Origin: Kosmotoga olearia TBF 19.5.1
GTDB lineage: Bacteria; Thermotogota; Thermotogae; Petrotogales; Kosmotogaceae
Direction of reading: 5' to 3'
Assembly (NCBI RefSeq): GCF_000023325.1
Contig: NC_012785.1
Span: 1,302,001 to 1,366,000 of the forward strand
DNA: 64,000 bases
Shown: positions 1 to 64,000 of the stretch, one piece after another
Layout: the number at the start of each line of letters is the position of its first letter
How positions within the stretch are numbered: position 1 is the stretch's first letter
Notes under the pieces: generated by a model
Told to the model about the DNA's origin: nothing
Database searches by the model: none
What the model saw: the letters and a program-made list of their open reading frames with translations, nothing else
Made by a program: the position numbers and the translations under genes

Positions 1-985
1 CTTCTTCTTTTGCACCATATCTAAGTGCAGTGCCAAGCTGAATATTGGTAAACTCAAGAGGTATTACCGGATGATCGCACATCATGGCTGCAAGGATGCC
101 CTTCTCATTTATAATTCTGACAGACTCGTAGCTCATGTCTTTCAGCTCGAGCTTAGTTCTGAAACCGAAAATTGGGCCCAGAATCAGGGGTACGTTCTTC
201 GCTTTAATATAGTCGGCGATTTTGTAAGCCTCAGTAGCATGTTCGATAACCAGGTTGAAACCGAATTCTTCGGATATCCTGATCGCCGTGAGGATATCAT
301 CCATCCTGTGGGCATGTATTCTGGCTGGTATTTCTTTCTTGAGAACTTTCTCGCCTGCCTCTAACTGCAGATCTATGTCGGTGAATTCTTCCCCATTGGA
401 AAGTGCCTTTTCTTTCTTCTGCATGTAGTTCTTTACCTTCTGGAAGTACTGTCTTATTATCGCAGCTATACCCAGCCTGGTCCCGGGTTGCTGCTTTCTC
501 TCTCGTCCATAAACCCTCTTGGGATTCTCACCGGTTGCCATCTTCAGCCCCGCAGGAGCTTTTACAACCATTTCATCCACTATTCTGGAACGGAATTTGA
601 AGATTGCTCCCTGACCACCTATGGGGTTGGCGCTTCCAGGGAATACATTTACCGTTGTTACTCCTCCGGAAAGAGCCCTATCAATTGCGGGGTCGTTGGG
701 GTAGAAGGCGTCAAGCACCCTGACTTCAGCGGTAACGGGGTTTGTCTTCTCGTTGCCATCCTGGTAAAGCTCTTCGCTTACTCCCTCTTCAAAGACACCG
801 ATATGAGAATGCGCATCAACAAAACCGGGAAAGATAAATTTTCCGGAAACGTCAATGATTTCAGCATTACTGTTTTTTAATTGCTCGCCTATGGCCTTGA
901 TTTTACCATCAACTATCAACAGGTCGCCCTTGAAGGGACTCGATGTAATTGGATAAATTGTACCGTTTTTAAATAGAATTTCCAT
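1..985 (-). CDS. Amidohydrolase (imidazolonepropionase-like), C-terminus off the left edge
   Basis: About 328 residues are visible and the gene runs off the window. The N-terminus reads MEILFKNGTIYPITS, a composite beta-sandwich start typical of the amidohydrolase superfamily. It is followed by the metal-binding HSH motif in FVDAHSHIGVF (about residues 57-67) and later by RIHAHRMDD and VIEHATEAY, which supply further metal-ligand histidines. These proteins are metal-dependent cytosolic hydrolases of cyclic amides or related C-N bonds; the substrate cannot be told. The ATG at 985 follows GGAGGTGG with 5-7 nt spacing, which fixes the start. It is separated from the citrate operon by a repeat-bearing gap. 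Confidence 0.85.
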   Translation of the reverse strand, partial: MEILFKNGTIYPITSSPFKGDLLIVDGKIKAIGEQLKNSNAEIIDVSGKFIFPGFVDAHSHIGVFEEGVSEELYQDGNEKTNPVTAEVRVLDAFYPNDPAIDRALSGGVTTVNVFPGSANPIGGQGAIFKFRSRIVDEMVVKAPAGLKMATGENPKRVYGRERKQQPGTRLGIAAIIRQYFQKVKNYMQKKEKALSNGEEFTDIDLQLEAGEKVLKKEIPARIHAHRMDDILTAIRISEEFGFNLVIEHATEAYKIADYIKAKNVPLILGPIFGFRTKLELKDMSYESVRIINEKGILAAMMCDHPVIPLEFTNIQLGTALRYGAKEE

Positions 986-1234
986 AGTTCCACCTCCAAA
1001 AAATCTGGAAACAAGAAATTTCCAAGTAAATAGGCTGGTTTCAAGATGGAAAGTATCGCAATAATACAAATTCTAGTTATGCATTATAAGGCATTTGCCA
1101 CTCCAGCTATACGATCCCATTCTAACAAATAAATAGTACGTAAAGCAAATTAATTTCCAGCGAATAGGTAAAAAACCGGGAGCCGAGATAGCAGCTGCGT
1201 TGCTGACATAAAAAACAGGGCACAGCATGCTGTA

Positions 1235-1280
1235 TAAAACTCGAGAACCGAGAGTCCGAGAATCCGAGAAGGTAAGACGA
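1235..1280 (-). repeat. Inverted copy of the CT-rich array spacer
   Basis: The plus strand shows repeated CCGAGA units (CCGAGAGTCCGAGAATCCG), the reverse complement of the TCTCGGATTCTCGG spacer found in all arrays of this window. It is one of only two clear spacers in this orientation; the other lies at 21160-21205. The rest of 986-1375 shows no gene. Confidence 0.6.
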
Positions 1281-1375
1281 CCAATGGCAAAGTATAGTAA
1301 CCAGAAAGGGCAGAACATGTTCTGCCCCTACATTAGAAAACAACGTTTTTTTACAGTCTTTCAAGTGTTAACATT

Positions 1376-1492
1376 GTGAGCGTCGGCCGCAGCAAGCGTC
1401 GTATTATCGATTGTCAGCGCTGCAAGCCTCAACGTCGTGAGCCTCCTGAGCGCAGCTCAGCACTTTCTCAGCGAAGCGGCACTCTCGAATCC
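1376..1492 (+). repeat. Hairpin-module array remnant abutting the icd stop codon
   Basis: This segment carries the GCAAGCCTC and GTCGTGAGCCTCC modules, the hairpin CTGAGC-GCA-GCTCAG (1446-1460), and a CTCTCGAATCC spacer. The same order recurs at 6226-6300, 14265-14310 and 32320-32400. The array ends exactly at the stop codon of the convergent isocitrate dehydrogenase gene. Confidence 0.75.
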
Positions 1493-2695
1493 CTATTCTT
1501 CAATGTTTTTAATGATTTCTTCTGCAAATTCCGTGGTTTTAAGAGGCTCTACACCTTTCTTTCTTGCGAGATCTATGGTCATCTTCCCGTCCATTATAGT
1601 TTTCTCAACAGCTTTTCTTATAATACTTCCAACTTCTTTCCATCCAATATAATCGAACATCATAGCACCGGATAATATCAAGGATGTTGGGTTTGCTATT
1701 TCCTTTCCAGCAAGTTGCGGTGCTGTACCGTGTGTTGGTTCAAACAAAGCCACAAAATCTCCTATGTTTGCACCAGGAACTAACCCTATACCACCAACCT
1801 GAGCTGCAACAGCATCAGACAGATAATCTCCATTCAGGTTAGGGAGGAGCATTATATCGTACTCCGAAGGTTCTAAGAGTATCTGCTGGAACATGTTATC
1901 CGCTATTCTATCTTTTACGATCAATTTTTCAGATACGGGCTCATTTAACTCTCTCTCCGAAACCACTTTGCCTTCAAATTCATTCAAAGCCACTTCATAA
2001 GCCCATTCTACAAAAGCGCCCTCTGTGTATTTCATTATATTTCCCTTATGGACTATGGTGACACTCTTTCTGCCATTTTCCAGGGCGTATTGAATAGCTT
2101 TTCTCGTAATTCTCTTCGTAGCGAATTCACTTATGGGCTTCAATCCAAGTCCTGAATCGCCTCTAATTTCCAGATTAAACGTATCTCTTAAAAAGTCGAT
2201 AACCTTTTTCGCTTCTTGTGAGCCTTTTTTCCATTCTATTCCAGCGTACACGTCTTCCGTGTTCTCACGGAAAATTACCACATCTAAAAGTTCCGGGTGC
2301 TTAACTGGAGCTGGAACTCCTTTTATCCATTTGACAGGCCTTATACATGCATACAGATCCAGAACCTGCCTGAGCTTCACATTAAGGCTCCTGTATCCCC
2401 TTCCGACCGGGGTGGTCAAAGGTGATTTTATAGAAACAACATGACTCTTAATAGCTTCTATTGTTTCTTCAGGAAGTGGATCACCAAAGATTTCTATAGC
2501 CTTTTCACCTGCATATATTTCCTTCCATACGACTTTTCTTTTCCCTGCATAAACACGAGAAATTGCTGAATTCCACACCAACATCGCAGCCCTCATTATT
2601 TCGGGCCCTATTCCATCACCTGCTATATATGGGATTATGGGATTATTTGGAACCAAAATACTGTTGTTTTCTACCTTTATTTTCTGTCCTTCCAA
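1493..2695 (-). CDS. icd: Isocitrate dehydrogenase
   Basis: This 400-residue protein should oxidatively decarboxylate isocitrate to 2-oxoglutarate in the cytosol. The substrate loop is visible as GRGYRSLNVKLRQ (around residue 100), the metal-binding segment as NLNGDYLSDAVA, and the coenzyme-binding turn as EPTHGTAPQLAG, all typical of the prokaryotic NADP-type family at normal length. Whether it uses NADP or NAD was not resolved. It is the last gene of the operon citrate synthase - large hydro-lyase - small hydro-lyase - icd, starting 6 nt after the small subunit. Together they form the oxidative branch from acetyl-CoA and oxaloacetate to 2-oxoglutarate, likely for glutamate synthesis. The C-terminus (KNIEE) is followed directly by a repeat array. 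Confidence 0.95.
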   Translation of the reverse strand: MEGQKIKVENNSILVPNNPIIPYIAGDGIGPEIMRAAMLVWNSAISRVYAGKRKVVWKEIYAGEKAIEIFGDPLPEETIEAIKSHVVSIKSPLTTPVGRGYRSLNVKLRQVLDLYACIRPVKWIKGVPAPVKHPELLDVVIFRENTEDVYAGIEWKKGSQEAKKVIDFLRDTFNLEIRGDSGLGLKPISEFATKRITRKAIQYALENGRKSVTIVHKGNIMKYTEGAFVEWAYEVALNEFEGKVVSERELNEPVSEKLIVKDRIADNMFQQILLEPSEYDIMLLPNLNGDYLSDAVAAQVGGIGLVPGANIGDFVALFEPTHGTAPQLAGKEIANPTSLILSGAMMFDYIGWKEVGSIIRKAVEKTIMDGKMTIDLARKKGVEPLKTTEFAEEIIKNIEE

Positions 2696-2701
2696 GGCGA
2701 A

Positions 2702-3226
2702 TCACTCCACAAAGTAGTCTCCAAACTCTTTTATGTAATTTCTTATTCCACCTTTTTCTACGATCTTCAATATAAAATCTGGCATGGGGTTAAATCTGTA
2801 AGTTTTCCCTTTGGTGAGGTTCTTGACGATTCCATTTCTAAGATCGACCTCTATTACATCGCCTTCGTCTATTTCATCGGTTTCCTCAATTTCTACCAAA
2901 GGAAGTCCTATATTTATAGAGTTCCTGTAAAATATCCTGGCAAAGGATTTCGCTATTATGCACGAAATTCCGGCAAGTTTTATTATCCTGGGCGCATGTT
3001 CCCTGGAAGATCCCATTCCAAAGTTTTTTCCAGCGACTATAATGTCCCCTTTTTTTACTATTTTTGGAAAATCTTCTCTCGCATCTTCAAGTACATGTTT
3101 TGCGAGTTCTGGAAGATTGGTGCGTAAATGAAAATATCTTCCAGGCGCTATATGATCTGTTGAAATATCATCACCGAATTTCCACACTTTCCCTTTAATA
3201 ATCAATTGTATCTCCCCCTTATGCAA
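2702..3226 (-). CDS. LeuD-type hydro-lyase small subunit, probable aconitase subunit
   Basis: The 174-residue product has the swivel domain of the 3-isopropylmalate dehydratase / homoaconitase small subunit. It begins KGKVWKFGDDISTDHIAPGRY, followed by AGKNFGMGSSREHAP, the substrate-recognition loop, near residue 70. It overlaps the large-subunit gene by 8 nt, implying coupled translation. By family name it could be LeuD. Its position between citrate synthase and isocitrate dehydrogenase, with no leucine genes nearby, argues that the pair isomerises citrate to isocitrate. That assignment is inferred from context. Confidence 0.85.
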   Translation of the reverse strand: MHKGEIQLIIKGKVWKFGDDISTDHIAPGRYFHLRTNLPELAKHVLEDAREDFPKIVKKGDIIVAGKNFGMGSSREHAPRIIKLAGISCIIAKSFARIFYRNSINIGLPLVEIEETDEIDEGDVIEVDLRNGIVKNLTKGKTYRFNPMPDFILKIVEKGGIRNYIKEFGDYFVE

Positions 3227-4472
3227 GGAACTTCCTTGGGTCGGTGATTTTGCCGGTTATAGCTGAAGCTGCAGCGGTTGCTGGAGAAGCAAGAAATATT
3301 TCAGCTTTTGGATTTCCCATTCTTCCTTTGAAATTTCTATTTTGGGTCGATAGAACCCTTTCTCCATCCCCAAGAACCCCCTGATGAACCCCCACACAGG
3401 GTCCGCATCCTGGTGCAAGCACTGTTGCGCCGCTTTCCACAAAGATCTTAATCAGACCTTCTTCTAAGGCTTTTAGATAGACCTCTTTTGATGCAGGTAT
3501 AACTATTAACCTCACATCAGGATGCTTTTCTCTGCCCTTTAAAATCGAAGCTGCCACCCTCAAATCTTCGAGTCTTCCATTTGTACAGGTACCTATGAAT
3601 ACCTGATCTATCTTGATACCTTCAACTTCGCTGATACTCTTAGTGTTATCGACAGTGTGAGGAAGTGCAACCGCCGGTTCAAGATTGGATACATCTATTT
3701 CATAGATTTTTTCGTAAACCGCATCAGGATCAGATTTTATTTCTCTGTAATCTGATTCCCTACCATAAGCTCTTAGGAATGCTCTTGTTTTCTCATCCGG
3801 GGCTATTATTCCTGATTTCGCTCCTGCTTCAATTGCCATATTGGTTATGGTGAATCTTGCTTCCTGTGAGATCTGCTCTATAACCTCTCCCTCAAATTCC
3901 ATTACTTTGTAATTCGCACCGTCAGCTCCAATGAGACCAATTATGTGTAAAATTATATCCTTTGAAAAAACTCCATCAGGAATTTTTCCATTCAAAACAA
4001 ATTTCAAGCTCGCCGGGACTTTTAGCCATACTTTCCCTAGTCCGAAAGCGAGTGCAACATCTGTTGATCCCATCCCGGTAGCAAACGCTCCAAGAGCACC
4101 AGAAGTGCATGTATGAGAATCGGCACCAACAACAAGGTCACCAGGCTTCACATACTTCTCAACAAGTATTTGGTGCGATACTCCCTCACCTATATCCGAA
4201 AGAATGGCTCCTGTCTTTTTCGAAAAATCTCTCAATTTCTTTTGTGCGTTTGACAATTCTTTTCGCGGACTCGGTGAGGCATGGTCTATAAAAAGAATGG
4301 AATTCGGGGCTTTAAGAACGTCAAACCCCATTGTGCAGAACTCATCAACAGCCAGAGGACCGGTTCCATCTTGAACCATGGCTATATCTACCTTAGCAAC
4401 AACGATATCTCCAGAATTCACGTCTCTTCCAACATGTTCGGATATTATTTTTTCGGCGATGGTTTTCCCCAT
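3219..4472 (-). CDS. LeuC-type hydro-lyase large subunit, probable two-subunit aconitase
   Basis: This 417-residue protein has the three cysteines that hold the [4Fe-4S] cluster: FIGTCTNGRLEDL (about residue 295) and APGCGPCVG (about residue 355). It also has the VGADSHTCTSGALGAFATG segment of the aconitase superfamily. The length matches the LeuC / HACN / methanogen-type class, not the 650-900 residue AcnA or AcnB. Known members act on isopropylmalate, homocitrate or citrate. Here it lies 3 nt after citrate synthase and upstream of icd, so aconitase activity is the economical reading. The substrate cannot be proved from sequence. Confidence 0.88.
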   Translation of the reverse strand: MGKTIAEKIISEHVGRDVNSGDIVVAKVDIAMVQDGTGPLAVDEFCTMGFDVLKAPNSILFIDHASPSPRKELSNAQKKLRDFSKKTGAILSDIGEGVSHQILVEKYVKPGDLVVGADSHTCTSGALGAFATGMGSTDVALAFGLGKVWLKVPASLKFVLNGKIPDGVFSKDIILHIIGLIGADGANYKVMEFEGEVIEQISQEARFTITNMAIEAGAKSGIIAPDEKTRAFLRAYGRESDYREIKSDPDAVYEKIYEIDVSNLEPAVALPHTVDNTKSISEVEGIKIDQVFIGTCTNGRLEDLRVAASILKGREKHPDVRLIVIPASKEVYLKALEEGLIKIFVESGATVLAPGCGPCVGVHQGVLGDGERVLSTQNRNFKGRMGNPKAEIFLASPATAAASAITGKITDPRKFLA

Positions 4473-4475
4473 TTT

Positions 4476-5615
4476 TCACTCCCTCGCTTCCAAAGGTATG
4501 TATTCAGCGTTCATAGGTCCAACATAGACGCCGCACGGTCTTATTATCTTATTTGATTTGGTATATTCGATAACATGAGCTGTCCAGCCTACTACACGTG
4601 CTATAGCGAATATAGCTGTATAGATCTCTTTTGGGAAACCAAGCAGTTTGTAAACTATCCCGGAATAAAGGTCAACATTCGGGAATATTTTCTTATGTGC
4701 AAGTTTCTCCACAACGACCTTCTCGAGTTTTTCGGCTATCGGGAAATATTTGGCGTCGTTCATTTTCAACGAAAGCTTTCTCGCGTATTCCTTTAGAACT
4801 TTTGATCTTGGGTCATAAGTTTTGTACACCCTGTGACCAAACCCGGGAATTTTCCTTTTTTCTTTCAAAGCCTTTTCAACATAGCTCTCCACATTCTCTG
4901 GAGTGCCTATCTCTTCTATCATGTCTATCACTTTCTCATTGGCTCCTCCATGCAGAGGACCTTTTAGGGCTCCGATCGCCCCCGTGATCGAAGAGTACAT
5001 ATCAGATAATGTTGAGGCGATTACCATGGCTGTGAAAGTGGAAGCGTTCAGCCCTTGCTCTGCATGCAGTATTAATATCGAATTCATGAGTTTTGAGATT
5101 TCTTCATCAGGCTTTTCTCCGGTTATCATGTAATAAAAATTAGACGCGTGATCCAGGGTTTTATCAGGTGGTACAGGCTTCATCCCTCTTGATAGCCTGT
5201 AGTGGTAAGAAACTATTGTTGGCAGCTTGGCTGTTATTCTCGCTGCTCTTTGAAGTTCGTCGTGTGAAGCTTGAAGATCCTCGAAAACGCCGAACAGCGA
5301 GACGCAGCTCCTCAAAACATCCATTGGATGAGCCTTATTCGGTAATCTGGCAATATGATCTTCTATTTCGGGATGTATGTCCCGGCTATCTGCCATGAAT
5401 CTTATAAGGTCATCCAACTCTTTTCTATTCGGCAGATACCCAAACCACAGGAGAAAAGCAACTTCTTCAAATGAAGCTTTTTCCGCAAGAACTTCCACAG
5501 GGATTCCCCTGTAGACTAATCTTCCCTTTTCGCCATTTATGTAGCTCAAGGATGTTTCAGCAATTGCTACATTTTCCAGACCTTTGAAAATTTTTACGCC
5601 TTCAAAAGAAGTCAT
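4476..5615 (-). CDS. gltA: Citrate synthase
   Basis: The protein of 379 residues condenses acetyl-CoA with oxaloacetate. Visible signatures are GPLHGGANEKV, holding a catalytic histidine, and PGFGHRVYKTYDPR, the citrate-synthase signature with the second histidine. It is the short (about 380 residue) Gram-positive/archaeal type. I start it at the ATG at 5615, which follows GTGAGGAGTTGC. An in-frame GTG at 5636 would place the ribosome site inside the gene. It heads the operon and is followed at 3 nt by the aconitase-like large subunit. Upstream (5640-5830) is AT-rich and presumably holds the promoter, but I could not pick convincing boxes. Confidence 0.93.
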   Translation of the reverse strand: MTSFEGVKIFKGLENVAIAETSLSYINGEKGRLVYRGIPVEVLAEKASFEEVAFLLWFGYLPNRKELDDLIRFMADSRDIHPEIEDHIARLPNKAHPMDVLRSCVSLFGVFEDLQASHDELQRAARITAKLPTIVSYHYRLSRGMKPVPPDKTLDHASNFYYMITGEKPDEEISKLMNSILILHAEQGLNASTFTAMVIASTLSDMYSSITGAIGALKGPLHGGANEKVIDMIEEIGTPENVESYVEKALKEKRKIPGFGHRVYKTYDPRSKVLKEYARKLSLKMNDAKYFPIAEKLEKVVVEKLAHKKIFPNVDLYSGIVYKLLGFPKEIYTAIFAIARVVGWTAHVIEYTKSNKIIRPCGVYVGPMNAEYIPLEARE

Positions 5616-5876
5616 GCAACTCCTCACTTTCCCCACATATGATTATTTCATTAATTATCGGCTTTAAAATACTAAGAACACTCAAAAATGAAGCAAAATG
5701 ACACCAAAATTTCACAAAATAATTGATATTACATTATTTCTAGTAGAATTTAGCGATTTACTCCGAATAGCGCAATATATATACTGGTTTTACTGGTTAT
5801 TGTGAGTTATTTTATCACAATCATGATGGTTTATCATAATTGGAAGATTGAAAAAAATGTGAACAGTCCCCATTTT

Positions 5877-6465
5877 CATATTACCGGTTGCTGGGTGTAG
5901 AGCAATCCTCTCGGGTTCTATTCCGCCGTATGCACGTGTCATCGACAAAGTCGGTCGAGATAACTGCGCCGGACTTACCCACACGAAGCGTGTTTACCAG
6001 TTCTCTATTTTTCAAGCCGCAAAGCAACCCTTTCGCTTTTTGATTTTTACGTACAACGCACAACGTACAACCGACAACGGTTTTTATCGCTGCGCAACAG
6101 TTCGCAACAACTACGAAGCAGTTCGGGTCAACTCCAAAGGAGTTCGTATCACCGGCGAAGCCGGTCGTATCAATCCCGAAGGGATTCGTATCCGCCGCGC
6201 AGCGGCTATCTCGGTTCTCGGCTTTTTATCAGCGTCTGCGAGCCCCAACCTCGTGAGCGTCAACGTCGTGAGCCTCCTGAGCGCAGCTCAGCACTTCACA
6301 GCTTAGCTGCTTTCCGCCGCGCAGCGGCTCTCTCGGTTCTCGGACTCTCGGATTCTCGTATTCTTATCAGGAGTTCGTATCACCGGCGAAGCCGGTCGTA
6401 TCAATCCCGCAGGGATTCGTGTCGCCGCGAAGCGGCTCTCTCGGACTCTCGGATCCTTGTCTCTC
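5877..6465 (+). repeat. 21-nt phased GNA-hairpin array (best exemplar)
   Basis: Six successive mini inverted repeats have loop centres at 6095, 6116, 6137, 6158, 6179 and 6200, exactly 21 nt apart. Stems differ: ACCGGC-GAA-GCCGGT (6151-6165), AATCCC-GAA-GGGATT (6172-6186) and CCGC-GCA-GCGG (6195-6205). The same stems recur at 6381-6434 with loops GAA, GCA and GAA, so the middle loop base is free while G and A are kept. CT-rich spacers of TCTCGGTTCTCGG type and the CTGAGC-GCA-GCTCAG module follow. Reading frames cross the array as heptapeptide repeats, but I see no start site or codon bias supporting a protein. Confidence 0.85.
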
Positions 6466-6471
6466 AGTTCT

Positions 6472-6500
6472 TTGAAAGTACGTCAAGAATTGGGTATAAT
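6472..6500 (+). promoter_or_regulatory. Sigma-A promoter of the rib operon
   Basis: TTGAAA (6472-6477) is separated by 17 nt from a perfect TATAAT (6495-6500). It lies 34 nt upstream of the FMN riboswitch and immediately after the array spacer. Confidence 0.8.
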
Positions 6501-6533
6501 ATACTTAAATAGAAAAAATTAAATACAGAAAAA

Positions 6534-6646
6534 TTCTCCGGGGCAGGGTGAAATTCCCGACCGGCGGTGAAAGCCCGCGAGCTCCTGAAGGAGTTGATCC
6601 GGTGGAATTCCGGAGCCGACGGTGAAAGTCCGGATGGGAGGAGAAT
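6534..6646 (+). promoter_or_regulatory. FMN riboswitch (RFN element)
   Basis: The conserved RFN core is fully present. It includes GGGGCAGGGTGAAATTCCCG, the CGGCGGTGAAAGCCCGCGAG arm, GATCCGGTGGAATTCCGG, and CCGACGGTGAAAGTCCGG before the closing GGGAGGAGAA, which pairs with the opening TTCTCC. It binds FMN and lies directly upstream of a rho-independent terminator and ribD, so it should repress riboflavin synthesis by transcription termination when FMN is plentiful. Confidence 0.97.
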
Positions 6647-6691
6647 TGATAGTAGATAAAAAGCAATGTATATGTTGCGATATTGAATCTT

Positions 6692-6725
6692 AAAAGTCCC
6701 CGGAGTTTTCCGGGGACTTTTTTCT
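6692..6725 (+). terminator. Riboswitch expression-platform terminator
   Basis: The GTCCCCGGA / TCCGGGGAC stem is followed by a T-rich run and ends just before the ribD ribosome site. It is the expected OFF-state terminator of the FMN riboswitch. Confidence 0.9.
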
Positions 6726-6738
6726 TGGAGGAATGGAT

Positions 6739-7776
6739 ATGGATGAAAAATTTATGGAGCTTGCTATCGAGGAGGCAAGAAAAGGGGAAGGGCTGGTAAA
6801 TCCCAACCCGCTTGTAGGGGCTGTAATCGTCAAAAATGGAAAAATTTTGTCCACTGGTTACCATGAATACTTTGGTGGAAGGCACGCGGAAATTGTAGCC
6901 ATTGAGAACGCGAAAAAAATGGGGTATGACATCAAGGGAGCTGAGATATATGTAACGCTCGAACCCTGTGTCCATTATGGAAAAACGCCGCCTTGTACTG
7001 ACAGGATTATAAGAGAAGGGTTCTCAGCTGTGTACATTGGAACCCTGGACCCAAATCCCATGGTCCACGGAAAAGGCGAGGAAAAACTAAAAAACGCCGG
7101 AATATGCGTAAAGCACGGAATTTTAGAGGTCAAGGCAAAGGAATTGATCGAGGTTTTCGCAAAGTATATGAAAACAAAAATGCCTTTCGTTGCGTTGAAA
7201 CTCGCTATGAGCTTAGATGGGTTCATTACAAGCATGCGTGGAAAACGCGAAAGGATTACATCAGATCGGGCAAGAGAAAAGGTTCATAGATTAAGAAACT
7301 ACTACTCAGCAATAATGATTGGTTCAAAAACCGCCATTTCTGACGACCCTCTTTTGACCTGCCGATATTCATTTTGCAAAAGAAATCCAATTCGTATCAT
7401 CCTGGATAGATCCGGGAAAACTGCGAAAGTGAATCTAAAACTCTTTGCCCAAGAAGGAAGGACGATAATCTTCACATCTTCGAATGAGCGTTGGCCTGAA
7501 AATGTTGAAGTTATCCGAAAAGATGATTTATCTCCAGAACCAATATTAAAAGCACTTGGAAAAATGGGGATAGATTCCGTTCTCGTTGAAGGAGGCGCAA
7601 ATGTTGCATCCCAGTTTATCAACTATGCCGATAAAATTCACCTCTTCTATGCTCCAATAGCCTTTGGAAATGGGCTTTCCCCATTTGATCGTAAATTTAA
7701 AGGATTCACGACGAAAAGAGTAGAGGTGTACCATCCAGACATTTACTGGGAGTTGATACCATGTTCACAGGTATAG
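6739..7776 (+). CDS. ribD: Bifunctional riboflavin deaminase/reductase RibD
   Basis: The protein has 345 residues. The N-terminal deaminase zinc site appears as GRHAEIVAIE followed by PCVHYGKTPPC (about residues 48-85). The C-terminal reductase domain begins near residue 145 (ALKLAMSLDGFI) and includes SVLVEGGANVASQF. It deaminates and then reduces the pyrimidine intermediate of riboflavin synthesis. The ATG at 6739 is preferred because GGAGG (6727-6731) sits 7 nt upstream; the ATG at 6733 would leave only 1 nt. It is the first gene of the riboswitch-controlled operon and overlaps ribE by 16 nt. Confidence 0.96.
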   Translation: MDEKFMELAIEEARKGEGLVNPNPLVGAVIVKNGKILSTGYHEYFGGRHAEIVAIENAKKMGYDIKGAEIYVTLEPCVHYGKTPPCTDRIIREGFSAVYIGTLDPNPMVHGKGEEKLKNAGICVKHGILEVKAKELIEVFAKYMKTKMPFVALKLAMSLDGFITSMRGKRERITSDRAREKVHRLRNYYSAIMIGSKTAISDDPLLTCRYSFCKRNPIRIILDRSGKTAKVNLKLFAQEGRTIIFTSSNERWPENVEVIRKDDLSPEPILKALGKMGIDSVLVEGGANVASQFINYADKIHLFYAPIAFGNGLSPFDRKFKGFTTKRVEVYHPDIYWELIPCSQV

Positions 7777-8318
7777 TGGAATATGTTTCAAAAATGGAAA
7801 TACGTGGAAACACGCTGGTTATCGAGAATCCGTTTGATGACGTGAAGATAGGGGACAGCATTTCGGTAAACGGTGTGTGCCTTACAGCAACGGCAGTTGG
7901 AAGGTACATAACCTTTACCTGTGGGCTGGAAACACTCAAACGCACCAACCTTGGCATATGGAACGGAAGGGAAGCAAACATAGAGCGCGCGCTACCTGTT
8001 AATGGAAGATTTGATGGCCATATAGTTACAGGGCATATCGACGGCACAATCAAGTTCTTAAAAAGTTTAAAAGAAAGGGAAACAACATGGATGACCTTCT
8101 CCATGCCGAGGGAACGTTGGGGAATTGCCGAAAAAGGGTCGATCGCGATTAACGGCATTAGCCTAACAATCGCAAAGATAGATCTCGATACATTTACCGT
8201 GCAAGTCATACCGCATACATTTGAAAACACAAACCTTAGAACGCTTCATCCAGGTGACATAGTGAATTACGAGATAGACGTTATCGCGCGCTACTTGAAA
8301 GGAATTTATAAGGGGTGA
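7761..8318 (+). CDS. ribE: Riboflavin synthase alpha subunit
   Basis: The 185-residue protein starts MFTGIVEYVSKM, the classical riboflavin synthase start. It contains two lumazine-binding barrel repeats: the first includes DSISVNGVCLTAT, and the second begins near GHIDGTIKFL and includes GSIAINGISLTIA. It dismutates 6,7-dimethyl-8-ribityllumazine to riboflavin. It overlaps the end of ribD and is followed 4 nt later by ribBA. Confidence 0.96.
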   Translation: MFTGIVEYVSKMEIRGNTLVIENPFDDVKIGDSISVNGVCLTATAVGRYITFTCGLETLKRTNLGIWNGREANIERALPVNGRFDGHIVTGHIDGTIKFLKSLKERETTWMTFSMPRERWGIAEKGSIAINGISLTIAKIDLDTFTVQVIPHTFENTNLRTLHPGDIVNYEIDVIARYLKGIYKG

Positions 8319-8322
8319 GTAT

Positions 8323-9495
8323 ATGGAGATATCGAAAATTAGAAAGGCATTTTTGGACAGAAAACCAATTGTGCTCATAGATGATAAACGCGAGATGGAG
8401 GCAGATCTCATCTTTCCAGCCGAACTTGTAAACACTTATATTATAAACACGATGATAGAGAACAAAGGAATGTTGTGTGTCGCGATGGATGAATATGTAC
8501 TTTTTGAAAGGGGATTTTTCAAACTTCCTTCACGAAATAGTGAAACGAACTTCTTCGTCCCTGTTGATCATTTGGATGCAGGGACCGGGATTTCTGCAAG
8601 TGATCGCGCGAAGACGATTCGGGCACTTGCGAAAGGGGAAAACATAAATGCTTTTCGATACCCCGGCCATATACATCTTCTTGGAAGCATTGGGCTCAAT
8701 AAAAGACAAGGGCACACAGAGTTGTCGCTCGAAATTATGGAACTGTGTGGATTCTCAAGATCAGCGGTCATAATCGAAATACTCGACAAACATGGAAATT
8801 CGCACAATATAGACTTTGCCAAACAACGCGCGAAAGAGAATGGTTTCCCCATCGTCACACGCGATCAAGTTATTCAGGAATACACAAAAAACAAACAGCT
8901 GGTTAAAGTAGTGTCAATCGCCTCGCTGCCGACGAAGTTCGGAACTTTCCAGATCGTTTCCTTCGAAAACAATTACGACTTTCTGGAACATACAGCAATC
9001 ATATATGGAGACATATCCAAAGAACCGGTGCCTGTGAGGATCCATTCTGAGTGCCTTACAGGTGATGCACTGGGGTCACTGAGATGTGATTGCGGCTCAC
9101 AGCTTCAAAATGCAATGCGTTATATAAAGTCCCAGGGAAGAGGTATCGTGTTGTATCTCAGACAGGAGGGACGTGGAATAGGGCTTCACAACAAAATAAA
9201 AGCATACCATCTTCAGGATAACGGCATGGATACGGTTGATGCGAACATCGCTCTCGGATTTCCTGAAGACATGAGAGATTACGGTGTTGCAGCACAGATG
9301 TTGAGAGCACTTGGAGTAAAAAAGATTATACTGCTATCAAATAACCCGGATAAACTCAGACAATTAAAGCATTACCAGATCATCGTTGATGAAACAAGGA
9401 ACATCTTCGGCGAGATAACACCATACAACCACTTCTATCTAAAGACAAAAATGGAAAGAATGGGTCACACATTTGAGGAGGTGCTTAAAAAATGA
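8323..9495 (+). CDS. ribBA: Bifunctional DHBP synthase / GTP cyclohydrolase II
   Basis: The protein has 390 residues. The N-terminal half is 3,4-dihydroxy-2-butanone-4-phosphate synthase, with DDKREMEADLIFPAE (about residue 20) and GHTELSLEIMELCGF (about residue 128). The C-terminal half is GTP cyclohydrolase II, with RIHSECLTGDALGSLRCDCG, giving the zinc cysteines, and YLRQEGRGIGL (about residue 287). It supplies both precursors of riboflavin. A close upstream AAGGGGTGAG acts as ribosome site, and ribH overlaps its stop by 4 nt. Confidence 0.96.
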   Translation: MEISKIRKAFLDRKPIVLIDDKREMEADLIFPAELVNTYIINTMIENKGMLCVAMDEYVLFERGFFKLPSRNSETNFFVPVDHLDAGTGISASDRAKTIRALAKGENINAFRYPGHIHLLGSIGLNKRQGHTELSLEIMELCGFSRSAVIIEILDKHGNSHNIDFAKQRAKENGFPIVTRDQVIQEYTKNKQLVKVVSIASLPTKFGTFQIVSFENNYDFLEHTAIIYGDISKEPVPVRIHSECLTGDALGSLRCDCGSQLQNAMRYIKSQGRGIVLYLRQEGRGIGLHNKIKAYHLQDNGMDTVDANIALGFPEDMRDYGVAAQMLRALGVKKIILLSNNPDKLRQLKHYQIIVDETRNIFGEITPYNHFYLKTKMERMGHTFEEVLKK

Positions 9496-9962
9496 GGGTT
9501 TTCGAAGGAAGATATTACGGAGAAGGGCTGAAGATCGCCATCGTGATTTCGAGATTTAATTCCGCTGTTACGAAGGAACTTTTAGACGGAGCTCTGGATG
9601 CTTTGAAGAGACACGAAGTAAAAGATGAAAACATAGATGTTATTTGGGTTCCTGGTGCTATGGAAATACCGCACATCACAAGGTCAATCGCTCTCAAAAA
9701 GAAACACGACGCGATAATTGCGCTTGGCGCGGTTATCCGTGGCGAGACATATCATTTCGACGTCGTGGCCAATGAAGTCTCGAAAGGTATCGCGGCGATC
9801 AACCTGGAAGTGGATGTACCTGTATCGTTTGGAATCATCACATCCGACACTGTCGAGCAAGCCTTGAACAGAGCAGGCATTAAATCAGGAAACAAAGGTT
9901 TTGAAGCGGCTATGGTGGCGCTGGAAATGGCAAACCTAAAAAGGCAGATAGAAGCAATTTAA
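9492..9962 (+). CDS. ribH: 6,7-dimethyl-8-ribityllumazine synthase
   Basis: The 156-residue protein shows the lumazine synthase fold, with SRFNSAVTKELLDGA near the start, VPGAMEIP near residue 55 and GAVIRGETYHFDVVANEVSKG carrying the catalytic histidine. It joins the ribD product and the DHBP product just before riboflavin synthase. It closes the rib operon. No clear terminator follows. Confidence 0.96.
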   Translation: MRVFEGRYYGEGLKIAIVISRFNSAVTKELLDGALDALKRHEVKDENIDVIWVPGAMEIPHITRSIALKKKHDAIIALGAVIRGETYHFDVVANEVSKGIAAINLEVDVPVSFGIITSDTVEQALNRAGIKSGNKGFEAAMVALEMANLKRQIEAI

Positions 9963-10093
9963 TAAATTGTGGTTCAAGAGTTTGAAAGTGAAACAGTAAA
10001 AAACAAAGAAGCGTGGTACTGATGAATAATATGACTCTGTTGATACTCAAGAAATAGTCTTAACTTAAATGCTGGAGTATCATCCATTTAGAC

Positions 10094-10288
10094 ATGAATG
10101 CGTCACTGCAAAAGATTCCACCGTTTTCCTTTGACGGGTTATGGAATACAAGCTCCATTTTGGCTTTGTTGTACCTTGGAATAGTCACAACCATAGAAGT
10201 TGCTTTCTTCGTTTGTCTCTTCAATAATACGAGAGGCATCTTCTTTTCTTTGAATATAAGACTTTCTGGATTGCCAAACGCAGGTTAG
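10094..10288 (+). pseudogene. Fragment of an EamA/DMT-type permease
   Basis: The 64-residue piece contains a hydrophobic segment SILALLYLGIVTTIEVAFFV that resembles the fourth-repeat helix of drug/metabolite transporters (W..LLYLGI...AY). It loses similarity after about residue 45. No start signal or flanking domain is present, so I read it as a relic. The assignment is tentative. Confidence 0.35.
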
Positions 10289-10399
10289 ATATGGTCGCCG
10301 AGTTTGTCGAGCTATAGAGGAACAACTAACTCAGAATCTCTACGGTAAGGTACTTGCGGAAGGGGATAAATAGTGTATTGAAATACATTGGAATATCTG

Positions 10400-10725
10400 T
10401 ATGAGGAAAACCCCATTTTCCAATCACTCAAAGTTATACTTTAAATTCTCACCTCAAACACGTACTTCAACCATAGCGGGAACCCAATCAGCAATATTGT
10501 ATGTTAAGTGCTTTTCTTCTGGAGATTCATCGTATTCCAGGATATTTCAACCTGCGGAAAAATTCTTTCTTCCCGGATGCGAGTAACAGGTAATTCCCTT
10601 CCAAATTCCATCGTTCCACTGGCGATCAGGATACCCGATGTTGGATATTTAAAGAATAGCAATTCTACTTTATTCCTGTTTCTTCTAATAAATGCCGTCA
10701 CCTTTCCTAACACATTATCCACTAA
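10400..10725 (-). pseudogene. Decayed NUDIX hydrolase
   Basis: On the minus strand the piece VTAFIRRNRNKVELLFFKYPTSG followed by LIASGTMEFG resembles the start of NUDIX proteins (iPgGtvEpGE box). The box itself is degraded: the REEREE-type helix reads VTRIREERIF with missing residues. Further downstream GFPLWLKYVFEVRI keeps some similarity before a stop. It is a remnant with frameshifts. Confidence 0.45.
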
Positions 10726-11267
10726 ATCAGTAAAGCAAATTCAACGCTCTATTACTTTATGGCTAATACTACCAATCTTCGACCTGGCGTCAAACATCAT
10801 AACCTGAAAACGAGAAACAATCATAAATGTTGATCAAAAATGCATTAAAATTTGGAGTGTTTTAGTAGAAAAACAAACAAAAACAGTAACTTCCATTTTA
10901 TTCATAAACTGAACAAATGTATGGTATAGTAGATTAGAACAAATGAATTAATAATATATAGCAAGCACACAAATGAAGAGAATTGATAGCTAAACTGATA
11001 GGTGCTCACAACAAAGCAATCCAAAAACTTGGACAATCCTTTATTTCCAGTACGAGTACGATTTCAGAATCAGTTATAGAAAGAAAAGAGCAGCCAAATT
11101 TGGAGTAAAAGTTGAACGCTATACCGTCGAAGTAGTTCACAGAAATCAAGTCTTTATAATTGACCCCTTGGGAATAGTGGTTGTCTAACGTAAGTCAAGT
11201 GAATATGGTTCGAAGGCTTTTCTAAGAAGTGTTGGGATAGAATTCAAGAAAAACGGATGGTGGAAAA

Positions 11268-12497
11268 ATGACCAGACTGAACGCTAGAGGAAAAGTTACC
11301 CTCTTGAGTTCCATTTTTATTTTTGTTCTGGCTTTTGTTGCTTCTATCACTAGATTCCACAATCTCAACCTTACCAGGTACAACGAAAGAGTAAAAGGAC
11401 ATATACACGCTTTTGAACTTTCAGTTCAATTGGTTGCTGAAAAGCTTTCTTTTGGATATTTTCAATGGACTGAATTTTATGACGCGGTTACTGAAGAAAA
11501 AGCCGATTTTATTCAGGAAAACTTTGATGAAATACTTGATAGATCTAAATATATCTCTTCTATAGAACTAATTGATAGACCGGAAAGCTTTCAAGATTTC
11601 GACCGCTATTATTCTATTTATTCTGAAAATGGCAGATTGTTTATTTTATTTAATGTCTACGATGATTTCGTTGAAAATGTGCTGAAAGACCGGGTAATAA
11701 AATGCGAATTGGATCTCGAAACTCTTCTTAAATTGCATGGTCTTACCACATTAGTTGATATCGTGAATGAAGGGAAGCCTTTCGCTTTTGGGCTTCACTA
11801 TAAAATCAAACAACCTCCACTGCGTTTTTTCCACTTCGTTAGCTCTGTTGCCATAGCCTTTCTAATGGTGTTGATAATTCGAAGCATTATAAACAGAGAA
11901 ATACATATTTACTATCAGACTGATGGTCTTAAAAGTCTGGTTTGGTTCTTTGAGCAGCGAGACAAATATACCGTCAATCATTCGAAAAAAGTCGCTATGA
12001 TCTGTATGTTCCTTGGAAAAGCATTGGGATTACGGCGTAAAAAGCTGAAAAAGCTCTACAATGCCGCTTTGCTTCATGACATTGGGAAAATAGGCATCCC
12101 CGAATCTATTCTCAACAAGAAGGGTAAACTTACCAGCGAGGAGTTTGAAATTGTAAAAAAACATCCTGAAATTGGCGCAAACGTAATTGGTAAAATTCAT
12201 CAACTGCAGGATTTGGCACCTATCATACTTTACCATCACGAGAGGACAGATGGGAGCGGCTATCCTGAGGGACTCTCGAAAGACAGAATACCGCTTCTTG
12301 CCCGTATTCTAGCCGTAGCGGACGTATTCGATGCGCTGGTGAGCGATAGGCCCTATCGTCCTGGTATGACACCTGAAGAAGCAATCAGAATAATGGAAAA
12401 CATGGCATTAGACCAGGATATTGTCAAAGTATTGAGAGAAAACCTCGAAGAGATAATGAAATCGGTGAACTCGTTGCTTGTTCAGGAAAATGAATAG
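11268..12497 (+). CDS. Membrane HD-GYP domain protein with CHASE4-like sensor
   Basis: The protein has 409 residues. A membrane helix (about residues 10-27) is followed by an extracytoplasmic region with GYFQWTEFYDAV, resembling a CHASE4 sensor. A second helix lies near residues 188-207. The C-terminal HD-GYP domain includes HSKKVAMIC, HDIGKIGIP (H270-D271) and HHERTDGSGYP (around residue 323), with all diagnostic residues. Such proteins hydrolyse cyclic di-GMP, so this is a likely receptor-controlled phosphodiesterase. The start ATG follows GGATGGTGG. It stands alone, downstream of a gene graveyard. Confidence 0.88.
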   Translation: MTRLNARGKVTLLSSIFIFVLAFVASITRFHNLNLTRYNERVKGHIHAFELSVQLVAEKLSFGYFQWTEFYDAVTEEKADFIQENFDEILDRSKYISSIELIDRPESFQDFDRYYSIYSENGRLFILFNVYDDFVENVLKDRVIKCELDLETLLKLHGLTTLVDIVNEGKPFAFGLHYKIKQPPLRFFHFVSSVAIAFLMVLIIRSIINREIHIYYQTDGLKSLVWFFEQRDKYTVNHSKKVAMICMFLGKALGLRRKKLKKLYNAALLHDIGKIGIPESILNKKGKLTSEEFEIVKKHPEIGANVIGKIHQLQDLAPIILYHHERTDGSGYPEGLSKDRIPLLARILAVADVFDALVSDRPYRPGMTPEEAIRIMENMALDQDIVKVLRENLEEIMKSVNSLLVQENE

Positions 12498-12724
12498 GTT
12501 TCGTAAAGTCAACTGTTCGAATCGATCTGCCACTTCTGACATTATCAACCGAAAAAATATTCGAAGAATCTTTGTGTCTTATTGTTAATTTGTCACTTAC
12601 TAAACATTTTTTATTGTTCTTCTATCCTTCCTACCCGATCACGTTACGTAGAGATGGGTCATGGTACTTCCAGCCACATGGGTCTATAATCTTTATTAAA
12701 CGTACATTTTTAGGGGAGTTTGAT

Positions 12725-13855
12725 TTGTTTATCTGGGATTTTATCTTTGAAGCACTTACATATTCCAGCTTTGCTGCAAGAAGCATGCTTGGCCAATTCT
12801 TTGATATCGCGGGTTTCAGTCCCGTGGAGATTGGCTATTTGGTGGCTATGCTACCCCTTGTAGCATTGATTTCAAATCCATTCTGGTTTAGAGTGGGATC
12901 AAGGATTACGGATAAAAAAGCCTTCATAATTGTTTCGCTCATTTCGGGCTTTTTATTCTGGCCAATATACATTTCGAGAAATTTCATTCTTGGCCTCATT
13001 TCAATTGCCGCCTTTTCCTTTTTCTTCTCGGCCGTTGTCCCCCTTGGTGATTCACTTATGATGGCTTCCATAAAAAAGCACGGTGGCACTTTCGATAAAA
13101 TCAGACTCTTCGGTACCATAGGTTTTTCTATTACAGCACTGCTTTTGAGTTATCTGGTTAAATGGGGTTTCATCTGGTATTTTATAGTTGCTTCAATCAG
13201 CCTTTTTATCGCTCCCATTGTGATAAATATAAAAAGAAAGAATAACAAGAAAATACAGGAAAAGCCAAAAACAGTGTTTATAAGAAACGGAAATCTGTTT
13301 ACTTTTGTTCTTATGACTGTTGGAATGATCTTCGGTGTAACTCTAGGAAGTTTTCATAACACCTTTTTTCCTGTTTTATCTCGAGAAATGGGCTATGATA
13401 AATCGGTTGTAGGACTTGTCTTTTCTTTCATGGCGATTACAGAGATTCCTTTCCTGTTTTTCGCAGAAAAGATCATAAGAAAGTTTGGAAATTTCAGTGT
13501 TCTTGTAGTCGGCATGCTGGTAAGTGCTTTGAGAGTTGTGCTGGTTACTTATGTCTCGGGACTGGTGCCTTTGTTGCTAACCCAGGCTCTTCACGGGCTC
13601 ACGTACATCTTGATGTATTACGCTCTTTTTAACTATATACATTTCAGATTACCCGAGAAATACTTGACCAATGCTCAAAGCCTTTTCTGGCTAACAAGTT
13701 CAGGATTGACATATATTTTTGGGTCAATTATCGGTGGTTATCTCATAGAGTACTTTCAAACAGTAACGGGTTTTAGGATTATGGGTTATTCAGGTTTTAT
13801 AGTAACCGGAGCAATCATAGCAATTTTCCTTATATTTAAACGCAAGACATCATAA
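12725..13855 (+). CDS. MFS transporter
   Basis: About 376 residues form twelve hydrophobic segments typical of the major facilitator superfamily. The loop after helix 2 reads RVGSRITDKKAF, and a basic central loop (NIKRKNNKKIQEK) splits the two halves. It looks like the LacY/nucleoside-symporter-like branch, but the substrate is unknown. I choose the TTG at 12725, which has GGGGAG 6 nt upstream. An earlier ATG at 12572 would add 51 hydrophilic residues before helix 1, without a ribosome site. The gene is followed by repeats. Confidence 0.85.
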   Translation: MFIWDFIFEALTYSSFAARSMLGQFFDIAGFSPVEIGYLVAMLPLVALISNPFWFRVGSRITDKKAFIIVSLISGFLFWPIYISRNFILGLISIAAFSFFFSAVVPLGDSLMMASIKKHGGTFDKIRLFGTIGFSITALLLSYLVKWGFIWYFIVASISLFIAPIVINIKRKNNKKIQEKPKTVFIRNGNLFTFVLMTVGMIFGVTLGSFHNTFFPVLSREMGYDKSVVGLVFSFMAITEIPFLFFAEKIIRKFGNFSVLVVGMLVSALRVVLVTYVSGLVPLLLTQALHGLTYILMYYALFNYIHFRLPEKYLTNAQSLFWLTSSGLTYIFGSIIGGYLIEYFQTVTGFRIMGYSGFIVTGAIIAIFLIFKRKTS

Positions 13856-13890
13856 CTTTCAGCGCTTTCATTTAAGTGAGCGTCAAAGAA

Positions 13891-13931
13891 GAAAACAGGG
13901 ACTGTGTCGTAGGGGACTGTACCTGTTTTTC
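13891..13931 (+). repeat. REP-like hairpin with GGGGACTGT core
   Basis: GAAAACAGG pairs with CCTGTTTTTC, enclosing GGGACTGT / GGGGACTGTAC. It is a diverged relative of the AAAATGGGGAC hairpin family. It may terminate the MFS gene. Confidence 0.55.
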
Positions 13932-13976
13932 GAGGCTCACTCACACGTAGCGTGCTTACTGAGCTTTTGTACATTC

Positions 13977-14074
13977 GTCATCCTGAACTTGATTCAGGAT
14001 CTCGTACTTAAGAAAATAAGATTCTGGATAAAACATCTCCAGAATGACAGGTATCCGTTGACTTCTAAAGAATG
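13977..14074 (+). repeat. TCATCCTGAACTTG hairpin element
   Basis: There are two adjacent inverted repeats, TCCTGAA-CTTGA-TTCAGGA and ATTCTGGA...TCCAGAAT, followed by AATGACAG. Further copies are at 30480-30635, 32233-32258 and 53019-53092. Sequences of this form are common intergenic repeats in many bacteria. Confidence 0.75.
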
Positions 14075-14099
14075 ACAGCGTCTGAAGCTTTCAAGACGT

Positions 14100-14444
14100 A
14101 GTCCAGCACTTCAGTAGAGTAGCTGCTTTCCGCCGAAGGCGCACATCAACTGCGCAGCAGTTCGCAACAACCACGAAGTGGTTCGCAACAATCCCGAAGG
14201 GATTCGCATCCGCCGCGCAGCGGCTATCTCGGTTCTCGGACTCTCGGATTCTTATCAGCGTCTGCAAGCCTCAACGTCGTGAGCCTCCTGAGCGCAGCTC
14301 AGCACTTTCGCCGCATAGCGGCCCTCTCGCCTTCTCGGCTTCTCAGACTCTCGATGTTTTCTCTATACCCTAGACTCCAGACCCTATCCCCGCTTTTGGT
14401 TCTTTCCGCCGAAGGCGCGTGTCAACTGCGAAGCAGTTCGAGAC
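14100..14444 (+). repeat. Hairpin-module array, left part split by IS3
   Basis: Phased hairpins AACTGC-GCA-GCAGTT, AACCAC-GAA-GTGGTT, AATCCC-GAA-GGGATT and CCGC-GCA-GCGG are followed by CT-rich spacers and the CTATACCCTAGACTCCAGAC block. The array continues at 15860 beyond the IS3 element. The uninterrupted version is seen at 18070-18273 and 32385-32612. Confidence 0.85.
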
Positions 14445-14514
14445 GTAATCACCCCCTAAAGAAATAGGACAAGAGATAACGAAGTGATAGTATGAAAGAA
14501 AAGGGGGCGAAGGG

Positions 14515-14892
14515 ATGAGAGGCAGAGCACAATATTCAATGGAATTGAAGCTAAAAGTGGTAAAGGAATACGAAGAGGGTCACAAAAACACAAGAGAAAT
14601 CAGGGAAGAATACGGGATACCGGATTCTACATTATGGGGTTGGATAAACAAATACAGAGCGGAGGGAGAAAGTGCTTTTGAACCGAAACTCAGAGCTGGA
14701 GATTTCATTGTTGATCCAACGAAGATACCACCTGTTCTGTACAAAGAGATAGGGCTCGGCAAGATAAAGAAAGACCCAAAAGAGCTAAAAGGGGTTCTCA
14801 ACGAAATCGAGAAATACAAACTCATAATAGCAGAGAAAGAATTGGAAATAAGGTTGCTAAAAGAAGCTCTAAAAAAAACTGGAAAAGGCTAG
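14515..14892 (+). CDS. IS3 transposase OrfA (helix-turn-helix)
   Basis: The 125-residue DNA-binding protein starts MRGRAQYSMELKLKVVKEY. It has an HTH (NTREIREEYGIPDSTLWGWI, about residues 21-40) and a C-terminal leucine-zipper-like helix (KYKLIIAEKELEIRLLKEAL). Near its end lies an A8 run (14871-14878). Slipping by -1 there joins it to orfB, giving the transposase OrfAB, as is standard in this family. Confidence 0.92.
   Translation: MRGRAQYSMELKLKVVKEYEEGHKNTREIREEYGIPDSTLWGWINKYRAEGESAFEPKLRAGDFIVDPTKIPPVLYKEIGLGKIKKDPKELKGVLNEIEKYKLIIAEKELEIRLLKEALKKTGKG
14871..14878 (+). promoter_or_regulatory. Probable -1 frameshift slippery site of IS3
   Basis: A run of eight A lies at the end of orfA. 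Reading in the -1 frame gives WKRLAVELFAETY straight into the orfB start, matching the IS3-family OrfAB junction. Confidence 0.7.
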
Positions 14893-14918
14893 CAGTTGAA
14901 CTTTTCGCTGAAACATAT

Positions 14919-15821
14919 ATGGGTTATGGTTTTTCAACCTCTTATCTTTTGAGAATCTTTGGAATAACCAGAAGCAGTTACTATCGCAGGAAGAAACCCT
15001 TGTTCTTTCTCAAAAAGGCGAAGACAGGTAGAAGGCGCAATTACTGTCTAAAGACAAACGGTGAAAAGTTCGAAGATAAAGAGCTTGAAAAACTACTCAA
15101 AGGCATATACAGCAGAGTGAATCCATATGAACCTGAGTATTATCTGAAAGTGCTAGGAAGCAAGAAGCTCAGCAAGTATTTTCTGAATGAATTTGGGATA
15201 ATAGTGAACCACAAGAAAGTACACAGAATGAGAAAGAAGCTGGGATATGTCAGGAAATACTGGCCGAAACAGCACCATCCTGTTAGGCGCTCAACCCAGC
15301 ATGAGATAGACAGGACAGGAATACTGTGGGAAGCAGATATTAAGTACATAACCACAATACAGGAAGGGAATATAGCCTTATTGGACATAATAGATGTATA
15401 TTCAAGGGAAATAGTGGGTTCATATCTTGGGAAGAGTTGCAAGTGCAAAGATTTTACTCGAACACTGGGAAGGGCAATGCTTTACCAGGAAACGGTACCT
15501 CAGTTGGTCCGTACGGATAATGGAAGCCTGTTTACAGCTAATTACACCCGGGAATATTTTGAAAAGAACGAGATAATCCAGGAATTTGGGATAAAGCACC
15601 ACCCTGATTCCCAGGCCTTTATTGAATCACAGCATTCGAATGTGCAAAGGGAATTTGTGGCTATGAATGTGTTTGAGAGAGCGGAAGACGTTTACCGAAA
15701 ATACCAGGTGTACATGGATTTCTATCATAATCTCAGACCACATGGTTCTTTGAAATACATGACACCACAAGCCTTTAAGAAACACTGTAGCATTTCCATG
15801 ATTCAGTCTGTTAAAGCTTGA
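14919..15821 (+). CDS. IS3 transposase OrfB (DDE integrase)
   Basis: The 300-residue protein has the retroviral-integrase-like core. The first Asp is in LWEADIKYIT, the second in VRTDNGSLF and the Glu in AFIESQHSNVQREF, spaced as in IS3 transposases. N-terminal residues (SSYYRRKK and VHRMRKKLGYVRK) match the IS150/IS2-type HTH_21 region. The open frame extends upstream of the annotated ATG into the frameshift window, so the active product is probably the OrfAB fusion. Confidence 0.94.
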   Translation: MGYGFSTSYLLRIFGITRSSYYRRKKPLFFLKKAKTGRRRNYCLKTNGEKFEDKELEKLLKGIYSRVNPYEPEYYLKVLGSKKLSKYFLNEFGIIVNHKKVHRMRKKLGYVRKYWPKQHHPVRRSTQHEIDRTGILWEADIKYITTIQEGNIALLDIIDVYSREIVGSYLGKSCKCKDFTRTLGRAMLYQETVPQLVRTDNGSLFTANYTREYFEKNEIIQEFGIKHHPDSQAFIESQHSNVQREFVAMNVFERAEDVYRKYQVYMDFYHNLRPHGSLKYMTPQAFKKHCSISMIQSVKA

Positions 15822-15859
15822 TCTCGTTAACCCGTGTCTCATTATTGGGGGGCAGACCG

Positions 15860-16030
15860 GAGACAACCACGAAGTGGTTCGCAACAACTCCGCAGGAGTT
15901 CGTATCAATCCCGAAGGGATTCGTGTCCCTGCTGCAAAGCAGCTTTCTCGGACTCTCGAAGTTTTTTTGGTGGACTGTCCCCATTTTCCATATCCGCTGC
16001 GAAGCAGCGCACAGTGGAGTACCTCCATTT
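15860..16030 (+). repeat. Hairpin-module array, right part
   Basis: The array resumes after the IS with AACCAC-GAA-GTGGTT, AACTCC-GCA-GGAGTT, AATCCC-GAA-GGGATT and CTGCT-GCAA-AGCAG in 21-nt phase, then a spacer. A partial GGTGGACTGTCCCCATTTTC REP half-site (about 15969-15988) and CCGCTGC-GAA-GCAGCG follow. Confidence 0.8.
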
Positions 16031-16128
16031 TCTTATTTTCATTGCCAATAGCGACTCCTAATTGGCACAATTTTGCATACAGATGATTGAAGCAAAGACT
16101 ACTACTATTCTTTAAAGGAGGGATGTAG

Positions 16129-16563
16129 GTGAGAAAAAGAGGATTTTCACTCGTTGAGCTTTTGATCGTTTTAGCGGTTATTGCTGCATTGATCGCCACA
16201 ATTACACCAGTTGCGTTAAACGCGATCAAAAAAGCACAGGCTACAAAAGTTGCGCAGAACTTGAAAACACTTGCCAATGCCTTTGAAAACAAACTTTATA
16301 TTGATGGTGAAATTCCAGCATCTATTAATGAGCTTGGAAGAGATATTGATACTGACAACTATGGTGTCGCATATTATATAACCAGCCCTGGAACCTATGA
16401 TGTTATTGTGTACACCAAAGAAGATGTTGATTTTACCATTGTTAAGAATATATTGAGTGACGCATGGAATGGACCAATGCCTTCTTATTTTAATGTGCTA
16501 CCTGGTTCTGCAGATACAACCGACGTAACAGCATGGTATGAATTTATCTTCACAGTATATTGA
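16129..16563 (+). CDS. Type IV pilin / pseudopilin-like protein
   Basis: The 144-residue protein begins MRKRGFSLVELLIVLAVIAALIATITPVAL, a class III signal peptide. A prepilin peptidase would cut after G5, leaving F+1 and E+5, followed by a hydrophobic helix. The rest is a small globular domain with no recognised family signature. Length and form fit PilA or GspG-like subunits. The GTG start follows AAAGGAGG (16114-16121) at 7 nt. No other pilus genes adjoin, and it is bracketed by repeats, so it is an isolated subunit gene. Confidence 0.85.
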   Translation: MRKRGFSLVELLIVLAVIAALIATITPVALNAIKKAQATKVAQNLKTLANAFENKLYIDGEIPASINELGRDIDTDNYGVAYYITSPGTYDVIVYTKEDVDFTIVKNILSDAWNGPMPSYFNVLPGSADTTDVTAWYEFIFTVY

Positions 16564-16588
16564 TATCATATAATTGACCCCGATAACA

Positions 16589-16629
16589 GAAAATGGGGAC
16601 TGTACCGCAGTGGACTGTCCCCATTTTCT
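16589..16629 (+). repeat. AAAATGGGGAC REP hairpin
   Basis: AGAAAATGGGGAC pairs perfectly with GTCCCCATTTTCT around TGTACCGCAGTGGACT. Near-identical copies are at 36269-36309 and 39385-39426. It stands 26 nt after the pilin stop and could act as terminator. Confidence 0.85.
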
Positions 16630-16654
16630 GTTTTGACTGTAGCTCCTATTTTAA

Positions 16655-16860
16655 GCAATGTCAACTGCGAAGCAGTTTGCATCAACTCCGAAGGAGTTCG
16701 CCTCACTGGCGTCAGCCAGTCGTATCTTTTGTAAATATTAGAGTCTGTCCTGTCCTTTTTTACTTTGATTCATCTTCGTCTCTCGTGGCCGCGTAGTGGC
16801 CCTCTCGGTTCTCGGACTCTCGATGTTTTTTGGTGGACTGTCCCAATTTTTCTCGGACTG
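16655..16860 (+). repeat. Hairpin-module array intruding into the acetyltransferase 3' end
   Basis: AACTGC-GAA-GCAGTT, AACTCC-GAA-GGAGTT and ACTGGC-GTCA-GCCAGT are followed by spacers and a GGTGGACTGTCCCAATTT REP half-site. The part from 16770 is translated as the last residues of the minus-strand acetyltransferase. Confidence 0.8.
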
Positions 16861-17432
16861 TACACCATTTCAAAGGAGCCTTTGAAGCCGAAAATCTTTC
16901 TCCATGGAAAGAGCAGGGTATGAAATTTTATAATTTTAAAACCCATCCTTTCGTATAATTTTCTCGCTTTAATGTTCTGCTCTATTACAAAGAGCCTGAT
17001 CATAGGCAATCTTTCTTTTTCTGCAAAATCAATTATGAAACTCAAAAGCGCTGTTCCGATTCCTTTGCCTCTTGCTTCTTTTACAACGGTTATAACGTCT
17101 AAAAGGAGACCATTTTTAGCACTCTTTTTTAACGCCAATCCCAGGAATGCTACTCTGAATATGGAGATCCCGAATTCTTTTAAAGCTTCTAAGACGCCGA
17201 TTTCAAGCCAATTGTCTTTCTTGGTTTTTATTCCAGCGACACCTAAAATTTCTCTGTCTTTTCTGGCCACAATTATCCCGTCACTTTTCAGGTATCTTGA
17301 GTATATTTCAATACTTTTTTCTTTTGAACCGAAAATAGGTTTTACTTTTTCGCTAAATGGTTCGTAAAGTAACTTTGCAATCTTTATTCTTTCATACTGG
17401 AAAAAACCGAAAGCTATTTCGATATTTTTCAT
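16770..17432 (-). CDS. GNAT acetyltransferase with repeat-encoded tail
   Basis: This 220-residue protein is predicted to transfer an acetyl group from acetyl-CoA. The acetyl-CoA loop is VKEARGKGIGTALLSFI (about residues 120-136), followed by IEQNIKARKLYERMGFK, the usual GNAT C-terminal element. The target is unknown. The ATG at 17432 has GGGGGGT upstream. The last 28 or so residues (after FEMVYS) are rich in R, P and G and are encoded by array spacer and REP sequence. The original stop codon seems to have been replaced by the repeat. Confidence 0.82.
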   Translation of the reverse strand: MKNIEIAFGFFQYERIKIAKLLYEPFSEKVKPIFGSKEKSIEIYSRYLKSDGIIVARKDREILGVAGIKTKKDNWLEIGVLEALKEFGISIFRVAFLGLALKKSAKNGLLLDVITVVKEARGKGIGTALLSFIIDFAEKERLPMIRLFVIEQNIKARKLYERMGFKIIKFHTLLFPWRKIFGFKGSFEMVYSPRKIGTVHQKTSRVREPRGPLRGHERRR

Positions 17433-17555
17433 ATAGTTACCCCCCAATAAGATTCTATAACCTGTTAGCACTAAAACCAATACTATCCAGAGCTTTGGAT
17501 TCCATATAGTTTATCTTAGAATTAAGTTAAGCCTAAGGGAAAGGAGCGAAAGAGA

Positions 17556-17687
17556 ATGCCTAAAGTAACGACTAAGGGACAGATTTTCGTGTGCGAAATT
17601 TGTGGAAATGTTGTAGAAGTAAAGGAAGTTGGAGGCGGCGAATTGGTCTGTTGTGGTCAGCCAATGACGATAAAAGAAGACAAATAG
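17556..17687 (+). CDS. Desulforedoxin-like iron miniprotein
   Basis: The 43-residue product starts MPKVTTKGQIFVCEICG and includes ELVCCGQPM. The CxxC and adjacent CC cysteines are the four ligands of the desulforedoxin / N-terminal desulfoferrodoxin iron centre. It probably carries electrons or stabilises a superoxide reductase-type system in the cytoplasm; no superoxide reductase domain follows here. AAGGAG lies 8-10 nt upstream of the ATG. The stop codon is followed directly by a hairpin-module array. Confidence 0.85.
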   Translation: MPKVTTKGQIFVCEICGNVVEVKEVGGGELVCCGQPMTIKEDK

Positions 17688-18273
17688 TCGGTTACACCAA
17701 CTCCGAAGGAGTTCGTACCACTGACGAAGCCAGTTGTACCAACGCGGAGAGCACGCGCGACACGCTGACTTCGTCAGGACTAGGATTAGCACACTGCGTG
17801 TTGACATGCGCTCCTTCGTCGCGGCTATGCGGCCCTTCGAGTCGGAATAAGACATTTTCTAATCCGCCGCAGGCGCAAAGCCGTTCCGTAGGAACGCATA
17901 GCCTGAGCGAAGCCCAATACGGCCGCTGCGAAGCAGGGAATTTCTCGCCCTCTCGGACTCTCGGATTCTTATCAGGAGTTCGTGACAATCCCGAAGGGAT
18001 TCGTATCCGCCGCGCAGCGCCTCTCTCGGTTCTCGATTGTCACGTACAACCTACAACGATTTTATATTCTCACCTTTTCGGCTTCTCAGACTCTCGATGT
18101 TTTCTCTATACCCTAGACTCCAGACCCTATCCCCGCTTTTGGTTCTTTCCGCCGAAGGCGCGTGTCAACTGCGAAGCAGTTCGAGACAACCACGAAGTGG
18201 TTCGCAACAACTCCGCAGGAGTTCGTATCAATCCCGAAGGGATTCGTGTCCCTGCTGCAAAGCAGCTTTCTCG
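17688..18273 (+). repeat. Long hairpin-module array upstream of the group II intron
   Basis: Phased loops are centred at 18074+100 (18174), 18195, 18216 and 18237, each 21 nt apart. Earlier modules include GTTCC-GTA-GGAAC (17883-17895), which appears with a GAA loop at 30695-30707. The CTATACCCTAGACTCC block is at about 18105-18125. The array ends in CTGCTGCAAAGCAGC then TTTCTCG, where the intron begins. Confidence 0.85.
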
Positions 18274-20269
18274 GTGTGCCCGGCATGACATACAACTATA
18301 GGGTGAAAGTCCCGAATGCGGGGAGCGAGATAAGCATTAGCTGAGGGCAAGGGTGTCACTGGTAACGGTGAATCTGAAGGAAGCCTAAGGCAAAATCTGG
18401 AACTGAACGAAAGTGAACCAGTGTTGGCCGGTAGAGAGGGTAACCTTGCCGAGAATGGGTAAGCCCGAGCTCCAACTCTACAGGTTTGGATGGCAGGATT
18501 CGGATGAAAGCTGTATGTCTTACCCGGGGAAGTCCTCACTCGTCCCAAAATGGGTAAGCCGGAACAAGGGGAGACCCAAGGACTGGTGAAGCGGAGGAGG
18601 ATGGCAGACGAACCCGTAGTAGTGTTGAACCTCTCTGAAAGGAGAAGGGACTATCGCCTTGAGCGATGGGGGTAACAGGAACCGAAAGGGCCTGTTACTT
18701 GCGAAGGGGGGAAGGATTGAGGAAATGGCACAAAGGGAAGCGAGTATAACAGGAGTCCGTAACGGAGGCTGAAATGCTAACGACGGTTGAGAATAGCCGG
18801 GGCAGGTAAGTAACCATTGCAAAGATAGGAAGATTCCCGGGGGGGGGGTAAAGAATCCAATCTTTGGATGGGAGAAGAAACCGATTCTGTTATATGCGAC
18901 TTATCCGGAAGGCCATACAGGAGGAAACATGAGGAAGTACTACAGTCTTATTGACAAAGTTTATCTGGAAGCGAACCTGGTCAAAGCATATCACAAGGTG
19001 CGGAAGAACAACGGAGCACCTGGGATAGATGGAGTAACGGTTCAGGAGTATGGAGAAAACCTTCTGGAAAGGATTAAGAAACTCAGCGAAAAGTTGCGAA
19101 AAGGAGAATACCGGCCTTCACCGGTAAAAAGGGTAGAAATCCCGAAAGGAAATGGGAAGACACGTATGCTCGGGATACCGACGGTAGAGGATCGAATAGT
19201 ACAACAATCGCTGAAAGAAATAATGGAACCAATCTTTGAGGAAGGATTTCATCCTTCAAGTTATGGATACAGGAAAGGAAGGAATCCACACCAGGCAGTA
19301 GAGAAAGCCTATGCCTTCGCGTGCAAATACAAAATGAAATACGTGGTACAGTTAGACCTTAGTCAATGCTTTGACACCTTAGACCACGAAAAGATGATAG
19401 ACGCAGTAGCGGAAAGAATAAGCGATGGCAAAATATTGAGACTAATAAGAAGTTTCCTCAAAAGTGGAGTCATAACAGACCAATACCAACCCAGTGAGAT
19501 GGGAAGTCCACAGGGCGGAGTAATAAGCCCCCTGCTATCCAACATCTATCTGAACAAATTTGACCAGAAAATGATGGCCAGAGGAATAAGGATAGTGAGA
19601 TATGCAGATGACATACTAATCTTCGCAAAGAGCTACAAAAGCGCGGAAAAATATCTGAGAATAGCTATCCGAATACTGGAAAAAGAGCTGAAATTGAAGG
19701 TCAACAAAGAAAAGACGAGAATAACCACGATAGATGATGGAATCGAATTTCTTGGATTCACCATACAAAAAGGCAAAATACGAATCCAGGAAAAGAAAAT
19801 GAAGAGGTTCAAAGCCAAAGCAAAAACACTCACCCGAAGAAACCAATGTACACCGATCGGAGAGATAATAAAACGACTAAACCAATTGCTGAGAGGCTTC
19901 AGCAATTACTACAAAATAATCGACTGGGTGGGCGTATTCAGAGACCTCATGGGTTGGATAAGAAGGAGATTGAGAGCCATAATCCTGCGACAATGGAAAA
20001 CGACAAAGAAACTACGCAGGGTGATGAGACAAAAAGGATACAGAGGCGAAATATCCGGAATAAGAATGAACAAATGGAGAAGCTCTCGATCGCGATTGGT
20101 CAGTAGACTACTGCCTAACAAATATTTTCAGAAGATAGGGCTGTATGATATGAAGCTTTCACATGTACCACTGTCGGAGAATCCGATACTCAATCCATGA
20201 GCCGTGTACGTTGACCCGTACGCACGGTTCTGTGAGAGGACGAGGGGCATTGCCCCTCTCCTACTCGAT
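18274..20269 (+). mobile_element. Group II intron with reverse transcriptase
   Basis: The 1996-nt element begins GTGTGCCCGG, fitting the GUGYG 5' consensus. It has a domain V-like hairpin at 20199-20230 (GAGCCGTG...CACGGTTC) and a domain VI ending CTCCTACTCGAT at 20269. Domain IV holds the RT gene. EBS1 is predicted as CGAGAA at 18450-18455, complementary to TTCTCG (18268-18273) just before the 5' splice site. Insertion after a hairpin plus TTTCTCG, and an RT without endonuclease, resemble class C introns. It lies inside the repeat array. Confidence 0.92.
18929..20200 (+). CDS. ltrA: Group II intron reverse transcriptase/maturase
   Basis: The protein has 423 residues. RT motifs in order: NNGAPGIDGVTVQEY, GKTRMLGIPTVEDRIVQQ, PSSYGYRKGRNPHQA, QLDLSQCFDTLDH, MGSPQGGVISPLLSNIYL, and the catalytic RYADDILIF (about residue 227). 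The C-terminal third (GFSNYY and RKLRRVMRQKGYRG) is the maturase domain. There is no HNH endonuclease, as in class C/D introns that use existing nicks or forks. It helps splicing and reverse transcription of the host intron. A GGAGG site precedes the ATG by 6 nt. Confidence 0.95.
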   Translation: MRKYYSLIDKVYLEANLVKAYHKVRKNNGAPGIDGVTVQEYGENLLERIKKLSEKLRKGEYRPSPVKRVEIPKGNGKTRMLGIPTVEDRIVQQSLKEIMEPIFEEGFHPSSYGYRKGRNPHQAVEKAYAFACKYKMKYVVQLDLSQCFDTLDHEKMIDAVAERISDGKILRLIRSFLKSGVITDQYQPSEMGSPQGGVISPLLSNIYLNKFDQKMMARGIRIVRYADDILIFAKSYKSAEKYLRIAIRILEKELKLKVNKEKTRITTIDDGIEFLGFTIQKGKIRIQEKKMKRFKAKAKTLTRRNQCTPIGEIIKRLNQLLRGFSNYYKIIDWVGVFRDLMGWIRRRLRAIILRQWKTTKKLRRVMRQKGYRGEISGIRMNKWRSSRSRLVSRLLPNKYFQKIGLYDMKLSHVPLSENPILNP

Positions 20270-20345
20270 ATTCTCGGCTTTTTATCAGCGTCTGCAAGCC
20301 TCAGCCTCGCAAGCGTCCTGGACGGAAGTCCAGCACTTCGACAGC
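20270..20345 (+). repeat. Array continuation after the intron
   Basis: ATTCTCGGC, CAGCGTCTGCAAGCCTC and the hairpin CTGGAC-GGAA-GTCCAG continue the array interrupted by the intron. It ends within 20 nt of sfsA. Confidence 0.75.
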
Positions 20346-20365
20346 TCTGCTGGCTCTGATATAAT
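20337..20365 (+). promoter_or_regulatory. Possible sfsA promoter
   Basis: TTCGAC (20337-20342) lies 17 nt before TATAAT (20360-20365). Its -35 lies in array sequence. A start near 20372 would coincide with the ATG at 20373 and give a leaderless message. Confidence 0.4.
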
Positions 20366-21125
20366 GAAAGAGATGAAAAAATACAAATGGATCAGAAAAC
20401 CTGAGAACGCGAAATTTATCGAAAGGCCAAACCGCTTTACTGCTATTGTGGAACTATCTGGAAAAAAGAAAAAGGTTTATCTACCAGATCCAGGAAGACT
20501 TGAAGAGCTTCTCCTTCCGGGAAACGAGGTAATTCTGGAGAAGAGGAGAAATAGTGGTAAAACAGAGCATGACCTTCTTCTTGTAAAGACCAAAGCCTTT
20601 CCCACCGGTGAACCTCTTTTGGTAAGCGTGGATTCGCGGTTACCAAACCTTTTGTTTCGCTGGTTGATCGATGAAAAAATTCTTCGCCATTTTGGAAAGG
20701 TTAAGTATGTAAAACCAGAACCCGTAGTAAACCACGGGCGGCTTGATTTTTATATTGAAAGTGATAACGGTAAACACTACATCGAACTAAAATCGGTAAA
20801 TCTCATCGATGCCGAGGGGACGGCGAGATTTCCCGACGCTCCCACGAAAAGGGGGACAAAGCACATAAAGGAACTAATAAGGCTCAATTCTGAAGGCTTT
20901 CACAGCTGGATATTTTTCATGATAGTGAGGAAAGATGCACTGAAATTCAGCCCCTTTTTCGAGAGGGACCCGGAGCTATCAGAGGCTTTAAATGAGGCTT
21001 CAAAAAATGGAGTTCAAATCAAAGCACTTCAATTCAGCCCTGGAATTGACGTGGAATTTTGTGGAGAACTGAGAGTAGAACTCGAAAAAGGTAGTTTCCC
21101 TGGCTTCTGGCCTGAAGTAAAATAG
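20364..21125 (+). CDS. sfsA: Sugar fermentation stimulation protein SfsA
   Basis: About 253 residues show the SfsA family pattern: FIERPNRFTAIVELSGKK (OB-like N-terminal part), YLPDPGRLEELLLPG, RLDFYIESDNGKHYIELKSVNL with nuclease-like acidic residues and E.K, and FPDAPTKRGTKHIKEL. SfsA binds nucleic acid; its cellular role is poorly defined. Two starts are possible, ATG 20364 or ATG 20373; neither has a good ribosome site, and a TATAAT box overlaps the first. Longer upstream frames run through array and intron sequence and are not real. Confidence 0.88.
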   Translation: MKEMKKYKWIRKPENAKFIERPNRFTAIVELSGKKKKVYLPDPGRLEELLLPGNEVILEKRRNSGKTEHDLLLVKTKAFPTGEPLLVSVDSRLPNLLFRWLIDEKILRHFGKVKYVKPEPVVNHGRLDFYIESDNGKHYIELKSVNLIDAEGTARFPDAPTKRGTKHIKELIRLNSEGFHSWIFFMIVRKDALKFSPFFERDPELSEALNEASKNGVQIKALQFSPGIDVEFCGELRVELEKGSFPGFWPEVK

Positions 21126-21149
21126 CCGACAGTTATCAATTGGAATATG

Positions 21150-21235
21150 ATACGAAGTTCGGTGACCGAGAACCGAGATTCGAGAGGGCGAGAGTGCCGC
21201 ACAGCAATTCCAAACATCAACGGCGTTAGCTGTTT
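21150..21235 (-). repeat. Reverse-oriented array remnant
   Basis: GGTGACCGAGAACCGAGA, GAGAGGGCGAGAGTGCC and CAACGGCGTTAGCTG are reverse complements of array spacer and module sequences. It fills the convergent gap between sfsA and the next acetyltransferase and reaches the latter's stop codon. Confidence 0.6.
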
Positions 21236-21679
21236 CTAAATCGTCAAATCTTTATACATCTTAATGTGAATAATCCCTGCCTCTTCGAATTCCTCTGAAT
21301 CTTTTATATAACCGGCTTTCAAATAAAAGCCTGAAGCTGAAAGCTGGGCATTCATTATAATTCTGTATATACCTTTATTTCTCGCCTGAGACTCAACAAA
21401 TTCTAAGAGCCTGGTTCCCAGTTTCATACCGCGATAAGGTTTTCTAATGGAAAAGCGCTCTAACTTCCAGATCCCATTTTCAACTTCCCTGACTCTGCAG
21501 GTACCCACAGCTTTACCATCACACTTTATAAGAAAGTGTACAGCCTCAGGATCCAGCCCATCAATTTCAATAGCTTCAGCAATTCCCTGGCCTTCTATAA
21601 AAACTTCTCTCCTTATCTCAAAAGCTTCTGCAAGTCTTTCTTTATCAGATCCAGGAAAAGTCATTAGCGTTATATTCAA
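21236..21679 (-). CDS. GNAT acetyltransferase (ElaA/YjcF-like)
   Basis: The 147-residue protein contains EAFEIRREVFIEGQGI at the N-terminus, a hallmark of the ElaA/YjcF group. It also has RFSIRKPYRGMKLGTRLLEFV, the acetyl-CoA loop (about residues 74-94), and FYLKAGY near the end. The acceptor substrate is unknown. The start is probably TTG at 21679, since GGAG lies about 9 nt upstream; an ATG at codon 6 is the alternative. Confidence 0.87.
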   Translation of the reverse strand: MNITLMTFPGSDKERLAEAFEIRREVFIEGQGIAEAIEIDGLDPEAVHFLIKCDGKAVGTCRVREVENGIWKLERFSIRKPYRGMKLGTRLLEFVESQARNKGIYRIIMNAQLSASGFYLKAGYIKDSEEFEEAGIIHIKMYKDLTI

Positions 21680-21858
21680 AAAACCATCTCCTAAAACTTG
21701 AGTACTTCATCGTTTATTATAACTTTTTTAGCTACCAGAAAATGCAGACTGTCTCCATTTTGATTTTGGCTGCAAAATAGATTTAGCGTAAACTAGTGCT
21801 CTTTTAGAGAGGATGCTATACTCTAAACGCGATAGATTCAAAAAAGGGGGTAAATCGT

Positions 21859-22632
21859 TTGCTAGAATGGAATTATAAAGAAGTTGTTTCTCTTCCTGAA
21901 GTGAAAATGGATGATCTCAACAGTTCGAAAATGATGGAGCTCAGGGAGAAGTATCATCTTGATGAAGTAGTGGCTGGTGTCCAGAGTGATTATGAGAAGT
22001 TAAAACGTTTGATGAAATGGGTTCACGATAGGTGGAAGCACAACGGGAATAATGAACCATCCAGGGAAGACCCTTTAACTATGCTTGAAGAGGCCTCAAC
22101 AGGAAAGAATTTCAGATGTGTGGAATACGCCATTGTAACTGCTGCAGTTGCTAGGTCTATGAGTTTCCCATCAAGAGTTCTTGGACTCATGAGAAAGGAT
22201 GTGGAAACAGCCACCTCTGGAGCTGGACACGTGGCTGTTGAGGTATGGATGGATGAGTATGAAAAATGGGTGTTTCTCGATCCGCAATGGGATGTTATTC
22301 CAGAACTTGATGGGATTCCGCTTAATGTGGTGGAATTTCAGGCAGCTATTACTGATAATGGAAGCAGATTGAAACTTATCGGCTCATCCGGGACCGAGAA
22401 AGGTGTATATCTAAAGTGGATAGCTCCCTATCTGTATTATTTTAACTATCGGGTGGATCAAAGGTTTTTCACGGAAGAGGAAAAGAAAAGCGGACTCAAG
22501 ATAATGCTGATTCCAAAGGAGGCTACCCCTCCGCGTGTGTTTCAGAGACGTTATCCAATAGGGGAGTATATCGGTATTTCAAATCCGAAACTATTTTATC
22601 CAGATATGTTTTCTCAATACCAGAAGAAATAG
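21859..22632 (+). CDS. Transglutaminase-like protease-fold protein
   Basis: The 257-residue protein has the transglutaminase-core triad: Cys in NFRCVEYAIV (about residue 85), His in AGHVAVEVW (about 120) and Asp in FLDPQWD (about 138). These cytosolic bacterial members are cysteine peptidases or amide-bond enzymes of unknown substrate. No signal peptide is evident. The TTG start at 21859 follows AAGGGGGT by 7 nt. It lies 51 nt upstream of the peroxiredoxin gene and may be cotranscribed with it. Confidence 0.82.
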   Translation: MLEWNYKEVVSLPEVKMDDLNSSKMMELREKYHLDEVVAGVQSDYEKLKRLMKWVHDRWKHNGNNEPSREDPLTMLEEASTGKNFRCVEYAIVTAAVARSMSFPSRVLGLMRKDVETATSGAGHVAVEVWMDEYEKWVFLDPQWDVIPELDGIPLNVVEFQAAITDNGSRLKLIGSSGTEKGVYLKWIAPYLYYFNYRVDQRFFTEEEKKSGLKIMLIPKEATPPRVFQRRYPIGEYIGISNPKLFYPDMFSQYQKK

Positions 22633-22682
22633 GCATGTTCAGCTCAGTATTATTCGCAAAGCGAAGAAAAGGGGGGATGATT

Positions 22683-23159
22683 ATGGAAAGCAAGGCAATA
22701 GTTGGAAAACCTGTTCCAGATTTTACTTTAGAAAATGAGAATGGTGAAAGCGTTACGCTGTCATCTTTTCGCGGCAAGTGTGTTGTGTTGTATTTTTATC
22801 CCAAAGATAATACACCGGGATGCACACTTGAAGCTCAGGACTTCAGAGACCATTTAAAGGATTTCGAGGCTCTGAACACCATAGTACTGGGTGTCAGCAA
22901 AGACAGCGTCAAATCACACATGAATTTTGCAAAGAAACTGAATTTGAACTTTCACCTGCTCAGCGACCCAGAGGCAAAGGTACACAAGATCTTCGACGTG
23001 CTTAAACCTAAGAAAAGGTTTGGAAAAGAATATATAGGAACAGAAAGATCCACCTTTGTTATAGACAAAGACGGCATTCTAATCAAAGAATATAGAAAGG
23101 TAAAAGTAAAGGGGCACGTCCAGGAAGTATTAGAATTCATAAAAAGCAATTGCGGCTGA
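22683..23159 (+). CDS. bcp: Peroxiredoxin of the Bcp/PrxQ type
   Basis: The 158-residue thiol peroxidase reduces hydroperoxides in the cytoplasm. The peroxidatic Cys is in DNTPGCTLEAQDF (about residue 47). The Bcp resolving Cys five positions later is absent, so it would act as a 1-Cys form or use another partner. FVIDKDGILIKEY is the usual C-terminal strand. The ATG at 22683 has a G6 run 6 nt upstream. The stop is followed at once by repeats. Confidence 0.92.
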   Translation: MESKAIVGKPVPDFTLENENGESVTLSSFRGKCVVLYFYPKDNTPGCTLEAQDFRDHLKDFEALNTIVLGVSKDSVKSHMNFAKKLNLNFHLLSDPEAKVHKIFDVLKPKKRFGKEYIGTERSTFVIDKDGILIKEYRKVKVKGHVQEVLEFIKSNCG

Positions 23160-23600
23160 AAAGTTGCACCCACTCCGAAGAAGAGCATACCCTCAACGAA
23201 GCCGAGCTTACCCACGCGCTAGCGTGCTCACCAGCCGCGCAGCGGCTTTCTCTGGTCTCGAATCTCGATTTTCGATTGTCACGCACAACCCACAACGCAC
23301 AACCAACAACGGCTTTGGCTCACCCCTGACAAAGTCAAGCTTACCCTTGGCGCAGCCAAGCTTACCCACGCGCTAGCGTGCTTACCGGATCTCGGTTCTC
23401 GAACTCTCGATGTTTTCTCTATACCCTATACCCCAGACCCTATACCCGCTTTTGGTTCTTTCCGCCGAAGGCGCGTGTCAACTGCGCAGCAGTTCGAAAC
23501 AACTCCGAAGGAGTTCGTGACAACTCTGAAAGAGTTCGTGTCAATCCCGAAGGGATTCGTTGCTGCAAAACAGTTTGCTCCGCTGGCTTGCTATCCAAAG
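23160..23600 (+). repeat. Hairpin-module array
   Basis: Modules include CTTGGC-GCA-GCCAAG (about 23347-23361), CACGC-GCTA-GCGTG and phased hairpins centred at 23487, 23508, 23529 and 23550. The one at 23529 has stem AACTCT/AGAGTT, a compensated variant of AACTCC/GGAGTT. A diverged CTATACCCTATACCCCAGAC block is at 23420-23440. No gene is seen before 23846. Confidence 0.83.
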
Positions 23601-23845
23601 GAGAATTATGCAGATTTAAAGAAAGCTTCCAAAAAACTGAGAAATACAGAGTCTAATAATTTTTTTGGTGGTAATCCATTTTTATGTTGTCATATTGGTC
23701 TATTTTTTGCTGTTTTTTGCAGGTATAATGGAAAAAAATAGCTAAAATACGCATTTTGCAACAAAGGATATTGTAAGGATTATGAACCAAAAGCCCGTTG
23801 GTCTTTTTCTTGGTTGATAAAACATGTAAAAAGGGAGGGATATTT

Positions 23846-24928
23846 GTGAAAAAGATTCTGGTTGTTTTGTTGATTGCCGTGATGTCATTGACATTATTCG
23901 GTAAGGTAAAAGCAGTTTTACTTGTTAATGGTACTTTGGGCGACAAATCTTTCTTCGACTCAGCGGCAAGAGGAATGAAAATGATAGAAGAGCAACTTGG
24001 TGTTGAAACTAAAATTATAGAGATGGGTTACAACCCTTCAGAATGGGGACCAACTTTGGAAGACATATCAGATCTTGGTGAGTACGACATAATTATCGTT
24101 GGAACATGGCAAATGGTAGAGCTGGTTGAAAGAGTAGCTCCAATGTATCCAGATACAACTTATATTATTTTCGACACGGCTGTGGATTATTCAAAAGGTA
24201 ATTTGGACAATGTATATTCGATACTTTATAAACAGAACGAAGGTTCCTTCTTAGCCGGTGCCATGGCTGCCATGGTTTCTACATCAGACAAATTTAAGTA
24301 CTCATTGCCGGATAAAAAGATTATCGGATTCCTTGGTGGAATGGATATTCCAGTTATCAATGATTTCCTTGTTGGATATATTGAAGGGGCACTGTATATC
24401 GATCCAGACATAAAGGTTGCCATATCATACGTAGGTGCCTGGAATGACCCTGCAAAGGGTAAAGAATTCACTTTATCCATGTATAGACAGGGAGCAGACG
24501 TTGTATTTGCGGTAGCTGGAGAAACAGGAAATGGTGTTTTGGCGGCAGCTAAAGAAATGGATAGATGGGCAATCGGTGTTGATTCAGATATGCAGTTGTT
24601 ATATGAAGAAAAAGATATGGACATTGTAAAACACACACTTTCATCAATGTTGAAGAATGTGGATTACTCATTGTTGAGAGCGGTAAAATTGTATCTGGAA
24701 GGAAAACTTCCAGTTGGACAAGTTGAAGCGCTCGGATTAAAAGAGCGTGGTGTAGGATTGGCAGATAATCCATACTTCAGAGAAATTATGGAAGCAGATC
24801 CATGGATATTGGTAAAACTAAGAGAATTAGAATTGGCTATAATTCGCGGAGATATAAAAGTAACATCAGCTTATGGGATGAGCAATGAAGAACTGAATAA
24901 AATTAGAGATGCTGTAAGACCTAAATAA
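23846..24928 (+). CDS. BMP/PnrA-family nucleoside-binding protein
   Basis: The 360-residue extracytoplasmic binding protein has an N-terminal hydrophobic signal (KKILVVLLIAVMSLTLFG) without a lipobox cysteine, so it is probably cleaved rather than lipidated. NGTLGDKSFFDSAARGM and IIIVGTWQMVELV match the BMP family, whose best-known member PnrA binds purine nucleosides. The GTG start at 23846 follows AGGGAGGG at 6 nt. It heads a six-gene operon with an ABC ATPase, two permeases, nucleoside hydrolase and uridine phosphorylase, which supports nucleosides as the ligand. Confidence 0.92.
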   Translation: MKKILVVLLIAVMSLTLFGKVKAVLLVNGTLGDKSFFDSAARGMKMIEEQLGVETKIIEMGYNPSEWGPTLEDISDLGEYDIIIVGTWQMVELVERVAPMYPDTTYIIFDTAVDYSKGNLDNVYSILYKQNEGSFLAGAMAAMVSTSDKFKYSLPDKKIIGFLGGMDIPVINDFLVGYIEGALYIDPDIKVAISYVGAWNDPAKGKEFTLSMYRQGADVVFAVAGETGNGVLAAAKEMDRWAIGVDSDMQLLYEEKDMDIVKHTLSSMLKNVDYSLLRAVKLYLEGKLPVGQVEALGLKERGVGLADNPYFREIMEADPWILVKLRELELAIIRGDIKVTSAYGMSNEELNKIRDAVRPK

Positions 24929-24952
24929 TAAAAATTTGCTATAAAGGTTGAA

Positions 24953-24975
24953 AATAGGGGCTTTTTGCCCCTATT
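24953..24975 (+). terminator. Hairpin between binding-protein and ATPase genes
   Basis: AATAGGGGC pairs with GCCCCTATT around TTTTT. With only a weak following T-run it is likely an mRNA-stabilising or attenuating hairpin that lets the binding protein be made in excess. Confidence 0.6.
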
Positions 24976-25001
24976 ACTTTAGAGTAAAGGGTGAGAGCCA
25001 G

Positions 25002-26552
25002 ATGAACGACTATGTTCTTGAGATGAGAGATATCTGGAAAATTTATCCTAATGGTGTTGTTGCGAATAAGGGTGTTAACTTAAAAGTCAAAAAAGGTGAA
25101 ATCCACGCATTGCTTGGCGAAAATGGCGCCGGAAAAAGCACTCTGATGAAAATCTTATTTGGCTTTGAAAGACCTACTTCCGGAAAAATCTTCTATGAAG
25201 GAAAAGAAGTCGAGATCCATTCACCGGATAAAGCTATTGCATTGGGAATTGGGATGGTTCATCAGCATTTTATGTTGGTTCCTTCATTAACAGTTGTAGA
25301 AAATGTCATTCTTGGTATGGAGCCTACAAAAGGATTTTCTGTTGATCTGAAAAAAGCAACAGAATTCGTAGAAACAGAAATGAATAAATATGGATTACCT
25401 GTTCCGCTTCACGAAAAAATAAAAGATATAAGTGTTGGTATGAAACAAAGAGTAGAGATCTTGAAAACTCTCGTAAGAGGGGCTGATTTAATAATCCTTG
25501 ACGAACCTACGGCCGTTTTGACCCCACAGGAAACCGTAGAACTCTTTAAAGCTTTGAAGAACCTGACCGCAAAAGGAAAAACGGTGATTTTCATAACCCA
25601 CAAGCTTAATGAAGTCAAAGAAATAGCTGATAGGATCACCGTATTAAGAAGAGGTAAAACAGTTGGCGAGGCCAATGTAAAAGATGTATCTGAAAAAGAC
25701 ATGTCGAGAATGATGGTAGGAAGAGATGTTGAGCTGAAGATAGATAAAGAACCTGCAAAACCCGGTAAAGTAGTTTTAGAGGTGAAAGATTTACATTATA
25801 CAAGAATAGATGGCGTCAAAATGCTTAAAGGAATAAATCTGAAACTAAGAGAAGGCGAAATCCTTGGCATAGCTGGAGTAGAAGGAAACGGACAAAATGA
25901 ATTGGTTGATATTATCACTGGAATGGACAAACCGGAAAAAGGTGAAATTTTTATATTTGGAAAGAATATGAAAAACATGGATAGCCCGGAAGCTTTCAGA
26001 AAATCAGGAATGAGTTTTATTCCCTCAGATCGTATGAAATGGGGGATTTCCGGAGAAAACTCTATTGAAGAAAACCTGATCAGCGATAGATTTGAAAAAG
26101 AGCCTTTTTCAAAACGAGGTATTTTATCTTATAAAGATATAACCAGAAGTGCGGAAAAATTGATTTCGGAATTCGATATAAGGACAGATGGGCCCAAAAC
26201 GGCTGTTAAAATGCTCTCTGGAGGAAATATACAAAAGGTTGTTGTTGCAAGAGAATTCACCTCTGATTCCAAAATCATAATAGCGGATCAACCAACAAGA
26301 GGTATAGATGTTGCGGCAGCAGACTTTATAAGAAGAAGGCTTATAAAAGAAAGAGATAACAACGTGGCCGTATTGTTGATTTCTGCAGACTTGACAGAAT
26401 TACTGGAAGTATCAGATAGAATACTGGTTATGTATCATGGGGAATTTGTTGCACATTTCAAGGATATCTCCAAAATTAACGAAACAATACTGGGCGAATA
26501 TATGCTTGGGATAAAAAAGATGAATATTGATGAAATGGGTGATTCGCTATGA
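25002..26552 (+). CDS. ABC transporter ATPase, nucleoside/sugar type (two nucleotide-binding domains)
   Basis: The 516-residue protein has two fused ATPase domains. The first has Walker A LLGENGAGKSTLMK, signature ISVGMKQRVEIL and Walker B LIILDEPTAVLT. The second has a degenerate Walker A (GVEGNGQNELV), signature LSGGNIQKVVVARE and Walker B IIIADQPTRGID. That asymmetry is usual for ribose/nucleoside importers. It energises uptake on the inner face of the membrane. I start it at ATG 25002, preceded by GGGTGAGAG. It overlaps the first permease gene by 4 nt. Confidence 0.95.
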   Translation: MNDYVLEMRDIWKIYPNGVVANKGVNLKVKKGEIHALLGENGAGKSTLMKILFGFERPTSGKIFYEGKEVEIHSPDKAIALGIGMVHQHFMLVPSLTVVENVILGMEPTKGFSVDLKKATEFVETEMNKYGLPVPLHEKIKDISVGMKQRVEILKTLVRGADLIILDEPTAVLTPQETVELFKALKNLTAKGKTVIFITHKLNEVKEIADRITVLRRGKTVGEANVKDVSEKDMSRMMVGRDVELKIDKEPAKPGKVVLEVKDLHYTRIDGVKMLKGINLKLREGEILGIAGVEGNGQNELVDIITGMDKPEKGEIFIFGKNMKNMDSPEAFRKSGMSFIPSDRMKWGISGENSIEENLISDRFEKEPFSKRGILSYKDITRSAEKLISEFDIRTDGPKTAVKMLSGGNIQKVVVAREFTSDSKIIIADQPTRGIDVAAADFIRRRLIKERDNNVAVLLISADLTELLEVSDRILVMYHGEFVAHFKDISKINETILGEYMLGIKKMNIDEMGDSL

Positions 26553-27709
26553 AAAACATAAAAAGATATGAAGTATATAGGACTATTCTAGCGATCGCTA
26601 TTGCTTTGTTATTGGGATACTTATTAATATTCTTTACAAGCATGCCTAAGGGAGATATGCCTTTAGGTGAAAAATTAAAAGAGGCTTTCCAAGCAGCAAA
26701 CAAGGCGTTCAAAGTATTCCTTACTTCTCCTCTTGTGAAAGAAAGGCGCGGGAAAGTCCTTTTTAACTTAAGGGGATTTATACAATGGATGAATGAAAGT
26801 GTTCCAATAATAATTACAGGTTTGGCTGTTTCACTTGTTTTCACGGCGAAACAATTTAATATCGGTGCAGAAGGACAATTGTTCATCGGTGCCGCAGTTG
26901 CAAGTTTTGCCGCGATATATTTTCCAGCAATACCTATAATACATCCTATTGTTGTAATATTACTGGCTTCATTAACCGGTGCTGCGTGGGCTTCTGTTCC
27001 AGCAATAATGAAATCAAAATTAAACGCATCGGAACTTGTTACCTCCTTGATGATGAACTATGTTGCATTATACATGGGATTGTTTATCATAAAAGTTTTT
27101 CTTAGAGACCCAAATGCTGGACAGCTTGTTTCACTACCTTACAAAGAAACATCCATGTTATTCCTGATCAACTCAAGATATAGATGGCATATTGGAATAA
27201 TAATCGCTCTGGTTATGAGCTTCTTGTTATGGTTCATAGTAAAAAGAACAACCTGGGGATACAAGGTTAGATTGATTGGTAACAACAAAAATTTCGCATA
27301 CTATTCTGGAATAAACACTTCAAGAACGATTTTCCAGGTTCAGGTAGTTAGTGGTGCAATTGCCGGGATGGCCGGCATTATAGAATTGATAGGATATCAC
27401 GGTAGATTTTTATGGCTCTTTTCACCAGGTTATGGATGGGATGGAATCATTATTGCAACATTAGCAAGAAATAATCCGCTTTTTGTACCGATTGCTGCTC
27501 TCTTCCTTTCTTATATAAGGGTTGGAGCTAAAACTATGGGAAGATACACGAATATCCCACCGGAAATAGTTTCCATATTACAGGCTACGATAATATTGCT
27601 TGTAACCGCAGAAGCGTTCTTATCGAGGTTACGTCAAAAAGCTATTGAAAAAGAAGCAAAGGCAAATGAACCAAATAACGTGGCAGTTGCAGGTGGTGAT
27701 GTCGAATGA
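26549..27709 (+). CDS. ABC nucleoside permease subunit 1
   Basis: This 386-residue integral membrane protein of the BPD_transp_2 family has a first helix at about residues 11-30 (ILAIAIALLLGYLLIFF) and a cluster of helices from residue 75. FNIGAEGQLFIGA and LNASELVTSLMMNYVA are hallmark segments of the nucleoside/BMP permease. It forms the translocation path with the following gene. It overlaps both neighbours by 4 nt, indicating coupled translation. Confidence 0.94.
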   Translation: MKNIKRYEVYRTILAIAIALLLGYLLIFFTSMPKGDMPLGEKLKEAFQAANKAFKVFLTSPLVKERRGKVLFNLRGFIQWMNESVPIIITGLAVSLVFTAKQFNIGAEGQLFIGAAVASFAAIYFPAIPIIHPIVVILLASLTGAAWASVPAIMKSKLNASELVTSLMMNYVALYMGLFIIKVFLRDPNAGQLVSLPYKETSMLFLINSRYRWHIGIIIALVMSFLLWFIVKRTTWGYKVRLIGNNKNFAYYSGINTSRTIFQVQVVSGAIAGMAGIIELIGYHGRFLWLFSPGYGWDGIIIATLARNNPLFVPIAALFLSYIRVGAKTMGRYTNIPPEIVSILQATIILLVTAEAFLSRLRQKAIEKEAKANEPNNVAVAGGDVE

Positions 27710-28629
27710 ATAGCGCACTGAGTGCCATTTTTTCGTGGGAATTTGTTGCAGCGGGAACGAGAGTCACAACGCCTATATTATTAGCTGCGCTAGGAGCACT
27801 TGTTGCAGATCTAGCCGGAACACCTAACATAGCCCTTGAAGGAACCATGTTATTTTCAGCTTTTGTTGGTGTGGTAATAAGTGGCTTTACTCAAAATTTA
27901 TGGTTATCTGTTATTGGGGCTCTATTAATGGGCGTTATTATGTCCTCTATATTAGCTTACTTCTCCTTAAAACTAAAAACAGACATAATAATGGCAGCAA
28001 TAGCCTTGAACATATTTGCAAGTGGAGGAACAATATTTGCGCTGTACCTTTTAACTGGAGATAAGGGATCTTCCGCATCATTAAAATCTCAAGTATTGCC
28101 TAACTTAGATATCCCTTTCATTCAGGATATCCCGGGAATCGGAAGAATATTGAGCGGCCATCATATCTTGACCTATGTGGCAATTATCCTTGTTTTTGTA
28201 ATTCAGTATATGTTGTACAAAACACCTTTAGGATTGAGAATACGCTCCGTTGGTGAATCTCCAGAAGCAGCAAAATCCGTTGGTATTTCCGTATTTAAAA
28301 CACAATTTATAGCGCTCATAATAAGCGGACTTCTGGCAAGTTTGGGCGGAATATTCCTTTCAATGGGTTATGTTTCCTGGTTTGCAAGAGACATGACAGC
28401 AGGTAGAGGCTTTATCGCATTAGCTGCACAGGCGTTAGGAGGAACATCTGCGTACGGTGTGGCATTAGGCTCATTATTGTTTGGATTTTCAGAAGCTCTT
28501 TCGTTCTCGCTACAGTTCTTGAACATACCATACGAAATAACACAATCAATGCCCTTCTTAATAACAGTCGGCGCTCTGGCATTCTATGCGTGGAACAAAC
28601 TAAGAGAAGGAAAAATCAAATTCTTCTGA
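27706..28629 (+). CDS. ABC nucleoside permease subunit 2
   Basis: The 307-residue membrane protein of the same BPD_transp_2 family has ATPILLAALGAL-like N-terminal helices. It also has TPNIALEGTMLFSAFVGV and the cytoplasmic coupling segment RIRSVGESPEAAKSVGIS. It pairs with the preceding permease to form the heterodimeric channel. It is followed 18 nt later by the nucleoside hydrolase gene. Confidence 0.94.
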   Translation: MNSALSAIFSWEFVAAGTRVTTPILLAALGALVADLAGTPNIALEGTMLFSAFVGVVISGFTQNLWLSVIGALLMGVIMSSILAYFSLKLKTDIIMAAIALNIFASGGTIFALYLLTGDKGSSASLKSQVLPNLDIPFIQDIPGIGRILSGHHILTYVAIILVFVIQYMLYKTPLGLRIRSVGESPEAAKSVGISVFKTQFIALIISGLLASLGGIFLSMGYVSWFARDMTAGRGFIALAAQALGGTSAYGVALGSLLFGFSEALSFSLQFLNIPYEITQSMPFLITVGALAFYAWNKLREGKIKFF

Positions 28630-28647
28630 ATATAAGGTGGTGTGGGT

Positions 28648-29571
28648 ATGAAACGTAAGATTATTTTGGATTGTGATCCTGGTCACGATGATGCTGTCGC
28701 TATATTGCTGGCAGGAATCGCAGAAGAGATTGAATTACTAGGTATAGTATCTGTAGCCGGTAATTCATATATAGAGAATACAACAAGAAATGCCCTTATT
28801 TTGGCGGAAATGGCAAAGCTGGATGTGCCAGTATTTAGAGGATCTTCAAAACCATTGTTGAGAAAGCAAATTGTGGCTCCAGATATTCATGGTGAAAGTG
28901 GTTTGGAAGGAGCAAATCTTCCACTACCTACTAAAAAAGCTGAAGAAAAGAATTACTTGGAGTTTATGGCAGAAACTGTTGAAAAATTCCCCAATGAAAT
29001 TACATTCGTAGCTGTCGGACCGCTAACAAACATAGCTAAATTTGTTCTTAACTATCCTCATTTAGTTTCCAAAGTGAAAGAATTGGTAATTATGGGTGGG
29101 GGAATAAAGTTTGGAAACGTAACTCCAAGGGCTGAATTCAATATATACGCCGATCCTGAAGCTGCGCAAATAGTTTTCAACGCGGGATTCAATTTAACTG
29201 TTTTCCCGCTCGACGTGACTCACCAGGCAAAAATATATATGAAAGAGATAAAAGAGATGCAGAATTTTAGATCCGAAATAACTTCTAAAATGGGATTGTT
29301 ATTAGAATTCTTCCACCAAACGTATTACGATATATTTAAAATAGAAGGGGCTCCTTTGCATGATCCATGTACCATAGCCTATTTAATAAACCCGGATATA
29401 TTCGAATTCGATGAATTTTATGCCCAGGTAGAAACAAAAGGTGAATTAACATACGGTGAAACAGTTGTCGATTATTGGCACCTGGAGGCCCCGAATTCAA
29501 AATGGGCGCTGAAGGTTGATAGAGAGAAGTTCATTGAAATACTTTTTGATAATTTAAAGAAATACAATTAA
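28648..29571 (+). CDS. Inosine/uridine-preferring nucleoside hydrolase
   Basis: The 307-residue protein carries the N-terminal calcium-binding motif DCDPGHDDAVAILLA, VAVGPLTNIAK and a C-terminal APLHDPCTIAYL, all typical of nucleoside N-ribohydrolases of normal length. It splits nucleosides to base and ribose. The ATG at 28648 has AAGGTGG 7 nt upstream; the GTG at 28642 is less likely. Its place after the transporter indicates it processes imported nucleosides. Confidence 0.94.
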   Translation: MKRKIILDCDPGHDDAVAILLAGIAEEIELLGIVSVAGNSYIENTTRNALILAEMAKLDVPVFRGSSKPLLRKQIVAPDIHGESGLEGANLPLPTKKAEEKNYLEFMAETVEKFPNEITFVAVGPLTNIAKFVLNYPHLVSKVKELVIMGGGIKFGNVTPRAEFNIYADPEAAQIVFNAGFNLTVFPLDVTHQAKIYMKEIKEMQNFRSEITSKMGLLLEFFHQTYYDIFKIEGAPLHDPCTIAYLINPDIFEFDEFYAQVETKGELTYGETVVDYWHLEAPNSKWALKVDREKFIEILFDNLKKYN

Positions 29572-29616
29572 TTTAATTCTAAATTCTATTCTAAAAGAAA
29601 GGAGAGAGGTGAAACC

Positions 29617-30378
29617 ATGGAAGATCCAAGATACCACATAAGAATAGACGATCCAGAAAAAGTAGGAAAATACGTTTTATTACCAGGGGATAGGGGAAGA
29701 GTAAAAAGAATTGCAAAGTATTTGGAAAATGCAGAGGTCGTTGGAGACAACAGAGAATATTTTACAATGACAGGCTATTTGAACGGAGAAAAGGTATCTG
29801 TAATGTCCACGGGAATGGGAGCACCGTGTATGTCAATAGGTGTAGAAGAGCTAAAAACTTTGGGTGTTCATACATACATCCGGATAGGGACAACAGGAGC
29901 TATGCAACCAAATCTGAAACTCGGTGATTCAATAGTTCCAACAGCCGCAATTAGAGGCGACGGAACTATGGATTATTATTTACCAAAATCATTCCCTGCG
30001 GTTGGACATTTTGATGTAATTTCAGCTCTGAAAGAGGCTGCTGGAATAATCGGCAATCCGCATCATTTAGGCGTTGTACTTTCCACCGATTCATACTATG
30101 GAAGATTCTTCAATTCCAAAAAAGCTGCTGAAGAAGTGGATTTATTCGTAAGAGCACATACATTAGCGGTTGAAATGGAAGTGTCTGCTTTATATATTTT
30201 AGGAAATGTACATAACTTAAGAACCGGTGCAATCTTAACCGTAAGAGAAGAATTGGGTGAAGATGGGGCTTATGTAAAGCAAGCAGGAGAAGAATATGAA
30301 AAAGGATTGGAAAAATCCATACAAATAGCAATAAAAGCAATTGAATTGTTGATAGAAAAAGATAAAGGTAATGCGTAA
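29617..30378 (+). CDS. udp: Uridine phosphorylase
   Basis: This 253-residue member of the nucleoside phosphorylase I family has LPGDRGRVKRIAKYL at the phosphate site, RIGTTGAMQPNLKLGDSIV and VEMEVSALYILG at the ribose site. It reversibly converts uridine plus phosphate to uracil and ribose-1-phosphate. GGAGAGAGG precedes the ATG by about 7 nt. It is the last gene of the operon, and the REP hairpin at 30427 can act as terminator. Confidence 0.9.
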   Translation: MEDPRYHIRIDDPEKVGKYVLLPGDRGRVKRIAKYLENAEVVGDNREYFTMTGYLNGEKVSVMSTGMGAPCMSIGVEELKTLGVHTYIRIGTTGAMQPNLKLGDSIVPTAAIRGDGTMDYYLPKSFPAVGHFDVISALKEAAGIIGNPHHLGVVLSTDSYYGRFFNSKKAAEEVDLFVRAHTLAVEMEVSALYILGNVHNLRTGAILTVREELGEDGAYVKQAGEEYEKGLEKSIQIAIKAIELLIEKDKGNA

Positions 30379-30426
30379 TGTGATGTGCGTATAAGGTCGA
30401 TAGATTTTTCCCCTGAAAGGCCGTAG

Positions 30427-30465
30427 AAAAAGGGGACAGTCCCATTGTGGACTGTCCCCTTTTTT
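30427..30465 (+). terminator. REP-family hairpin acting as operon terminator
   Basis: AAAAAGGGGACAGTCC pairs with GGACTGTCCCCTTTTTT around CATTGT. The T6 tail makes a good rho-independent terminator. The core GGGGACAGTCC relates it to the AAAATGGGGAC hairpins. Confidence 0.8.
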
Positions 30466-30479
30466 CACTTGTGAACTTG

Positions 30480-30640
30480 GTTGTCATCCTGAACTTGATT
30501 CAGGATCTCGTACTTAAGAAAATAAGATTCTGGATAAAACATTTCCAGAATGACAGTGGCGGGTTAGGATTCTGGATAAGACATCTCCAGAATGACAGGT
30601 ATCCGTTGACTTCTAAAGAATGACAGCGTCTGAAGCTTTC
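30480..30640 (+). repeat. TCATCCTGAACTTG element with repeated second hairpin
   Basis: TCCTGAA-CTTGA-TTCAGGA is followed by two ATTCTGGA...TCCAGAAT hairpins and a short TTCTAAAGAA remnant, each ending in AATGACAG. Confidence 0.75.
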
Positions 30641-30795
30641 AAGACGTAGTCAAGTACTTCACAGCGTAGCTGCTTTCCGCCGCAGGCGCAAAGCCGTTCC
30701 GAAGGAACGCATAGCCTGAGCGCAGCTCAGCACTTTCGCCGCATAGCGGCCCTCTCGCCTTCTCGGACTCTCGGATTCTCGTGTTTTTATCAGAA
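30641..30795 (+). repeat. Hairpin-module array
   Basis: It carries GTTCC-GAA-GGAAC (30695-30707), CTGAGC-GCA-GCTCAG, CCGC-ATA-GCGG and CT-rich spacers. No gene is seen between uridine phosphorylase and the permease. Confidence 0.8.
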
Positions 30796-30917
30796 GTGCT
30801 AACTCTATTATTTTCTACTTTCAAATTTCATATTCTTCAGTTCTATTTGATAGAATGGATAATTGTTAGAAGTTATCTGATTTTGATATATTACCAAGAT
30901 AAGGAGATAGAAGCGAC

Positions 30918-32198
30918 ATGGATATAAATGTGTTGATAACTTTAGTGATTGTGGTTATTGTGTATGGATTCATCATTTTTGGTAAAAAGAACAAAGCTGT
31001 TGTCGTCTTTGGGCTATCACTGGTTATTGCGGCATTAAAACTAGTAGAAGGGCTTGATCCTGAAAACATCAGCAAGGTGGTTGATCTAGACACCCTGGGC
31101 CTTTTGCTAGGTATGATGATAATTGTTGCCTTTTTAAATACTTCAGGTTTTTTCGAATATTTCTCGATAAAGGTGATAAAGTTTGGCGGAGAGCGTTTTT
31201 ATTTCACATTGACCCTTTTGATGATCGTTGTGGCATTAACTTCGGCCTTTCTTGATAACGTGGTTACTATAATCGTCATGGCTCCAATGATGTTTTTGAT
31301 AGCGGATATGCTTGGGATGGATCCAGTACCTTTAATAGTGTTGACATTGGTGATCGATAATATTGGGGGTGGGGCCACCTTGATAGGTAGTCCATTTAAT
31401 TTAGTCCTTGGCTCAATAAGCGGTTTTTCCTTCAACGATTTCATCATAAAACTTGGTCCAGCTTCTATATTTGCTTTTATAGCAGTGATGCTTTATTTCA
31501 AAAGATTCATTAAAGTGGACGAGTCTGTTGTGAGTAAAATTAGAAGGCTTAGTGAAATGGATGAAGGAAGAGCAATAAATGACAAAAAAATGATGAAAAT
31601 GTCTCTTGCGGTATTTCTTACGGTAATTGTTCTTTTTGTTATTCATAATCTGATTGATGTTGACCTTTCCTATATCGCGCTTTTGGGTGGTGTTTTCCTT
31701 CTTGTGGTAAACAAAAAAGATTTTGAATATGTCGCTGCCAAGATAGACTGGGATATGCTATTTTTCTTTGCGGGCTTGTATATCACCTCTTATGCTCTTG
31801 AGTCAGTAGGAATTACGAGTCTGATTGCTGAAGGATTGAAATCAGTGATGAATAACCAGCTAATGATATTGCTAACGCCCTTCATACTAGCCGCGATTAG
31901 TGTTCCAATATTAAACAACGTTCCAGCTGCGCTCATATTTGGTCCCGTTCTCAAAATATTGGTAGGAGCTGGTTTCCCAACAATAATTTGGTGGTCTTTT
32001 GCATTAAGTGGAAACTTAGCTACAAGCTTAACACCATTGGGAGCAGTACAAAATATAGTAGCTGTAACCTATTTAGAAAAAGAGATTGGACGTTCTTTCG
32101 GTTTTAGAGAATATTTACGTTGGATGATAGCCCCTGTGGCTATAAGTCTTGTAATTGGGTTGATATACATATTTGGGCTCTTCATAGTATCTAAGTAA
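30918..32198 (+). CDS. ArsB/NhaD-superfamily ion transporter
   Basis: The 426-residue integral membrane protein has about eleven hydrophobic segments. It contains TSAFLDNVVTIIVMAPMMF (about residues 106-124) and DNIGGGATLIGSP, patterns of the ArsB/NhaD/citrate-type IT superfamily. Similar proteins move Na+, arsenite or dicarboxylates; the substrate cannot be assigned. AAGGAGATAG lies upstream of the ATG. It is monocistronic and enclosed by repeat arrays. Confidence 0.87.
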   Translation: MDINVLITLVIVVIVYGFIIFGKKNKAVVVFGLSLVIAALKLVEGLDPENISKVVDLDTLGLLLGMMIIVAFLNTSGFFEYFSIKVIKFGGERFYFTLTLLMIVVALTSAFLDNVVTIIVMAPMMFLIADMLGMDPVPLIVLTLVIDNIGGGATLIGSPFNLVLGSISGFSFNDFIIKLGPASIFAFIAVMLYFKRFIKVDESVVSKIRRLSEMDEGRAINDKKMMKMSLAVFLTVIVLFVIHNLIDVDLSYIALLGGVFLLVVNKKDFEYVAAKIDWDMLFFFAGLYITSYALESVGITSLIAEGLKSVMNNQLMILLTPFILAAISVPILNNVPAALIFGPVLKILVGAGFPTIIWWSFALSGNLATSLTPLGAVQNIVAVTYLEKEIGRSFGFREYLRWMIAPVAISLVIGLIYIFGLFIVSK

Positions 32199-32232
32199 AA
32201 AATCTTGTAGAATCTCATCTTTTAAGCTTGAC

Positions 32233-32670
32233 TATCATCCTGAACTTGATTCAGGATCTATCATTCTTGATCTCTCGGATCTCGCCTTCTCGGTTCTCGG
32301 ATTTCGGTTCTCGGCTTTTTATCAGCGTCTGCGAGCCTCAACCTCGTGAGCGTCAACGTCGTGAGCCTCCTGAGCGCAGCTCAGCACTTTCGCCGCATAG
32401 CGGCCCTCTCGCCTTCTCGGCTTCTCAGACTCTCGATGTTTTCTCTATACCCTAGACTCCAGACCCTATCCCCGCTTTTGGTTCTTTCCGCCGAAGGCGC
32501 GTGTCAACTGCGAAGCAGTTCGAGACAACCACGAAGTGGTTCGCAACAACTCCGCAGGAGTTCGTATCAATCCCGAAGGGATTCGTGTCCCTGCTGCAAA
32601 GCAGCTTTCTCGGACTCTCGGATTCTCGGATTCTTATCAGGAGTTCGTATCACCGGCGAAGCCAGACACA
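32233..32670 (+). repeat. Repeat array with intact long block
   Basis: It begins with one TCCTGAACTTGATTCAGGA hairpin and continues with spacers, CTGAGC-GCA-GCTCAG, the CTATACCCTAGACTCC block and four GNA hairpins in 21-nt phase (32505-32600). The 32385-32612 segment is almost identical to 18070-18273. That makes it the uninterrupted reference for both the IS3 and the intron insertions. Confidence 0.85.
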
Positions 32671-32677
32671 GCATCTT

Positions 32678-32965
32678 TCACTTCTTATAAGCATCTCCAC
32701 GCTTGATTATATGAATAACAAGAATAACGAAGGTATTATTCTGAAGCTTGAATATAACACGGTAATCCCCAACCCTCAATCTTAATAGACCATAATACTT
32801 GCCTGTCAAGATCTTCACATCGGGGCGGGGCACATTTTTATCCCCATTATAGTGATCTATGAGATTCAAAAACGCTTTGTCGATTCTTTTTTGAACAGTT
32901 CTGTCTAACTTATTGTATTCTTTTTGTGCTGCTGTTGTGAATTCAATCCTGTAACTCATGCCCAT
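32678..32965 (-). CDS. RelE/ParE-family toxin
   Basis: The 95-residue protein has the RelE fold pattern: YRIEFTTAAQKEYNKLD at the start, KILTGKYYGLLRLRVGDYRVIF in the middle and a C-terminal IHIIKRGDAYKK. Such toxins cleave mRNA on the ribosome. The ATG at 32965 has GGAG 7 nt upstream, inside the antitoxin gene. The two genes overlap by 23 nt, typical for coupled toxin-antitoxin expression. Confidence 0.9.
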   Translation of the reverse strand: MGMSYRIEFTTAAQKEYNKLDRTVQKRIDKAFLNLIDHYNGDKNVPRPDVKILTGKYYGLLRLRVGDYRVIFKLQNNTFVILVIHIIKRGDAYKK

Positions 32966-33221
32966 CTGCTATCTCCAGATCTTCTTTTGTCATTGCATCG
33001 AGAATTTTGGTTAGTTCAGCGTTTTCTTCATCATCACAAGGCTCAACAGTTGACATGATCTTGAAATACAGGGAATTGTACCCTTCTGATTCTATGAATT
33101 TCCACAGGGAACGTTCAATGATTTCACTTGCGCTTTTTCCCAATATTCTTTTCAATTCATTGAGAACTTTCCAGGTTGAAGGTCTCATCATTATATTGTG
33201 TCGTTCTTTTGTCTCATTCAT
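32943..33221 (-). CDS. Antitoxin (ribbon-helix-helix-like) of the RelE pair
   Basis: The 92-residue protein has an N-terminal MMRPSTWKVLNELKRILGKSASEIIERSLWKFIE, which fits a ribbon-helix-helix DNA-binding unit. An acidic C-terminus (EPCDDEENAEL) could mask the toxin. The ATG at 33221 follows AAGAAGGTGATG. It is first in the operon and probably represses it by binding the palindrome just upstream. Confidence 0.8.
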   Translation of the reverse strand: MNETKERHNIMMRPSTWKVLNELKRILGKSASEIIERSLWKFIESEGYNSLYFKIMSTVEPCDDEENAELTKILDAMTKEDLEIADGHELQD

Positions 33222-33238
33222 GCCATCACCTTCTTTAC

Positions 33239-33263
33239 ATATACACATAGTGTGTATATTATA
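33239..33263 (-). promoter_or_regulatory. Operator palindrome and -10 box of the toxin-antitoxin operon
   Basis: ATATACACATAGTGTGTATAT (33239-33259) is a perfect palindrome around TAG. It overlaps TATAAT on the minus strand (33263-33258), 18 nt upstream of the antitoxin start region. It is a natural site for autorepression. Confidence 0.7.
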
Positions 33264-33294
33264 ACATATTTCACAAAATTGACTAACGATTTCT

Positions 33295-33500
33295 CGGGAG
33301 CTTACACCCCCGACGCAGCCGGGCTTACCCTTGGCGAAGCCAAGCTTACCCACGCGCTAGCGTGCTCACCAGCAGCGCAGCGGCTCTCTCGGTTCTCGGA
33401 TTCTCGGATTCTCGGATTCTTATCAGGAGTTCGCACCACTGGCATTAGCCAGTCGCACCCACGCGCAGCGTGTTTACCCGCTTTCGCTTTCTCGATTTTG
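33295..33500 (+). repeat. Hairpin-module array
   Basis: CTTGGC-GAA-GCCAAG, CACGC-GCTA-GCGTG, CCGC-like modules, three TTCTCGGAT spacers, ACTGGC-ATTA-GCCAGT and CACGC-GCA-GCGTG are present. It lies between the toxin-antitoxin promoter and the ATPase gene. Confidence 0.8.
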
Positions 33501-33573
33501 AAATGATATAATAAACATGTGCCGAATTTATGGTGCGTGTACCACAAATATCATACATATATGAGGTGTGATT

Positions 33574-34947
33574 ATGCCAATTTCTGAAATTATAATGTAC
33601 AACCCATGGTGGAATAGTTCTATTAATATGGATACACTCGTTAAAAAACTGACTGAGCAGTATGAAAACGCTCGTTTCAAAAGGGATTATTCTAACCTTT
33701 TCGATTTATCTTCAAATGCTCTCTACACATTAAGGGGAATGAGACAGATCGGGAAATCCACCGCCATTAAGATAACGATAGCTGAGTTGCTAAAAAAGAA
33801 TGTCCCCGGAAAAAGCATAATGTTCTTACCCTCCGATACTGTGGCTGATTTCAAAGAGCTGAAGGAAGTTCTTTTAGAATACTTGAACTATGCCAGAGAA
33901 TATAAGAAAAGGTATATTTTCATAGACGAGATCTCCTATGTAAAAGGTTGGCAACGTGCCATAAAAGAATTGAGGGACAACACTATCCTGAGAAACGACC
34001 TTATGATACTATCTGGCTCCTCAGCACTGGACATTAAAAGAGGGGCTGAGCGCATGCCGGGGCGAAGAGGCAATGTTGTCGAGCCAGATAAAGTACTTTT
34101 GCCGGTAACATTCAGAGAATACCTTGAAATCATTGGTTTCAAAAGCCTGCCATTGTTTTCTCTGGATGAACTGCTTACTCTAAATGAAAAATATACCTTT
34201 GACTTTAAAATACTTGAGAACGAAATTAACCCGATTTTTGATAGATTCCTTTTGTCTGGCGGCATTCCCGTAGTTGTTGAAAAAACGATTCAAGAAGAAT
34301 CCCTGGAACAGCTTGTCAACGTATTTTGGGATATCATGGTAGGTGACATTGAAAAAGTTGGATTGAATAGAATCACATTAAGGAAGATAATAAAGTATCT
34401 TGTAGGCCGAATCGGTTCAAGGCTTTCATGGAACTCCGTTGGTTCAGAAGTAGAACTGGACACAAAAACCGTCCAACGTTATCTTGAAGCCATTACGTCA
34501 AACTACCTAGGATTTGTAATTCACTTTCTCGATAAAAACAAACATACAATAAAACCCCTTAAACAGAAAAAGTTTTACCTGTGGGATTCCTTCTTGAACA
34601 CAGTAATTCAGGAAAAGTTAGGAGTGTCTACCAAAATTCCTGAATTAATTGAACAATTAGTAGGAAAAGAACTCCTGATAAGATACGAAAACAACCTTTC
34701 AGAAGGCAGTTATATGTTAGAAAACGTAGGGTTCTGGTATTCTCAGACTGGAAACGAAGTAGATTATTTGGTAAAAAACATACCGATAGAAGTAAAATAC
34801 AAGAACAACATATCAAAAGGAGACGCCGTTACAATCACAAAAGCTTTTGGGAAAGGTATCTTACTTACCAAAAAAACGCTGGATTTATCATCGCCTGTCA
34901 AACGCATCCCGGTGTCCCTATTCCTGGCAGTTTTATCTGTTGGTTGA
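33574..34947 (+). CDS. AAA ATPase with DUF4143 C-terminal domain
   Basis: The 457-residue protein has a modified Walker A, LRGMRQIGKSTAIK (about residue 50), Walker B RYIFIDEISYV (about 113) and sensor LMILSGSSALD. The C-terminal region carries NEVDYLVKNIPIEVKYK, a PD-(D/E)XK-like E-D-ExK arrangement. Members of this widespread family are of uncertain function and often occur in mobile or defence-like regions. The ATG at 33574 has GAGGTG 5 nt upstream. A decayed relative of the same family is at 40425. Confidence 0.86.
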   Translation: MPISEIIMYNPWWNSSINMDTLVKKLTEQYENARFKRDYSNLFDLSSNALYTLRGMRQIGKSTAIKITIAELLKKNVPGKSIMFLPSDTVADFKELKEVLLEYLNYAREYKKRYIFIDEISYVKGWQRAIKELRDNTILRNDLMILSGSSALDIKRGAERMPGRRGNVVEPDKVLLPVTFREYLEIIGFKSLPLFSLDELLTLNEKYTFDFKILENEINPIFDRFLLSGGIPVVVEKTIQEESLEQLVNVFWDIMVGDIEKVGLNRITLRKIIKYLVGRIGSRLSWNSVGSEVELDTKTVQRYLEAITSNYLGFVIHFLDKNKHTIKPLKQKKFYLWDSFLNTVIQEKLGVSTKIPELIEQLVGKELLIRYENNLSEGSYMLENVGFWYSQTGNEVDYLVKNIPIEVKYKNNISKGDAVTITKAFGKGILLTKKTLDLSSPVKRIPVSLFLAVLSVG

Positions 34948-34984
34948 TCTGTTTGAAAAAGGTTTTTCTGCACACAGCTTTGCA

Positions 34985-35172
34985 AACGTCGCTCCACCAA
35001 TTGACAGTCTCACAAGCCTCCTGGACATAGTCCAGCACTTCGCAGCGTAGCTGCTTTCCGCCGCGCAGCGGCTATCTCGGTTCTCGGACTCTCGGACTCT
35101 CGGATTCTCGGATTCTTATCAGGAGTTCGCACCACTGGCATTAGCCAGTCGTACCCACGCGAAGCGTGTTTA
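34985..35172 (+). repeat. Hairpin-module array
   Basis: CTGGAC-ATA-GTCCAG, CCGC-GCA-GCGG, a spacer with TCTCGGA repeated four times, ACTGGC-ATTA-GCCAGT and CACGC-GAA-GCGTG are present. It ends at the stop codon of the convergent phosphatase gene. Confidence 0.8.
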
Positions 35173-36207
35173 CCGTGGGAAAACAAAAAAGCTGTCGATT
35201 TCCTGGCCCTTTATGTCATAACAGGTGCCTTTTAGTTTGCCATTATCATATTCAAAGAGAACGAAGTGATATCCTTCGAAGCTTGCTACCGGACCTGAAG
35301 GATCTTTAATGCCATAAGGAGAAGCTCCACCACCACCTATTACGATGTATGTGAGACCATTGTGTTCAATGCGCTGGTAGTTATGATCATGACCAGAAAG
35401 AACAAGATCAACGCCATATTTTTCAAACAGAGGAACAAGAATAGTTTTCACAAAATAAGAGTCCCCATGTGAGCTGTAACTGAAAGGCGGATGATGAAAC
35501 ATTACAATGGTAAATTTAGCGGAATTGGTCATTACCAAAGACTTCAACCATTTGTACTGTTCGGAATACCTGTCAAAACGTTCATTTGTATTTAGCACAA
35601 TGAATAACAATTCTCCAATTTTGAAAGAATAATATGACTCGTTTCCTGGGAGAGAAAAGAAAGTTTTGTAATTTTCGGCTGCTTTTTCATGGTTACCAAT
35701 CGCTGGAAAAAACAAAACATTACTCAAAGGTTCTGTCGCTTTGAAGAAATCTGCCCAATCGTTAATACGGCTGTCTGAATATACAATATCACCTGTGTGC
35801 AATACAAAAAGAGGCTCCTTTGAAGAAATGACCTTGGTGACTCTTAAATGTATTTTCGGATTACTTCGTGAATCTCCGTAAACAACGAACCTAAGGTGAT
35901 TACCAGGATTAAAAGGAATAGAAAAATTACCTTCCAGAACATAGTCGGTAGAAGATTCACATTCAATACGATATTTGTAAGAAACATCCGGGCTCAAATC
36001 GGATACAGTCAGTACATGAAACTTCGAAGGTTTGGATTCAAACACTTCTTTGGAAAAGTGTTCATTATAGACATACAAATTACATACAACCGGAGTTGTA
36101 GTGTACCAGCTAAACTGAACAGTATTTGTAGCAGGTGATGTGATAACAACAGCCAGCAATGTCATGGAAATCGCAACAAAAAATAGTATGGCAAACAACA
36201 TTTTCAT
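35170..36207 (-). CDS. Secreted metallophosphatase (purple acid phosphatase-like)
   Basis: The 345-residue product has an N-terminal signal (KMLFAILFFVAISMTLLA) and a fibronectin-III-like domain to about residue 110. A calcineurin-type dimetal site follows: FVVYGDSRSN, LHTGDIVYSD, PAIGNHE, FHHPPFS and SGHDHNYQR. It should hydrolyse phosphate esters outside the cytoplasmic membrane. The ATG at 36207 follows AAAGGGAG at 8 nt; a TTG 18 nt earlier is the alternative. It is flanked by repeats on both sides. Confidence 0.9.
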   Translation of the reverse strand: MKMLFAILFFVAISMTLLAVVITSPATNTVQFSWYTTTPVVCNLYVYNEHFSKEVFESKPSKFHVLTVSDLSPDVSYKYRIECESSTDYVLEGNFSIPFNPGNHLRFVVYGDSRSNPKIHLRVTKVISSKEPLFVLHTGDIVYSDSRINDWADFFKATEPLSNVLFFPAIGNHEKAAENYKTFFSLPGNESYYSFKIGELLFIVLNTNERFDRYSEQYKWLKSLVMTNSAKFTIVMFHHPPFSYSSHGDSYFVKTILVPLFEKYGVDLVLSGHDHNYQRIEHNGLTYIVIGGGGASPYGIKDPSGPVASFEGYHFVLFEYDNGKLKGTCYDIKGQEIDSFFVFPR

Positions 36208-36268
36208 ACCCAATCTCCCTTTCAATATTTAATGCTCCTACTGTCCTTATTTTACAGTACAAAACAAA

Positions 36269-36309
36269 GAAAATGGGGACTGTACCGCAGTGGACTGTCC
36301 CCATTTTCT
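36269..36309 (+). repeat. AAAATGGGGAC REP hairpin
   Basis: It has the same arms and loop as 16589-16629, at the 5' side of the phosphatase gene, so it is not a terminator for that gene. Confidence 0.85.
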
Positions 36310-36314
36310 TGCAC

Positions 36315-36441
36315 TCTTTATACCTCAACCACGAAGTGGTTCCAAGCATCCGAAGCTATGCTCCGCCCAGCGTCAGTTGCCGTTAGGTAACTCCCACCAT
36401 CAACGGCGACAGCCGTTCCCAGCGTCTGATCGGAGAATAAC
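36315..36441 (+). repeat. Array remnant between REP hairpin and dinB
   Basis: AACCAC-GAA-GTGGTT, GTTGCCGTTAGGTAAC and CAACGGCGACAGCCGTT modules are present, more degraded than elsewhere. It abuts the dinB 3' end. Confidence 0.65.
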
Positions 36442-37716
36442 TCAAATACTAGCGACGGCGAGAATGGAAGCAGGGAAAATTGAGTACTCTCCGAAATGAT
36501 TCTGGAGATTGAGAACGACTTCGACCGTGTCTTTTTCTTTTTTAAATAAGTTTTCTTGATATACGTTTTTATTTACAGGCTTAAGTTTGTAAAGAGAAAC
36601 CCCTACTGCCCTTACGGCTTCACCGTTCCATATTTCTCTTATCAACCAGTAAAGAACATTGTTCAAGTGTTCCGGGCGTGAAATATAAAAGGAAAGACTT
36701 CTCGTGATTCTGGCAACGCTGAAATCGCTGTATTTTAAAAACAGACTGGTTCCTCTTGCCTGGTATCCGTATTTTCTCATTCTGTAAACAGCTTTCGCGC
36801 CGAGAAAACTTGCGACCCTTTCGATAAGTTCTATTGAATTTACATCATGATTGAGAGTCATCGAATGCCCCACAGATTTTGGTGGTTCTTTTTTAAAAAA
36901 CAATTCTTTTGGATAATTTTTAACGGTAAGTGATTTAACGAGCCCCAGGAAAGAATTTCCAAAATTGTGGTAAAGGAAAAACTCATCTGCTTCTAATAAT
37001 TCAGAGGCTTTTTTAAAACCAAAGTTTTCTAATTTCATCAGCGTGTGTGGTCCAATACCCGGAACCTGAGATATATCGACATTCTGCAAAAAAGCCTTTT
37101 CTGATCCCTCTTTAACCACGACAAATCCCCGTGGCTTATTAAAATCACTCGCGATTTTGGCAATTAAAGGGTTTACTGCAACACCTATTGAAAAAGAAAT
37201 CCCGAAGGTTTTCTCGATAGAGGTTCTAAAAAGCTTCAAAGCATTTATAGAATCAGACAAACTATGATATACGGATAAATCAATAAATGCTTCATCGATA
37301 CTCGCTACAGAATATCTTGGAGATATGAATTCAAGGCGTTTCATAATTTCTTCGGATACGTATGTGTATTTGCCACTATCAACAGGCACAAATAAAGCTT
37401 TCGGACATATTTCTAAGGCCTTAAAGGCAGGCATACCCGCTTTAACTCCGTATTTTTTAGCTTCGTAACTTGCCGAAACGACCACAGAATGCCTTGTATC
37501 TTTTCCAGTCACAATGATTGGTTTGCCCTTAAGATAAGGATTGGAGGCTTGTTCCACACTGGCAAAAAAAGCGTCCATATCGACGTGTGCGATGTAGGGA
37601 ATTGACTTTCGTGACTTACCAGTACTGACTTTCGTGGTAATACCACTGTTTGTCAAATTCTTTATATTCGAGAATGTGGATATTCCTCGAAGCCCTAACT
37701 GAGAATTTATAGACAC
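36442..37716 (-). CDS. dinB: DNA polymerase IV (Y-family)
   Basis: About 424 residues. The catalytic palm motifs are HVDMDAFFASVEQ and YSVASIDEAFIDLS, with SYEAKKYGVKAGMP in the fingers and VPGIGPHTLMKL as the helix-hairpin-helix. It carries out translesion synthesis. The N-terminus is about 40 residues longer than usual before HVDMD. I place the start at GTG 37716, behind a G6 run; a weaker TTG lies at 37656. The longer start overlaps the preceding small gene by about 100 nt. Confidence 0.92.
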   Translation of the reverse strand: MSINSQLGLRGISTFSNIKNLTNSGITTKVSTGKSRKSIPYIAHVDMDAFFASVEQASNPYLKGKPIIVTGKDTRHSVVVSASYEAKKYGVKAGMPAFKALEICPKALFVPVDSGKYTYVSEEIMKRLEFISPRYSVASIDEAFIDLSVYHSLSDSINALKLFRTSIEKTFGISFSIGVAVNPLIAKIASDFNKPRGFVVVKEGSEKAFLQNVDISQVPGIGPHTLMKLENFGFKKASELLEADEFFLYHNFGNSFLGLVKSLTVKNYPKELFFKKEPPKSVGHSMTLNHDVNSIELIERVASFLGAKAVYRMRKYGYQARGTSLFLKYSDFSVARITRSLSFYISRPEHLNNVLYWLIREIWNGEAVRAVGVSLYKLKPVNKNVYQENLFKKEKDTVEVVLNLQNHFGEYSIFPASILAVASI

Positions 37717-37858
37717 GATAATCCCCCCTACGTTCTTTCCAGACGTATACAACCTTTTCTATTCGAATTTTTCTGTCATTGAGTACGAAATAGATGGGAA
37801 AGAAAAAACCTTTTTCAAAACAAACTATGACTTTTATAGGCCTTCCTTCAGAATACAT
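37616..37858 (-). CDS. Small DUF6504-like protein encoded ahead of dinB
   Basis: The 80-residue basic and aromatic protein (MYSEGRPIKVIVCFEKG at the start, VVYVWKERRGDYRVYKFSV in the middle) resembles the short DUF6504-type proteins found beside Y-family polymerases. The match is from memory of the pattern only. The ATG at 37858 follows AGGTGAAAG. Its 3' part overlaps the 5' end of dinB in another frame, so translation is probably coupled. Confidence 0.6.
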   Translation of the reverse strand: MYSEGRPIKVIVCFEKGFFFPIYFVLNDRKIRIEKVVYVWKERRGDYRVYKFSVRASRNIHILEYKEFDKQWYYHESQYW

Positions 37859-37921
37859 TCTTTCACCTACTACGACTATTGAGGTATAAAAAAGTATATC
37901 ACATTTAAATGACCTTGCCAA

Positions 37922-38453
37922 AGTCTAATCGAATCATGTTGTACAGTACATTGGAAAGGAAATATGGCGATATTTAACGTGGCAGCAAAAAGAAGTTCAA
38001 TTATGTTGGATTATATGTAGCATACATTGAAATACCTATATTGTGTATATGGCCATAGAAAATTGACCCCCTACCCCTGGTAAAAAACTTCTTGGGCAGG
38101 ATAATAGAATCAATCTGCAAGCGTCGCATTATCAATTGTCAGCGTCCGCAAGCCTCAACCTCGTGAGCCTCCTGAGCGCAGCTCAGCACTTTCGCCGCAT
38201 AGCGGCCCTCTCGCCTTCTCGGACTCTCGGATTCTCGGATTCTTATCAGGAGTTCGTATCACCGGCGAAGCCGGTCGTAACAATCCCAAAGGGATTCGCA
38301 TCCGCCGCGTAGCGGCTATCTCGGATTCTCGGATTCTTATCAGGAGTTCGCACCACTGGCACAGCCAGTCGCACTCTTTCTCAGTTCAAGGCGCCATCTC
38401 TTGATCCTGCTACTTTTAGTGGTTTAAAATAAAAATAGAGGAGGAACAGAAAA
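37922..38453. repeat. Gap with hairpin-module array (38110-38395)
   Basis: From 37922 to 38105 I see nothing recognisable. From 38110 there are CTGAGC-GCA-GCTCAG, spacers, ACCGGC-GAA-GCCGGT, AATCCC-AAA-GGGATT, CCGC-GTA-GCGG and ACTGGC-ACA-GCCAGT. The AAA and ACA loops are decayed exceptions to the GNA rule. Confidence 0.8.
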
Positions 38454-39377
38454 ATGATTATTAATGAAGAGGTTATTTGGATTGTAAATTCATTGGTAGG
38501 GGAATTTGAAATTATAAAAGACCATAGGAATAGTAGTAACAGAACAGGCGTTTTAGAAATTAATGCTAACAATAAAAGAATGTTTATTAAAATTCATAAC
38601 AGATTAAGTCGGTGGAGTCCTGAAGTTTATGCATATAAAAATTGGACTCATATACTTGGAGAATATGCCCCTAGACTTATACATTCTTTTAATGATGATA
38701 ATTTTTATGGAATAATTACTACCCCAATTTATGGAAAGACAGTAAATGAATATCAAATAAATGACGAGGATATATTAGAACCAATTTACTATAAAGCTGG
38801 AGAATTACTTAAGCAATTACATAACAACTTTAAAGGTACATATTTTGGTATTCCTGCGATTGATGGTTCACCTCTTGAAAGTAAGGCAAAAACGGATCCC
38901 GTAGATTATATTAATTCTGCATTAGAAGATATTTTGAAATCAGGATATGATAAAGGATTATTTAATAATAGTGATAAGGAATTAGTTAAATGGTGTATGA
39001 AGCATAGTGATGTCTTTGCAAATAGCAAGCCAGTTCCTACAAACTGGGACTTTTCACAAAACAACTGGATGGTTGATGAGGATGGTAAGTTTACTGGTTT
39101 TATAGATTTTGAAAATATGCTTTGGGGGATTGATGTTGACAGTTTTGGAATAGTGATTGAAAGGTATACCCCAAATAGACCCAAGTTAAGGAAAGCTTTG
39201 TTTGAGGGATATGGATTAGAAAATAGTGAGGAAAAACAACTGCAACTTAAAATTGTAAGCGTTAAAATGGCTATAGCGGATATAACATATGGAGCTAGTG
39301 TTGGTAATGATAGAATTTTTTCATTAGGAAGAAACTTGATGGATAACCTAAAAATGCCAGGCTTCAAGATACATTAA
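38454..39377 (+). CDS. Aminoglycoside-phosphotransferase-like kinase (AT-rich)
   Basis: The 307-residue protein has a kinase-like fold: MFIKIHNRLSRWSPEVYAY gives the ATP-lysine, and PTNWDFSQNNWMV replaces the usual HGDxxxxN catalytic loop, keeping the Asp and the last Asn. GFIDFENMLWGIDVDSFG supplies the metal-binding Asp. Substrates of such enzymes include antibiotics, choline and sugars; none can be chosen here. Codons are strikingly A/T-rich compared with neighbours, and repeats flank both sides, suggesting acquisition. AGGAGGAAC precedes the ATG. Confidence 0.82.
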   Translation: MIINEEVIWIVNSLVGEFEIIKDHRNSSNRTGVLEINANNKRMFIKIHNRLSRWSPEVYAYKNWTHILGEYAPRLIHSFNDDNFYGIITTPIYGKTVNEYQINDEDILEPIYYKAGELLKQLHNNFKGTYFGIPAIDGSPLESKAKTDPVDYINSALEDILKSGYDKGLFNNSDKELVKWCMKHSDVFANSKPVPTNWDFSQNNWMVDEDGKFTGFIDFENMLWGIDVDSFGIVIERYTPNRPKLRKALFEGYGLENSEEKQLQLKIVSVKMAIADITYGASVGNDRIFSLGRNLMDNLKMPGFKIH

Positions 39378-39384
39378 GATCTTA

Positions 39385-39426
39385 AGAAAATGGGGACTAT
39401 ACCGCAGTGGACTGTCCCCATTTTCT
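39385..39426 (+). repeat. AAAATGGGGAC REP hairpin
   Basis: AGAAAATGGGGAC pairs with GTCCCCATTTTCT around TATACCGCAGTGGACT, only 8 nt after the kinase stop. Confidence 0.85.
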
Positions 39427-39439
39427 GAGACTGTAGCTC

Positions 39440-39655
39440 TTATTTTAAGTAATGTCAACTGCGCAGCAGTTCGGGTCAACTCCGTAGGAGTTCGTGACAA
39501 CTCAGAATGAGTTCGCTCCAATCCCGAAGGGATTCGTGTCTGCCGCGCAGCGGCTATCTCGGTTCTCGGACTCTCGGATTCTCGGATTCTTATCACGAGT
39601 TCGAGACAACCACAAGCAGTTCGCGTCCGCCGTGCAGCGCCAAGCCTTGTAAACA
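39440..39655 (+). repeat. Phased hairpin array with compensatory stems
   Basis: Loop centres are at 39464, 39485, 39506, 39527 and 39548, all 21 nt apart. Stems and loops in order: AACTGC-GCA, AACTCC-GTA, AACTCA-GAA (partner TGAGTT), AATCCC-GAA and CCGC-GCA. After a spacer, CGAGTTCGAGACAACC begins the segment shared with 53190-53254 next to the second RAYT. Confidence 0.87.
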
Positions 39656-40348
39656 TTACCTTTTCTTTGGTCTGCCTTTTGGCCTTCTTTTCAGTGGGAG
39701 GCCCAAAACCTCTTCAAATTTAGCAATTTTTTCGTCGTTAAAAAATAATCTTCCAGTAGAAGTATTCCTTCGTATATTAGAAAGAAAATCATTACTATCC
39801 GGATATCCAAGATATTCTTTCCATCCGTCAGGATTCCAGTTAAATCCAAAATCTGACAAATCGCTTAAGTGAAGAAAATGGGGACTTTCCCTCCGTGTGT
39901 CCCCATTTTCTTTTACACGTACCCTAGCGCTCGACCATTCATAATCCCAGGGAAATTCAACTATCTTTGCTCTTACGGGGTTTCGCTCAACATATTTAAC
40001 AGCCGAAATAGCATGTTCTTGATCGAGAGGGCAGGAATAGAATCTTCCCTGCCAGAGATGTCCCGTTCTATGATGTTTTCGATTAAAATACTGTGAGTAT
40101 CTCATATGAGCGTACTTAAAAGCCATGGCTAGAGAATCTTCTCTTTCAGGGACAGCGATAAAATGAACATGATTGGTCATGAGGCAATACGCATATATCT
40201 TGAGCCCATGTTTAGCTGAATATTCCTTAATGAATTCAAGATATTTGATTCTATCTTCAGGATCCTCAAAAACACTTTGACGATAATTACCCCTTTGCGT
40301 TACATGATGAGCAATACCCTCGAGAACAACCCTCGCGCTTCTTGGCAT
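39656..40348 (-). CDS. REP-associated tyrosine transposase, copy 1
   Basis: The 230-residue protein is Y1/HUH type: MTNHVHFIAVP is the HUH motif (about residues 69-79), and the catalytic Tyr is in AHMRYSQYF. The start MPRSARVVLEGIAHHVTQRG is diagnostic of RAYT proteins. Such enzymes cut single-stranded DNA at hairpins. Near residue 152 the protein contains KENGDTRRESPHFLH, encoded by an AAAATGGGGAC hairpin (39873-39911). The ATG at 40348 follows GGTGATGAA. It is nearly identical to the gene at 53255. Confidence 0.93.
   Translation of the reverse strand: MPRSARVVLEGIAHHVTQRGNYRQSVFEDPEDRIKYLEFIKEYSAKHGLKIYAYCLMTNHVHFIAVPEREDSLAMAFKYAHMRYSQYFNRKHHRTGHLWQGRFYSCPLDQEHAISAVKYVERNPVRAKIVEFPWDYEWSSARVRVKENGDTRRESPHFLHLSDLSDFGFNWNPDGWKEYLGYPDSNDFLSNIRRNTSTGRLFFNDEKIAKFEEVLGLPLKRRPKGRPKKR
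39873..39911 (-). repeat. REP hairpin inside RAYT copy 1
   Basis: AGAAAATGGGGAC and GTCCCCATTTTCT arms lie within the coding sequence and are translated in frame. Confidence 0.85.
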
Positions 40349-40390
40349 TTCATCACCACTTGGCAACCAAGATACCCGATCATACCATAA

Positions 40391-40414
40391 AATATTGGTG
40401 TCTGTCCCTATTTT
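40391..40414 (+). repeat. GTGTCTGTCCCTATTTT half-site
   Basis: AATATTGGTGTCTGTCCCTATTTT lies just upstream of RAYT copy 1. The same segment lies upstream of copy 2 (53991-54015), at 40579-40606, 49590-49605, 49651-49676 and 55826-55846. It shares the GTCCC(C/T)ATTTT arm of the REP hairpin. Confidence 0.75.
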
Positions 40415-40424
40415 CTTGTAGAAT

Positions 40425-40577
40425 GAAGAAGTAGGAGATTTTCTTGTAGATGGCGTAGTTATTGAAGTGGGTGGAAAAAATAAAGCAAAAAAGAGAGCTG
40501 ATTACGTAATACGCGACAATATAGATTTACCTCACGGGAATGTAATCCCACTGTGGTTGCTTGGATTTATGTACTGA
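40425..40577 (+). pseudogene. C-terminal fragment of an AAA/DUF4143 ATPase
   Basis: Fifty codons read EEVGDFLVDGVVIEVGGKNK, then ADYVIRDNIDLPHGN and IPLWLLGFMY before a stop. This is the typical C-terminus of DUF4143 ATPases, with the nuclease-like D/ExGGK segment. It has no N-terminal part. It sits between two GTCTGTCCCTATTTT half-sites (40391 and 40579), as if left behind or carried by a REP-mediated rearrangement. Confidence 0.8.
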
Positions 40578-40578
40578 C

Positions 40579-40606
40579 AAATATTGGAGTCTGTCCCTAT
40601 TTTTCT
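40579..40606 (+). repeat. GAGTCTGTCCCTATTTTT half-site
   Basis: AAATATTGGAGTCTGTCCCT with a following T-run; second member of the pair flanking the ATPase fragment. The remainder to 40760 shows no gene. Confidence 0.7.
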
Positions 40607-40760
40607 TCTATTTTTCTTAGCTTTTTGTTATTTTCTCATATTTCGGAGGGAGTTTACACAAAATTGCTAACAGACCCGGTTCTGGCCAATTCAGTACGGA
40701 TAAGGCTCCTTGAGCAACCTCCGTACGAAACAATCGCCGTACTTTAATACGGGGTGGAGG

Positions 40761-41654
40761 TCAAATAATGATTCGCCATGTTCCTGAGTTCATTACCTCA
40801 AACCTAGTATTTTCTTTCACAACGGATCCAGGTACCCAGCAAAGACCGGGGGAGGAAATAGCTCTTCCTGCTCCTTTTCTGTTATCCCATTCTCTTCCCG
40901 TGAAAATCTCTATCTCGCCTTCTATTTTCAAAGGTGGAACACATTCAACATGTGCCCAGACAGGCTTTCCCGCTATTATAATCACATTTACGGACTCCTT
41001 AGTTTCACTCCATTCACCATAAAATCCCTCTGTTTCCAGTTTTGTATCGTCTACCCTTTTTAGTTTCGACAACTCTATCCTCCCGAATCCGTACTTTCTC
41101 TCACCACCTACTTGTAGAAACTGAATCAGTTCAGAGAGTTTCAGCCGAGCACCTTCATATTTGAGTGAAAGATCATCGTCCTGTTCAGAAAAGCTCTCGA
41201 GTTTCTTCACCCACAGCAACCCCTTAAGAGACAAAGGAGAAGAATCATCCATACTGTAAGGATTTATATGCTCAAGATGATGCAGGGTCTCCTCTTCTGC
41301 GGATAGAGAGTATGCATCTATGGAGGTTGTTGATATGGAATGAACACACTTTTTTTCAAACTCATACAAAGAGACTCCACCGAATTTTAAACCTTCCTCC
41401 GTATATTTAGGAATAAAGAGTTCTTCTCCATCTGAAAGATAAAGATATCCAAATCTCATCTGTTCTTTCAAAAACTGCCCGGCTTTTTTATAGTCACCTT
41501 TACCTGTTTTCTGCACAAGTCTTACCGTCACAGCACCCCAAAGAGTTCTTCCAGGAACATAGAGTCTTGTTCGCATGAGATGCATGATTTTGTGATATCC
41601 AATGTGCAAAGGTGATTTCAGCCGGAAGGTTACAGAATAGAGAAACCAGCTCAC
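40761..41654 (-). CDS. CRISPR type III RAMP protein, probable Cas5-group (Cmr3/Csx10-like) subunit
   Basis: The 297-residue protein has RAMP traits. It starts SVTFRLKSPLHIGYHK, has the substrate-strand RLYVPGRTLWGAVTVRL (about residues 31-47) and a glycine-rich loop GGERKYGFGRIEL near residue 197. It is the last gene of the effector operon, where the crRNA 5'-handle-binding Cas5-type subunit would be expected. The subunit identity is inferred from position. It overlaps the preceding small-subunit gene by 4 nt. Confidence 0.75.
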   Translation of the reverse strand: MSWFLYSVTFRLKSPLHIGYHKIMHLMRTRLYVPGRTLWGAVTVRLVQKTGKGDYKKAGQFLKEQMRFGYLYLSDGEELFIPKYTEEGLKFGGVSLYEFEKKCVHSISTTSIDAYSLSAEEETLHHLEHINPYSMDDSSPLSLKGLLWVKKLESFSEQDDDLSLKYEGARLKLSELIQFLQVGGERKYGFGRIELSKLKRVDDTKLETEGFYGEWSETKESVNVIIIAGKPVWAHVECVPPLKIEGEIEIFTGREWDNRKGAGRAISSPGLCWVPGSVVKENTRFEVMNSGTWRIII

Positions 41655-42052
41655 TTCTCCTCACCTTGATTTTTAGACTCTTTTACCCTGGCTTTGGCAT
41701 GATATCTTGCGTATATTAAAGTTTTCTCGATAACCTCAATAGCGAACATCAAATCGTGTATCTTCTCTGAAAGCTTGCTTATCTGCAAGAGCTTATCTTC
41801 CTCCGAGGAATTTTCCAGAAGTTTGAGTTCACCCAGTATTTCTATGGATTTATCAAGAATCTGCTTCGTTCCATTTTCAACCATGCAGAATAAACCGAGT
41901 GCATATAATCCCTGCTGCTGTAAAACACTCAGGGCTTTGGTTATGAGGTTCAGAACTTCTTTTGGGGTGTGCTTATCATCTATCATTCTGTTTGTAATTT
42001 CAAAACTATATTTTGCACAGATTTGGTCGATGTTCTTAGTTTCCTCACACAT
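41651..42052 (-). CDS. cmr5: CRISPR type III small subunit (Cmr5/Cas11-like)
   Basis: The 133-residue, mostly alpha-helical protein (KEVLNLITKALSVLQQQGLYALGLFC in the first half, then long charged helices) fits Cmr5-type small subunits, which line the target RNA in the complex. The QQGLYALGL pattern resembles the Cmr5 nGLlqtlaF segment. Similarity is weak, but position between Cmr4 and the last RAMP supports it. It overlaps cmr4 by 8 nt. Confidence 0.72.
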   Translation of the reverse strand: MCEETKNIDQICAKYSFEITNRMIDDKHTPKEVLNLITKALSVLQQQGLYALGLFCMVENGTKQILDKSIEILGELKLLENSSEEDKLLQISKLSEKIHDLMFAIEVIEKTLIYARYHAKARVKESKNQGEEK

Positions 42053-43025
42053 TTCCTCTCACTCCTTCAAAGTTCAGCACCCTCATTCTTCCCATTCCAC
42101 GCGTGTTCATGCCACCTATTCCCAAGATTTCAAAAAGTTTTAAGCCTTTCTCCACCTGAACTTTCACCCAGTTTATTCCAACGTCTCCTCCATCTTCTGT
42201 TTTCAGTTCTTCACCACCAACTTTGAAATATTTACCCGAATTGTATATGATAGCGAATTTTAAAATGGTACCACGCGGTATCGCTTCATAAGTGAAAAGT
42301 GCTTTTTCTTCAGCAGTACCAGTATCGGGATCGATACTCACTGACGTTCTCACTTCAAGATTACTGTTTACAATCTTTTGAAAAAGCGCGTCCGAGACAA
42401 GAACTGCCCTTTGGGCCACAAGACCAGGTGGCACACCTTTGACTTCATCCAATTTCTCTTTCGCTTCCTTTTGACTATTCTCTTCTTTTTCCAGCATGAT
42501 CCAGCCGAAATTGAGTCTTTCTCTGTTTTTTATTTGTTCTCCCAAAGGATAGAATTTATCGTCTGACAAATTGACATCATCCAACTCTAATGCCAATGGA
42601 GAAGTCACCCACACAGGTCCTATCATGGACGAAACAGGGAAAAGAAGGATGTGTGCATCAAAAAACTGCGCAAGACCCTGCATGCTGTTACCAGAACCTC
42701 TCGAAAAACCATATGAAACACACACGGGGCACGCGGGATTGACTATTCCACAATGTTTTTCGCCACCCTCTCCGCCTCTTCCTGCGCAGGAATATTCCTG
42801 TTTGTCCTTTTTCCATCTGTACTTCCCCGTTGCAAGAGCAGTATACGCTCGTGCGGGTCCACTTATACTTGTCCCCGGTATTTTCGGAAGTCTTGTAGCA
42901 GGATCCCGTACTATGGAAAGATCCACTCTTTCTAGTCTTGTTCCTCCCACCCCAACATGTATTGGATCAATGGTTATCGCGTAATAGGTTTCCAATTTGT
43001 AAATATTGGATTCACAAGGACTCAT
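42045..43025 (-). CDS. cmr4: CRISPR backbone subunit Cmr4 (Cas7 family)
   Basis: The 326-residue protein forms the crRNA backbone. ITIDPIHVGVGGTRLERVDL gives the RAMP start with the probable target-RNA-cleaving Asp at D35. PKIPGTSISGPARAYTA is the next conserved segment. FFDAHILLFPVSSMIGPVWVTS is highly characteristic of Cmr4, and ILGIGGMNTRGMGRMRVL is the glycine-rich loop. A cysteine cluster (CGIVNPACPVC) suggests a metal site. It overlaps cas10 by 14 nt. Confidence 0.9.
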   Translation of the reverse strand: MSPCESNIYKLETYYAITIDPIHVGVGGTRLERVDLSIVRDPATRLPKIPGTSISGPARAYTALATGKYRWKKDKQEYSCAGRGGEGGEKHCGIVNPACPVCVSYGFSRGSGNSMQGLAQFFDAHILLFPVSSMIGPVWVTSPLALELDDVNLSDDKFYPLGEQIKNRERLNFGWIMLEKEENSQKEAKEKLDEVKGVPPGLVAQRAVLVSDALFQKIVNSNLEVRTSVSIDPDTGTAEEKALFTYEAIPRGTILKFAIIYNSGKYFKVGGEELKTEDGGDVGINWVKVQVEKGLKLFEILGIGGMNTRGMGRMRVLNFEGVRGNV

Positions 43026-45732
43026 TTTGATCCCCCTTTCCTATTTTCTCTTTTCTGACTTGAAGATTCCAGTAGAGACACAGTTCAAATAAACTGTCTT
43101 CAACTGACGTTTTTAAAAGGTTGTATTCGTTCGAAGAATCATCAAGATCCAGTATATTGATAAGACTCGATCTTAAAAACTGTTCAAAGGTTTCTCCATT
43201 GTATTCTTTGATTTTCTCAAGTTCTTCCAAAAAAGCGTAGAGCTGTGAAATAGTCCATTTTTTCGATCTTAGTTTACGTTCAACTATTTTCCACAAATTC
43301 TGAATTTCATGGATATCGTCTAGAAATTTCAAATTCTCATCCACATAGAATCTATCTGAAGCTTCCTCTATGTAGCAGAGTTTGAAATAGGAAGGTTCTA
43401 TTTCTAATTCGTCTCCTTCTTTTATCTCTTTGATGTGCACAACGTAATTCCCATTGCCCGTATAATCTAAGCAAAGCTTTCTATTTGGTTTCCCTTTGTT
43501 GCAAAGCCTCAAGTATGGATACCACAGATCTTCTACGTCTGGATCTTTTGTGGAGTATGAAACAACCCACTTCAAGGGAATCCTTCTTTTGTTGACCCTC
43601 AGCAATAGCTTCTTACTCATTCCTGATATCGGATCTTTCATATCTTCAACTCTCTCCACATCAACCACTATGGTTTTTGATGATTCAAACTTCTTCAGCA
43701 GTCTTTTTGCAGCATCCATCACCACGTAAAGCGGTGTTCTTCTATGAAAGGCAATGACTCCAAGATGCAAGGGCAATCTATCTCGTACTTTGGAAAATTG
43801 TCTTTCGTATTCTTCAACGATCTTCTCTGCAATGTCGAGAGTCTCATATGCAGGAACGAGTATCATGAATTGATCTGGAAAGTCATAGATTTTTATGTAA
43901 GGAAGATAATCCTGATACTTGTCGTCTGCTGGTTTCGCCTTTGCAATCCTGAAATCCCTCCAGCTTTTCTCTGGTTCTGTTTTCAGTTTTATATTCTGGC
44001 CGGAAAGTGCTTCTGCTATTTCTTTCACCGTTTTTCCGAATTTGCTCAAGATTTCAAGATTTATCGTAGTAACAAAAAGCCCCCTTACACTGTCGACACA
44101 AACTGGGCTGAATCTAACGCCACTTATAGATATGTCACAAGTTGAACCCTCAGGAACCTTGGGATTTGGGTTTATTTCTAGTTCTATGCGCTGTTTTCTC
44201 AAAGCTGGATATTCATAGTTGTTTAGTATCCCTTTAAAAACAGTTTCCCTGATGAATTCTTCCGTAGTCTCCCATACTCTCCTTATGCGAGCAGGGGACG
44301 GATGCTTTCTAACATCATTGTTTCTGGGGTTACTAGCATTTTCGGTAGAGGGTTCGTTAAACGTAAGCGTTTGTATAAAACTTCCGTTCAACCACTCATC
44401 TATTTTGAACATCCCTACTACGAGAGCTACTCTGTCATTGTGATCAGAGATTTCGTCGATCCAGATGGAACTTTTCGGGTCCATTTGCCATTCCTGTGAA
44501 CGATTGGTCCTTCTGTTTAAACAGTGATTGCATATTTCTTTACCTCTTTCTACTGTTCTCAACCTACAAATCGGACATACTTCTTTGTTATTCTCAGGTC
44601 CAAACTCATTGCATGGAAATCCCTCCGAGTAAGCAGGAAAAGAAACTCGCTCTAAAGCTTTTTTTCTGGCTTCCGGGATGGATTTCAACAGGAGTTCTTT
44701 CTTCTTCGCTTCAATTGTTTTCCTATCGCCTTGTTCCTCGGGAGGAATTTTCGTTTCAAGAGGTATTTCCGTAATACAAGCCATTATTTCCGGTTCGATT
44801 CCTCTTATCTTTTTCAGGATCTCTTCTTTCAATTCGTGTAACTCCACAGCAGCGGTCAGGAAATAAATACCCTTTGTATCACGAAAGATCTCATTACCTA
44901 TTGGATATGTGACCTCTATCATTTTCTTGACTTCCTCGAAAATCTTTTCGACACTCTTCCAGTATCCCTTTATGTCACCTATTTTTATCCCCTTAGTTAG
45001 AAGTCCAAGAACATCGAAATTCACAGCAAAAACTTTCCAGTCAAAATGAAGAGGGTCGAATGTATTTTCAGGCTTCAGAAATTCTTGAGCCACCGCACAC
45101 TTCATCATTGTTGCAACGGAATACGAGTGATCCCATAATGTTACATCGTTCGCAGGTCGCCTGGTCTCACCAAGAAATAGAAGATAATACTTTTTTGTAC
45201 AGAAAATTACCTTATACAGCGTTTCAATGTCATTAGAGCTTTTTTGAAATCTTGTTAGATGTTCTTCAATTTTCCTATACATTTCCTCTTTGATGCGGTC
45301 TATTTCATCAATCTCGATCTTATAGTTTTCAAATCCAAACGCACTGGAGATGAAAGTATGCTCTTTGCTCTGCTTGCTTTCCACTTTTCCTTTATCTACT
45401 CCGGAATCTATCCCGTCGAATCCATTATTAACGGCACTTATCAACGCAACGAGCTTAGGAACGGTTTCCAATTCTCTATTATGATGGTGTTCTATGAAAT
45501 CCATAATTGATGCTTTTTCGTTTAGCACGTCTATCTTGACTTCAGATAGGATTTTTCTGAGTTCGTCAGGAAAAAGCTTAGGAGGGGTATGAGAGGGACG
45601 TTGGTTTCCTGCTTCTTTTGAGTTACCCTCTATAAAATCCTTTGTTGCTTTTCCCAGATCGTGTAAATACGCCCCTATCTCAGCGAGTAAGATGGGAACT
45701 CTGTTTTCTTCCACTATTTTAAGAATGCTCAT
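43012..45732 (-). CDS. cas10: Cas10/Csx11-like large subunit with intact HD and altered palm motif
   Basis: The 906-residue large subunit. An HD nuclease motif is present (YLHDLGK, H24-D25, with FIEHHH near residue 80). A palm-1-like DHSYSVATMMK is near residue 193, and a zinc ribbon CPIC...CNHC lies at 386-404. At the palm-2 site, where cyclases have GGDD, the sequence is KIYDFPDQFMILVP (F618-P-D-Q621). Cyclic oligoadenylate synthesis is therefore unlikely, while DNase activity may remain. This matches the subtype III-C / Csx11 pattern. It overlaps the preceding RAMP gene by 4 nt. Confidence 0.9.
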   Translation of the reverse strand: MSILKIVEENRVPILLAEIGAYLHDLGKATKDFIEGNSKEAGNQRPSHTPPKLFPDELRKILSEVKIDVLNEKASIMDFIEHHHNRELETVPKLVALISAVNNGFDGIDSGVDKGKVESKQSKEHTFISSAFGFENYKIEIDEIDRIKEEMYRKIEEHLTRFQKSSNDIETLYKVIFCTKKYYLLFLGETRRPANDVTLWDHSYSVATMMKCAVAQEFLKPENTFDPLHFDWKVFAVNFDVLGLLTKGIKIGDIKGYWKSVEKIFEEVKKMIEVTYPIGNEIFRDTKGIYFLTAAVELHELKEEILKKIRGIEPEIMACITEIPLETKIPPEEQGDRKTIEAKKKELLLKSIPEARKKALERVSFPAYSEGFPCNEFGPENNKEVCPICRLRTVERGKEICNHCLNRRTNRSQEWQMDPKSSIWIDEISDHNDRVALVVGMFKIDEWLNGSFIQTLTFNEPSTENASNPRNNDVRKHPSPARIRRVWETTEEFIRETVFKGILNNYEYPALRKQRIELEINPNPKVPEGSTCDISISGVRFSPVCVDSVRGLFVTTINLEILSKFGKTVKEIAEALSGQNIKLKTEPEKSWRDFRIAKAKPADDKYQDYLPYIKIYDFPDQFMILVPAYETLDIAEKIVEEYERQFSKVRDRLPLHLGVIAFHRRTPLYVVMDAAKRLLKKFESSKTIVVDVERVEDMKDPISGMSKKLLLRVNKRRIPLKWVVSYSTKDPDVEDLWYPYLRLCNKGKPNRKLCLDYTGNGNYVVHIKEIKEGDELEIEPSYFKLCYIEEASDRFYVDENLKFLDDIHEIQNLWKIVERKLRSKKWTISQLYAFLEELEKIKEYNGETFEQFLRSSLINILDLDDSSNEYNLLKTSVEDSLFELCLYWNLQVRKEKIGKGDQNESL

Positions 45733-46802
45733 TTTTTCCCACGCTCCACAATATCTTTTAGCTCATCAAAATTTGAAAACTGCAAAGCAGACAAAAACTC
45801 TTTTACCTCAAGCCTGCTGGCACCTTTGTCCCATCTATCTTTTATCTTCCCAAAACCAATCGTTTTCTTCGCAGAAAATCCGTACTCGAGCGTCATAGCT
45901 TCAAGGCCAGCTACAACCTGGCTTAGATCTTCCCAAACTTCCTCTTTGAGTTTTTCGTCATTGTTTCCCAGCCAGTGGTATGGTACATAGAGTAAACGGA
46001 ATATGCCCTTTGCTCCTTCAGGAACGACTTCAAAATAAATGGGATTCTTGCCAGTTTTTGTTTTTCTATCGTGGGGATTGATCACCATCAGATCGATTTT
46101 GTTCCAGAAGGTGGGATAAAAATGAAGCATTCCTTCAACATGAATATCTTCTGCCTTGGAGTCGCTTTTATCGAACATCTTTACTAATCTTTTTCTGTAG
46201 AATTCTCTTGCACCGGGACACATCCTATCCAGGTATTCGGTCCATCCTGTTGGTGTTTCTTCCCATCCCTTTTCTGTTCCGAAAAGTAACGTATGGCGAA
46301 ACCTCATTTCCGCAAATGTTTCTGGATTGTCTTTGTTCTCTTCAAGAAGTTTTTTCATCATCGCCCATCGTAAATTTCCCTTCCACGTGGTGGCAGAGGT
46401 GAAGGGTATTGCAAAGACATTGTCTTTCTTTACAGGGTTATCGATGATGTAAAGTGGAACATCATCTCTCGACAGAAAGGGTTTCTCCAATCCTATATGA
46501 AATTCAAGAACCCAGCTTCCTTTTGGTAAGAAAGTTATATCTATATTCGAATCTATTCCAAGTAGTTTTATTTCATCCAGCCTGCAGTGAATGTATTGAC
46601 CGTAAAATCCACGAGAATGCAAAATGGCTTTTAGACCAGATTTCGCATGATTAACAATATTGCTCTTATAATAAGCTGTGGAAAGAAGTAAGACTCTTTG
46701 ATACGTATCTACAATATCGTCGTATTTTTCAGAACCATTGGCAAGCTGATCGAAATCCTGTTTGTCTTTCGTTTGATAGTAAGCATAAAAATCATGAGAC
46801 AT
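45729..46802 (-). CDS. cmr6: CRISPR type III RAMP protein, Cmr6-like Cas7 subunit
   Basis: The 357-residue protein has LEFHIGLEKPFLSRDD as the first RAMP strand, then FAIPFTSATTWKGNLRWAMM, the typical substrate-site helix (about residues 130-150). A C-terminal GFSAKKTIGFGKIKDRW carries the glycine-rich loop. Gene order (after cmr1, before cas10) matches the Cmr6 position of subtype III-C loci. AAAGGAGAAGGGGAG precedes the ATG. It overlaps cmr1 by 11 nt. Confidence 0.8.
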   Translation of the reverse strand: MSHDFYAYYQTKDKQDFDQLANGSEKYDDIVDTYQRVLLLSTAYYKSNIVNHAKSGLKAILHSRGFYGQYIHCRLDEIKLLGIDSNIDITFLPKGSWVLEFHIGLEKPFLSRDDVPLYIIDNPVKKDNVFAIPFTSATTWKGNLRWAMMKKLLEENKDNPETFAEMRFRHTLLFGTEKGWEETPTGWTEYLDRMCPGAREFYRKRLVKMFDKSDSKAEDIHVEGMLHFYPTFWNKIDLMVINPHDRKTKTGKNPIYFEVVPEGAKGIFRLLYVPYHWLGNNDEKLKEEVWEDLSQVVAGLEAMTLEYGFSAKKTIGFGKIKDRWDKGASRLEVKEFLSALQFSNFDELKDIVERGKK

Positions 46803-48027
46803 TCTCCCCTTCTCCTTTCAGAAGGCTCTGGATGAATTCCTCTATGTCTGTATACAACTTCACAGTATCCCTTTTTGTCTGGAATTCTCTCCACACAACA
46901 AGCTGATGGTTCTGCGCCCGTTCACCAAGAATTTCCGCTAGATTGTTCATATTGAGCTCATTTTTAAGAGCATCCAGAAAAGCATTTCGATTAAACCCTT
47001 GGGGTGTGTCGTTTTCTGGAATCCATCCCCAGAGTCTGAATTCCCAGAGATCACTGTTTATTTTATAAGCGCAGGAAATGTTTATCTTTGAGGCGCTTCT
47101 TTCGATAATTTCTTCTTTTTTGAATTCTCGCTTACAATTTGCGCATTTAAAAATTTTATCTCCATCCCCATTTTTCGGAGTTACTCCGTTATAACACTGC
47201 GGGCAAACACTTTTACTGGTTCCAAACAACCAGTTTTCCAAACCTTTTGTGTTTTGACCTCCGATTTTCCAGATTTCTTTTCCATTTCCATATCTCAGCC
47301 AGTTTTTGATCACCGGAGCTATGGGGAAGAAATTATTACGAAGACATTCTTCTACCGCTTTTTTGCTTTTTTCAACTCCGTTTATCTTCTTCCACCAATC
47401 TCCGCGTGCCCTGAATTGAACTTTTGCAAAAAACATTTCTTTGAGATTTGGAAAACCGAGGCTATTTGATTTTTGACGTTTTGCATCTTTTGAGAAAAGT
47501 TTTTCAAGAGCTCCCCTAAAATCATGAAAGTCAACGTCCGAAGGATTTGTCAGTTCAACTACGCCGTACCCAAGTTGTGTCTTTGCTCCAATTTCCCCCC
47601 ATTTTGAAGCGATGAGTAGCGGTACTAATATGAGAGTTTCATCGAATTTTTCATCAAGAGAAATTATTTTAATCTCTAATTTTCCGACGATACCAGGTCC
47701 CAAAAACCAGCCATGTGAACGGCCGGAGGGTTTTATGTTTATAGCTTTATTTCCCGGGAAAGAGATTTTCTTTCCTCCATTTATCTCTAATCTGAACAAT
47801 CTTCTTCTTCCTCTGGCACCGAAGATCAGGCAGACAGGACAGTAATTCCCTTCATTGTTGTTGGGGCATCTTATCTCGTCGGTGGGATCACACGCAAATT
47901 CATTCATTCCTCTGATGAGAGTTTCCATCCACCAGCGAAGTGAACCAGTAACACCGGTTGGTTGAATGGTATCACTCTTTGTATCAATATCACCCGTCCA
48001 GATAGGAGTTTTTATTTGTAAGTTAAT
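46792..48027 (-). CDS. cmr1: CRISPR type III subunit Cmr1, apparent ATT start
   Basis: About 411 residues. The N-terminus TPIWTGDIDTKSD, then GVTGSLRWWMETLIRGM, CPVCLIFGARGRRRLFRL and AKTQLGYGVVEL are classical Cmr1 features. A zinc-ribbon-like CPQC...CANC insert lies near residues 275-300. The complete Cmr1 start requires codons upstream of ATG 47928. The frame is open to a TAA at 48066 but has no ATG, GTG or TTG. An ATT at 48027, 5 nt after GGGGGTG, fits both the ribosome site and the family length. Confidence 0.88.
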   Translation of the reverse strand: MNLQIKTPIWTGDIDTKSDTIQPTGVTGSLRWWMETLIRGMNEFACDPTDEIRCPNNNEGNYCPVCLIFGARGRRRLFRLEINGGKKISFPGNKAINIKPSGRSHGWFLGPGIVGKLEIKIISLDEKFDETLILVPLLIASKWGEIGAKTQLGYGVVELTNPSDVDFHDFRGALEKLFSKDAKRQKSNSLGFPNLKEMFFAKVQFRARGDWWKKINGVEKSKKAVEECLRNNFFPIAPVIKNWLRYGNGKEIWKIGGQNTKGLENWLFGTSKSVCPQCYNGVTPKNGDGDKIFKCANCKREFKKEEIIERSASKINISCAYKINSDLWEFRLWGWIPENDTPQGFNRNAFLDALKNELNMNNLAEILGERAQNHQLVVWREFQTKRDTVKLYTDIEEFIQSLLKGEGENVS

Positions 48028-48089
48028 CTTTACACCCCCACGGTTGAAACCAGAAGAATCTTTTTATTGCACGTGTTATCCTGTTACAT

Positions 48090-48118
48090 ATTATAAACAA
48101 TCCTCACCTTGTTGTCAA
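48090..48118 (-). promoter_or_regulatory. Promoter of the CRISPR effector operon
   Basis: On the minus strand TTGACA (48118-48113) is separated by 17 nt from TATAAT (48095-48090). It is a full-consensus sigma-A promoter about 63 nt upstream of the proposed cmr1 start. Confidence 0.85.
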
Positions 48119-48307
48119 ATGAATTCAGCCAATTATTCTCATTGAAGTTGCTTTGGTGTTCAAGTCAACAAAAACTTTCAGGAAATTCTGTATTGAGTAG
48201 AGATAGATTCACATTGCCCTTCCAGTAGGTCAAATTATACGTTTTTGAACTATGGGGAGGTCATCTGGGGAATATTTTGCTTTTCGAAGAGTTTTATACA
48301 TAGTATC

Positions 48308-49523
48308 ATCCCAAACTATGCACTTAGAAGAAAGAGGAAATACAGGTCATTGAAAAAGGCATGGGAACCTAGTAAATTAGTTGTGAAGCCAAACACAACA
48401 TATGGAGGTTTCCCATGCCCACAACTAATATACCACAACTTCTAAATTCTATGTGTGAAGAGATTTCTTTTCCCAGGTCTGAGCACAAAACACTGCTGCT
48501 CGATTACACCAGAGGCCTTGCCATATCTCATTTCAAAAGCCTCAGTTCAATCGGTAGGAAAATGGGGCATTCTCAGTCATCTTTCTCACGAATGCTTTCA
48601 AACACCATGGTTACCACTGAAGAGCTCACAGGCAGCAGATTGAATTTCATCCAAAACTTTCTTTCTAACAATGGTCTTGAACCCAAATACATCATATTGG
48701 ATGAGACCGTTATTGAGAGGTATGGCTCAAAGATAGAGAACCTTGGCAAGTATTACTCTTCCACAGCAGAGAAGGTAATAAACAGTATCTCGCTTATCTC
48801 ATCTGTACTATATGTAAAGAACGGACTGTTTTTTCCCCTGGTTACAAGAGAAAGAACAAAGGGTGATTTCACAGGGCAACTCATCTCCATTCTTGAGTAC
48901 TCGAAGCTTGAAAACAACATTGTCCTTGTAGATGGAGCCATTATGTGCGGCAGGATATTTGCAAAGGTTGTCAATTCTGCTTCGACTATAATCGGCAGGC
49001 TGAGAACCAATCTCAAGGTTGTGATTGACGGAAAAAGCTTCTTGCTTTCAAAGCTCAAGAAAAAAACTAAGGGAGTCACATCATTTATTGCGAGAGTTCC
49101 GAGCTACCAAGCAAAGGTAAAGATAGTCATTGACAACAGTGCTGACGAAACGAGAATCATTCTTTGCAGCGACACGAACATGACAGAGTATGAGATACTC
49201 AATCATTACAGCAAAAGAGAGACTGTGGAAGAATACTTCAAGCAGGCAAAAGGTCTATTGGGGCTGAAAACACAGGTTTACTCACAGCGTTCCACTGAAA
49301 AACACACGGAGCTTGTAGCTCTCTACTTCACAGCGATGATGATAGCGAGATACTATTTGAATGTCAAAGACCGGATAGGATTCAGAGAATTCATTGAACG
49401 GCAGATAGAACAGTACCATCTGGAAAAAGCTTTATTTTCCCTATTTGCTTTATTTGTTCGTGATCCCGAATCGTTCTTTTGTTTTCTCTCTGGGTTTATC
49501 TAGCTAAGTGCATAGTTTGGGAT
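48308..49523 (+). mobile_element. IS4-like insertion sequence
   Basis: ATCCCAAACTATGCACTTAG (48308-48327) is repeated exactly inverted at 49504-49523, giving a 1216-bp element with 20-bp perfect terminal repeats. It carries one full transposase gene. I could not identify a clear target duplication in the flanks. Confidence 0.9.
48415..49503 (+). CDS. DDE transposase, IS4-like
   Basis: The 362-residue protein has DDE residues in KYIILDETVIERYG (about 93), VLVDGAIMCGR (about 166) and the Y-(2)-R-(3)-E-(6)-K type motif in HYSKRETVEEYFKQAKGLLG (about 275). It is typical of IS4-superfamily transposases with an inserted beta domain between. A TATGGAGG site precedes the ATG. It appears intact. Confidence 0.9.
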   Translation: MPTTNIPQLLNSMCEEISFPRSEHKTLLLDYTRGLAISHFKSLSSIGRKMGHSQSSFSRMLSNTMVTTEELTGSRLNFIQNFLSNNGLEPKYIILDETVIERYGSKIENLGKYYSSTAEKVINSISLISSVLYVKNGLFFPLVTRERTKGDFTGQLISILEYSKLENNIVLVDGAIMCGRIFAKVVNSASTIIGRLRTNLKVVIDGKSFLLSKLKKKTKGVTSFIARVPSYQAKVKIVIDNSADETRIILCSDTNMTEYEILNHYSKRETVEEYFKQAKGLLGLKTQVYSQRSTEKHTELVALYFTAMMIARYYLNVKDRIGFREFIERQIEQYHLEKALFSLFALFVRDPESFFCFLSGFI

Positions 49524-49815
49524 CATGGAATAGCGTAAACTTTTAGAGTTTTCTTAACTATAAGCAAAATTTTTCTACCATAAAAATGGTGTCTGTCCCT
49601 ATTACTGTCCCGGTCCTTGAAGTACTCATCACTCGAAACTCGGCCCTTACAAATATTGGTGTCTGTCCCTATTTTTCCTTGATTTGATTGGTTATTGCCA
49701 AATTCAGTTGCCTATAGAAAATTTCTGTCATCAACGCTTCAATCCCAAAGGCACCATTTTTCGACTTTACTCTTTTTTATTAGATTTTTCGAGTGAGTAG
49801 CATGTATGTTTGGTT
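49524..49815. repeat. Gap with two GTGTCTGTCCCTATT half-sites
   Basis: ATGGTGTCTGTCCCTATTACT (about 49588-49607) and ATATTGGTGTCTGTCCCTAT (about 49650-49670) are REP half-sites. The rest shows no gene. Confidence 0.65.
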
Positions 49816-50757
49816 TTACGATAACTGATCGATCTTCATTGCTTTGCCGTCATTCCACTCGTACAAGTTAATAGAGTTCGTTGATGGGTCAAACAGGCAA
49901 AATGTAGCTGTTTTTTCTACCCAAGAACCTGCATTGGCATAAATTATATGATTATCGATTTTCCTCAAAAGAGGTTTATGTGTGTGTCCAAAAACTATAA
50001 ACACCTTAGAAATATCTTTGGATTTTTTCAATACATCTTCTCCTAGCTTATAAGCTCCCTCCGCATATTCTTCAAGATTGCCTTGATATTTATCGCTAGA
50101 TGGTGTGATATAGGACTGAATATTATCAGCAACTTGATAAAATGGATTAGTGAGCTTTTCTTTGAGAGATCTAAATACTTCACTAGTAGATTCATAAATG
50201 TCCCATAATTTTTCGTCAATATCCTTAGAAATAGACCTTTCGGCAATGCCGACTACTTTAGCAATAAATCTTCCAAGCAATCCCTTTGAACCTCCTGCTA
50301 ATTCGGAGCTTGCGTGATTGTATTTGTCAAATCGATGACCATGTTCGATCCATAAATTTGACTCCATATAGTATGGAAAGATGAGCTTCTTTTTCTGATC
50401 GAGATCTGTCTGATCAGTTAATTTTAGCGACCCTATTGGAAATGGTGCAGCCTTATATGCAAGCTTAGCAAAGGGTAAAGAGTCATGATTTCCCGGAACA
50501 TAAATAACTTCTTTGTTTGACTTAGTAAGTCTTATAAATGCTTTCCATACGTCTATGTACATTTGAAGGGCTTTTTCGATTTTACATTGCCAAAGTTCAA
50601 AAAGATCTCCAGCAATAATTAGTTTGTCTATGCTATCGTTTTGTTCAATCCATTTCACGAAACGAATAAATTCTAGATAATTACCGGACGTGAAAAAATC
50701 ATCTGCTTTTGAACGATCACCAATATGCAAATCACTTACAATAACTATGTTCCCCAT
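49816..50757 (-). CDS. Calcineurin-like metallophosphoesterase
   Basis: The 313-residue cytosolic protein has the dimetal motifs in order: VSDLHIGDRS, AGDLFELWQ, VPGNHDSLP, IEHGHRFDKY and FGHTHKPLLRK. The DLFELWQ and GHRFD segments recall UDP-2,3-diacylglucosamine hydrolase (LpxH)-like enzymes, but the family has many substrates. The ATG follows GGGGGG by 6 nt. It is divergent from a TIGR04141-family gene, and both may be read from the shared 396-nt spacer. Confidence 0.86.
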   Translation of the reverse strand: MGNIVIVSDLHIGDRSKADDFFTSGNYLEFIRFVKWIEQNDSIDKLIIAGDLFELWQCKIEKALQMYIDVWKAFIRLTKSNKEVIYVPGNHDSLPFAKLAYKAAPFPIGSLKLTDQTDLDQKKKLIFPYYMESNLWIEHGHRFDKYNHASSELAGGSKGLLGRFIAKVVGIAERSISKDIDEKLWDIYESTSEVFRSLKEKLTNPFYQVADNIQSYITPSSDKYQGNLEEYAEGAYKLGEDVLKKSKDISKVFIVFGHTHKPLLRKIDNHIIYANAGSWVEKTATFCLFDPSTNSINLYEWNDGKAMKIDQLS

Positions 50758-51153
50758 ACTATACCCCCCTGTTGTGTTTTTGAATATTCCTTCTGAAATA
50801 CCAAAAAGAGTGGTTACCCCAATTTCTCTCTGTTAGGTTCTAATTCTTGTTCTTTATCCGCATACAAACGCTTACTAAAATAAGTATTACCCAATCTCGA
50901 GGCTTATCACTTATTCTTACTATTATTTATTTGCATACAAACACTTACTAAAAAAACAATTAACACCATCTATTATTGTAACATATTGCGAATATATGTA
51001 CCAAACTTTGTTTATAAAAGGTAAAAATGTAGAATGAAGAAAAAGCGAAAACAGAAGGCTTCAAATTCTTATTTTGAAAGAGCAGTAATAAATGGGATAT
51101 TCACGCTTGTTTTTCTCATTATGTCCCGTTTTCGTTTATAGGAGGTGAGGCAG
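50758..51153. promoter_or_regulatory. Divergent intergenic region with long direct repeat
   Basis: GCATACAAACGCTTACTAAA (50860-50879) is repeated with one change at 50933-50952. The segment 50936-51028 is about 85 percent identical to 55600-55692. It contains ACATATTGCGAATATATGTA, a near-palindrome, and a TTTATAAAAG that could be a -10 region. It likely drives the TIGR04141 gene. Confidence 0.6.
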
Positions 51154-52734
51154 TTGAAAACTCGTAAGTTGAACATCCTTCTCGCAAAGCAAGGCTATAG
51201 TGATCCTAGATCTATGGTTAACAAACCCGAGCGATTCATCTGGAAAGATCTTGATAAGAAAATCATTAGTGGACAACTTGCCATAACAAAGGGTAGTACA
51301 ACTCCAAGTTGGGTAAGATTTGTTAATGATGCTTTGGAAGAGGAACTAACAGAAGTAATAAACAGTGCTAACAGTGCACTGCTGTTTGTTAATGTAGAAA
51401 AGCGTATGTTCATTCTCTCTTTTGGATATGGAAGAAATATGCTAAAAGAAGAATGCTTCGTGAGAGATTTTGGTTTGAAAACCGTTCTTAACACCGTTGA
51501 TCCCACCAAGATCAAAAGCATTGACTCTGCAATAACAGAGAACATCACAAAGCATACTAGGTCTCAAACGAGCATAGCATCTCCAACAGAGGAATTCGGT
51601 TTAGATGTTTCTCGGGATATCCTGAGAGCCGTGACTGGACATCCAAAGGAAGAATATCGAAAAGTCTTGGGAAGAACCATAACGGGAAAAGATTCATTGC
51701 ATATATTAGTTAAGATCACGATGAGAGATCTTGAAGAACTTCTGGAGAAGATCTTGGAGCTATATGAAAGTGATTCTTACAAAGAGAACTTCGACTGGGT
51801 AGACAATCTAAGAGAGGAAAAAGATCCTTCGAAAATTAAAGAGCTCAAGAAAAAACTCGTCGATGATTTGAATTCTGAGAAGTATGAAGCATTTCATCTT
51901 GCAATACCCGAAATCTATGAACCTGACAGGATCGAATCCTTCGCCTATTTCTCGAAAAATTCATTTAGGTATACAGAGTTAGACATTGTTGAAGCCATAA
52001 AAGAGCTAAAGAAAAAAACAGACGAAATAAACTTTGATACTCTTAAAAACAAGAACATCTATGCGTTTGAAAGTGATACAAATGGTATTTATATGAGATG
52101 GAGTTTGGCGAAATGTATTGTATATGAGACAGAATACGAAGATAAACGCTATGTTCTTACAATGGGAAATTGGTACTGTATTGAACCAAGCTTTGCCAAA
52201 GAAGTGACCAAAAGCATTGAGAAGATTAAAGATGTTCAGCTTATTAGCTGTCAAAGTGATTTTCGCGAAGACCAATACAATGAAAAATTAGCCAAAAATA
52301 TTGGAGACGCTATTCTATTTGATAAAAAGCTCATTAAATGTACAGATGCCAGATCAAGAATTGAACTTTGCGACGTTCTTACCAAAGATCACATGCTCAT
52401 ACATGTGAAAAAGCGAGGACGATCTTCTACGCTTAGTCATCTCTTTTCACAAGGGAAGGTATCTGCAGAAGCGCTTTTATCCGATGCTGGATTTCTTAAT
52501 GAGGCTCGAAATCGTATTGAGAAAGAGAAAAAGAATCCTGATGACTATCTCCCGGATACTAATGACAAAATAAAATCGGAAGGCTATACTGTAGTCTTTG
52601 CCATCATCGACAAGTCTGATAAACCATTAAGCAAATCTCTACCCTTTTTCAGTTTGCTAAATTTCAGGCAAGTCGAAAAGACATTGAAAATGATGGGCTA
52701 CAAAGTTGCCAAGGCCAAAATTGATGTAGTATGA
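51154..52734 (+). CDS. TIGR04141 (DUF6119) family sporadically distributed protein
   Basis: The 526-residue protein starts MKTRKLNILLAKQGYSDPRS. In the C-terminal half it has MGNWYCIEPSFAKEV, LIKCTDARSRIELCDVLTKD, MLIHVKKRGRSSTLSHLFSQG and SAEALLSDAGF, the pattern of the TIGR04141 'sporadically distributed' family. Members often sit in mobile or defence-rich regions; the biochemical role is unknown to me. The TTG at 51154 has AGGAGGTGA about 8 nt upstream, better than the GTG at 51145. Neighbours include a phosphoesterase, RAYT and a toxin-antitoxin-like pair. Confidence 0.83.
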   Translation: MKTRKLNILLAKQGYSDPRSMVNKPERFIWKDLDKKIISGQLAITKGSTTPSWVRFVNDALEEELTEVINSANSALLFVNVEKRMFILSFGYGRNMLKEECFVRDFGLKTVLNTVDPTKIKSIDSAITENITKHTRSQTSIASPTEEFGLDVSRDILRAVTGHPKEEYRKVLGRTITGKDSLHILVKITMRDLEELLEKILELYESDSYKENFDWVDNLREEKDPSKIKELKKKLVDDLNSEKYEAFHLAIPEIYEPDRIESFAYFSKNSFRYTELDIVEAIKELKKKTDEINFDTLKNKNIYAFESDTNGIYMRWSLAKCIVYETEYEDKRYVLTMGNWYCIEPSFAKEVTKSIEKIKDVQLISCQSDFREDQYNEKLAKNIGDAILFDKKLIKCTDARSRIELCDVLTKDHMLIHVKKRGRSSTLSHLFSQGKVSAEALLSDAGFLNEARNRIEKEKKNPDDYLPDTNDKIKSEGYTVVFAIIDKSDKPLSKSLPFFSLLNFRQVEKTLKMMGYKVAKAKIDVV

Positions 52735-53254
52735 AGAGCTAAACGAACCACGATTATGTTTCAGCCCAGAATTTGTGGGTCAAGAGAGTGCTTGAAAAAT
52801 ATCTTGGAATAGGTCAAGCTCCTATGTTTAGATATCTCATTGATGCTACTCTTCATTGGTATCAGACAAGATAACGAGAGCAAATTTGATTTTCTTATTC
52901 TGCCGAAGGCGCATATCACTGCGAAGCTGTTCTCTCGAATCTCGAACACCGGATCCCGATTTTCAGATTCTAGTGTTTTTATCAGTCTTACCTCCAGCAA
53001 AGCTGGGTTCCCCTTTGCGTGTCATCCTGAACTTGATTCAGGATCTCGTTCTTAAAAAACAAGATTCTGGATAAAACATTTCCAGAATGACTATCTTTAC
53101 CCACTCCGAAGGAGTTATCGAGTAGGAGGGGGGATTCCCCCCCTCCTACTCGATCTCGCGTCAGCGTGCTTACCAGATTCTCGTATTCTTATCACGAGTT
53201 CGAGACAACCACGAGCAGTTCGCGTCCGCCGTGCAGCGCCAAGCCTTGTAAACA
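52735..53254. repeat. Composite repeat gap
   Basis: It begins with about 110 nt reading as an isolated peptide tail (LEKYLGIGQAPMFRYLIDAT), unrecognised. From 52900 there are array modules and spacers, a TCATCCTGAACTTG element (53019-53092), ACTCC-GAA-GGAGT, a 38-nt palindrome (53117-53154), and the segment shared with RAYT copy 1 (from about 53183). Confidence 0.75.
53117..53154. repeat. Perfect palindrome ending like the group II intron
   Basis: ATCGAGTAGGAGGGGGG and CCCCCCCTCCTACTCGAT form 17-bp arms around ATT. The last 11 nt, TCCTACTCGAT, equal the 3' terminus of the intron at 20259-20269. Confidence 0.7.
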
Positions 53255-53947
53255 TTACCTTTTCTTTGGTCTGCCTCTTGGCCTTCTTTTCAGTGGGAGG
53301 CCCAAAACCTCTTCAAATTTAGCAATTTTTTCGTCGTTAAAAAATAGTCTTCCAGTAGAAGTATTCCTTCGTATATTAGAAAGAAAATCATTACTATCCG
53401 GATATCCAAGATATTCTTTCCATCCGTCAGGATTCCAGTTAAATCCAAAATCTGACAAATCGCTTAAGTGAAGAAAATGAGGACTTTCCCTCCGTGTGTC
53501 CCCATTTTCTTTTACACGTACTCCAGCGCTCGACCATTCATAATCCCAGGGAAGTTCAACCATCTTTGCTCTCACGGGATTTCTCTCAACATATTTGACG
53601 GCCGAAATAGCATGTTCATGATCGAGAGGGCAGGAAAAGAATCTTCCCTGCCAAAGATGCCCTGTTCTATGGTGTTTTCGGTTGAAATACTGTGAGTATC
53701 TCATATGAGCGTACTTAAAAGCCATGGCTAGAGAATCTTCTCTTTCAGGGACAGCGATAAAATGAACATGATTGGTCATGAGGCAATACGCATATATCTT
53801 GAGCCCGTATTTGGTTGAATATTCCTTAATGAGCTCAAGGTACTTGATTCTGTCTTCAGGATCCTCAAAGATGTTCTGACGATAATTTCCCCTTTGGGTT
53901 ACATGATGAGCAATACCCTCGAGAACAACCCTCGCGCTTCTTGGCAT
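53255..53947 (-). CDS. REP-associated tyrosine transposase, copy 2
   Basis: The 230-residue near-duplicate of the gene at 39656 has the same HUH motif MTNHVHFIAVP, catalytic Tyr in HMRYSQYF and C-terminal RRPRGRPKKR. It also carries the in-frame insert KENGDTRRESPHFLH (hairpin 53472-53510, one arm mismatch). Start MPRSARVVLEG at 53947 follows GGTGGTGGATG. Homology with copy 1 continues into the array downstream and the GTCTGTCCCTATTTT site upstream, so the whole unit was duplicated. Confidence 0.93.
   Translation of the reverse strand: MPRSARVVLEGIAHHVTQRGNYRQNIFEDPEDRIKYLELIKEYSTKYGLKIYAYCLMTNHVHFIAVPEREDSLAMAFKYAHMRYSQYFNRKHHRTGHLWQGRFFSCPLDHEHAISAVKYVERNPVRAKMVELPWDYEWSSAGVRVKENGDTRRESPHFLHLSDLSDFGFNWNPDGWKEYLGYPDSNDFLSNIRRNTSTGRLFFNDEKIAKFEEVLGLPLKRRPRGRPKKR
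53472..53510 (-). repeat. REP hairpin inside RAYT copy 2
   Basis: AGAAAATGAGGAC and GTCCCCATTTTCT arms; one substitution in the left arm compared with copy 1 leaves the peptide unchanged. Confidence 0.8.
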
Positions 53948-54069
53948 TTCATCCACCACCTGGCAACCAAGATACCCGATCATACCATAAAATATTGGAG
54001 TCTGTCCCTATTTTTCTCCTATTTTTCTCCGTTCCTATTTTTCTCCGCTCCAACTGCAAAGCAGCTCTT

Positions 54070-55068
54070 TTATAAAACTTTGATCGGAATTCTGCTTTGG
54101 ATCATGTTTTTATTGAATCTAATTATTTTCCCTCGTTCAGTTTCTTTCCAGCACTTTTCATCATGAGTCAATTCTGATAATTTCCTTGAACTTAATTTTC
54201 CATAAGTCTTTAAGACAGAATCGATTATTAAAGATTCTCCTTTTGAAATAACTTTAGCTGGTTTGTATTCACGGTAGTCCAAAAAATGTTCTTTATCTTG
54301 GTTGTCTGAAATAACGCCCTTTTTCTTGAGATATCCAAGGATAATGTCGTAGTTATAAGGTGTTGGACCATATATGTTAGCCTTATATCGCAATCCAAAA
54401 ATAGATTTACCGGTTTTCACAAAAGATTCCGCGTCAACATAGAACATGAGCTTGAGCAGCTTCATCATGTCTAAAGACTTTTGAACAGCCATTATTTTTG
54501 CTACACATGCGCAAAGTTTTTCGCCGTCGAATACTGTATAACCGTTCAGTACGGAAGGAAGATCTCCGTGTTCTGACAAGATTTCTTGATCAAGTAAAGT
54601 TCTATTTGATATCCCCATTCTCTCCAAAAACTGGTTCCTCTCCTCCATTGCGATTCTTCCATCAAGTACAGCCTTATCAAGAAGTTGCGCGAAATCATCA
54701 CCACCAGGAATTATGTGATTCTCATATATCTTGAGCAATGATTCGGATAATCTACGCGAACCATTTTCAAGCTTGGAAATTAGAGACTTGGTTCTTCCTA
54801 TTATCTTTGAAAGCTCTTCGGCGGTTAATTTGAGTTTCATTCTGGCTTCGCGCAATGTCTCAGGTGAAGGTATATGATTTTCCTTTTCATAGTCATCCCA
54901 GACCTTTTTCCAGGCCTGTTCCAGAGAAGCAGAATCTACAAAAGAATCTTCACATTGAGGGCATACAAAAACATTATAGGAAAGTTCAACTTCCCTCCCT
55001 TTAAAACTCTGTTTTTCCCTTATTTGTTTTTTATATAACTCTCTACCACACTTTGGACATTTCATCAT
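54070..55068 (-). CDS. Zinc-finger/HTH/Panacea (SocA-like DUF4065) antitoxin
   Basis: The 332-residue protein has three parts. The N-terminal MqsA-type zinc finger is CPKCGRELYKK...VCPQCEDSF (about residues 4-42). A helix-turn-helix, LTAEELSKIIGRTKSLISKLENG, lies near residues 76-98. A C-terminal DUF4065/Panacea domain has KLMFYVDAESFVKTGKSIFG and YGPTPYNYDIILGYL. Proteins of this layout neutralise diverse toxins and bind their own promoter. It follows an unrecognised gene with a 4-nt overlap, which makes that gene the candidate toxin. Confidence 0.85.
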   Translation of the reverse strand: MMKCPKCGRELYKKQIREKQSFKGREVELSYNVFVCPQCEDSFVDSASLEQAWKKVWDDYEKENHIPSPETLREARMKLKLTAEELSKIIGRTKSLISKLENGSRRLSESLLKIYENHIIPGGDDFAQLLDKAVLDGRIAMEERNQFLERMGISNRTLLDQEILSEHGDLPSVLNGYTVFDGEKLCACVAKIMAVQKSLDMMKLLKLMFYVDAESFVKTGKSIFGLRYKANIYGPTPYNYDIILGYLKKKGVISDNQDKEHFLDYREYKPAKVISKGESLIIDSVLKTYGKLSSRKLSELTHDEKCWKETERGKIIRFNKNMIQSRIPIKVL

Positions 55069-55505
55069 CCCGCCTCCCCGGGACCATATTCCGGTAAATG
55101 CAGCGAAAGACAGATAACTCTTTCGGGAATACTGAAACTAAGTTTGAAGTATACATGATTATTTGAAGCATAATTCGCTGGGGCATCAAACTCTTCAGGT
55201 AAAAGATCCAGTTCAGAAAGAATATCATCAAGGGGTAAAAATTCCCATATAAGCACTATATTACTCTCTCGTTCCGAGTCATTTCTTATATCATCGGGTT
55301 CATACTTCCTGGCAACATTCCAAGTTGCCTCGAGAACATCATATCTATCTAAAATACCGGATTTATGAAAAGCCATCATTAGATCCACGTTTTTCTTGGC
55401 GTCGTACAAAAGCCTAATATCACATTCTCTGTTCTCGATTATTTCTTGGATAAAAGCTTTGCAATGTTCAAATAGCTTTCTTTTTATCTCATCCAAGGGA
55501 ATCAC
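55065..55505 (-). CDS. Unrecognised protein paired with the Panacea antitoxin (candidate toxin)
   Basis: The protein of about 143-146 residues begins with a helical DEIKRKLFEHCKAFIQEIIENR. The middle reads DLMMAFHKSGILDRYDVLEATWNVARKYEPDD, and the C-terminus is beta-rich (HVYFKLSFSIPERVICLSL). I recognise no family. GTG 55505 lies only 5 nt after the TATAAT box, suggesting a leaderless start; TTG 55496 after AGGGGTGA is the alternative. Gene overlap with a SocA-type regulator suggests a toxin role, by inference only. Confidence 0.7.
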   Translation of the reverse strand: MIPLDEIKRKLFEHCKAFIQEIIENRECDIRLLYDAKKNVDLMMAFHKSGILDRYDVLEATWNVARKYEPDDIRNDSERESNIVLIWEFLPLDDILSELDLLPEEFDAPANYASNNHVYFKLSFSIPERVICLSLHLPEYGPGEAG

Positions 55506-55509
55506 CCCT

Positions 55510-55539
55510 ATTATATCCTTGTTTTATCAACTTTGTCAA
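55510..55539 (-). promoter_or_regulatory. Promoter of the candidate toxin-antitoxin operon
   Basis: On the minus strand TTGACA (55539-55534) is 18 nt from TATAAT (55515-55510). A tandem TTGACAAAG / TTGATAAAA follows the -35 and may be a repressor site. Confidence 0.8.
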
Positions 55540-55599
55540 CTTTAATTTTCTCTATGGACAAAGACACTATCTCTTCCTATTACTGTTTTTTGGCTGGGC

Positions 55600-55692
55600 G
55601 CGAACACTTACTAAAAAACGATTAACAGCGTTTGTAATTGTAACATATTGCGAATATATGTACCAAATATTGTTTATAAAAGATGAAAAAAG
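55600..55692 (+). repeat. Second copy of the 93-nt intergenic repeat
   Basis: It matches 50936-51028, including AACACTTACTAAAAAA and the exact ACATATTGCGAATATATGTA. No intact plus-strand gene follows; truncated IS21 sequence begins about 150 nt downstream. Confidence 0.75.
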
Positions 55693-55825
55693 TAAAATAA
55701 AATAGACAGAGAAACCAGAAAACTTTGAATATCGACTCTCAAAAAACGGCATTAAAAAAGTTCGCACTTTTTCAGTCAATAGGAAAGGTGGGGATGCTGT
55801 TCATTAATGAGGATAATGTAAAAAA

Positions 55826-55846
55826 TAGTGTCTGTCCCCATTTTCA
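55826..55846 (+). repeat. GTGTCTGTCCCCATTTTC half-site at the broken IS21 end
   Basis: AATAGTGTCTGTCCCCATTTT abuts the first recognisable IstA codons (SIANETGHDF), so the IS21 left end appears to be lost at this REP half-site. Confidence 0.65.
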
Positions 55847-57271
55847 CAGAGAAGCATAGCCAACGAGACGGGTCATGACTTCAGAACGGTGAAGAAATAT
55901 GACGAAATGGACGATTTCAACGAGTATGTTCAACGCAGAAAGAAGACTTCCAAGCTCGAACCGTACAAGCCCAAAATAGATGAATGGCTGGAAGAAGACA
56001 AAAGAGTCAAAGCGAAACAGCGACACACTGCCAGAAGGATTTACAGGAGATTGTGTGAGGAATATCCAGATTTCCCCCTCAGTGAACGTACCGTGAGGGC
56101 ATATGTGAGGAGGAAAAAGAAGGAATTATATTCCAACGAAGGTTATTTACCACTCAACCACCCTGGTGGTGAGGCGCAAGCGGATTTCGGTCATGCTCAG
56201 TTTATTGAAAAGGGTAAGGGAACAACACTGCATTATCTGAACCTTTCTTTTCCATACAGCAACGGAGGATATTTTCAACTGTTTAGAGGGGAAAACCTTG
56301 AATGTTTGCTTGAGGGACTGAAGAACATATTCGAACATATTGGAAAGGTGCCTCGGCGTATATGGTTCGACAACCTATCTCCCGTGGTGAAAAAAATTCT
56401 GGATGGAGGGGAAAGGGAGGTAACGGAGAAGTTTTACAGATTCTGTCAACATTATGGGTTTGAACCTGTGTTTTGTAATCCTGGTCGGGGTAATGAAAAG
56501 GGTAATGTGGAGAACAAGGTTGGATATAACAGACGAAACTTCTTTGTTCCCATTCCCAGGATAGAGAATCTTGAAGATTACAACAAAAAACTCTTAACCC
56601 TCTCGGAGAAAGATATGGAAAGACCTCATTACCAGAAGGGAAAAAACATTAAAGAACTATTTTTAGAAGAGAAGGAAAAGATGCTCTTACTCAACGAAAA
56701 ACCTCTGGATATTTCCAGGGTACAGAAAGCAAAGACAGACAAGTATGGGATGCTTCGTTTTGAAAACAACAGATACTCCGTGTCACCAAAACATGCTGAA
56801 ACAGAAGTGTGGTTGAAGATAGGGGCATCGGAAATAGAGATACTGGATGAAGACTACAGAGTGCTCGTAAAACACCCCAGGTTATACGGACACAACCTCC
56901 AATCTCTGAATTGGTATCCATACCTTGAGACCTTAAGCAGAAGACCGCGTGCGTTGAAATACACAGGATTTTACAGGGAATTACCTCCTATTTGGCAAGA
57001 ATACTTTGAATCCTGTGATTACCAGGAAAAGAAAAACAGCCTGAAATTGCTGGTCAAAATGCTACGTGAAACAGATATGGAAACCGCGAGACGTGCGCTG
57101 GAGATAAGTCAGAAGAGCGAACGTTGCACTGCTGAGACAATATTCCTCTCATATCGACGGTTGATCCAGGAAGAACCATCACCCTTTGAAACAGGGAACA
57201 AAGTACCGAGATTACAAGCATACACAACCGATTTTAAGGAATACGATTCCCTGGTGGGTGAAAGGAAATGA
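55847..57271 (+). pseudogene. istA: IstA transposase, 5'-truncated
   Basis: The open frame retains QRSIANETGHDFRTVKKY, the IstA helix-turn-helix. It also retains the DDE core (QADFGHAQF, WFDNLSPVV and GNVENKVGYNRRNF) and the C-terminal domain. Roughly the first 20-25 residues before the helix-turn-helix are missing, replaced by REP sequence. A GTG at 55889 could give a 460-residue product lacking the HTH. IstA is the DNA-cutting transposase of IS21. It overlaps istB by 4 nt. Confidence 0.8.
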
Positions 57272-57990
57272 AAGAACTCATCGCTCAATACTGCAAAGAA
57301 CTGAGATTGGGAAAAAGTATAGTGGAAAATTACCAAAAGATACAGGCAGAAACCAACGAGGAATTCCTTCTGAAACTACTGAAGCTGGAGATTGAAAACA
57401 GACGGGTATCACGTAAAAATCGTTACCTAAAACAGACAAATTTCGAGGTAATGAAAACCTTCGAAGGCTACAGTTTTGAAAACGTACAGATACCCAAGAG
57501 TATAACATTGGAAGAACTACAAGAAGGGAGGTTTCTGGAAAAGAAAGAGAACCTAATACTGTATGGTCCTGTAGGAACAGGAAAAACACACATGGCAACA
57601 GCCATAGGTATCGCAGCCTGTAACCGGGAAAAGAAAGTCAGATTTTACAGAACGGCCACACTGGTAAACGAACTTGTGGAAGCAAAAAGCAACGGAACAT
57701 TGAAGAGATTCTTGAAGACACTCAGAAAGACAGATTTGCTCATATGCGACGAATGGGGTTACATACCTTTAGACCGAGAAGGAGCGCAACTTTTATTTCA
57801 AGTGATTGCGGAAAGATATGAGAGGAACAGCGTAATAATCACAACGAACCTTGAGTTCAGCAAATGGAATGGGATATTCTACGATGAGAAACTCACCAGT
57901 GCCATAATAGACAGATTGATCCACCATTGCCATTTACTGGTGTTTACAGGCAAGAGTTATCGATTGGAACATTCGAGTATTAAGGCTTAA
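57268..57990 (+). CDS. istB: IstB-like transposition ATPase
   Basis: The 240-residue AAA+ protein has Walker A LYGPVGTGKTHMATA (about residue 98), Walker B DLLICDEWGYIPL (about 159) and sensor SVIITTNLEFSKW, typical for IstB. It assists IstA in target selection and strand transfer. It appears complete, though its partner is truncated. Confidence 0.92.
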   Translation: MKELIAQYCKELRLGKSIVENYQKIQAETNEEFLLKLLKLEIENRRVSRKNRYLKQTNFEVMKTFEGYSFENVQIPKSITLEELQEGRFLEKKENLILYGPVGTGKTHMATAIGIAACNREKKVRFYRTATLVNELVEAKSNGTLKRFLKTLRKTDLLICDEWGYIPLDREGAQLLFQVIAERYERNSVIITTNLEFSKWNGIFYDEKLTSAIIDRLIHHCHLLVFTGKSYRLEHSSIKA

Positions 57991-58047
57991 TTTTTTTACC
58001 CCGGGTGCTGGCTTTTTATTTTTCCGAATGCTGGATTTTTATATTGC

Positions 58048-58158
58048 CAAAAACATATGTACAAGAATTTCACGCATTCCACGTGCCCTCAATTGTTCTC
58101 CCACTACTGCCTCTTTAATAAATTGCGGACGCGCTCCGATAACTGACAAAACCTTCAT
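58048..58158 (-). pseudogene. wecB: 5' stub of a UDP-GlcNAc 2-epimerase gene
   Basis: ATG 58158 follows AAGGAGG and reads MKVLSVIGARPQFIKEAVV, then REILVH, the start of UDP-N-acetylglucosamine 2-epimerases (WecB/NeuC type). Similarity stops at the IS21 right end. The gene was probably the next in the nonulosonic-acid cluster and is now inactivated. Confidence 0.85.
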
Positions 58159-58231
58159 TTTTTTCCTCCTTAATCACTTGTTTTTCAGCAATCTTATGAT
58201 CCACTAGCTCGATTCTTTTAATATTATGTAT

Positions 58232-58439
58232 AAAGTCAATAGATTTCTGGTTCTTCCCGCAAATTTACTGATTTAACCAGTGAAAAAGAGTAGAATCGAA
58301 GTAGGGACAAAAAACTATGATAAAGCAGACAGAGTCAAGAGAATTATGTTTGGAAAATGCTTGTTTGAACCACTGAGGCCGAAGGTTCTCACACTCTGAT
58401 TTATATACTTTTCGGAAGAACCAAAATCCTATTGACTTT
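58232..58439 (-). mobile_element. 208-bp deletion derivative of the ISL3 element (MITE-like)
   Basis: Terminal repeats of 26 bp (AAAGTCAATAG...GGTTCTTCC), 23 of 26 identical, enclose the first about 70 nt of an ISL3 element joined to its last about 25 transposase codons (RIMFGKCLFEPLRPKVLTL and stop). The full element at 61289-62992 supplies the comparison. Confidence 0.8.
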
Positions 58440-58477
58440 TTACATTCAAGAACTAAATTTTATATTGCCAAAAGTAA

Positions 58478-59545
58478 TCAATCTATACGAAAATCACCAA
58501 ATTGAAGAATTTCATCTTCACCTATATCTCTAGTTGCCTTGCTACCGATCACTTTATCATATAGCAAAGGCGAAACTCCTGTTCCTGGTCTCTTTATTTC
58601 AATGTCGGTTTCTTCTATTATCTTGCCCGCAGGAATGAATCTTTTGGCTACGAGACTACGTCTCGCATTAAGTCTAGAAATTTCTTCTTCCTTTATATAG
58701 TGTTTTTCAAAATTGCCAAGAAATTCTTTGTATTCATCCAACAACTTAACAAAACGGCTTAAATCTTCTTTGTCCATAGCGTGATAATGGTCGTTCCCTG
58801 GCAATGTTTTGTCGAATGTGAAATGTTTTTCTATAACTTGTGCACCAAGAAGCCACGCTGCTGTAAGAACCTTTTCCATTTTATTTGGAAGCGTGTGGTC
58901 GGAATACCCGATAATATAGTCTTGAAACTTGTTAACCATGTCTTTTATCATGCCTATATTTGCTCGTTCTATTGGGGTTGGATAATTCAAAACACAATGA
59001 AGTAAGACAATTTGGTTATTTCCTTCTTCCTTTATAGCCTCAATAGCCTGCCATATTTCGGATACTGTAGAAGCACCAGTTGAGAGAAGAATAGGCTTTC
59101 CTTTTCTAGCGATATGTCTAAGAAAAGGAATGTTTGTTATATCTGCAGAAGCGACCTTGTAGGCAGGCATCAATGGTTCTAGAAAATCCGCAGATTCAAA
59201 GTCAAAAGGTGTAGAAAGGAAATCTATGCCACATTGCTCTGCGTAATTTGCCAACTCTTCGTATTCTTTCTTCCAAAATTTATCGTATTTCTTGAATAGC
59301 TCGTACTGACTTCTTGTTGGTTCCTTGTTAGTATTCCAATATGATGGTGAGTATTTCGAAGCAAGTTTTTCGGCTTTGTATGTTTGGAATTTAATTGCTG
59401 AAGCCCCAGCTTCAGAAGCTTGCATTATCATTAGCTTTGCTTTTTCAATATCTCCCTCATGATTGACACCAGCCTCAGCAATAATGTAGGGCTTTTCCAG
59501 TGAACCTTTAATAATCTTAAAATTCCCTATTACTATCTCTTTCAT
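58478..59545 (-). CDS. neuB: N-acetylneuraminate/legionaminate/pseudaminate synthase
   Basis: The 355-residue protein has a NeuB barrel (KPYIIAEAGVNHEGD, SAIKFQTYKAEKL, DFLSTPFDFESADFL and EKHFTFDKTLPGNDH) and a C-terminal antifreeze-like SAF domain (RRSLVAKRFIPAGKIIEETDI). It condenses phosphoenolpyruvate with a hexosamine derivative to form a nine-carbon acid sugar. Which sugar is unknown; the PseG-like neighbour suggests pseudaminic or legionaminic acid. The ATG at 59545 follows AGGAGGTGG. It overlaps the upstream gene by 29 nt. Confidence 0.92.
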   Translation of the reverse strand: MKEIVIGNFKIIKGSLEKPYIIAEAGVNHEGDIEKAKLMIMQASEAGASAIKFQTYKAEKLASKYSPSYWNTNKEPTRSQYELFKKYDKFWKKEYEELANYAEQCGIDFLSTPFDFESADFLEPLMPAYKVASADITNIPFLRHIARKGKPILLSTGASTVSEIWQAIEAIKEEGNNQIVLLHCVLNYPTPIERANIGMIKDMVNKFQDYIIGYSDHTLPNKMEKVLTAAWLLGAQVIEKHFTFDKTLPGNDHYHAMDKEDLSRFVKLLDEYKEFLGNFEKHYIKEEEISRLNARRSLVAKRFIPAGKIIEETDIEIKRPGTGVSPLLYDKVIGSKATRDIGEDEILQFGDFRID

Positions 59546-61181
59546 GCTTCCACCTCCTGTATTCGCTTTCAATCAGATCAGTTACATTAAAAATTCCTCG
59601 CCTTATTTCCTTATATGGTAAATTATCAAACATTTTTTTTCGCTTACTTGAGTCATTAATTAACTCAACAACATTTTTGTAGATTGTTTCTTCGTCGACA
59701 TTGCAAGAAACTCCCAAGTACTTTATACCTTCAGAGTATCTTGCAAACAGATGCATCGTTTCGCGATCGTTCTGAGCTATGCTGATCATAGGGATTCTCA
59801 TAGCAGCAAGTTCATATACAGTTCTACCATTTGAAGTAATAGCGAGGTCAACATTCCTCATCACTTTTGCCATATTTTTTACGTTACGCATAACTTCAAG
59901 ATTCCTATTACCCCAATGCTCCTTTATATATTGTCCTAATTTGTCTATAGCTCTATATGATGGGCCAATCACTAATTTAACATTGATTTTGGGATCAATT
60001 TTTTCGAGGGCTTTTAAGGTGCGAAAAGTTAGATCAGTTGGATCAACTCCACCAAAAGTTATCAATACAGACCGGACACAATCAGAAAAAGTATTGGGGG
60101 CTTGAAGAAGGAAATCATCTCTAAGACATACATATTTGTATCCATATCTATGCGAAAATGGTGGATCAAATCTTTCATATAATGCATTAATTACTAAATT
60201 AGCTTGATCTGCACCAGTTCCTAAGTCTTCGAAGTTGACAACAAAACAACCTTTCGAAATAAGTTTTTCAATATATTTAGAATCCGTATCTAATATATCG
60301 TTTATAATTATATCAAAAGGTTTAATATATTTTATAATCTCTTCTAGTGTGACAACCTCATTGTGCTTATATCCTCTTTCGGTGATAATTTTTTTCGCTT
60401 TCGAAGAACATTGGTATAATATGAATTCTATATTATGCCCAAGCCAAAAATCTGCCAGAGTTAGTGTTCTGTAAATATGTCCCATTCCAGTGTTACTATT
60501 TCCAGTAACAACAAATTTGACACTCAATCTCTTGAGCAAAGCTGAGCACAGTAACCAATCATTTGGAGAATCTAAATCAATAGAAGCTTCAAGCGGAACT
60601 TCGTAGATTCCCACTTTTCCCCCGATTCTTGTTCCTGAATTAATTATTTCTCTTTTGCTGATAACAAAAGCTCCTGTCTCTTTAAATCTTTTTGGTAACC
60701 ACTGACGATTCAGCCGTTTTTTATAATCTGGTTTAAGTTCATTGTTTTCGATTTTCCAACCAAGATGGGTATTGTCAACAACGCTTATCAACGAGTCAAG
60801 GTCTTGAGCAAAAAAATTATCAATGGCTTCATCGATAAGGGACGAAGTGATCAAAGGTGAGGTTGGCTGAATCGTTATCACAGTTTCAACGTTAGCGCTA
60901 TAATGCTCTTCAAACCATTGAACAGAATCGCTTACTACCGGATCAAGAGGAACCGAGTCTTTTCCGAGATGTTTTGGCCTCTCGCGAATAATCACGTTGA
61001 ATTGTTTACAGTATTCCGCTATCTCGTAATCATCTGTTGTGACGATAACAGCATCAATTTTTCTTGAAGCAATAGAAGCCTCAAGAACATAAGAGATTAG
61101 GGGCTTTGCATTAAGCAATCTAAGATTTTTTCGCCTAATACCTTTGGATCCACCTCGAGCTGGGATAACCGCGATCAACAT
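59517..61181 (-). CDS. Fused CMP-nonulosonate cytidylyltransferase and PseG-like UDP-sugar hydrolase
   Basis: About 554 residues. Residues 1-220 form a NeuA/PseF cytidylyltransferase (AVIPARGGSKGIRRKNLR, then TIQPTSPLITSSLIDEAI). From about 225 a MurG-like PseG/SpsG module follows (FVVTGNSNTGMGHIYRTLTLAD, LITFGGVDPTDLT and AITSNGRTVYELAAM). The two activities would activate the acid sugar and release its precursor from UDP. They are separate genes in most pathways. The start is ATG 61181 or 61193; neither has a strong ribosome site. Confidence 0.9.
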   Translation of the reverse strand: MLIAVIPARGGSKGIRRKNLRLLNAKPLISYVLEASIASRKIDAVIVTTDDYEIAEYCKQFNVIIRERPKHLGKDSVPLDPVVSDSVQWFEEHYSANVETVITIQPTSPLITSSLIDEAIDNFFAQDLDSLISVVDNTHLGWKIENNELKPDYKKRLNRQWLPKRFKETGAFVISKREIINSGTRIGGKVGIYEVPLEASIDLDSPNDWLLCSALLKRLSVKFVVTGNSNTGMGHIYRTLTLADFWLGHNIEFILYQCSSKAKKIITERGYKHNEVVTLEEIIKYIKPFDIIINDILDTDSKYIEKLISKGCFVVNFEDLGTGADQANLVINALYERFDPPFSHRYGYKYVCLRDDFLLQAPNTFSDCVRSVLITFGGVDPTDLTFRTLKALEKIDPKINVKLVIGPSYRAIDKLGQYIKEHWGNRNLEVMRNVKNMAKVMRNVDLAITSNGRTVYELAAMRIPMISIAQNDRETMHLFARYSEGIKYLGVSCNVDEETIYKNVVELINDSSKRKKMFDNLPYKEIRRGIFNVTDLIESEYRRWKHERDSNREF

Positions 61182-61288
61182 GTCAAACCACATGTGCTAA
61201 CGCACATACCATCAGTGAAATTTCTTTTGTGAGTGTCTAATCTAAGTATGAATTTTGACAAATTCACACCACCTTTCCTTATTTGCAT

Positions 61289-62992
61289 AAAGTCAACAGC
61301 TTATTGGTTCTTCCGCAAAAGTTATGAACTAAAGCATGAGAACCTTCAATCTAAGCAGTTCAAAGGGACATCTGCCATACATAATTCTTTTAATTACCTT
61401 TATCTTATTATTCCTTCAGCTAGTCCATTACTTTCATTCAGTTTCACAGCATTTTTGACAGTTGCTAGGTCTCTTTCAATCCCGTGGACAAGGTGATTGA
61501 GTTCCGAAATTGAATATGTCTTCGTTGTTTCAATCCATTTTTCAAGATTGTTGTCATCTTTTTAAGCCAGGATTCGTCTAAATTCTTTTACCGTTGAATA
61601 GACCTTCTGCAAACCTCCGTTACCCTCAATATAGATTCGTACTTTTTTCTGTTCACTTTCTTTGAGTTTTGAAATGTCCTTGTACAACAGCAAAATCAAA
61701 TATCTTCGCTTCAATAATGATGGCGCCGTCTGATTCTTATTTCTTTTTCCCAATCCTTTGTTGTATTTGGCTAAGAATGTCTTTACGTTTGAATAAGAGC
61801 CCCTATATCCTTCTTTGCGAACAGTTGAAATTTCCATTATAGTTTTCCTGTTCTGGCTCATAGCGATGATTGTACTCTTGTAAGGGTCAAGATTGCTCTT
61901 GCGACTTATCCCTTTTGACGCATGGGTCATTCTACCTTCACATCTGATGTACTTCCAGATAGCATTTTTTGCAATCCAGATATTCTTCTGGACAAGTACC
62001 CTTGCCTGTAGAGGTCTTTAACCATTCTAACGATTTTATTCTTCTCTTCTTCGCGTCGCTTTTGCAGCATTTCCTGCCTGGTACATTTGAACTCCGTCAA
62101 CTCTGTCGGAAGGTTTTTTTCTTCTATACCGGCTATTTTGATTCTTTTGGGTATCGTTCGCTTTATGTATTCTTTGGCTTCTTCGGTGAGATTCTTGACT
62201 AAACGAAATCGGTCACTAACCTGTATGACCTGAGGGAATGCTTCTTCTAAGGCTTTTGCATAGCTAATCGAACCATCACGTGATACCACTTCTATATCCG
62301 GATATCCTTTCAACCATTCGGTGACTTCTTTCGTATCTCGAAAGGCAACGATATCTACAACCTGTGACGTATCCCGATCGACCATCACTGTCCCATAAGT
62401 GCGGACTTTCTTTATGGCAAAATCGTCGTTGCAGATTCTCTTGACTCTAATGTTTACAACTAACTTGTTTTTTTAATATCCGTAAGATTGTGTCATCCGA
62501 AATCCTGGCTATCCCTTTGTTAATAACTTTCTTTGCACTGCGAGCACTCATATTTAATGCGATTTCTCTGATTTTTTCATCCAGCCTGATCGTTCTTCTT
62601 CCATACCTGGTGGTAAAAGGAAGTGTTTCTGGAAATCGTGCATGGTCACATTCGGGATTCTTACAAAAAAAGACTCTCCGCTCCAGTATGATTGTCAGTA
62701 GCTTTTCTTGAACGGGTAAATCGGAGATAGTATTACGATATACGGAGTGGACATTCCTCGATTTCTTGCCACAATATGGACAAGCCTCTTCAGAAGTCCC
62801 TTTTCTCGCATGGAGTTCTATTTTTTTATCGTCCGTAAAAGCTTCTACCAATACCAAATCTGGATCCAGTGTTCTCAACAATCCCTACATTTATATCATC
62901 TGTCTTGTCATAGTTTTTTGTCCATGCTTCGATTCTACTCTTTTTTATTGGTTAATCAGTAAATCCGTGGAAGAACCAATTTTATTTGACCA
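61289..62992 (-). mobile_element. Decayed ISL3-family element
   Basis: The left end AAAGTCAACAGCTTATTGGTTCTTCC (61289-61314) and the inverted GGAAGAACC end (62969-62977, extending to about 62992) enclose a frameshifted transposase. It separates the flippase from the sugar-activation genes. Confidence 0.82.
61325..62881 (-). pseudogene. ISL3 transposase broken by frameshifts
   Basis: Three successive reading pieces, in order of transcription, make one ISL3 transposase. 62881-62447 holds the zinc-binding N-terminus (CPYCGKKSR and CKNPECDHARF) and HTH. 62388-61927 holds the DDE core (MMVDRDTSQVV and VSDRFRLVKNL). 61930-61325 holds the C-terminal part, itself interrupted by a stop at 61562 before NAVKLNESNGLAEG and KRIMYGRCPFELLRLKVL. 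It is not active. Confidence 0.87.
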
Positions 62993-62999
62993 CATACAC

Positions 63000-64000
63000 T
63001 TATTGACTTTCTTGAAAGTTGCGATAAGTTTCTATTGAAAAATATAGCAAAATCAAAATGCAAATAGATGAAGGCCCAAAACGCCATAATCTTTCTGGAA
63101 TACTAAATGGTTCGAATATATTTGTCATGACATATTGTTCAAGAGAGATCGCAGAAGGGATTAATGCAAAAAGAAGCATAATATTAAGTGCCAACGTTTT
63201 CTCTCTCAAAAGAATGCTAGAGCTAAACCAGTGGAATAGGAATAAACAAAAATAGGAAAACACGGTAGTCCAAGCAGCAATTTCATAACCGTAACCTGGT
63301 ATAAGCCAGATGTTTAGCGTAATATTTATACCTCCTGCAAGCAACGAACCTATAGATATTATCAATGTTTTCTTTTTAAAGAGCGCATAATTTACGTAAA
63401 GAGTATACAAGAATTGGAAGAAATAGCTAAGAATGATTACCGGTATAATTCGAACTGAAGCAAGAAAATTAGAGGGAGCCAGAAACAGTGCAAGTTCAGG
63501 ACCTATTGCCATAATGCCTATGGTAGAAATTAAAAAAAGCATTGTAAATAAATAAGAGGCTTTTTTTATTCGCTCGGAGTTTCCAGCAGCTTTTTGTCGA
63601 AAAAACCATGGGACCCAGGCAGAGTTGGCAGCTACTAGAAGAATTAAAAGAATCATCCCAATATTATAAGCAAAACTGTATAAACCAGCTTCTTTTGAAC
63701 CAATTATCGATTGAATAGCGATCCTATCAAATTGAGCGAGAATTATGCCCGATAAACTGCTTGGTATTAATGGTATGCCTATTTTAAGAGCGTATTTCCA
63801 AGCTTTAGGCCAAACCATTTTTCTACCTGCACTCAAAACAAAAATGAAAATAACCACAGCGATTATAAAAGAAGGAATTAGTGAACCATAAACTCGCCCT
63901 AAATATTTTCTTCGTGAAAACAGTATTATTAACACTATAGAAAGACCCGCTTGAATTCCAGCATTAGTAATATTAAGTATTGCCCTTTGCTTGTATTTTT
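63000..64000 (-). CDS. Polysaccharide flippase (Wzx/MATE-like), N-terminus off the right edge
   Basis: At least 332 residues with about nine hydrophobic helices. IPLIPSSLSGIILAQFDRIAI and GSKEAGLYSFAYNIGMILLILL match the MOP/PST-type polysaccharide flippases. It should move lipid-linked oligosaccharide across the membrane, fitting the adjacent nonulosonic-acid genes. The frame is open to the window edge, so the gene is partial. Its last codons (FQESQ) and stop lie at the outer edge of the ISL3 element. Confidence 0.88.
   Translation of the reverse strand, partial: KYKQRAILNITNAGIQAGLSIVLIILFSRRKYLGRVYGSLIPSFIIAVVIFIFVLSAGRKMVWPKAWKYALKIGIPLIPSSLSGIILAQFDRIAIQSIIGSKEAGLYSFAYNIGMILLILLVAANSAWVPWFFRQKAAGNSERIKKASYLFTMLFLISTIGIMAIGPELALFLAPSNFLASVRIIPVIILSYFFQFLYTLYVNYALFKKKTLIISIGSLLAGGINITLNIWLIPGYGYEIAAWTTVFSYFCLFLFHWFSSSILLREKTLALNIMLLFALIPSAISLEQYVMTNIFEPFSIPERLWRFGPSSICILILLYFSIETYRNFQESQ

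Follow-up and report, generated by a model that had tools for sequence, protein, structure and literature searches.

The intergenic regions of Kosmotoga olearia TBF 19.5.1 carry arrays of mini-hairpins with GNA-type loops that are repeated every 21 nt, and these arrays are real. We consider it reasonably likely that they form a REP-like family with a conserved DNA hairpin, which would serve as homing sites for class C group II introns and spread by recombination and slippage. We analyzed a window of 64,000 nt (positions 1,302,001 to 1,366,000 of the single 2,302,126-bp contig that makes up the chromosome; GC content, about 40%) and a 400-kb sample consisting of stretches evenly spaced over the genome. 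Direct reading covered about a quarter of the genome, and searches covered the remainder.

We found 30 pairs of perfect hairpins (5-bp stem, 3-nt loop) spaced 21 nt apart in the window, where a second-order Markov null gave 0, and 67 such pairs in the genome sample, where the null gave 1. These counts bear out the 21-nt autocorrelation that the initial annotation had proposed to look for. Additional peaks lay at 42 and 63 nt. The window also held 65 hairpins with GNA loops, compared with 5.9 under the second-order Markov null. The Markov null rules out chance or base composition as the source of the 21-nt spacing. The exact spacing claimed for the loop centers at 6137, 6158, 6179, and 6200 was recovered in our listing of perfect hairpins, as were the spacings at 18174, 18195, 18216, and 18237; at 23487, 23508, 23529, and 23550; and at 39464, 39485, 39506, 39527, and 39548. 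The loop centers at 6095 and 6116 keep the phase, but neither unit is a perfect hairpin, both being degenerate (GCTGC-GCA-ACAGT and ACTAC-GAA-GCAGT, respectively). GNA describes the loops of most units; unit 6137, however, has an AAA loop, and [G/A]NA is the better description (GAA, 67; GCA, 39; GTA, 16; AAA, 11; ACA, 6; ATA, 4; GGA, 2), with G being rare at the middle position. The loop had been placed mostly on the plus strand. This is true of all 14 window arrays of two or more units but not of the genome, in which both strands are used: we found at least 88 array loci, and among the loci listed, 39 are on the plus strand and 49 are on the minus strand.

Each unit consists of a 6-bp stem, a 3-nt loop, and a 6-nt linker, and the units follow head to tail every 21 nt. 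The sixth pair is usually formed between the final base of one linker and the first base of the next, and the unit is therefore read as a 6-bp stem plus a 6-nt linker. This pair is A-T in most series I units and C-G in the others. Series I linkers have the form CGNNNC, and those of other series are like CTTACC, CATAGC, and CACTTC. The units of series I come in the order TCGAC, ACTGC, ACCAC, ACTCC, then ACTCT, ACTCA, or CCGGC, then ATCCC and GCCGC; individual units are absent here and there, with the order kept. The common order within a series shows that its arrays were copied from one ancestral array, with whole units lost or gained, and all arrays descend from a few ancestral arrays. Duplication of a single block, the alternative named at the outset, thus describes the arrays within a series, which are copies of one ordered ancestral array, but not the units within an array or those of different series, which differ by compensated changes. 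We rejected a protein-coding 7-codon repeat, since none of the frames is consistently open (median, 94, 78, and 49 codons) and since spacings of 20 and 23 nt are present besides 21 nt.

All of the arrays that follow are on the plus strand of the window. Six 21-nt units, the first two degenerate, lie at 6089 to 6206 (GCTGC, ACTAC, ACTCC, CCGGC, ATCCC, and GCCGC), and CCGGC and ATCCC, followed at 20 nt by GCCGC, lie at 6383 to 6436. An FMN riboswitch at 6530 to 6649 is immediately 3' of this first array mosaic and 5' of riboflavin genes. Four units (ACTGC, ACCAC, ATCCC, and GCCGC) are found at 14149 to 14224, and two (TGAGC and GCCGC, with the linker GCACTTTC) are found at 14289 to 14322. The array at 15866 to 15943 runs ACCAC, ACTCC, ATCCC, and then GCTGC at 23 nt, and that at 18168 to 18266 runs ACTGC, ACCAC, ACTCC, ATCCC, and then GCTGC, also at 23 nt. 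Between them, at 16664 to 16697, are the two units ACTGC and ACTCC. Series II units (CTGAC and TTGGC, with the linkers GCTTACCC) lie at 23312 to 23372, shortly before ACTGC, ACTCC, ACTCT, and ATCCC at 23481 to 23556. The array at 30696 to 30750 contains GTTCC, TGAGC, and GCCGC, with the linkers GCATAGCC and GCACTTTC, and TGAGC and GCCGC recur as pairs at 32371 to 32404 and at 38173 to 38206. Farther along are CCGGC, ATCCC, and GCCGC at 38262 to 38316 and ACTGC, ACTCC, ACTCA, ATCCC, and GCCGC at 39458 to 39554. Other modules recur around the arrays, namely, TCTCGG runs, a GTCATCCTGAA..CAGAATGAC element, and a AAAATGGGGAC..GTCCCCATTTTC element, so that each intergenic region is a mosaic. Tandem runs of the 8-nt TCTCGGAT, variable in copy number, lie behind many arrays (window positions 1242 to 1270, 6331 to 6364, 33387 to 33420, 35082 to 35116, and 39557 to 39590) and are possible length-variable markers. 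At G000:C1:97638-98940 (L016 and others), tandem duplications of about 450 to 500 bp carry arrays at 97638, 98089, and 98591.

The stems covary. In 36 dimers, which were chosen as paired, each of the 12 base pairs was altered on both sides somewhere. Two further tests, in which units were located by their linkers or by a neighboring perfect unit, avoid most of this selection bias. Among 149 candidates located by linkers, 121 had all six pairs Watson-Crick, and of the 680 inner pairs in the 136 candidates that had at least three of five, 662 were Watson-Crick. For K. olearia units located by a neighbor, 2,216 of 2,305 pairs (96%) were Watson-Crick, and the others were G·T (27), A·C (32), or other mispairs (30). 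In the commonest unit types, the NNN positions of the linker are mostly off consensus in 30 to 65% of copies and most stem positions are off consensus in 0 to 5%. These types show 42 two-sided compensated changes versus 59 one-sided changes; inheritance of types such as ACTCT means that the two-sided changes cannot be counted as independent events. Additional paired stems occur in K. pacifica (for example, ATCGC/GCGAT and TGGGT/ACCCA).

The mispairs bear on whether the hairpins are selected as RNA, in transcribed 3' regions, where they would be mRNA stabilizers, processing sites, or weak terminators. In an RNA under selection, G-U is expected to be better tolerated than A-C on the transcribed strand. 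We found that G·T was no commoner than A·C, which argues for structure at the DNA level. Moreover, the RNA family search matched the arrays to no known family, and their orientation to codirectional neighbor genes is mixed (11 sense, 6 antisense). An RNA function would be in keeping with the location of the arrays, which are intergenic (of 43 sampled arrays, 42 are outside ORFs) and enriched between convergent genes, where 18 of 41 arrays are found and which hold 22% of intergenic bases. Both strands are also predicted to fold better than shuffled sequence as RNA, and the same prediction holds for DNA. On balance, we regard selection as RNA as unlikely. A role as single-stranded DNA structures, as initially suggested, fits both the absent wobble preference and the intron insertions described below. 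A tentative extension of this idea, possible but not one that we would press, is that the tandem hairpins are the DNA counterpart of a structured RNA: their shape, their loops, and the 21-nt phase would be kept while the stems drift pairwise, and the folded single strand would be read by a host or element factor, with intron homing being one use. Inverted (TTC) loops, present in 3 of 337 in-register K. olearia units, hint at template switching, which can keep hairpin arms complementary (PMC8794818). The identity of the arms can be kept in this way or by selection.

The same design was sought in related genomes and was found in several Kosmotogaceae. We counted 12 distance-21 pairs in K. pacifica, 2 in a Mesotoga-like genome, and 1 in a remoter relative. 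Within the phylum, a covariance model built from K. olearia units, which distant designs would escape, matched K. pacifica and two further genomes with the same genus label (G002, G006, and G008); it also found single cases among Mesotoga-like genomes, and it matched G056 and G096, members of other families, on small contigs. An exact two-unit pattern, searched over GTDB genome contigs, matched only two contigs of metagenome-assembled genomes (L128 and L129, labeled Thermotogaceae and Kosmotogales), which are about 97 to 99.5% identical to K. olearia over the array locus and differ from it by whole-module changes. Given this identity, the array matches of G004 and G042 are probably misbinned Kosmotoga-like contigs. 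We ruled out a phage or plasmid origin, as no array match was found in phages and plasmids by blastn or in viral contigs by pattern search. Within K. olearia, the loci listed are densest at 1.28 to 1.43 Mb.

This distribution also bears on a possible host function. A nucleoid or recombination protein might read the arrays as folded DNA or as phased palindromes two helical turns apart, with selection keeping the arrays. The strict 21-nt phase, the pairing without sequence conservation, and the sharing of arrays by several Kosmotogaceae speak for such a reader. However, copy number is uneven among relatives (at least 80 listed matches in G000, at least 39 in G006, and at least 20 in G002), and most genomes of the same family have no array among the covariance model matches listed. 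In addition, the K. pacifica region upstream of ribD has no array, whereas its K. olearia counterpart carries those at 6089 to 6436. We consider a host reader doubtful.

The best-supported user of the array hairpins is a class C group II intron. We found 11 RF02001 introns in the K. olearia genome, all above the gathering score; the copies checked also have RF00029 at their 3' ends. All 11 sit 6 nt behind an array hairpin. Since arrays make up only 0.54% of the unbiased K. olearia sequence sample, this position is not due to chance. The window contains one class C-like intron (18274 to 20269, plus strand), whose 5' exon is the array at 18168 to 18266; it lies behind the last hairpin of this array, with GCTGC-AAA-GCAGC and then TTTCTCG in its 5' flank and the junction GCAGCTTTCTCG^GTGTGCCC. 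An intron-free copy of this array is present at 32507 to 32605 (plus strand), and the sequence from 32490 to 32606 is identical to the intron-bearing locus. The intron encodes a reverse transcriptase/maturase (IEP; 18929 to 20200, plus strand), in which Pfam found RVT_1 and GIIM only and no endonuclease domain. Along its length, this IEP resembles the GsI-IIC reverse transcriptase, its closest solved relative (E = 1.4e-86). On the basis of the ribozyme core, the IEP without an endonuclease, and the site behind a hairpin and IBS1, we assign the introns to class C. When the exons of ten introns are joined, the linker is followed by the next stem, as in GGGATTGTTACG^AACCACTGCGTGGTT; the window intron instead precedes a TCTCGG run, and the eleventh intron (90026) has CCTGACTTCGTCAGG directly downstream. 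Ten of the introns are on the pyrimidine-loop strand, and the window intron is on the purine-loop strand. A 38-nt palindrome at 53117 to 53154, beside an array hairpin, consists of two head-to-head intron 3' ends (ATCGAGTAGGAGGGGGG..CCTCCTACTCGAT) and is perhaps an intron remnant. No RF02001 intron was found in the array-bearing relatives G002 and G006. Thus, the introns did not make the arrays and are not the reason why arrays exist.

The intron guide matches the linker that it occupies. We took a D1 hairpin's terminal loop as EBS1 and found that it reads CTTAC where the intron follows a GTAAG or GTGAG linker and CGAGA or CGTGA where it follows TCTCG, TCACG, and similar linkers. Between EBS1 and the occupied linker, the score was 47.5 of 55 for the true pairs and 34.2 for shuffled ones (P = 0.001, which is approximate because the intron copies are related); introns L153 and L159 pair poorly. 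Six introns were examined in two Mesotoga-like genomes. All of them lie behind a repeat hairpin of another kind (GTCATCCCGAAC..GTTTCGGGATCTG, GTCATGCCGG..CCGGCATCTC, or a variant), and their EBS1 loop, CAGAT or GAGAT, is complementary to ATCTG and ATCTC. For the Mesotoga-like introns L168, L169, L177, L178, L185, and L186, the hairpin in front is a repeat of the GTCATCCCG..CGGGATCT type, which their EBS1 matches. Repeats similar to these hairpins, GTCATCCTGAA, precede many K. olearia arrays. The matching guides in both groups suggest that these lineages use host repeat hairpins. Most introns read in the f2 family lie behind terminator-like hairpins with T runs, and we infer that intron lineages moved away from terminators.

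The introns also share an orientation. Gene-corrected GC skew has a negative sign between 0 and about 0.95 Mb, turning mostly positive past 1.04 Mb, and 10 of the 11 introns have one orientation relative to this axis. The arrays, for which the initial annotation had raised a strand bias, show none overall (28 minus and 17 plus on one side, 21 minus and 22 plus on the other). Class C introns have been reported to prefer the lagging-strand template (PMC8919778). An origin near 1.05 Mb, where the skew has its minimum, would make the intron sense strand the lagging-strand template. However, dnaA lies close to position 1; because this disagrees with the skew axis, the assignment is provisional.

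RAYTs had been put forward as enzymes that might cut the hairpins, and the arrays could accordingly be REPs mobilized by RAYT as TnpA_REP substrates. K. olearia has two Y1 transposase (RAYT-like) genes, both inside the array-rich window, and one is 66 bp from an array. The two copies are 95% identical over 839 bp, which include about 60 bp of decayed array, and array-bearing and RAYT-bearing genomes overlap within the family. This overlap involves few genomes, however, and G004 probably owes its array match to a misbinned contig. What flanks RAYT at its 5' side, both in K. olearia and in several of its relatives, is a AAAATAGGGACAGACNCC-type repeat (also given as AAAATAGGGACAG) and not GNA arrays; the arrays are therefore not the cognate repeats of RAYT. 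The arrays also have no GTAG or CGTC foot and no alternating orientation. We find mobilization by RAYT quite improbable. Both RAYT reading frames contain a repeat of the AAAATGGGGAC..GTCCCCATTTTC type, at about 39875 to 39920 and 53474 to 53520.

The initial annotation knew of no named repeat family of this design, and we likewise found no published name in open-licence papers and no match among known RNA families. Like REP elements and BIMEs (PMC3733652, PMC2817692), the arrays are short palindromes of high copy number in intergenic mosaic clusters; unlike them, each unit has its own stem, and the units have a 21-nt head-to-tail phase and [G/A]NA loops. REPs of the GTAG/CGTC type have a constant foot tetranucleotide and flank their cognate RAYT, whereas the arrays have no such foot (NNN is variable in the CGNNNC of series I, and other series differ) and only adjoin RAYT in places. 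BIMEs and REPINs alternate inverted REPs, whereas array units keep the loop on the same strand. CRISPRs have identical repeats and unique spacers, in contrast to the variable stems and semiconserved linkers found here. Extragenic palindromes are specific insertion sites for a mobile element in IS-targeted REPs as well (PMC1525189), a precedent for repeats as landing sites, but the K. olearia invader is a group II intron that recognizes hairpin and linker rather than an IS transposase. Class C introns behind intrinsic terminators or attC sites (PMC4424553, PMC8919778) share the IEP without an endonuclease domain, the position a few nucleotides behind a hairpin, and the EBS1-IBS1 pairing. They differ in that all 11 K. 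olearia introns are in the arrays of one repeat family, with EBS1 variants per linker, and in that the six Mesotoga-like introns examined are behind another repeat. The repetitive hairpin elements of organelle genomes (PMC2800124, PMC4524435) are likewise dispersed intergenic hairpin families.

We favor a model in which the conserved feature is the DNA hairpin and not its sequence. Each unit would fold in single-stranded DNA, most likely the lagging-strand template. The RNP of the class C intron would recognize the folded hairpin, its EBS1 loop would pair with the 5 linker bases preceding the next stem (IBS1), and reverse splicing would occur between the linker and the next hairpin. The arrays, which are probably REP-like, selfish, and landing sites for the intron, would be harmless multicopy homing sites, selfish or neutral for the host. 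They would spread and change length most likely by recombination and slippage in the 21-nt register, with recombination suggested by common blocks and module swaps. Correction by template switching (quasipalindrome), selection that favors the hairpin, or both may keep the stem arms complementary. Stems that covary without a wobble preference provide a natural data set on whether compensatory hairpin changes arise by selection or by template switching. The matched EBS1/linker pairs within one genome make the targeting rules of class C introns testable, and the guide of a retroelement appears to have been retuned to its host's own repeat family.

Follow-up and report, generated by a model that had tools for sequence, protein, structure and literature searches.

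Hairpin arrays in the window

The window, a stretch of 64,000 nucleotides, covers positions 1302001-1366000 of the single-contig genome (2,302,126 bases) of the heat-loving bacterium Kosmotoga olearia TBF 19.5.1 and contains, in the spaces between genes, repeated units of the form C-[6-bp stem]-GNA-[stem]-C set at a pitch of 21 nt (Table 1). According to the original prediction, the two arms of the stem change together in such units while the GNA loop is kept, and the units quoted for this are all found. Among them, AACTCC-GTA-GGAGTT and AACTCA-GAA-TGAGTT (the latter centered on 39506) stand side by side in the array from which the prediction started, AACTCT-GAA-AGAGTT occupies 23522-23536 (with 23529 as its center), and AACTCC-GCA-GGAGTT is present at 15886, 18209, and 32548. 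Likewise, the CGTTCC-GTA-GGAACG and CGTTCC-GAA-GGAACG units, which differ only in the loop, begin at the first positions given for them in Table 1.

Table 1. Hairpin units, arrays, and the neighboring transposase ORF in the window (positions count from the first base of the window).
Feature	Position	Strand	Basis
Slot-1 unit AACTGC-GCA-GCAGTT, array of the original prediction	39457-39471	+	sequence
Slot-3 unit AACTCC-GTA-GGAGTT	39478-39492	+	sequence
Slot-4 unit AACTCA-GAA-TGAGTT, A:T closing pair	39499-39513	+	sequence
Slot-5 unit AATCCC-GAA-GGGATT	39520-39534	+	sequence
Unit TGCCGC-GCA-GCGGCT, 5/6 pairs, 21 nt past the slot-5 unit	39541-39555	+	read from sequence
Remainder of island: decayed units and TCTCGG-type 8-bp repeats	39556-39655	+	
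IS200-like tyrosine transposase ORF (Y1_Tnp), array neighbor, predicted	39656-40366	-	
Array AACTGC > AACTCC > AACTCT > AATCCC	23480-23557	+	
Array AACTGC > AACCAC > AACTCC > AATCCC	18167-18244	+	
Array AACTGC > AACCAC > AACTCC > AATCCC	32506-32583	+	
Array AACCAC > AACTCC > AATCCC	15865-15921	+	
Array AACTGC > AACCAC > AATCCC	14148-14204	+	
Unit CGTTCC-GTA-GGAACG	17882-17896	+	
Units CGTTCC-GAA-GGAACG and CTGAGC-GCA-GCTCAG, spacing 21 nt	30695-30730	+	
Units ACCGGC-GAA-GCCGGT and AATCCC-GAA-GGGATT, spacing 21 nt	6151-6186	+	

Other elements are found in or near these islands. Short tandem arrays of TCTCGGAT/TCTCGGAC, which often adjoin hairpin arrays, lie within islands at 33387-33420, 35082-35116, and 39557-39590, and CATCCTGAACTTGATTCAGGATC hairpins occur at 13980, 30486, 32237, and 53024, in or near array islands. 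The island at 6098-6460 is directly 5′ of an FMN riboswitch (6530-6649), and a group II intron (18356-20269, + strand) sits within an island just past the array at 18167-18244 and a CTGCTGCAAAGCAG hairpin, with the island sequence picking up again behind it. GIIM matches in the genome number six; with the motifs used, no 5′ junctions of group II introns were found, and a 3′ junction was found for the window intron only. By eye, the ORFs at 40761-43025 (- strand) resemble RAMP-type CRISPR proteins. On a larger scale, a hot spot of units at genome positions 1280001-1410000 has orientations of +60/-1 over 1.28-1.366 Mb and +1/-38 over 1.37-1.41 Mb, and a stretch nearly free of units sits between these opposite parts.

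Architecture and copy number of the repeat unit

Perfect hairpins with a 6-bp stem and a 3-nt loop number 70 in the window (23.4 expected, as the mean of five Markov sequences), and 50 of them have a GNA loop, 46 on the + and 4 on the - strand. No enrichment was seen for 7-bp stems in the window (5 vs. 4.8 expected), and AACTCNGNANGAGTT has nine matches there against 0.01 expected. For a larger K. olearia sample of 820 kb, we combined the window with 20 stretches around units, 20 spread stretches, and 8 more around units. Here, 418 perfect 6-bp GNA hairpins were found, with C as the closing base in 355, T in 38, A in 21, and G in 4, while one Markov draw gave 4, 11, 13, and 4, respectively (32 in total). 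Hence, 355 of the 418 hairpins have the C:G-closed GNA loop that marks C(GNA)G DNA mini-hairpins, and 49 different stems occur among these. A flanking C is found 5′ of the stem in 334 and 3′ of it in 322 of the 355 C-closing units, and because C flanks the stem on both sides, a seventh pair almost never forms (2/355). Successive cores no more than 70 nt apart (n = 232) are spaced at 21 nt in 153 cases and at 42 nt in 25, and the 6-nt linker in the main arrays reads CG-N-R-W-C, with 31 different linkers among 158.

Genome-wide, the CAA-N4-GNA-N4-TTCG pattern has 290 matches compared with 28 for its reversed form, and the paired-stem observation holds throughout the K. olearia genome. In the 240-kb spread sample, the pattern occurs nine times, with all four inner pairs formed in seven, which means that copies are clustered and that the chosen stretches over-represent units. 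The 21-nt pitch, the C flanks on both sides, the fixed stem order described below, and the hundreds of copies across the genome all go beyond the original prediction.

Pairing and constancy of the stems

The CAA..GNA..TTCG selection leaves four stem pairs free, and in the 820 kb it gave 43 distinct units, background included. Among these, 86.8% of cells were paired (71.4% when shuffled), 46 cells were altered on both sides (17.7 when shuffled), and the covariation score was 0.450 vs. 0.183, a value that none of 500 shuffles reached; slid registers all scored far lower, with at most 48.1% of cells paired. Counted as pairs in which both sides changed at least once, however often, this set showed no excess (4 vs. 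3.8 in shuffles). A looser pattern, CGNAG-N5-C-N4-C-N5-CGNAG, requires the closing pair and leaves the outer five pairs unconstrained, and it occurs at 257 places in K. olearia, 30 in G006 (a relative whose genus label matches that of K. pacifica), and 19 in K. pacifica, as compared with 5, 2, and 3 for the reversed pattern. Flanks were read for 204 of the 257 K. olearia places and for every place in the other two species (30 and 19). Units with the full set of five outer pairs numbered 251 of 340 in K. olearia, 43 of 52 in G006, and 21 of 36 in K. pacifica, and the paired fractions of outer cells were, in the same order, 0.909, 0.946, and 0.822 (shuffled means of 0.418, 0.409, and 0.377). Moreover, among the sampled units, the stems CACTTC, CACGAC, AATCGC, and CCTGGC are found in K. 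pacifica only, and CATTCC in G006 only, so the design is kept while the stem letters differ between species. As the units were chosen regardless of pairing at the counted positions, this high level of pairing supports the predicted maintenance of the hairpin.

Along the arrays, the stems follow the order ATCGAC > AACTGC > AACCAC > AACTCC > (AACTCT, AACTCA, ACCGGC or ACTGGC) > AATCCC, with 154 neighboring stem pairs in accord with it, 5 opposed, and 3 equal in slot; by eye, the same order is found in K. pacifica, G006, and contig L015. None of 177 neighboring pairs has identical stems. In a 464-kb set, there were no like-stem neighbors among 139 pairs vs. 22.5 expected (minimum of 10 in 2000 shuffles), though, with the slot order passed on by copying, these do not amount to 139 independent events. 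For the slot flanked by perfect AACCAC and AATCCC units (n = 19), 1 of 228 stem cells differs from the most frequent letter, as against 32% for the middle loop base and 5-53% for linker positions 3-5, and so the stems are constrained or homogenized far beyond the linkers. Such near-fixed stems argue against free compensatory drift, where the stem sequence would wander. Thus, the paired stem change in the original prediction is real, but as frequent stems are few and near-invariant per slot, it is not drift of that kind. Stems drifting unpaired at the neutral rate, which would speak against the prediction, are the opposite of what we observed, with stem changes being far rarer than those in loops and linkers.

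Exchange of units between arrays

One array can be aligned between species. Beside it, a G006 gene (L040:14899-16269) has a protein 99% identical to that of the K. olearia gene at genome positions 1384437-1385804, and the DNA from this shared gene into the array is 97.9% identical over 1589 bp. Both arrays consist of ATCGAC, AACTGC (TT loop), AACTCC, slot 4, and AATCCC. Slot 4 is AACTCT-GAA-AGAGTT in G006 versus ACCGGC-GCA-GCCGGT in K. olearia, and the linkers on either side of it differ, while the neighboring units are unchanged. The K. olearia block of slots 3-5 (59 nt) is present in three arrays of the same 20-kb stretch (L035) and in L113, and the G006 form of these slots is present in K. 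olearia at L036. The two-arm change is most simply explained by exchange of a ready-made 21-nt unit at slot 4, and the 59-nt block common to three neighboring arrays is as local homogenization would give. Several other stretches shared by G006 and K. olearia have just 69-87% DNA identity, and the 99%-identical gene looks like a recent transfer together with its array.

At another locus, K. olearia and the metagenomic (MAG) contig L013 differ from contig L016 by the replacement of a 40-nt block, in which GCCAC-GCA-GTGGC becomes GCCGC-ACA-GCGGC, and otherwise by one base in a loop, two in linkers, and stem changes confined to one arm. L013 (which matches K. olearia at 99% identity across 2 kb) and L016 are binned to two MAGs, one of them from another family, and both are probably misbinned K. 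olearia-like contigs. Across the three species, there are 47 distinct one-mismatch units, of which eight combine one known stem on one arm with another known stem on the other; such one-arm intermediates indicate that stepwise change also occurs, or that recombination cuts at the loop. Stems one pair apart show no significant excess (28/528 vs. 21.8 under a composition null, P 0.08), and we therefore make no claim of a stepwise stem network.

With regard to the copying process that the original prediction offered as an option, such as template switching that regenerates one arm from the other, copying is seen, but it is whole units that are copied (the slot-4 swap and the 40-nt block), and regeneration of arm from arm was not seen. 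While both arms do differ at slot 4 in the one alignable array, the loop and linkers were replaced as well. No clean empty insertion sites were obtained: L015 and G006 share array-adjoining genes with K. olearia, but synteny breaks there, and the gene next to the array of K. pacifica has no match in K. olearia.

Distribution

A search with AACTCCGNAGGAGTTCGNNNCAA, which represents one stem, across 84,980 species genomes (a set that may omit close relatives of the window's genome) returned four contigs, three labeled Thermotogae, Thermotogaceae, or Kosmotogales, and one Saccharibacteria contig with a single unit. Among 103 genomes of the phylum, most are at background for CGNAG-N5-C-N4-C-N5-CGNAG. 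A mild excess of this core pattern, counted irrespective of pairing, is found in five other Thermotogota (G013, G068, G072, G093, and G097; 13-19 vs. 3-5 in controls), including G013 with 19 vs. 4. Viral contigs gave no match to a similar hairpin pattern. Searches of open-license PMC literature turned up no description of GNA arrays, which does not prove their absence from print.

Comparison with known hairpins and alternative explanations

Organelle hairpin repeats, a kind that besides the sponge RHE and the Volvox palindromes includes the double-hairpin elements of Allomyces, are one point of comparison. As described for sponge and Volvox, these are likewise dispersed, nested, short, and treated as selfish, and two types of the sponge element are separated by a small number of complementary substitutions (PMC2800124, PMC2670323). 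In these descriptions, the loop of the sponge elements changes while the stem is kept. Unlike the K. olearia units, the organelle hairpins are mostly longer-stemmed and without a fixed GNA loop or order. C(GNA)G DNA mini-hairpins, on the other hand, share the GNA loop closed by C:G, the part that stays constant in our units. Those of the d(GCGAAGC) class are reported to resist nucleases and to be extraordinarily stable when they have at least two G-C pairs (PMC4686876); they are described as synthetic oligonucleotides, and the portion of PMC4686876 consulted contains no genomic family. By analogy with these related short hairpins, our units may be unusually stable as DNA. Folding programs with the ViennaRNA DNA parameters did not favor GNA over most other triloops tried.

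The genome has two Y1_Tnp ORFs, both in the window (39656-40366 and 53255-53983, each on the - strand) and near-identical; each contains an in-frame hairpin like AAGAAAATGGGGAC..GTCCCCATTTTCTT, and by eye a decayed island of ~70 bp downstream is common to the two. That one of these genes ends beside the array of the original prediction and the other has decayed units on its flanks favors the view that the repeats are REP-like elements mobilized by the IS200-like tyrosine transposases. Like REP/BIME with RAYT (PMC3733652), they are short, high-copy extragenic palindromes in mosaic clusters and are uneven across related species. Nevertheless, we regard such mobilization as unlikely, given that K. 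olearia has just these two genes and that G007, with four Y1_Tnp matches, has no unit excess (4 vs. 6 in the control). Both genes lie near intact or decayed units, but over 17 family genomes, Y1_Tnp and unit copy numbers are not in step. Moreover, unlike REP/BIME, the units have a 6-bp stem and a 3-nt loop and are without a GTAG foot tag: GTAG or GTGG lies within 2 nt of the 5′ foot in none of the 355 units, and their reverse complements come equally close to the 3′ foot in just 1 and 2 units. The arrays also differ in running head-to-tail at 21 nt with different stems in set order, without inverted doublets (HH or TT) and without a numerical link to transposase genes. The hairpin of the Y1_Tnp region itself, GGGGAC..GTCCCC, is a different one that agrees with GGGGWSAS, the TIR consensus given for tyrosine transposases (PMC3733652). 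K. olearia is listed there with CGTC-3 repeats and tyrosine transposases, and the CATCCTGAACTTGATTCAGGATC hairpins look like these CGTC-3 REPs. CGTC-tagged REPs share the genome and islands of the GNA units, but their stems of 8-9 bp and loops of 4-5 nt (PMC3733652) contrast with 6 bp and 3 nt here, and CGTC occurs at the 5′ foot of 16 of the 355 GNA units. GNA is absent from the main text of PMC3733652.

Were the arrays transcribed and the hairpins selected in RNA, whether as a 3′ UTR stabilizer, a sponge, or a regulatory RNA, then strong paired covariation and a GNA strand that is consistent within each array would fit. We hold this to be quite improbable, as none of three lines of evidence favors RNA. 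Mismatches among the 47 one-mismatch units are A.C in 15 and G.T in 12 (14 and 18 in an earlier set), similar counts that give no wobble preference on either strand. By crude ORF calls, 61 islands include 30 with the upstream gene on the same strand and 26 with it on the opposite strand (3 are mixed and 2 inside ORF calls), and the 56 so placed comprise 18 between convergent, 12 between divergent, and 26 between co-directional genes. Also, an Rfam cmscan of the window found nothing on the arrays at the gathering score; its only matches were an FMN riboswitch and, for group II introns, two models. Arm-from-arm template switching (quasipalindrome repair) as the main source of paired changes draws on the one-mismatch units, including the eight hybrids of two known stems, which occur in both directions for ACCGGC/ACTGGC. 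It seems unlikely all the same, since the loop and linkers were replaced along with both arms in the ortholog comparison, stems one pair apart are not above the composition null, and one-arm differences between strains stay uncorrected. As for phased double-stranded protein sites, with 21 bp as two helical turns and the unit as a dyad for a DNA-binding protein, the exact pitch and constant C flanks are in keeping with them, yet a sequence-reading dimer needs a constant half-site, and 49 C-closing half-sites occur, all paired. The GNA loop and its closing pair stay constant instead, which is what folding of a single strand would require, and we give protein sites of this sort very little credence.

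Other roles were tried and rejected. As to protein coding, inspection of the reading frames of the 21-nt unit by eye puts the loop N at a non-synonymous site and leaves third positions unvaried, and in one frame the GTA loop is a stop. A replication-strand bias does not fit the orientation flip inside one arm, gene-corrected GC skew suggesting an origin near 1.15-1.25 Mb, nor does a terminator or 3′-UTR role fit the lack of preference in gene orientation. With respect to viral origin, viral contigs are without any array, and the transposase query matched no relative there.

Interpretation

We consider it probable that the units are extragenic repeats particular to the Kosmotogaceae, forming a 21-nt-pitch necklace of C(GNA)G DNA mini-hairpins that is reshuffled by unit-wise recombination. 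Its observed side comprises the architecture, the pairing in three species, the near-invariant slot stems, and the whole-unit exchange between orthologous arrays. The unit may be kept since one strand, when single-stranded, would fold into a very stable C(GNA)G hairpin. Recombination, by gene conversion or template switching between arrays and with neighboring units serving as homology, would spread and homogenize the arrays, and most paired changes would then be swaps of ready-made hairpins. New stem types may be rare, arising from a one-arm mutation after which the partner is restored, and the elements would be mostly selfish or host-neutral. The events behind the recombination are few, namely a single clean swap in orthologous arrays of two species and a single block replacement between strains, and at slot 4 the comparison is between two states, G006 and K. 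olearia, without an assigned direction. That the linkers (CG-N-R-W-C) are not fully random is a feature that the recombining necklace does not explain, and the fixed slot order and the avoidance of like neighbors could point to a function beyond selfish spread. On a more doubtful reading, though still a possible one, the stems would be a small alphabet in fixed slots that evolves by swapping whole letters, where unlike neighbors avoid mispairing or recombining away, and folded single strands are read by a host or mobile-element enzyme.

Stem covariation is the standard sign of selected structure, and as a paired change here is seen to result from the exchange of a finished hairpin, counting covariation in repeats without regard to recombination can be misleading. 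Moreover, the family represents a natural, high-copy C(GNA)G DNA mini-hairpin in a fully sequenced bacterium, and with it, the bacterial use of folded single-stranded DNA of such a kind becomes testable.

Follow-up and report, generated by a model that had tools for sequence, protein, structure and literature searches.

Palindromic repeats that lie in frame within a transposase gene have been described by Quentin et al. 2018 (PMC6006769), who found REPs inside subclass 2.4 tnpAREP genes, as a rule between the HuH motif and the Tyr, an arrangement that the main text of that work calls unique to this subclass. TIRYTs and TIRtrons, which carry GGGGWSAS terminal repeats, were described by Di Nocera et al. 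2013 (PMC3733652), and the TIRYTs fall largely into subclass 2.1 of Quentin et al., as given in the main text of PMC6006769. In-frame REPs in other coding genes, among them the Rickettsia palindromic elements (RPE), are reviewed in PMC3733652.

Here we analyse two RAYT (REP-associated tyrosine transposase) genes in a 64,000-nucleotide stretch of the Kosmotoga olearia TBF 19.5.1 genome (the window). As in subclass 2.4, going by the main text of PMC6006769, palindromes cognate to the transposase lie within its gene, keep the frame and occupy a variable peripheral region; however, whereas the subclass 2.4 REPs carry a GT[AG]G foot and sit between HuH and Tyr, the insert described here lies in the linker that follows the Tyr, outside the position that marks subclass 2.4, and belongs to a GGGGAC-type family lacking the GTAG foot. 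With the TIRYTs of PMC3733652 the locus shares a Y1 transposase of similar length, the NHVH and Y..-NP motifs, and GGGGAC repeats that are dispersed and possibly also flank the gene, although in-frame internal copies are not described in the main text of that paper. Like the RPE, the palindromic mobile units are translated in frame within a protein, but the RPE reside in genes unrelated to the element, while the host gene here is that of the element's presumed transposase.

Results

The two genes in the window are the only RAYT matches in the whole genome (single contig, 2,302,126 bases). Copy 1, whose likely start is the ATG at 40348-40346 (MPRSAR...), matches Pfam Y1_Tnp with an E value of 1.9e-15 and NCBIfam REP_Tyr_transpos with an E value of 6.3e-19 (68.3 bits, below the curated cut-off of 80), and its best PDB fold match is 4er8, a structure of the E. 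coli RAYT in complex with a REP hairpin. The protein carries NHVH and YVERNP, so that both the HuH motif and the Y...NP signature of class 2 TnpAY1 given for RAYT/TnpAREP proteins in PMC6006769 are present. The gene is under purifying selection, with a dN/dS of 0.10 between the copies and 0.18 against the RAYT of a Kosmotoga-like relative (G002; 81% identity).

Both copies contain a GAAAATGGGGAC...GTCCCCATTTTC hairpin that is read in frame as KENGDTRRESPHFL (Table 1). The preliminary description had placed a REP hairpin inside both coding sequences, and the stem, loop and ORF positions bear this out: the in-frame hairpin is real and confirmed. In copy 1 the stem is formed by AAGAAAATGGGGAC and GTCCCCATTTTCTT, with all 14 pairs perfect, and its DNA fold (-14.4 kcal/mol, z -5.1) is far better than that of shuffled sequences; a perfect stem of at least 14 bp arose in 0 of 400 synonymous-codon shuffles, a few of which reached 12-13 bp. 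The hairpin of copy 2 differs by a single arm change, a silent CCC to CCT substitution that yields the G-T pair.

Table 1. Positions of the RAYT genes, hairpins and TIR-like arms in the window
Feature	Position	Strand	Remarks
RAYT copy 1 (Y1/HUH transposase)	39656..40366	-	Pfam Y1_Tnp, NCBIfam REP_Tyr_transpos, PDB 4er8 fold match
In-frame hairpin, copy 1	39872..39912	-	14-bp stem, 13-nt loop, encodes KENGDTRRESPHFL
RAYT copy 2	53255..53983	-	protein 95% identical to copy 1
In-frame hairpin, copy 2	about 53471..53511	-	within the copy 2 ORF; one arm change (G-T pair)
Intergenic repeat hairpin	16590..16627		arms as in gene
Intergenic repeat hairpin	36270..36307		arms as in gene
Intergenic repeat hairpin	39387..39424		arms as in gene; 3' side of RAYT copy 1
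Intergenic family hairpin	30427..30464		AAAAAGGGGAC/GTCCCCTTTTT arms, stem pair changed on both sides
TIR-like arm TGTCCCTATTTT	40403..40414	+	upstream end of duplicated RAYT block
TIR-like arm TGTCCCTATTTT	54003..54014	+	upstream end of copy 2

The in-gene hairpin belongs to a dispersed family. Allowing at most one mismatch, GTCCCCATTTT matches the window 27 times against 1.7 expected, and the 2.30 Mb genome holds nine exact hairpins (AAAATGGGGAC, a spacer of 4-30 nt, GTCCCCATTTT), including in-gene copy 1, while the reversed control pattern gave no exact hairpin genome-wide. The GT[AG]G foot is absent from the flanks of these nine copies, and Rfam at gathering thresholds returned no match in the region. 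The earlier statement that the gene carries the same hairpin as the intergenic copies holds for the arms, which are identical, but not for the loop, which is 3 nt shorter and of different sequence (ACACGGAGGGAAA in the gene against AGTCCACTGCGGTACA-type loops between genes); the AAAAT...ATTTT unit accordingly measures 35 nt in the gene and 38 nt in the intergenic repeats. Solo GTCCCCATTTT arms were also seen, at genome positions 541944, 1271479, 1292803, 1301344, 1307866, 1317977, 1357834 and 1494951, and all 8 are on the plus strand (p 0.008). Within the window, every solo TGTCCCYATTTT arm (15976, 40403, 40592, 49664, 54003 and 55833) likewise lies on the plus strand, a preference that would fit single-strand transposition.

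The homology between the two window copies (39577-40414 against about 53176-54014) stops at the GTCCCTATTTT arm, and that of the RAYT block with G002 and G006 stops at the identical base or no more than 2 bases away; judged from these alignments, the shared boundary suggests that the arm is the real upstream end of the element. This arm, AGGGACAG, is one base off GGGGWSAS, and the dispersed units read GGGGACWG. Unlike in the TIRYTs, a downstream terminal repeat was not found for the window copies, nor does a matching element end lie inside the duplicated block. In G002 the RAYT block (L012:449-3429, compared with window 35177-40414) has a gene order other than that of the window and is flanked by the kinase-like (window 38454-39377) and phosphoesterase-like (35170-36225) genes. 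Next to RAYT copy 1, at 40761-43025, are ORFs that by eye resemble subunits of RAMP-type CRISPR systems (Cmr/Csm).

The divergence between the copies is uneven, with differences at 36 of about 520 sites in the part that runs from the 5' side through the hairpin region, compared with 4 of 304 sites 3' of it (Fisher p 1.5e-4). The pair (39577-40414 and 53176-54014) looks mosaic, as if one tract had recently been exchanged, with its edge at the hairpin; the abrupt fall in divergence on the 3' side suggests that some exchange acted there.

To place the insert in the protein we turned to an AlphaFold model built on a 51-sequence alignment (mean pLDDT 90.8, pTM 0.88). The blocks of lowest pLDDT comprise residues 141-160 (74 and 64) and the extreme C-terminus (71). 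The insert is predicted to lack secondary structure over most of its length and is the least confident internal stretch, within a linker of pLDDT 64-74 that joins the catalytic HUH/Tyr domain to a C-terminal domain. Since it lies about 27 residues past the catalytic Tyr, which is residue 118 in the model, the segment joins the two domains and leaves the catalytic core uninterrupted. The C-terminal domain is an extra one, without a Pfam HTH match; a C-terminal HTH-like domain is a mark of TIRYT / subclass 2.1 proteins. The conserved tail of the RAYTs, RRPKGRPKKR, resembles an AT-hook (a GRP core with basic flanks) and might contact the A/T-rich foot of the hairpin.

The comparison with other RAYTs indicates that the linker varies in length. 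We compared the stretch from the WSSA motif to the following conserved W with that of distant RAYTs, using 78 readable ORFs spread over many phyla: there it is shorter in nearly every case and holds no such peptide. In a wider set of 144 distinct ORFs, the spacing between the Tyr motif and TGRP was measurable in 111. It amounts to 65-71 residues in 95 of these and to 77 in the window copies, and reaches 90-148 in G002, two planctomycetes and the Mesotoga-like relatives; a few other ORFs are also longer. This spread identifies the insertion site as a variable linker and, because most distant RAYTs (95/111) have the shorter form, argues that the segment is not ancestral protein. As the preliminary description had anticipated for an insert, the distant RAYTs do without it, so it is not a conserved protein segment written in other codons. 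Long low-complexity linkers that do not contain this hairpin occur in five relatives (G003, G007, G009, G010 and G016), and an empty insertion site was not found in a close relative.

The RAYT of G002 carries an in-frame unit at the same place and in the same orientation (GAAAACAGGGACAGTACACAACAATGGGACAGTCCTCGTTTTC). Its peptide, NRDSTQQWDSPRF, resembles NGDSPQWDSPHF, the intergenic unit read in that frame, and its DNA departs from the intergenic unit by 3 extra bases and a few substitutions. The stem in G002 is imperfect and weak (z -1.8), and the indels are in frame. While the intergenic units of the window genome (G000) and G002 are alike (AAAATGGGGACTGTACC...GTGGACTGTCCCCATTTT), the in-gene units depart from that pattern, each in its own way. 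On this comparison, the two in-gene units look like old repeats that drift under a frame constraint.

An inverted-repeat scan of the 144 RAYT ORFs, restricted to ungapped stems, placed at the top an ORF designated L147 (score 20), window copy 1 (14) and a further ORF, L095 (13), with the rest, including copy 2, at 11 or below. All three lie in the linker between the HUH/Tyr and C-terminal domains and contain GGGGAC. L095 (at least this one a MAG record) and L147 are planctomycete RAYTs with GGGGAC hairpins of their own, in frame in the same linker. The arms of L095 occur four further times in its genome. In the case of L147, the gene is closely preceded by a related hairpin and closely followed by a GTGTCCCC arm. 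The exact G114 hairpin arm was found within the gene only and nowhere else, so this third case relies on the related upstream hairpin. Counting the two Kosmotoga-like genomes as one event, the in-gene landings appear to be independent and to have occurred at least three separate times. The frequency of inserts is a lower bound, because an ungapped scan misses decayed ones; the G002 linker hairpin was itself not ranked first, and a possible decayed insert in L089 (ENGYKSPFPDGD with one GTCCCC arm) was left out of the count. Viral contigs yielded no relatives, and plasmid matches were distant. In an Omnitrophota RAYT (L079:2998-3696), the 3' end overlaps a AATAGGGGACAG hairpin that also flanks the gene several times.

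Discussion

The origin of the segment is probably that a repeat of the transposase's own GGGGAC-type family inserted at a tolerant linker and then drifted. In the proposed sequence of events, a GGGGAC-type unit would insert into the part of the RAYT gene that encodes the flexible linker. Since the unit is stop-free in 5 or 6 of its six frames, an in-frame landing would merely add residues, some 12-14 of them, to a linker that tolerates changes in length. (We do not claim that the repeat was built to be translated, as about 24% of shuffled palindromes likewise lack stops in 5-6 frames.) The insertion would have happened before the two window copies diverged and, very probably, before G000 and G002 did; the segment would later have drifted as coding sequence, its frame held by indels in multiples of 3 nt, and two planctomycete RAYTs would have reached the same outcome independently. 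We infer transposition of the repeat by the RAYT itself, and take the recurrence in the linker to reflect tolerance rather than targeting. In favour of insertion, the in-gene arms are identical to those of the eight other exact genomic hairpins; against it stand the missing empty site in a close relative, the uneven divergence between the window copies and a copy 1 stem that is still perfect despite the diverged loop, which could mean that the stem is kept.

That last observation also speaks for a functional hairpin, retained because binding of the RAYT to it, in the gene or its mRNA, would serve autoregulation or the mobilisation or marking of that gene. Recurrence at one linker in three lineages and the replacement of one T-A pair by C-G in the G002 stem point the same way. 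We nevertheless consider such a function unlikely: the G002 stem is imperfect and weak, a G-T pair has already arisen in copy 2, and most RAYTs are without an internal hairpin. It is likewise quite doubtful that the linker repeatedly hosts the enzyme's own recognition hairpin under selection, so that binding to its gene or mRNA would limit or direct its activity. A passive reading of the inserted repeat is favoured because most RAYTs do without the hairpin and the one in G002 is decaying. On the same grounds (z -1.8 in G002), the suggestion in the preliminary description that the segment tags the gene as its own substrate fares poorly, while its alternative of a surface loop agrees with a least confident segment, in an otherwise confident model, at the join of two domains.

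It is very improbable that the in-gene hairpin was the source and the dispersed repeats its derivatives; the arms are shared and both related genomes have an in-gene copy, but their intergenic units resemble each other while the in-gene units do not, and G009 has 15 intergenic units with no in-gene hairpin. Imperfect palindromes can become perfect through template switching, and a stem that arose in this way, or by chance in coding sequence, would involve no repeat insertion; the few synonymous shuffles that approach its length lend this some support. As the origin of the arms it is refuted by the match of both to the dispersed family, and two other lineages are alike with their own repeats, leaving it scarcely credible, although template switching could still maintain the stem. 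We give almost no credence to an ordinary conserved protein segment that only looks palindromic, for, while residues EN.D and SP.FL are common to G000 and G002, the segment is absent from the distant RAYTs and the Mesotoga-like relatives.

Compared with the main texts of PMC6006769 and PMC3733652, the post-Tyr site, the TIR-type GGGGAC repeat and the independent recurrence are new, though an earlier record of this case is possible. The findings extend the presence of REPs inside their own transposase to a different RAYT group, a different protein site and TIR-type repeats, and the natural series of intact, decaying and absent hairpins could be used to test the effect of an internal hairpin on the transposase.
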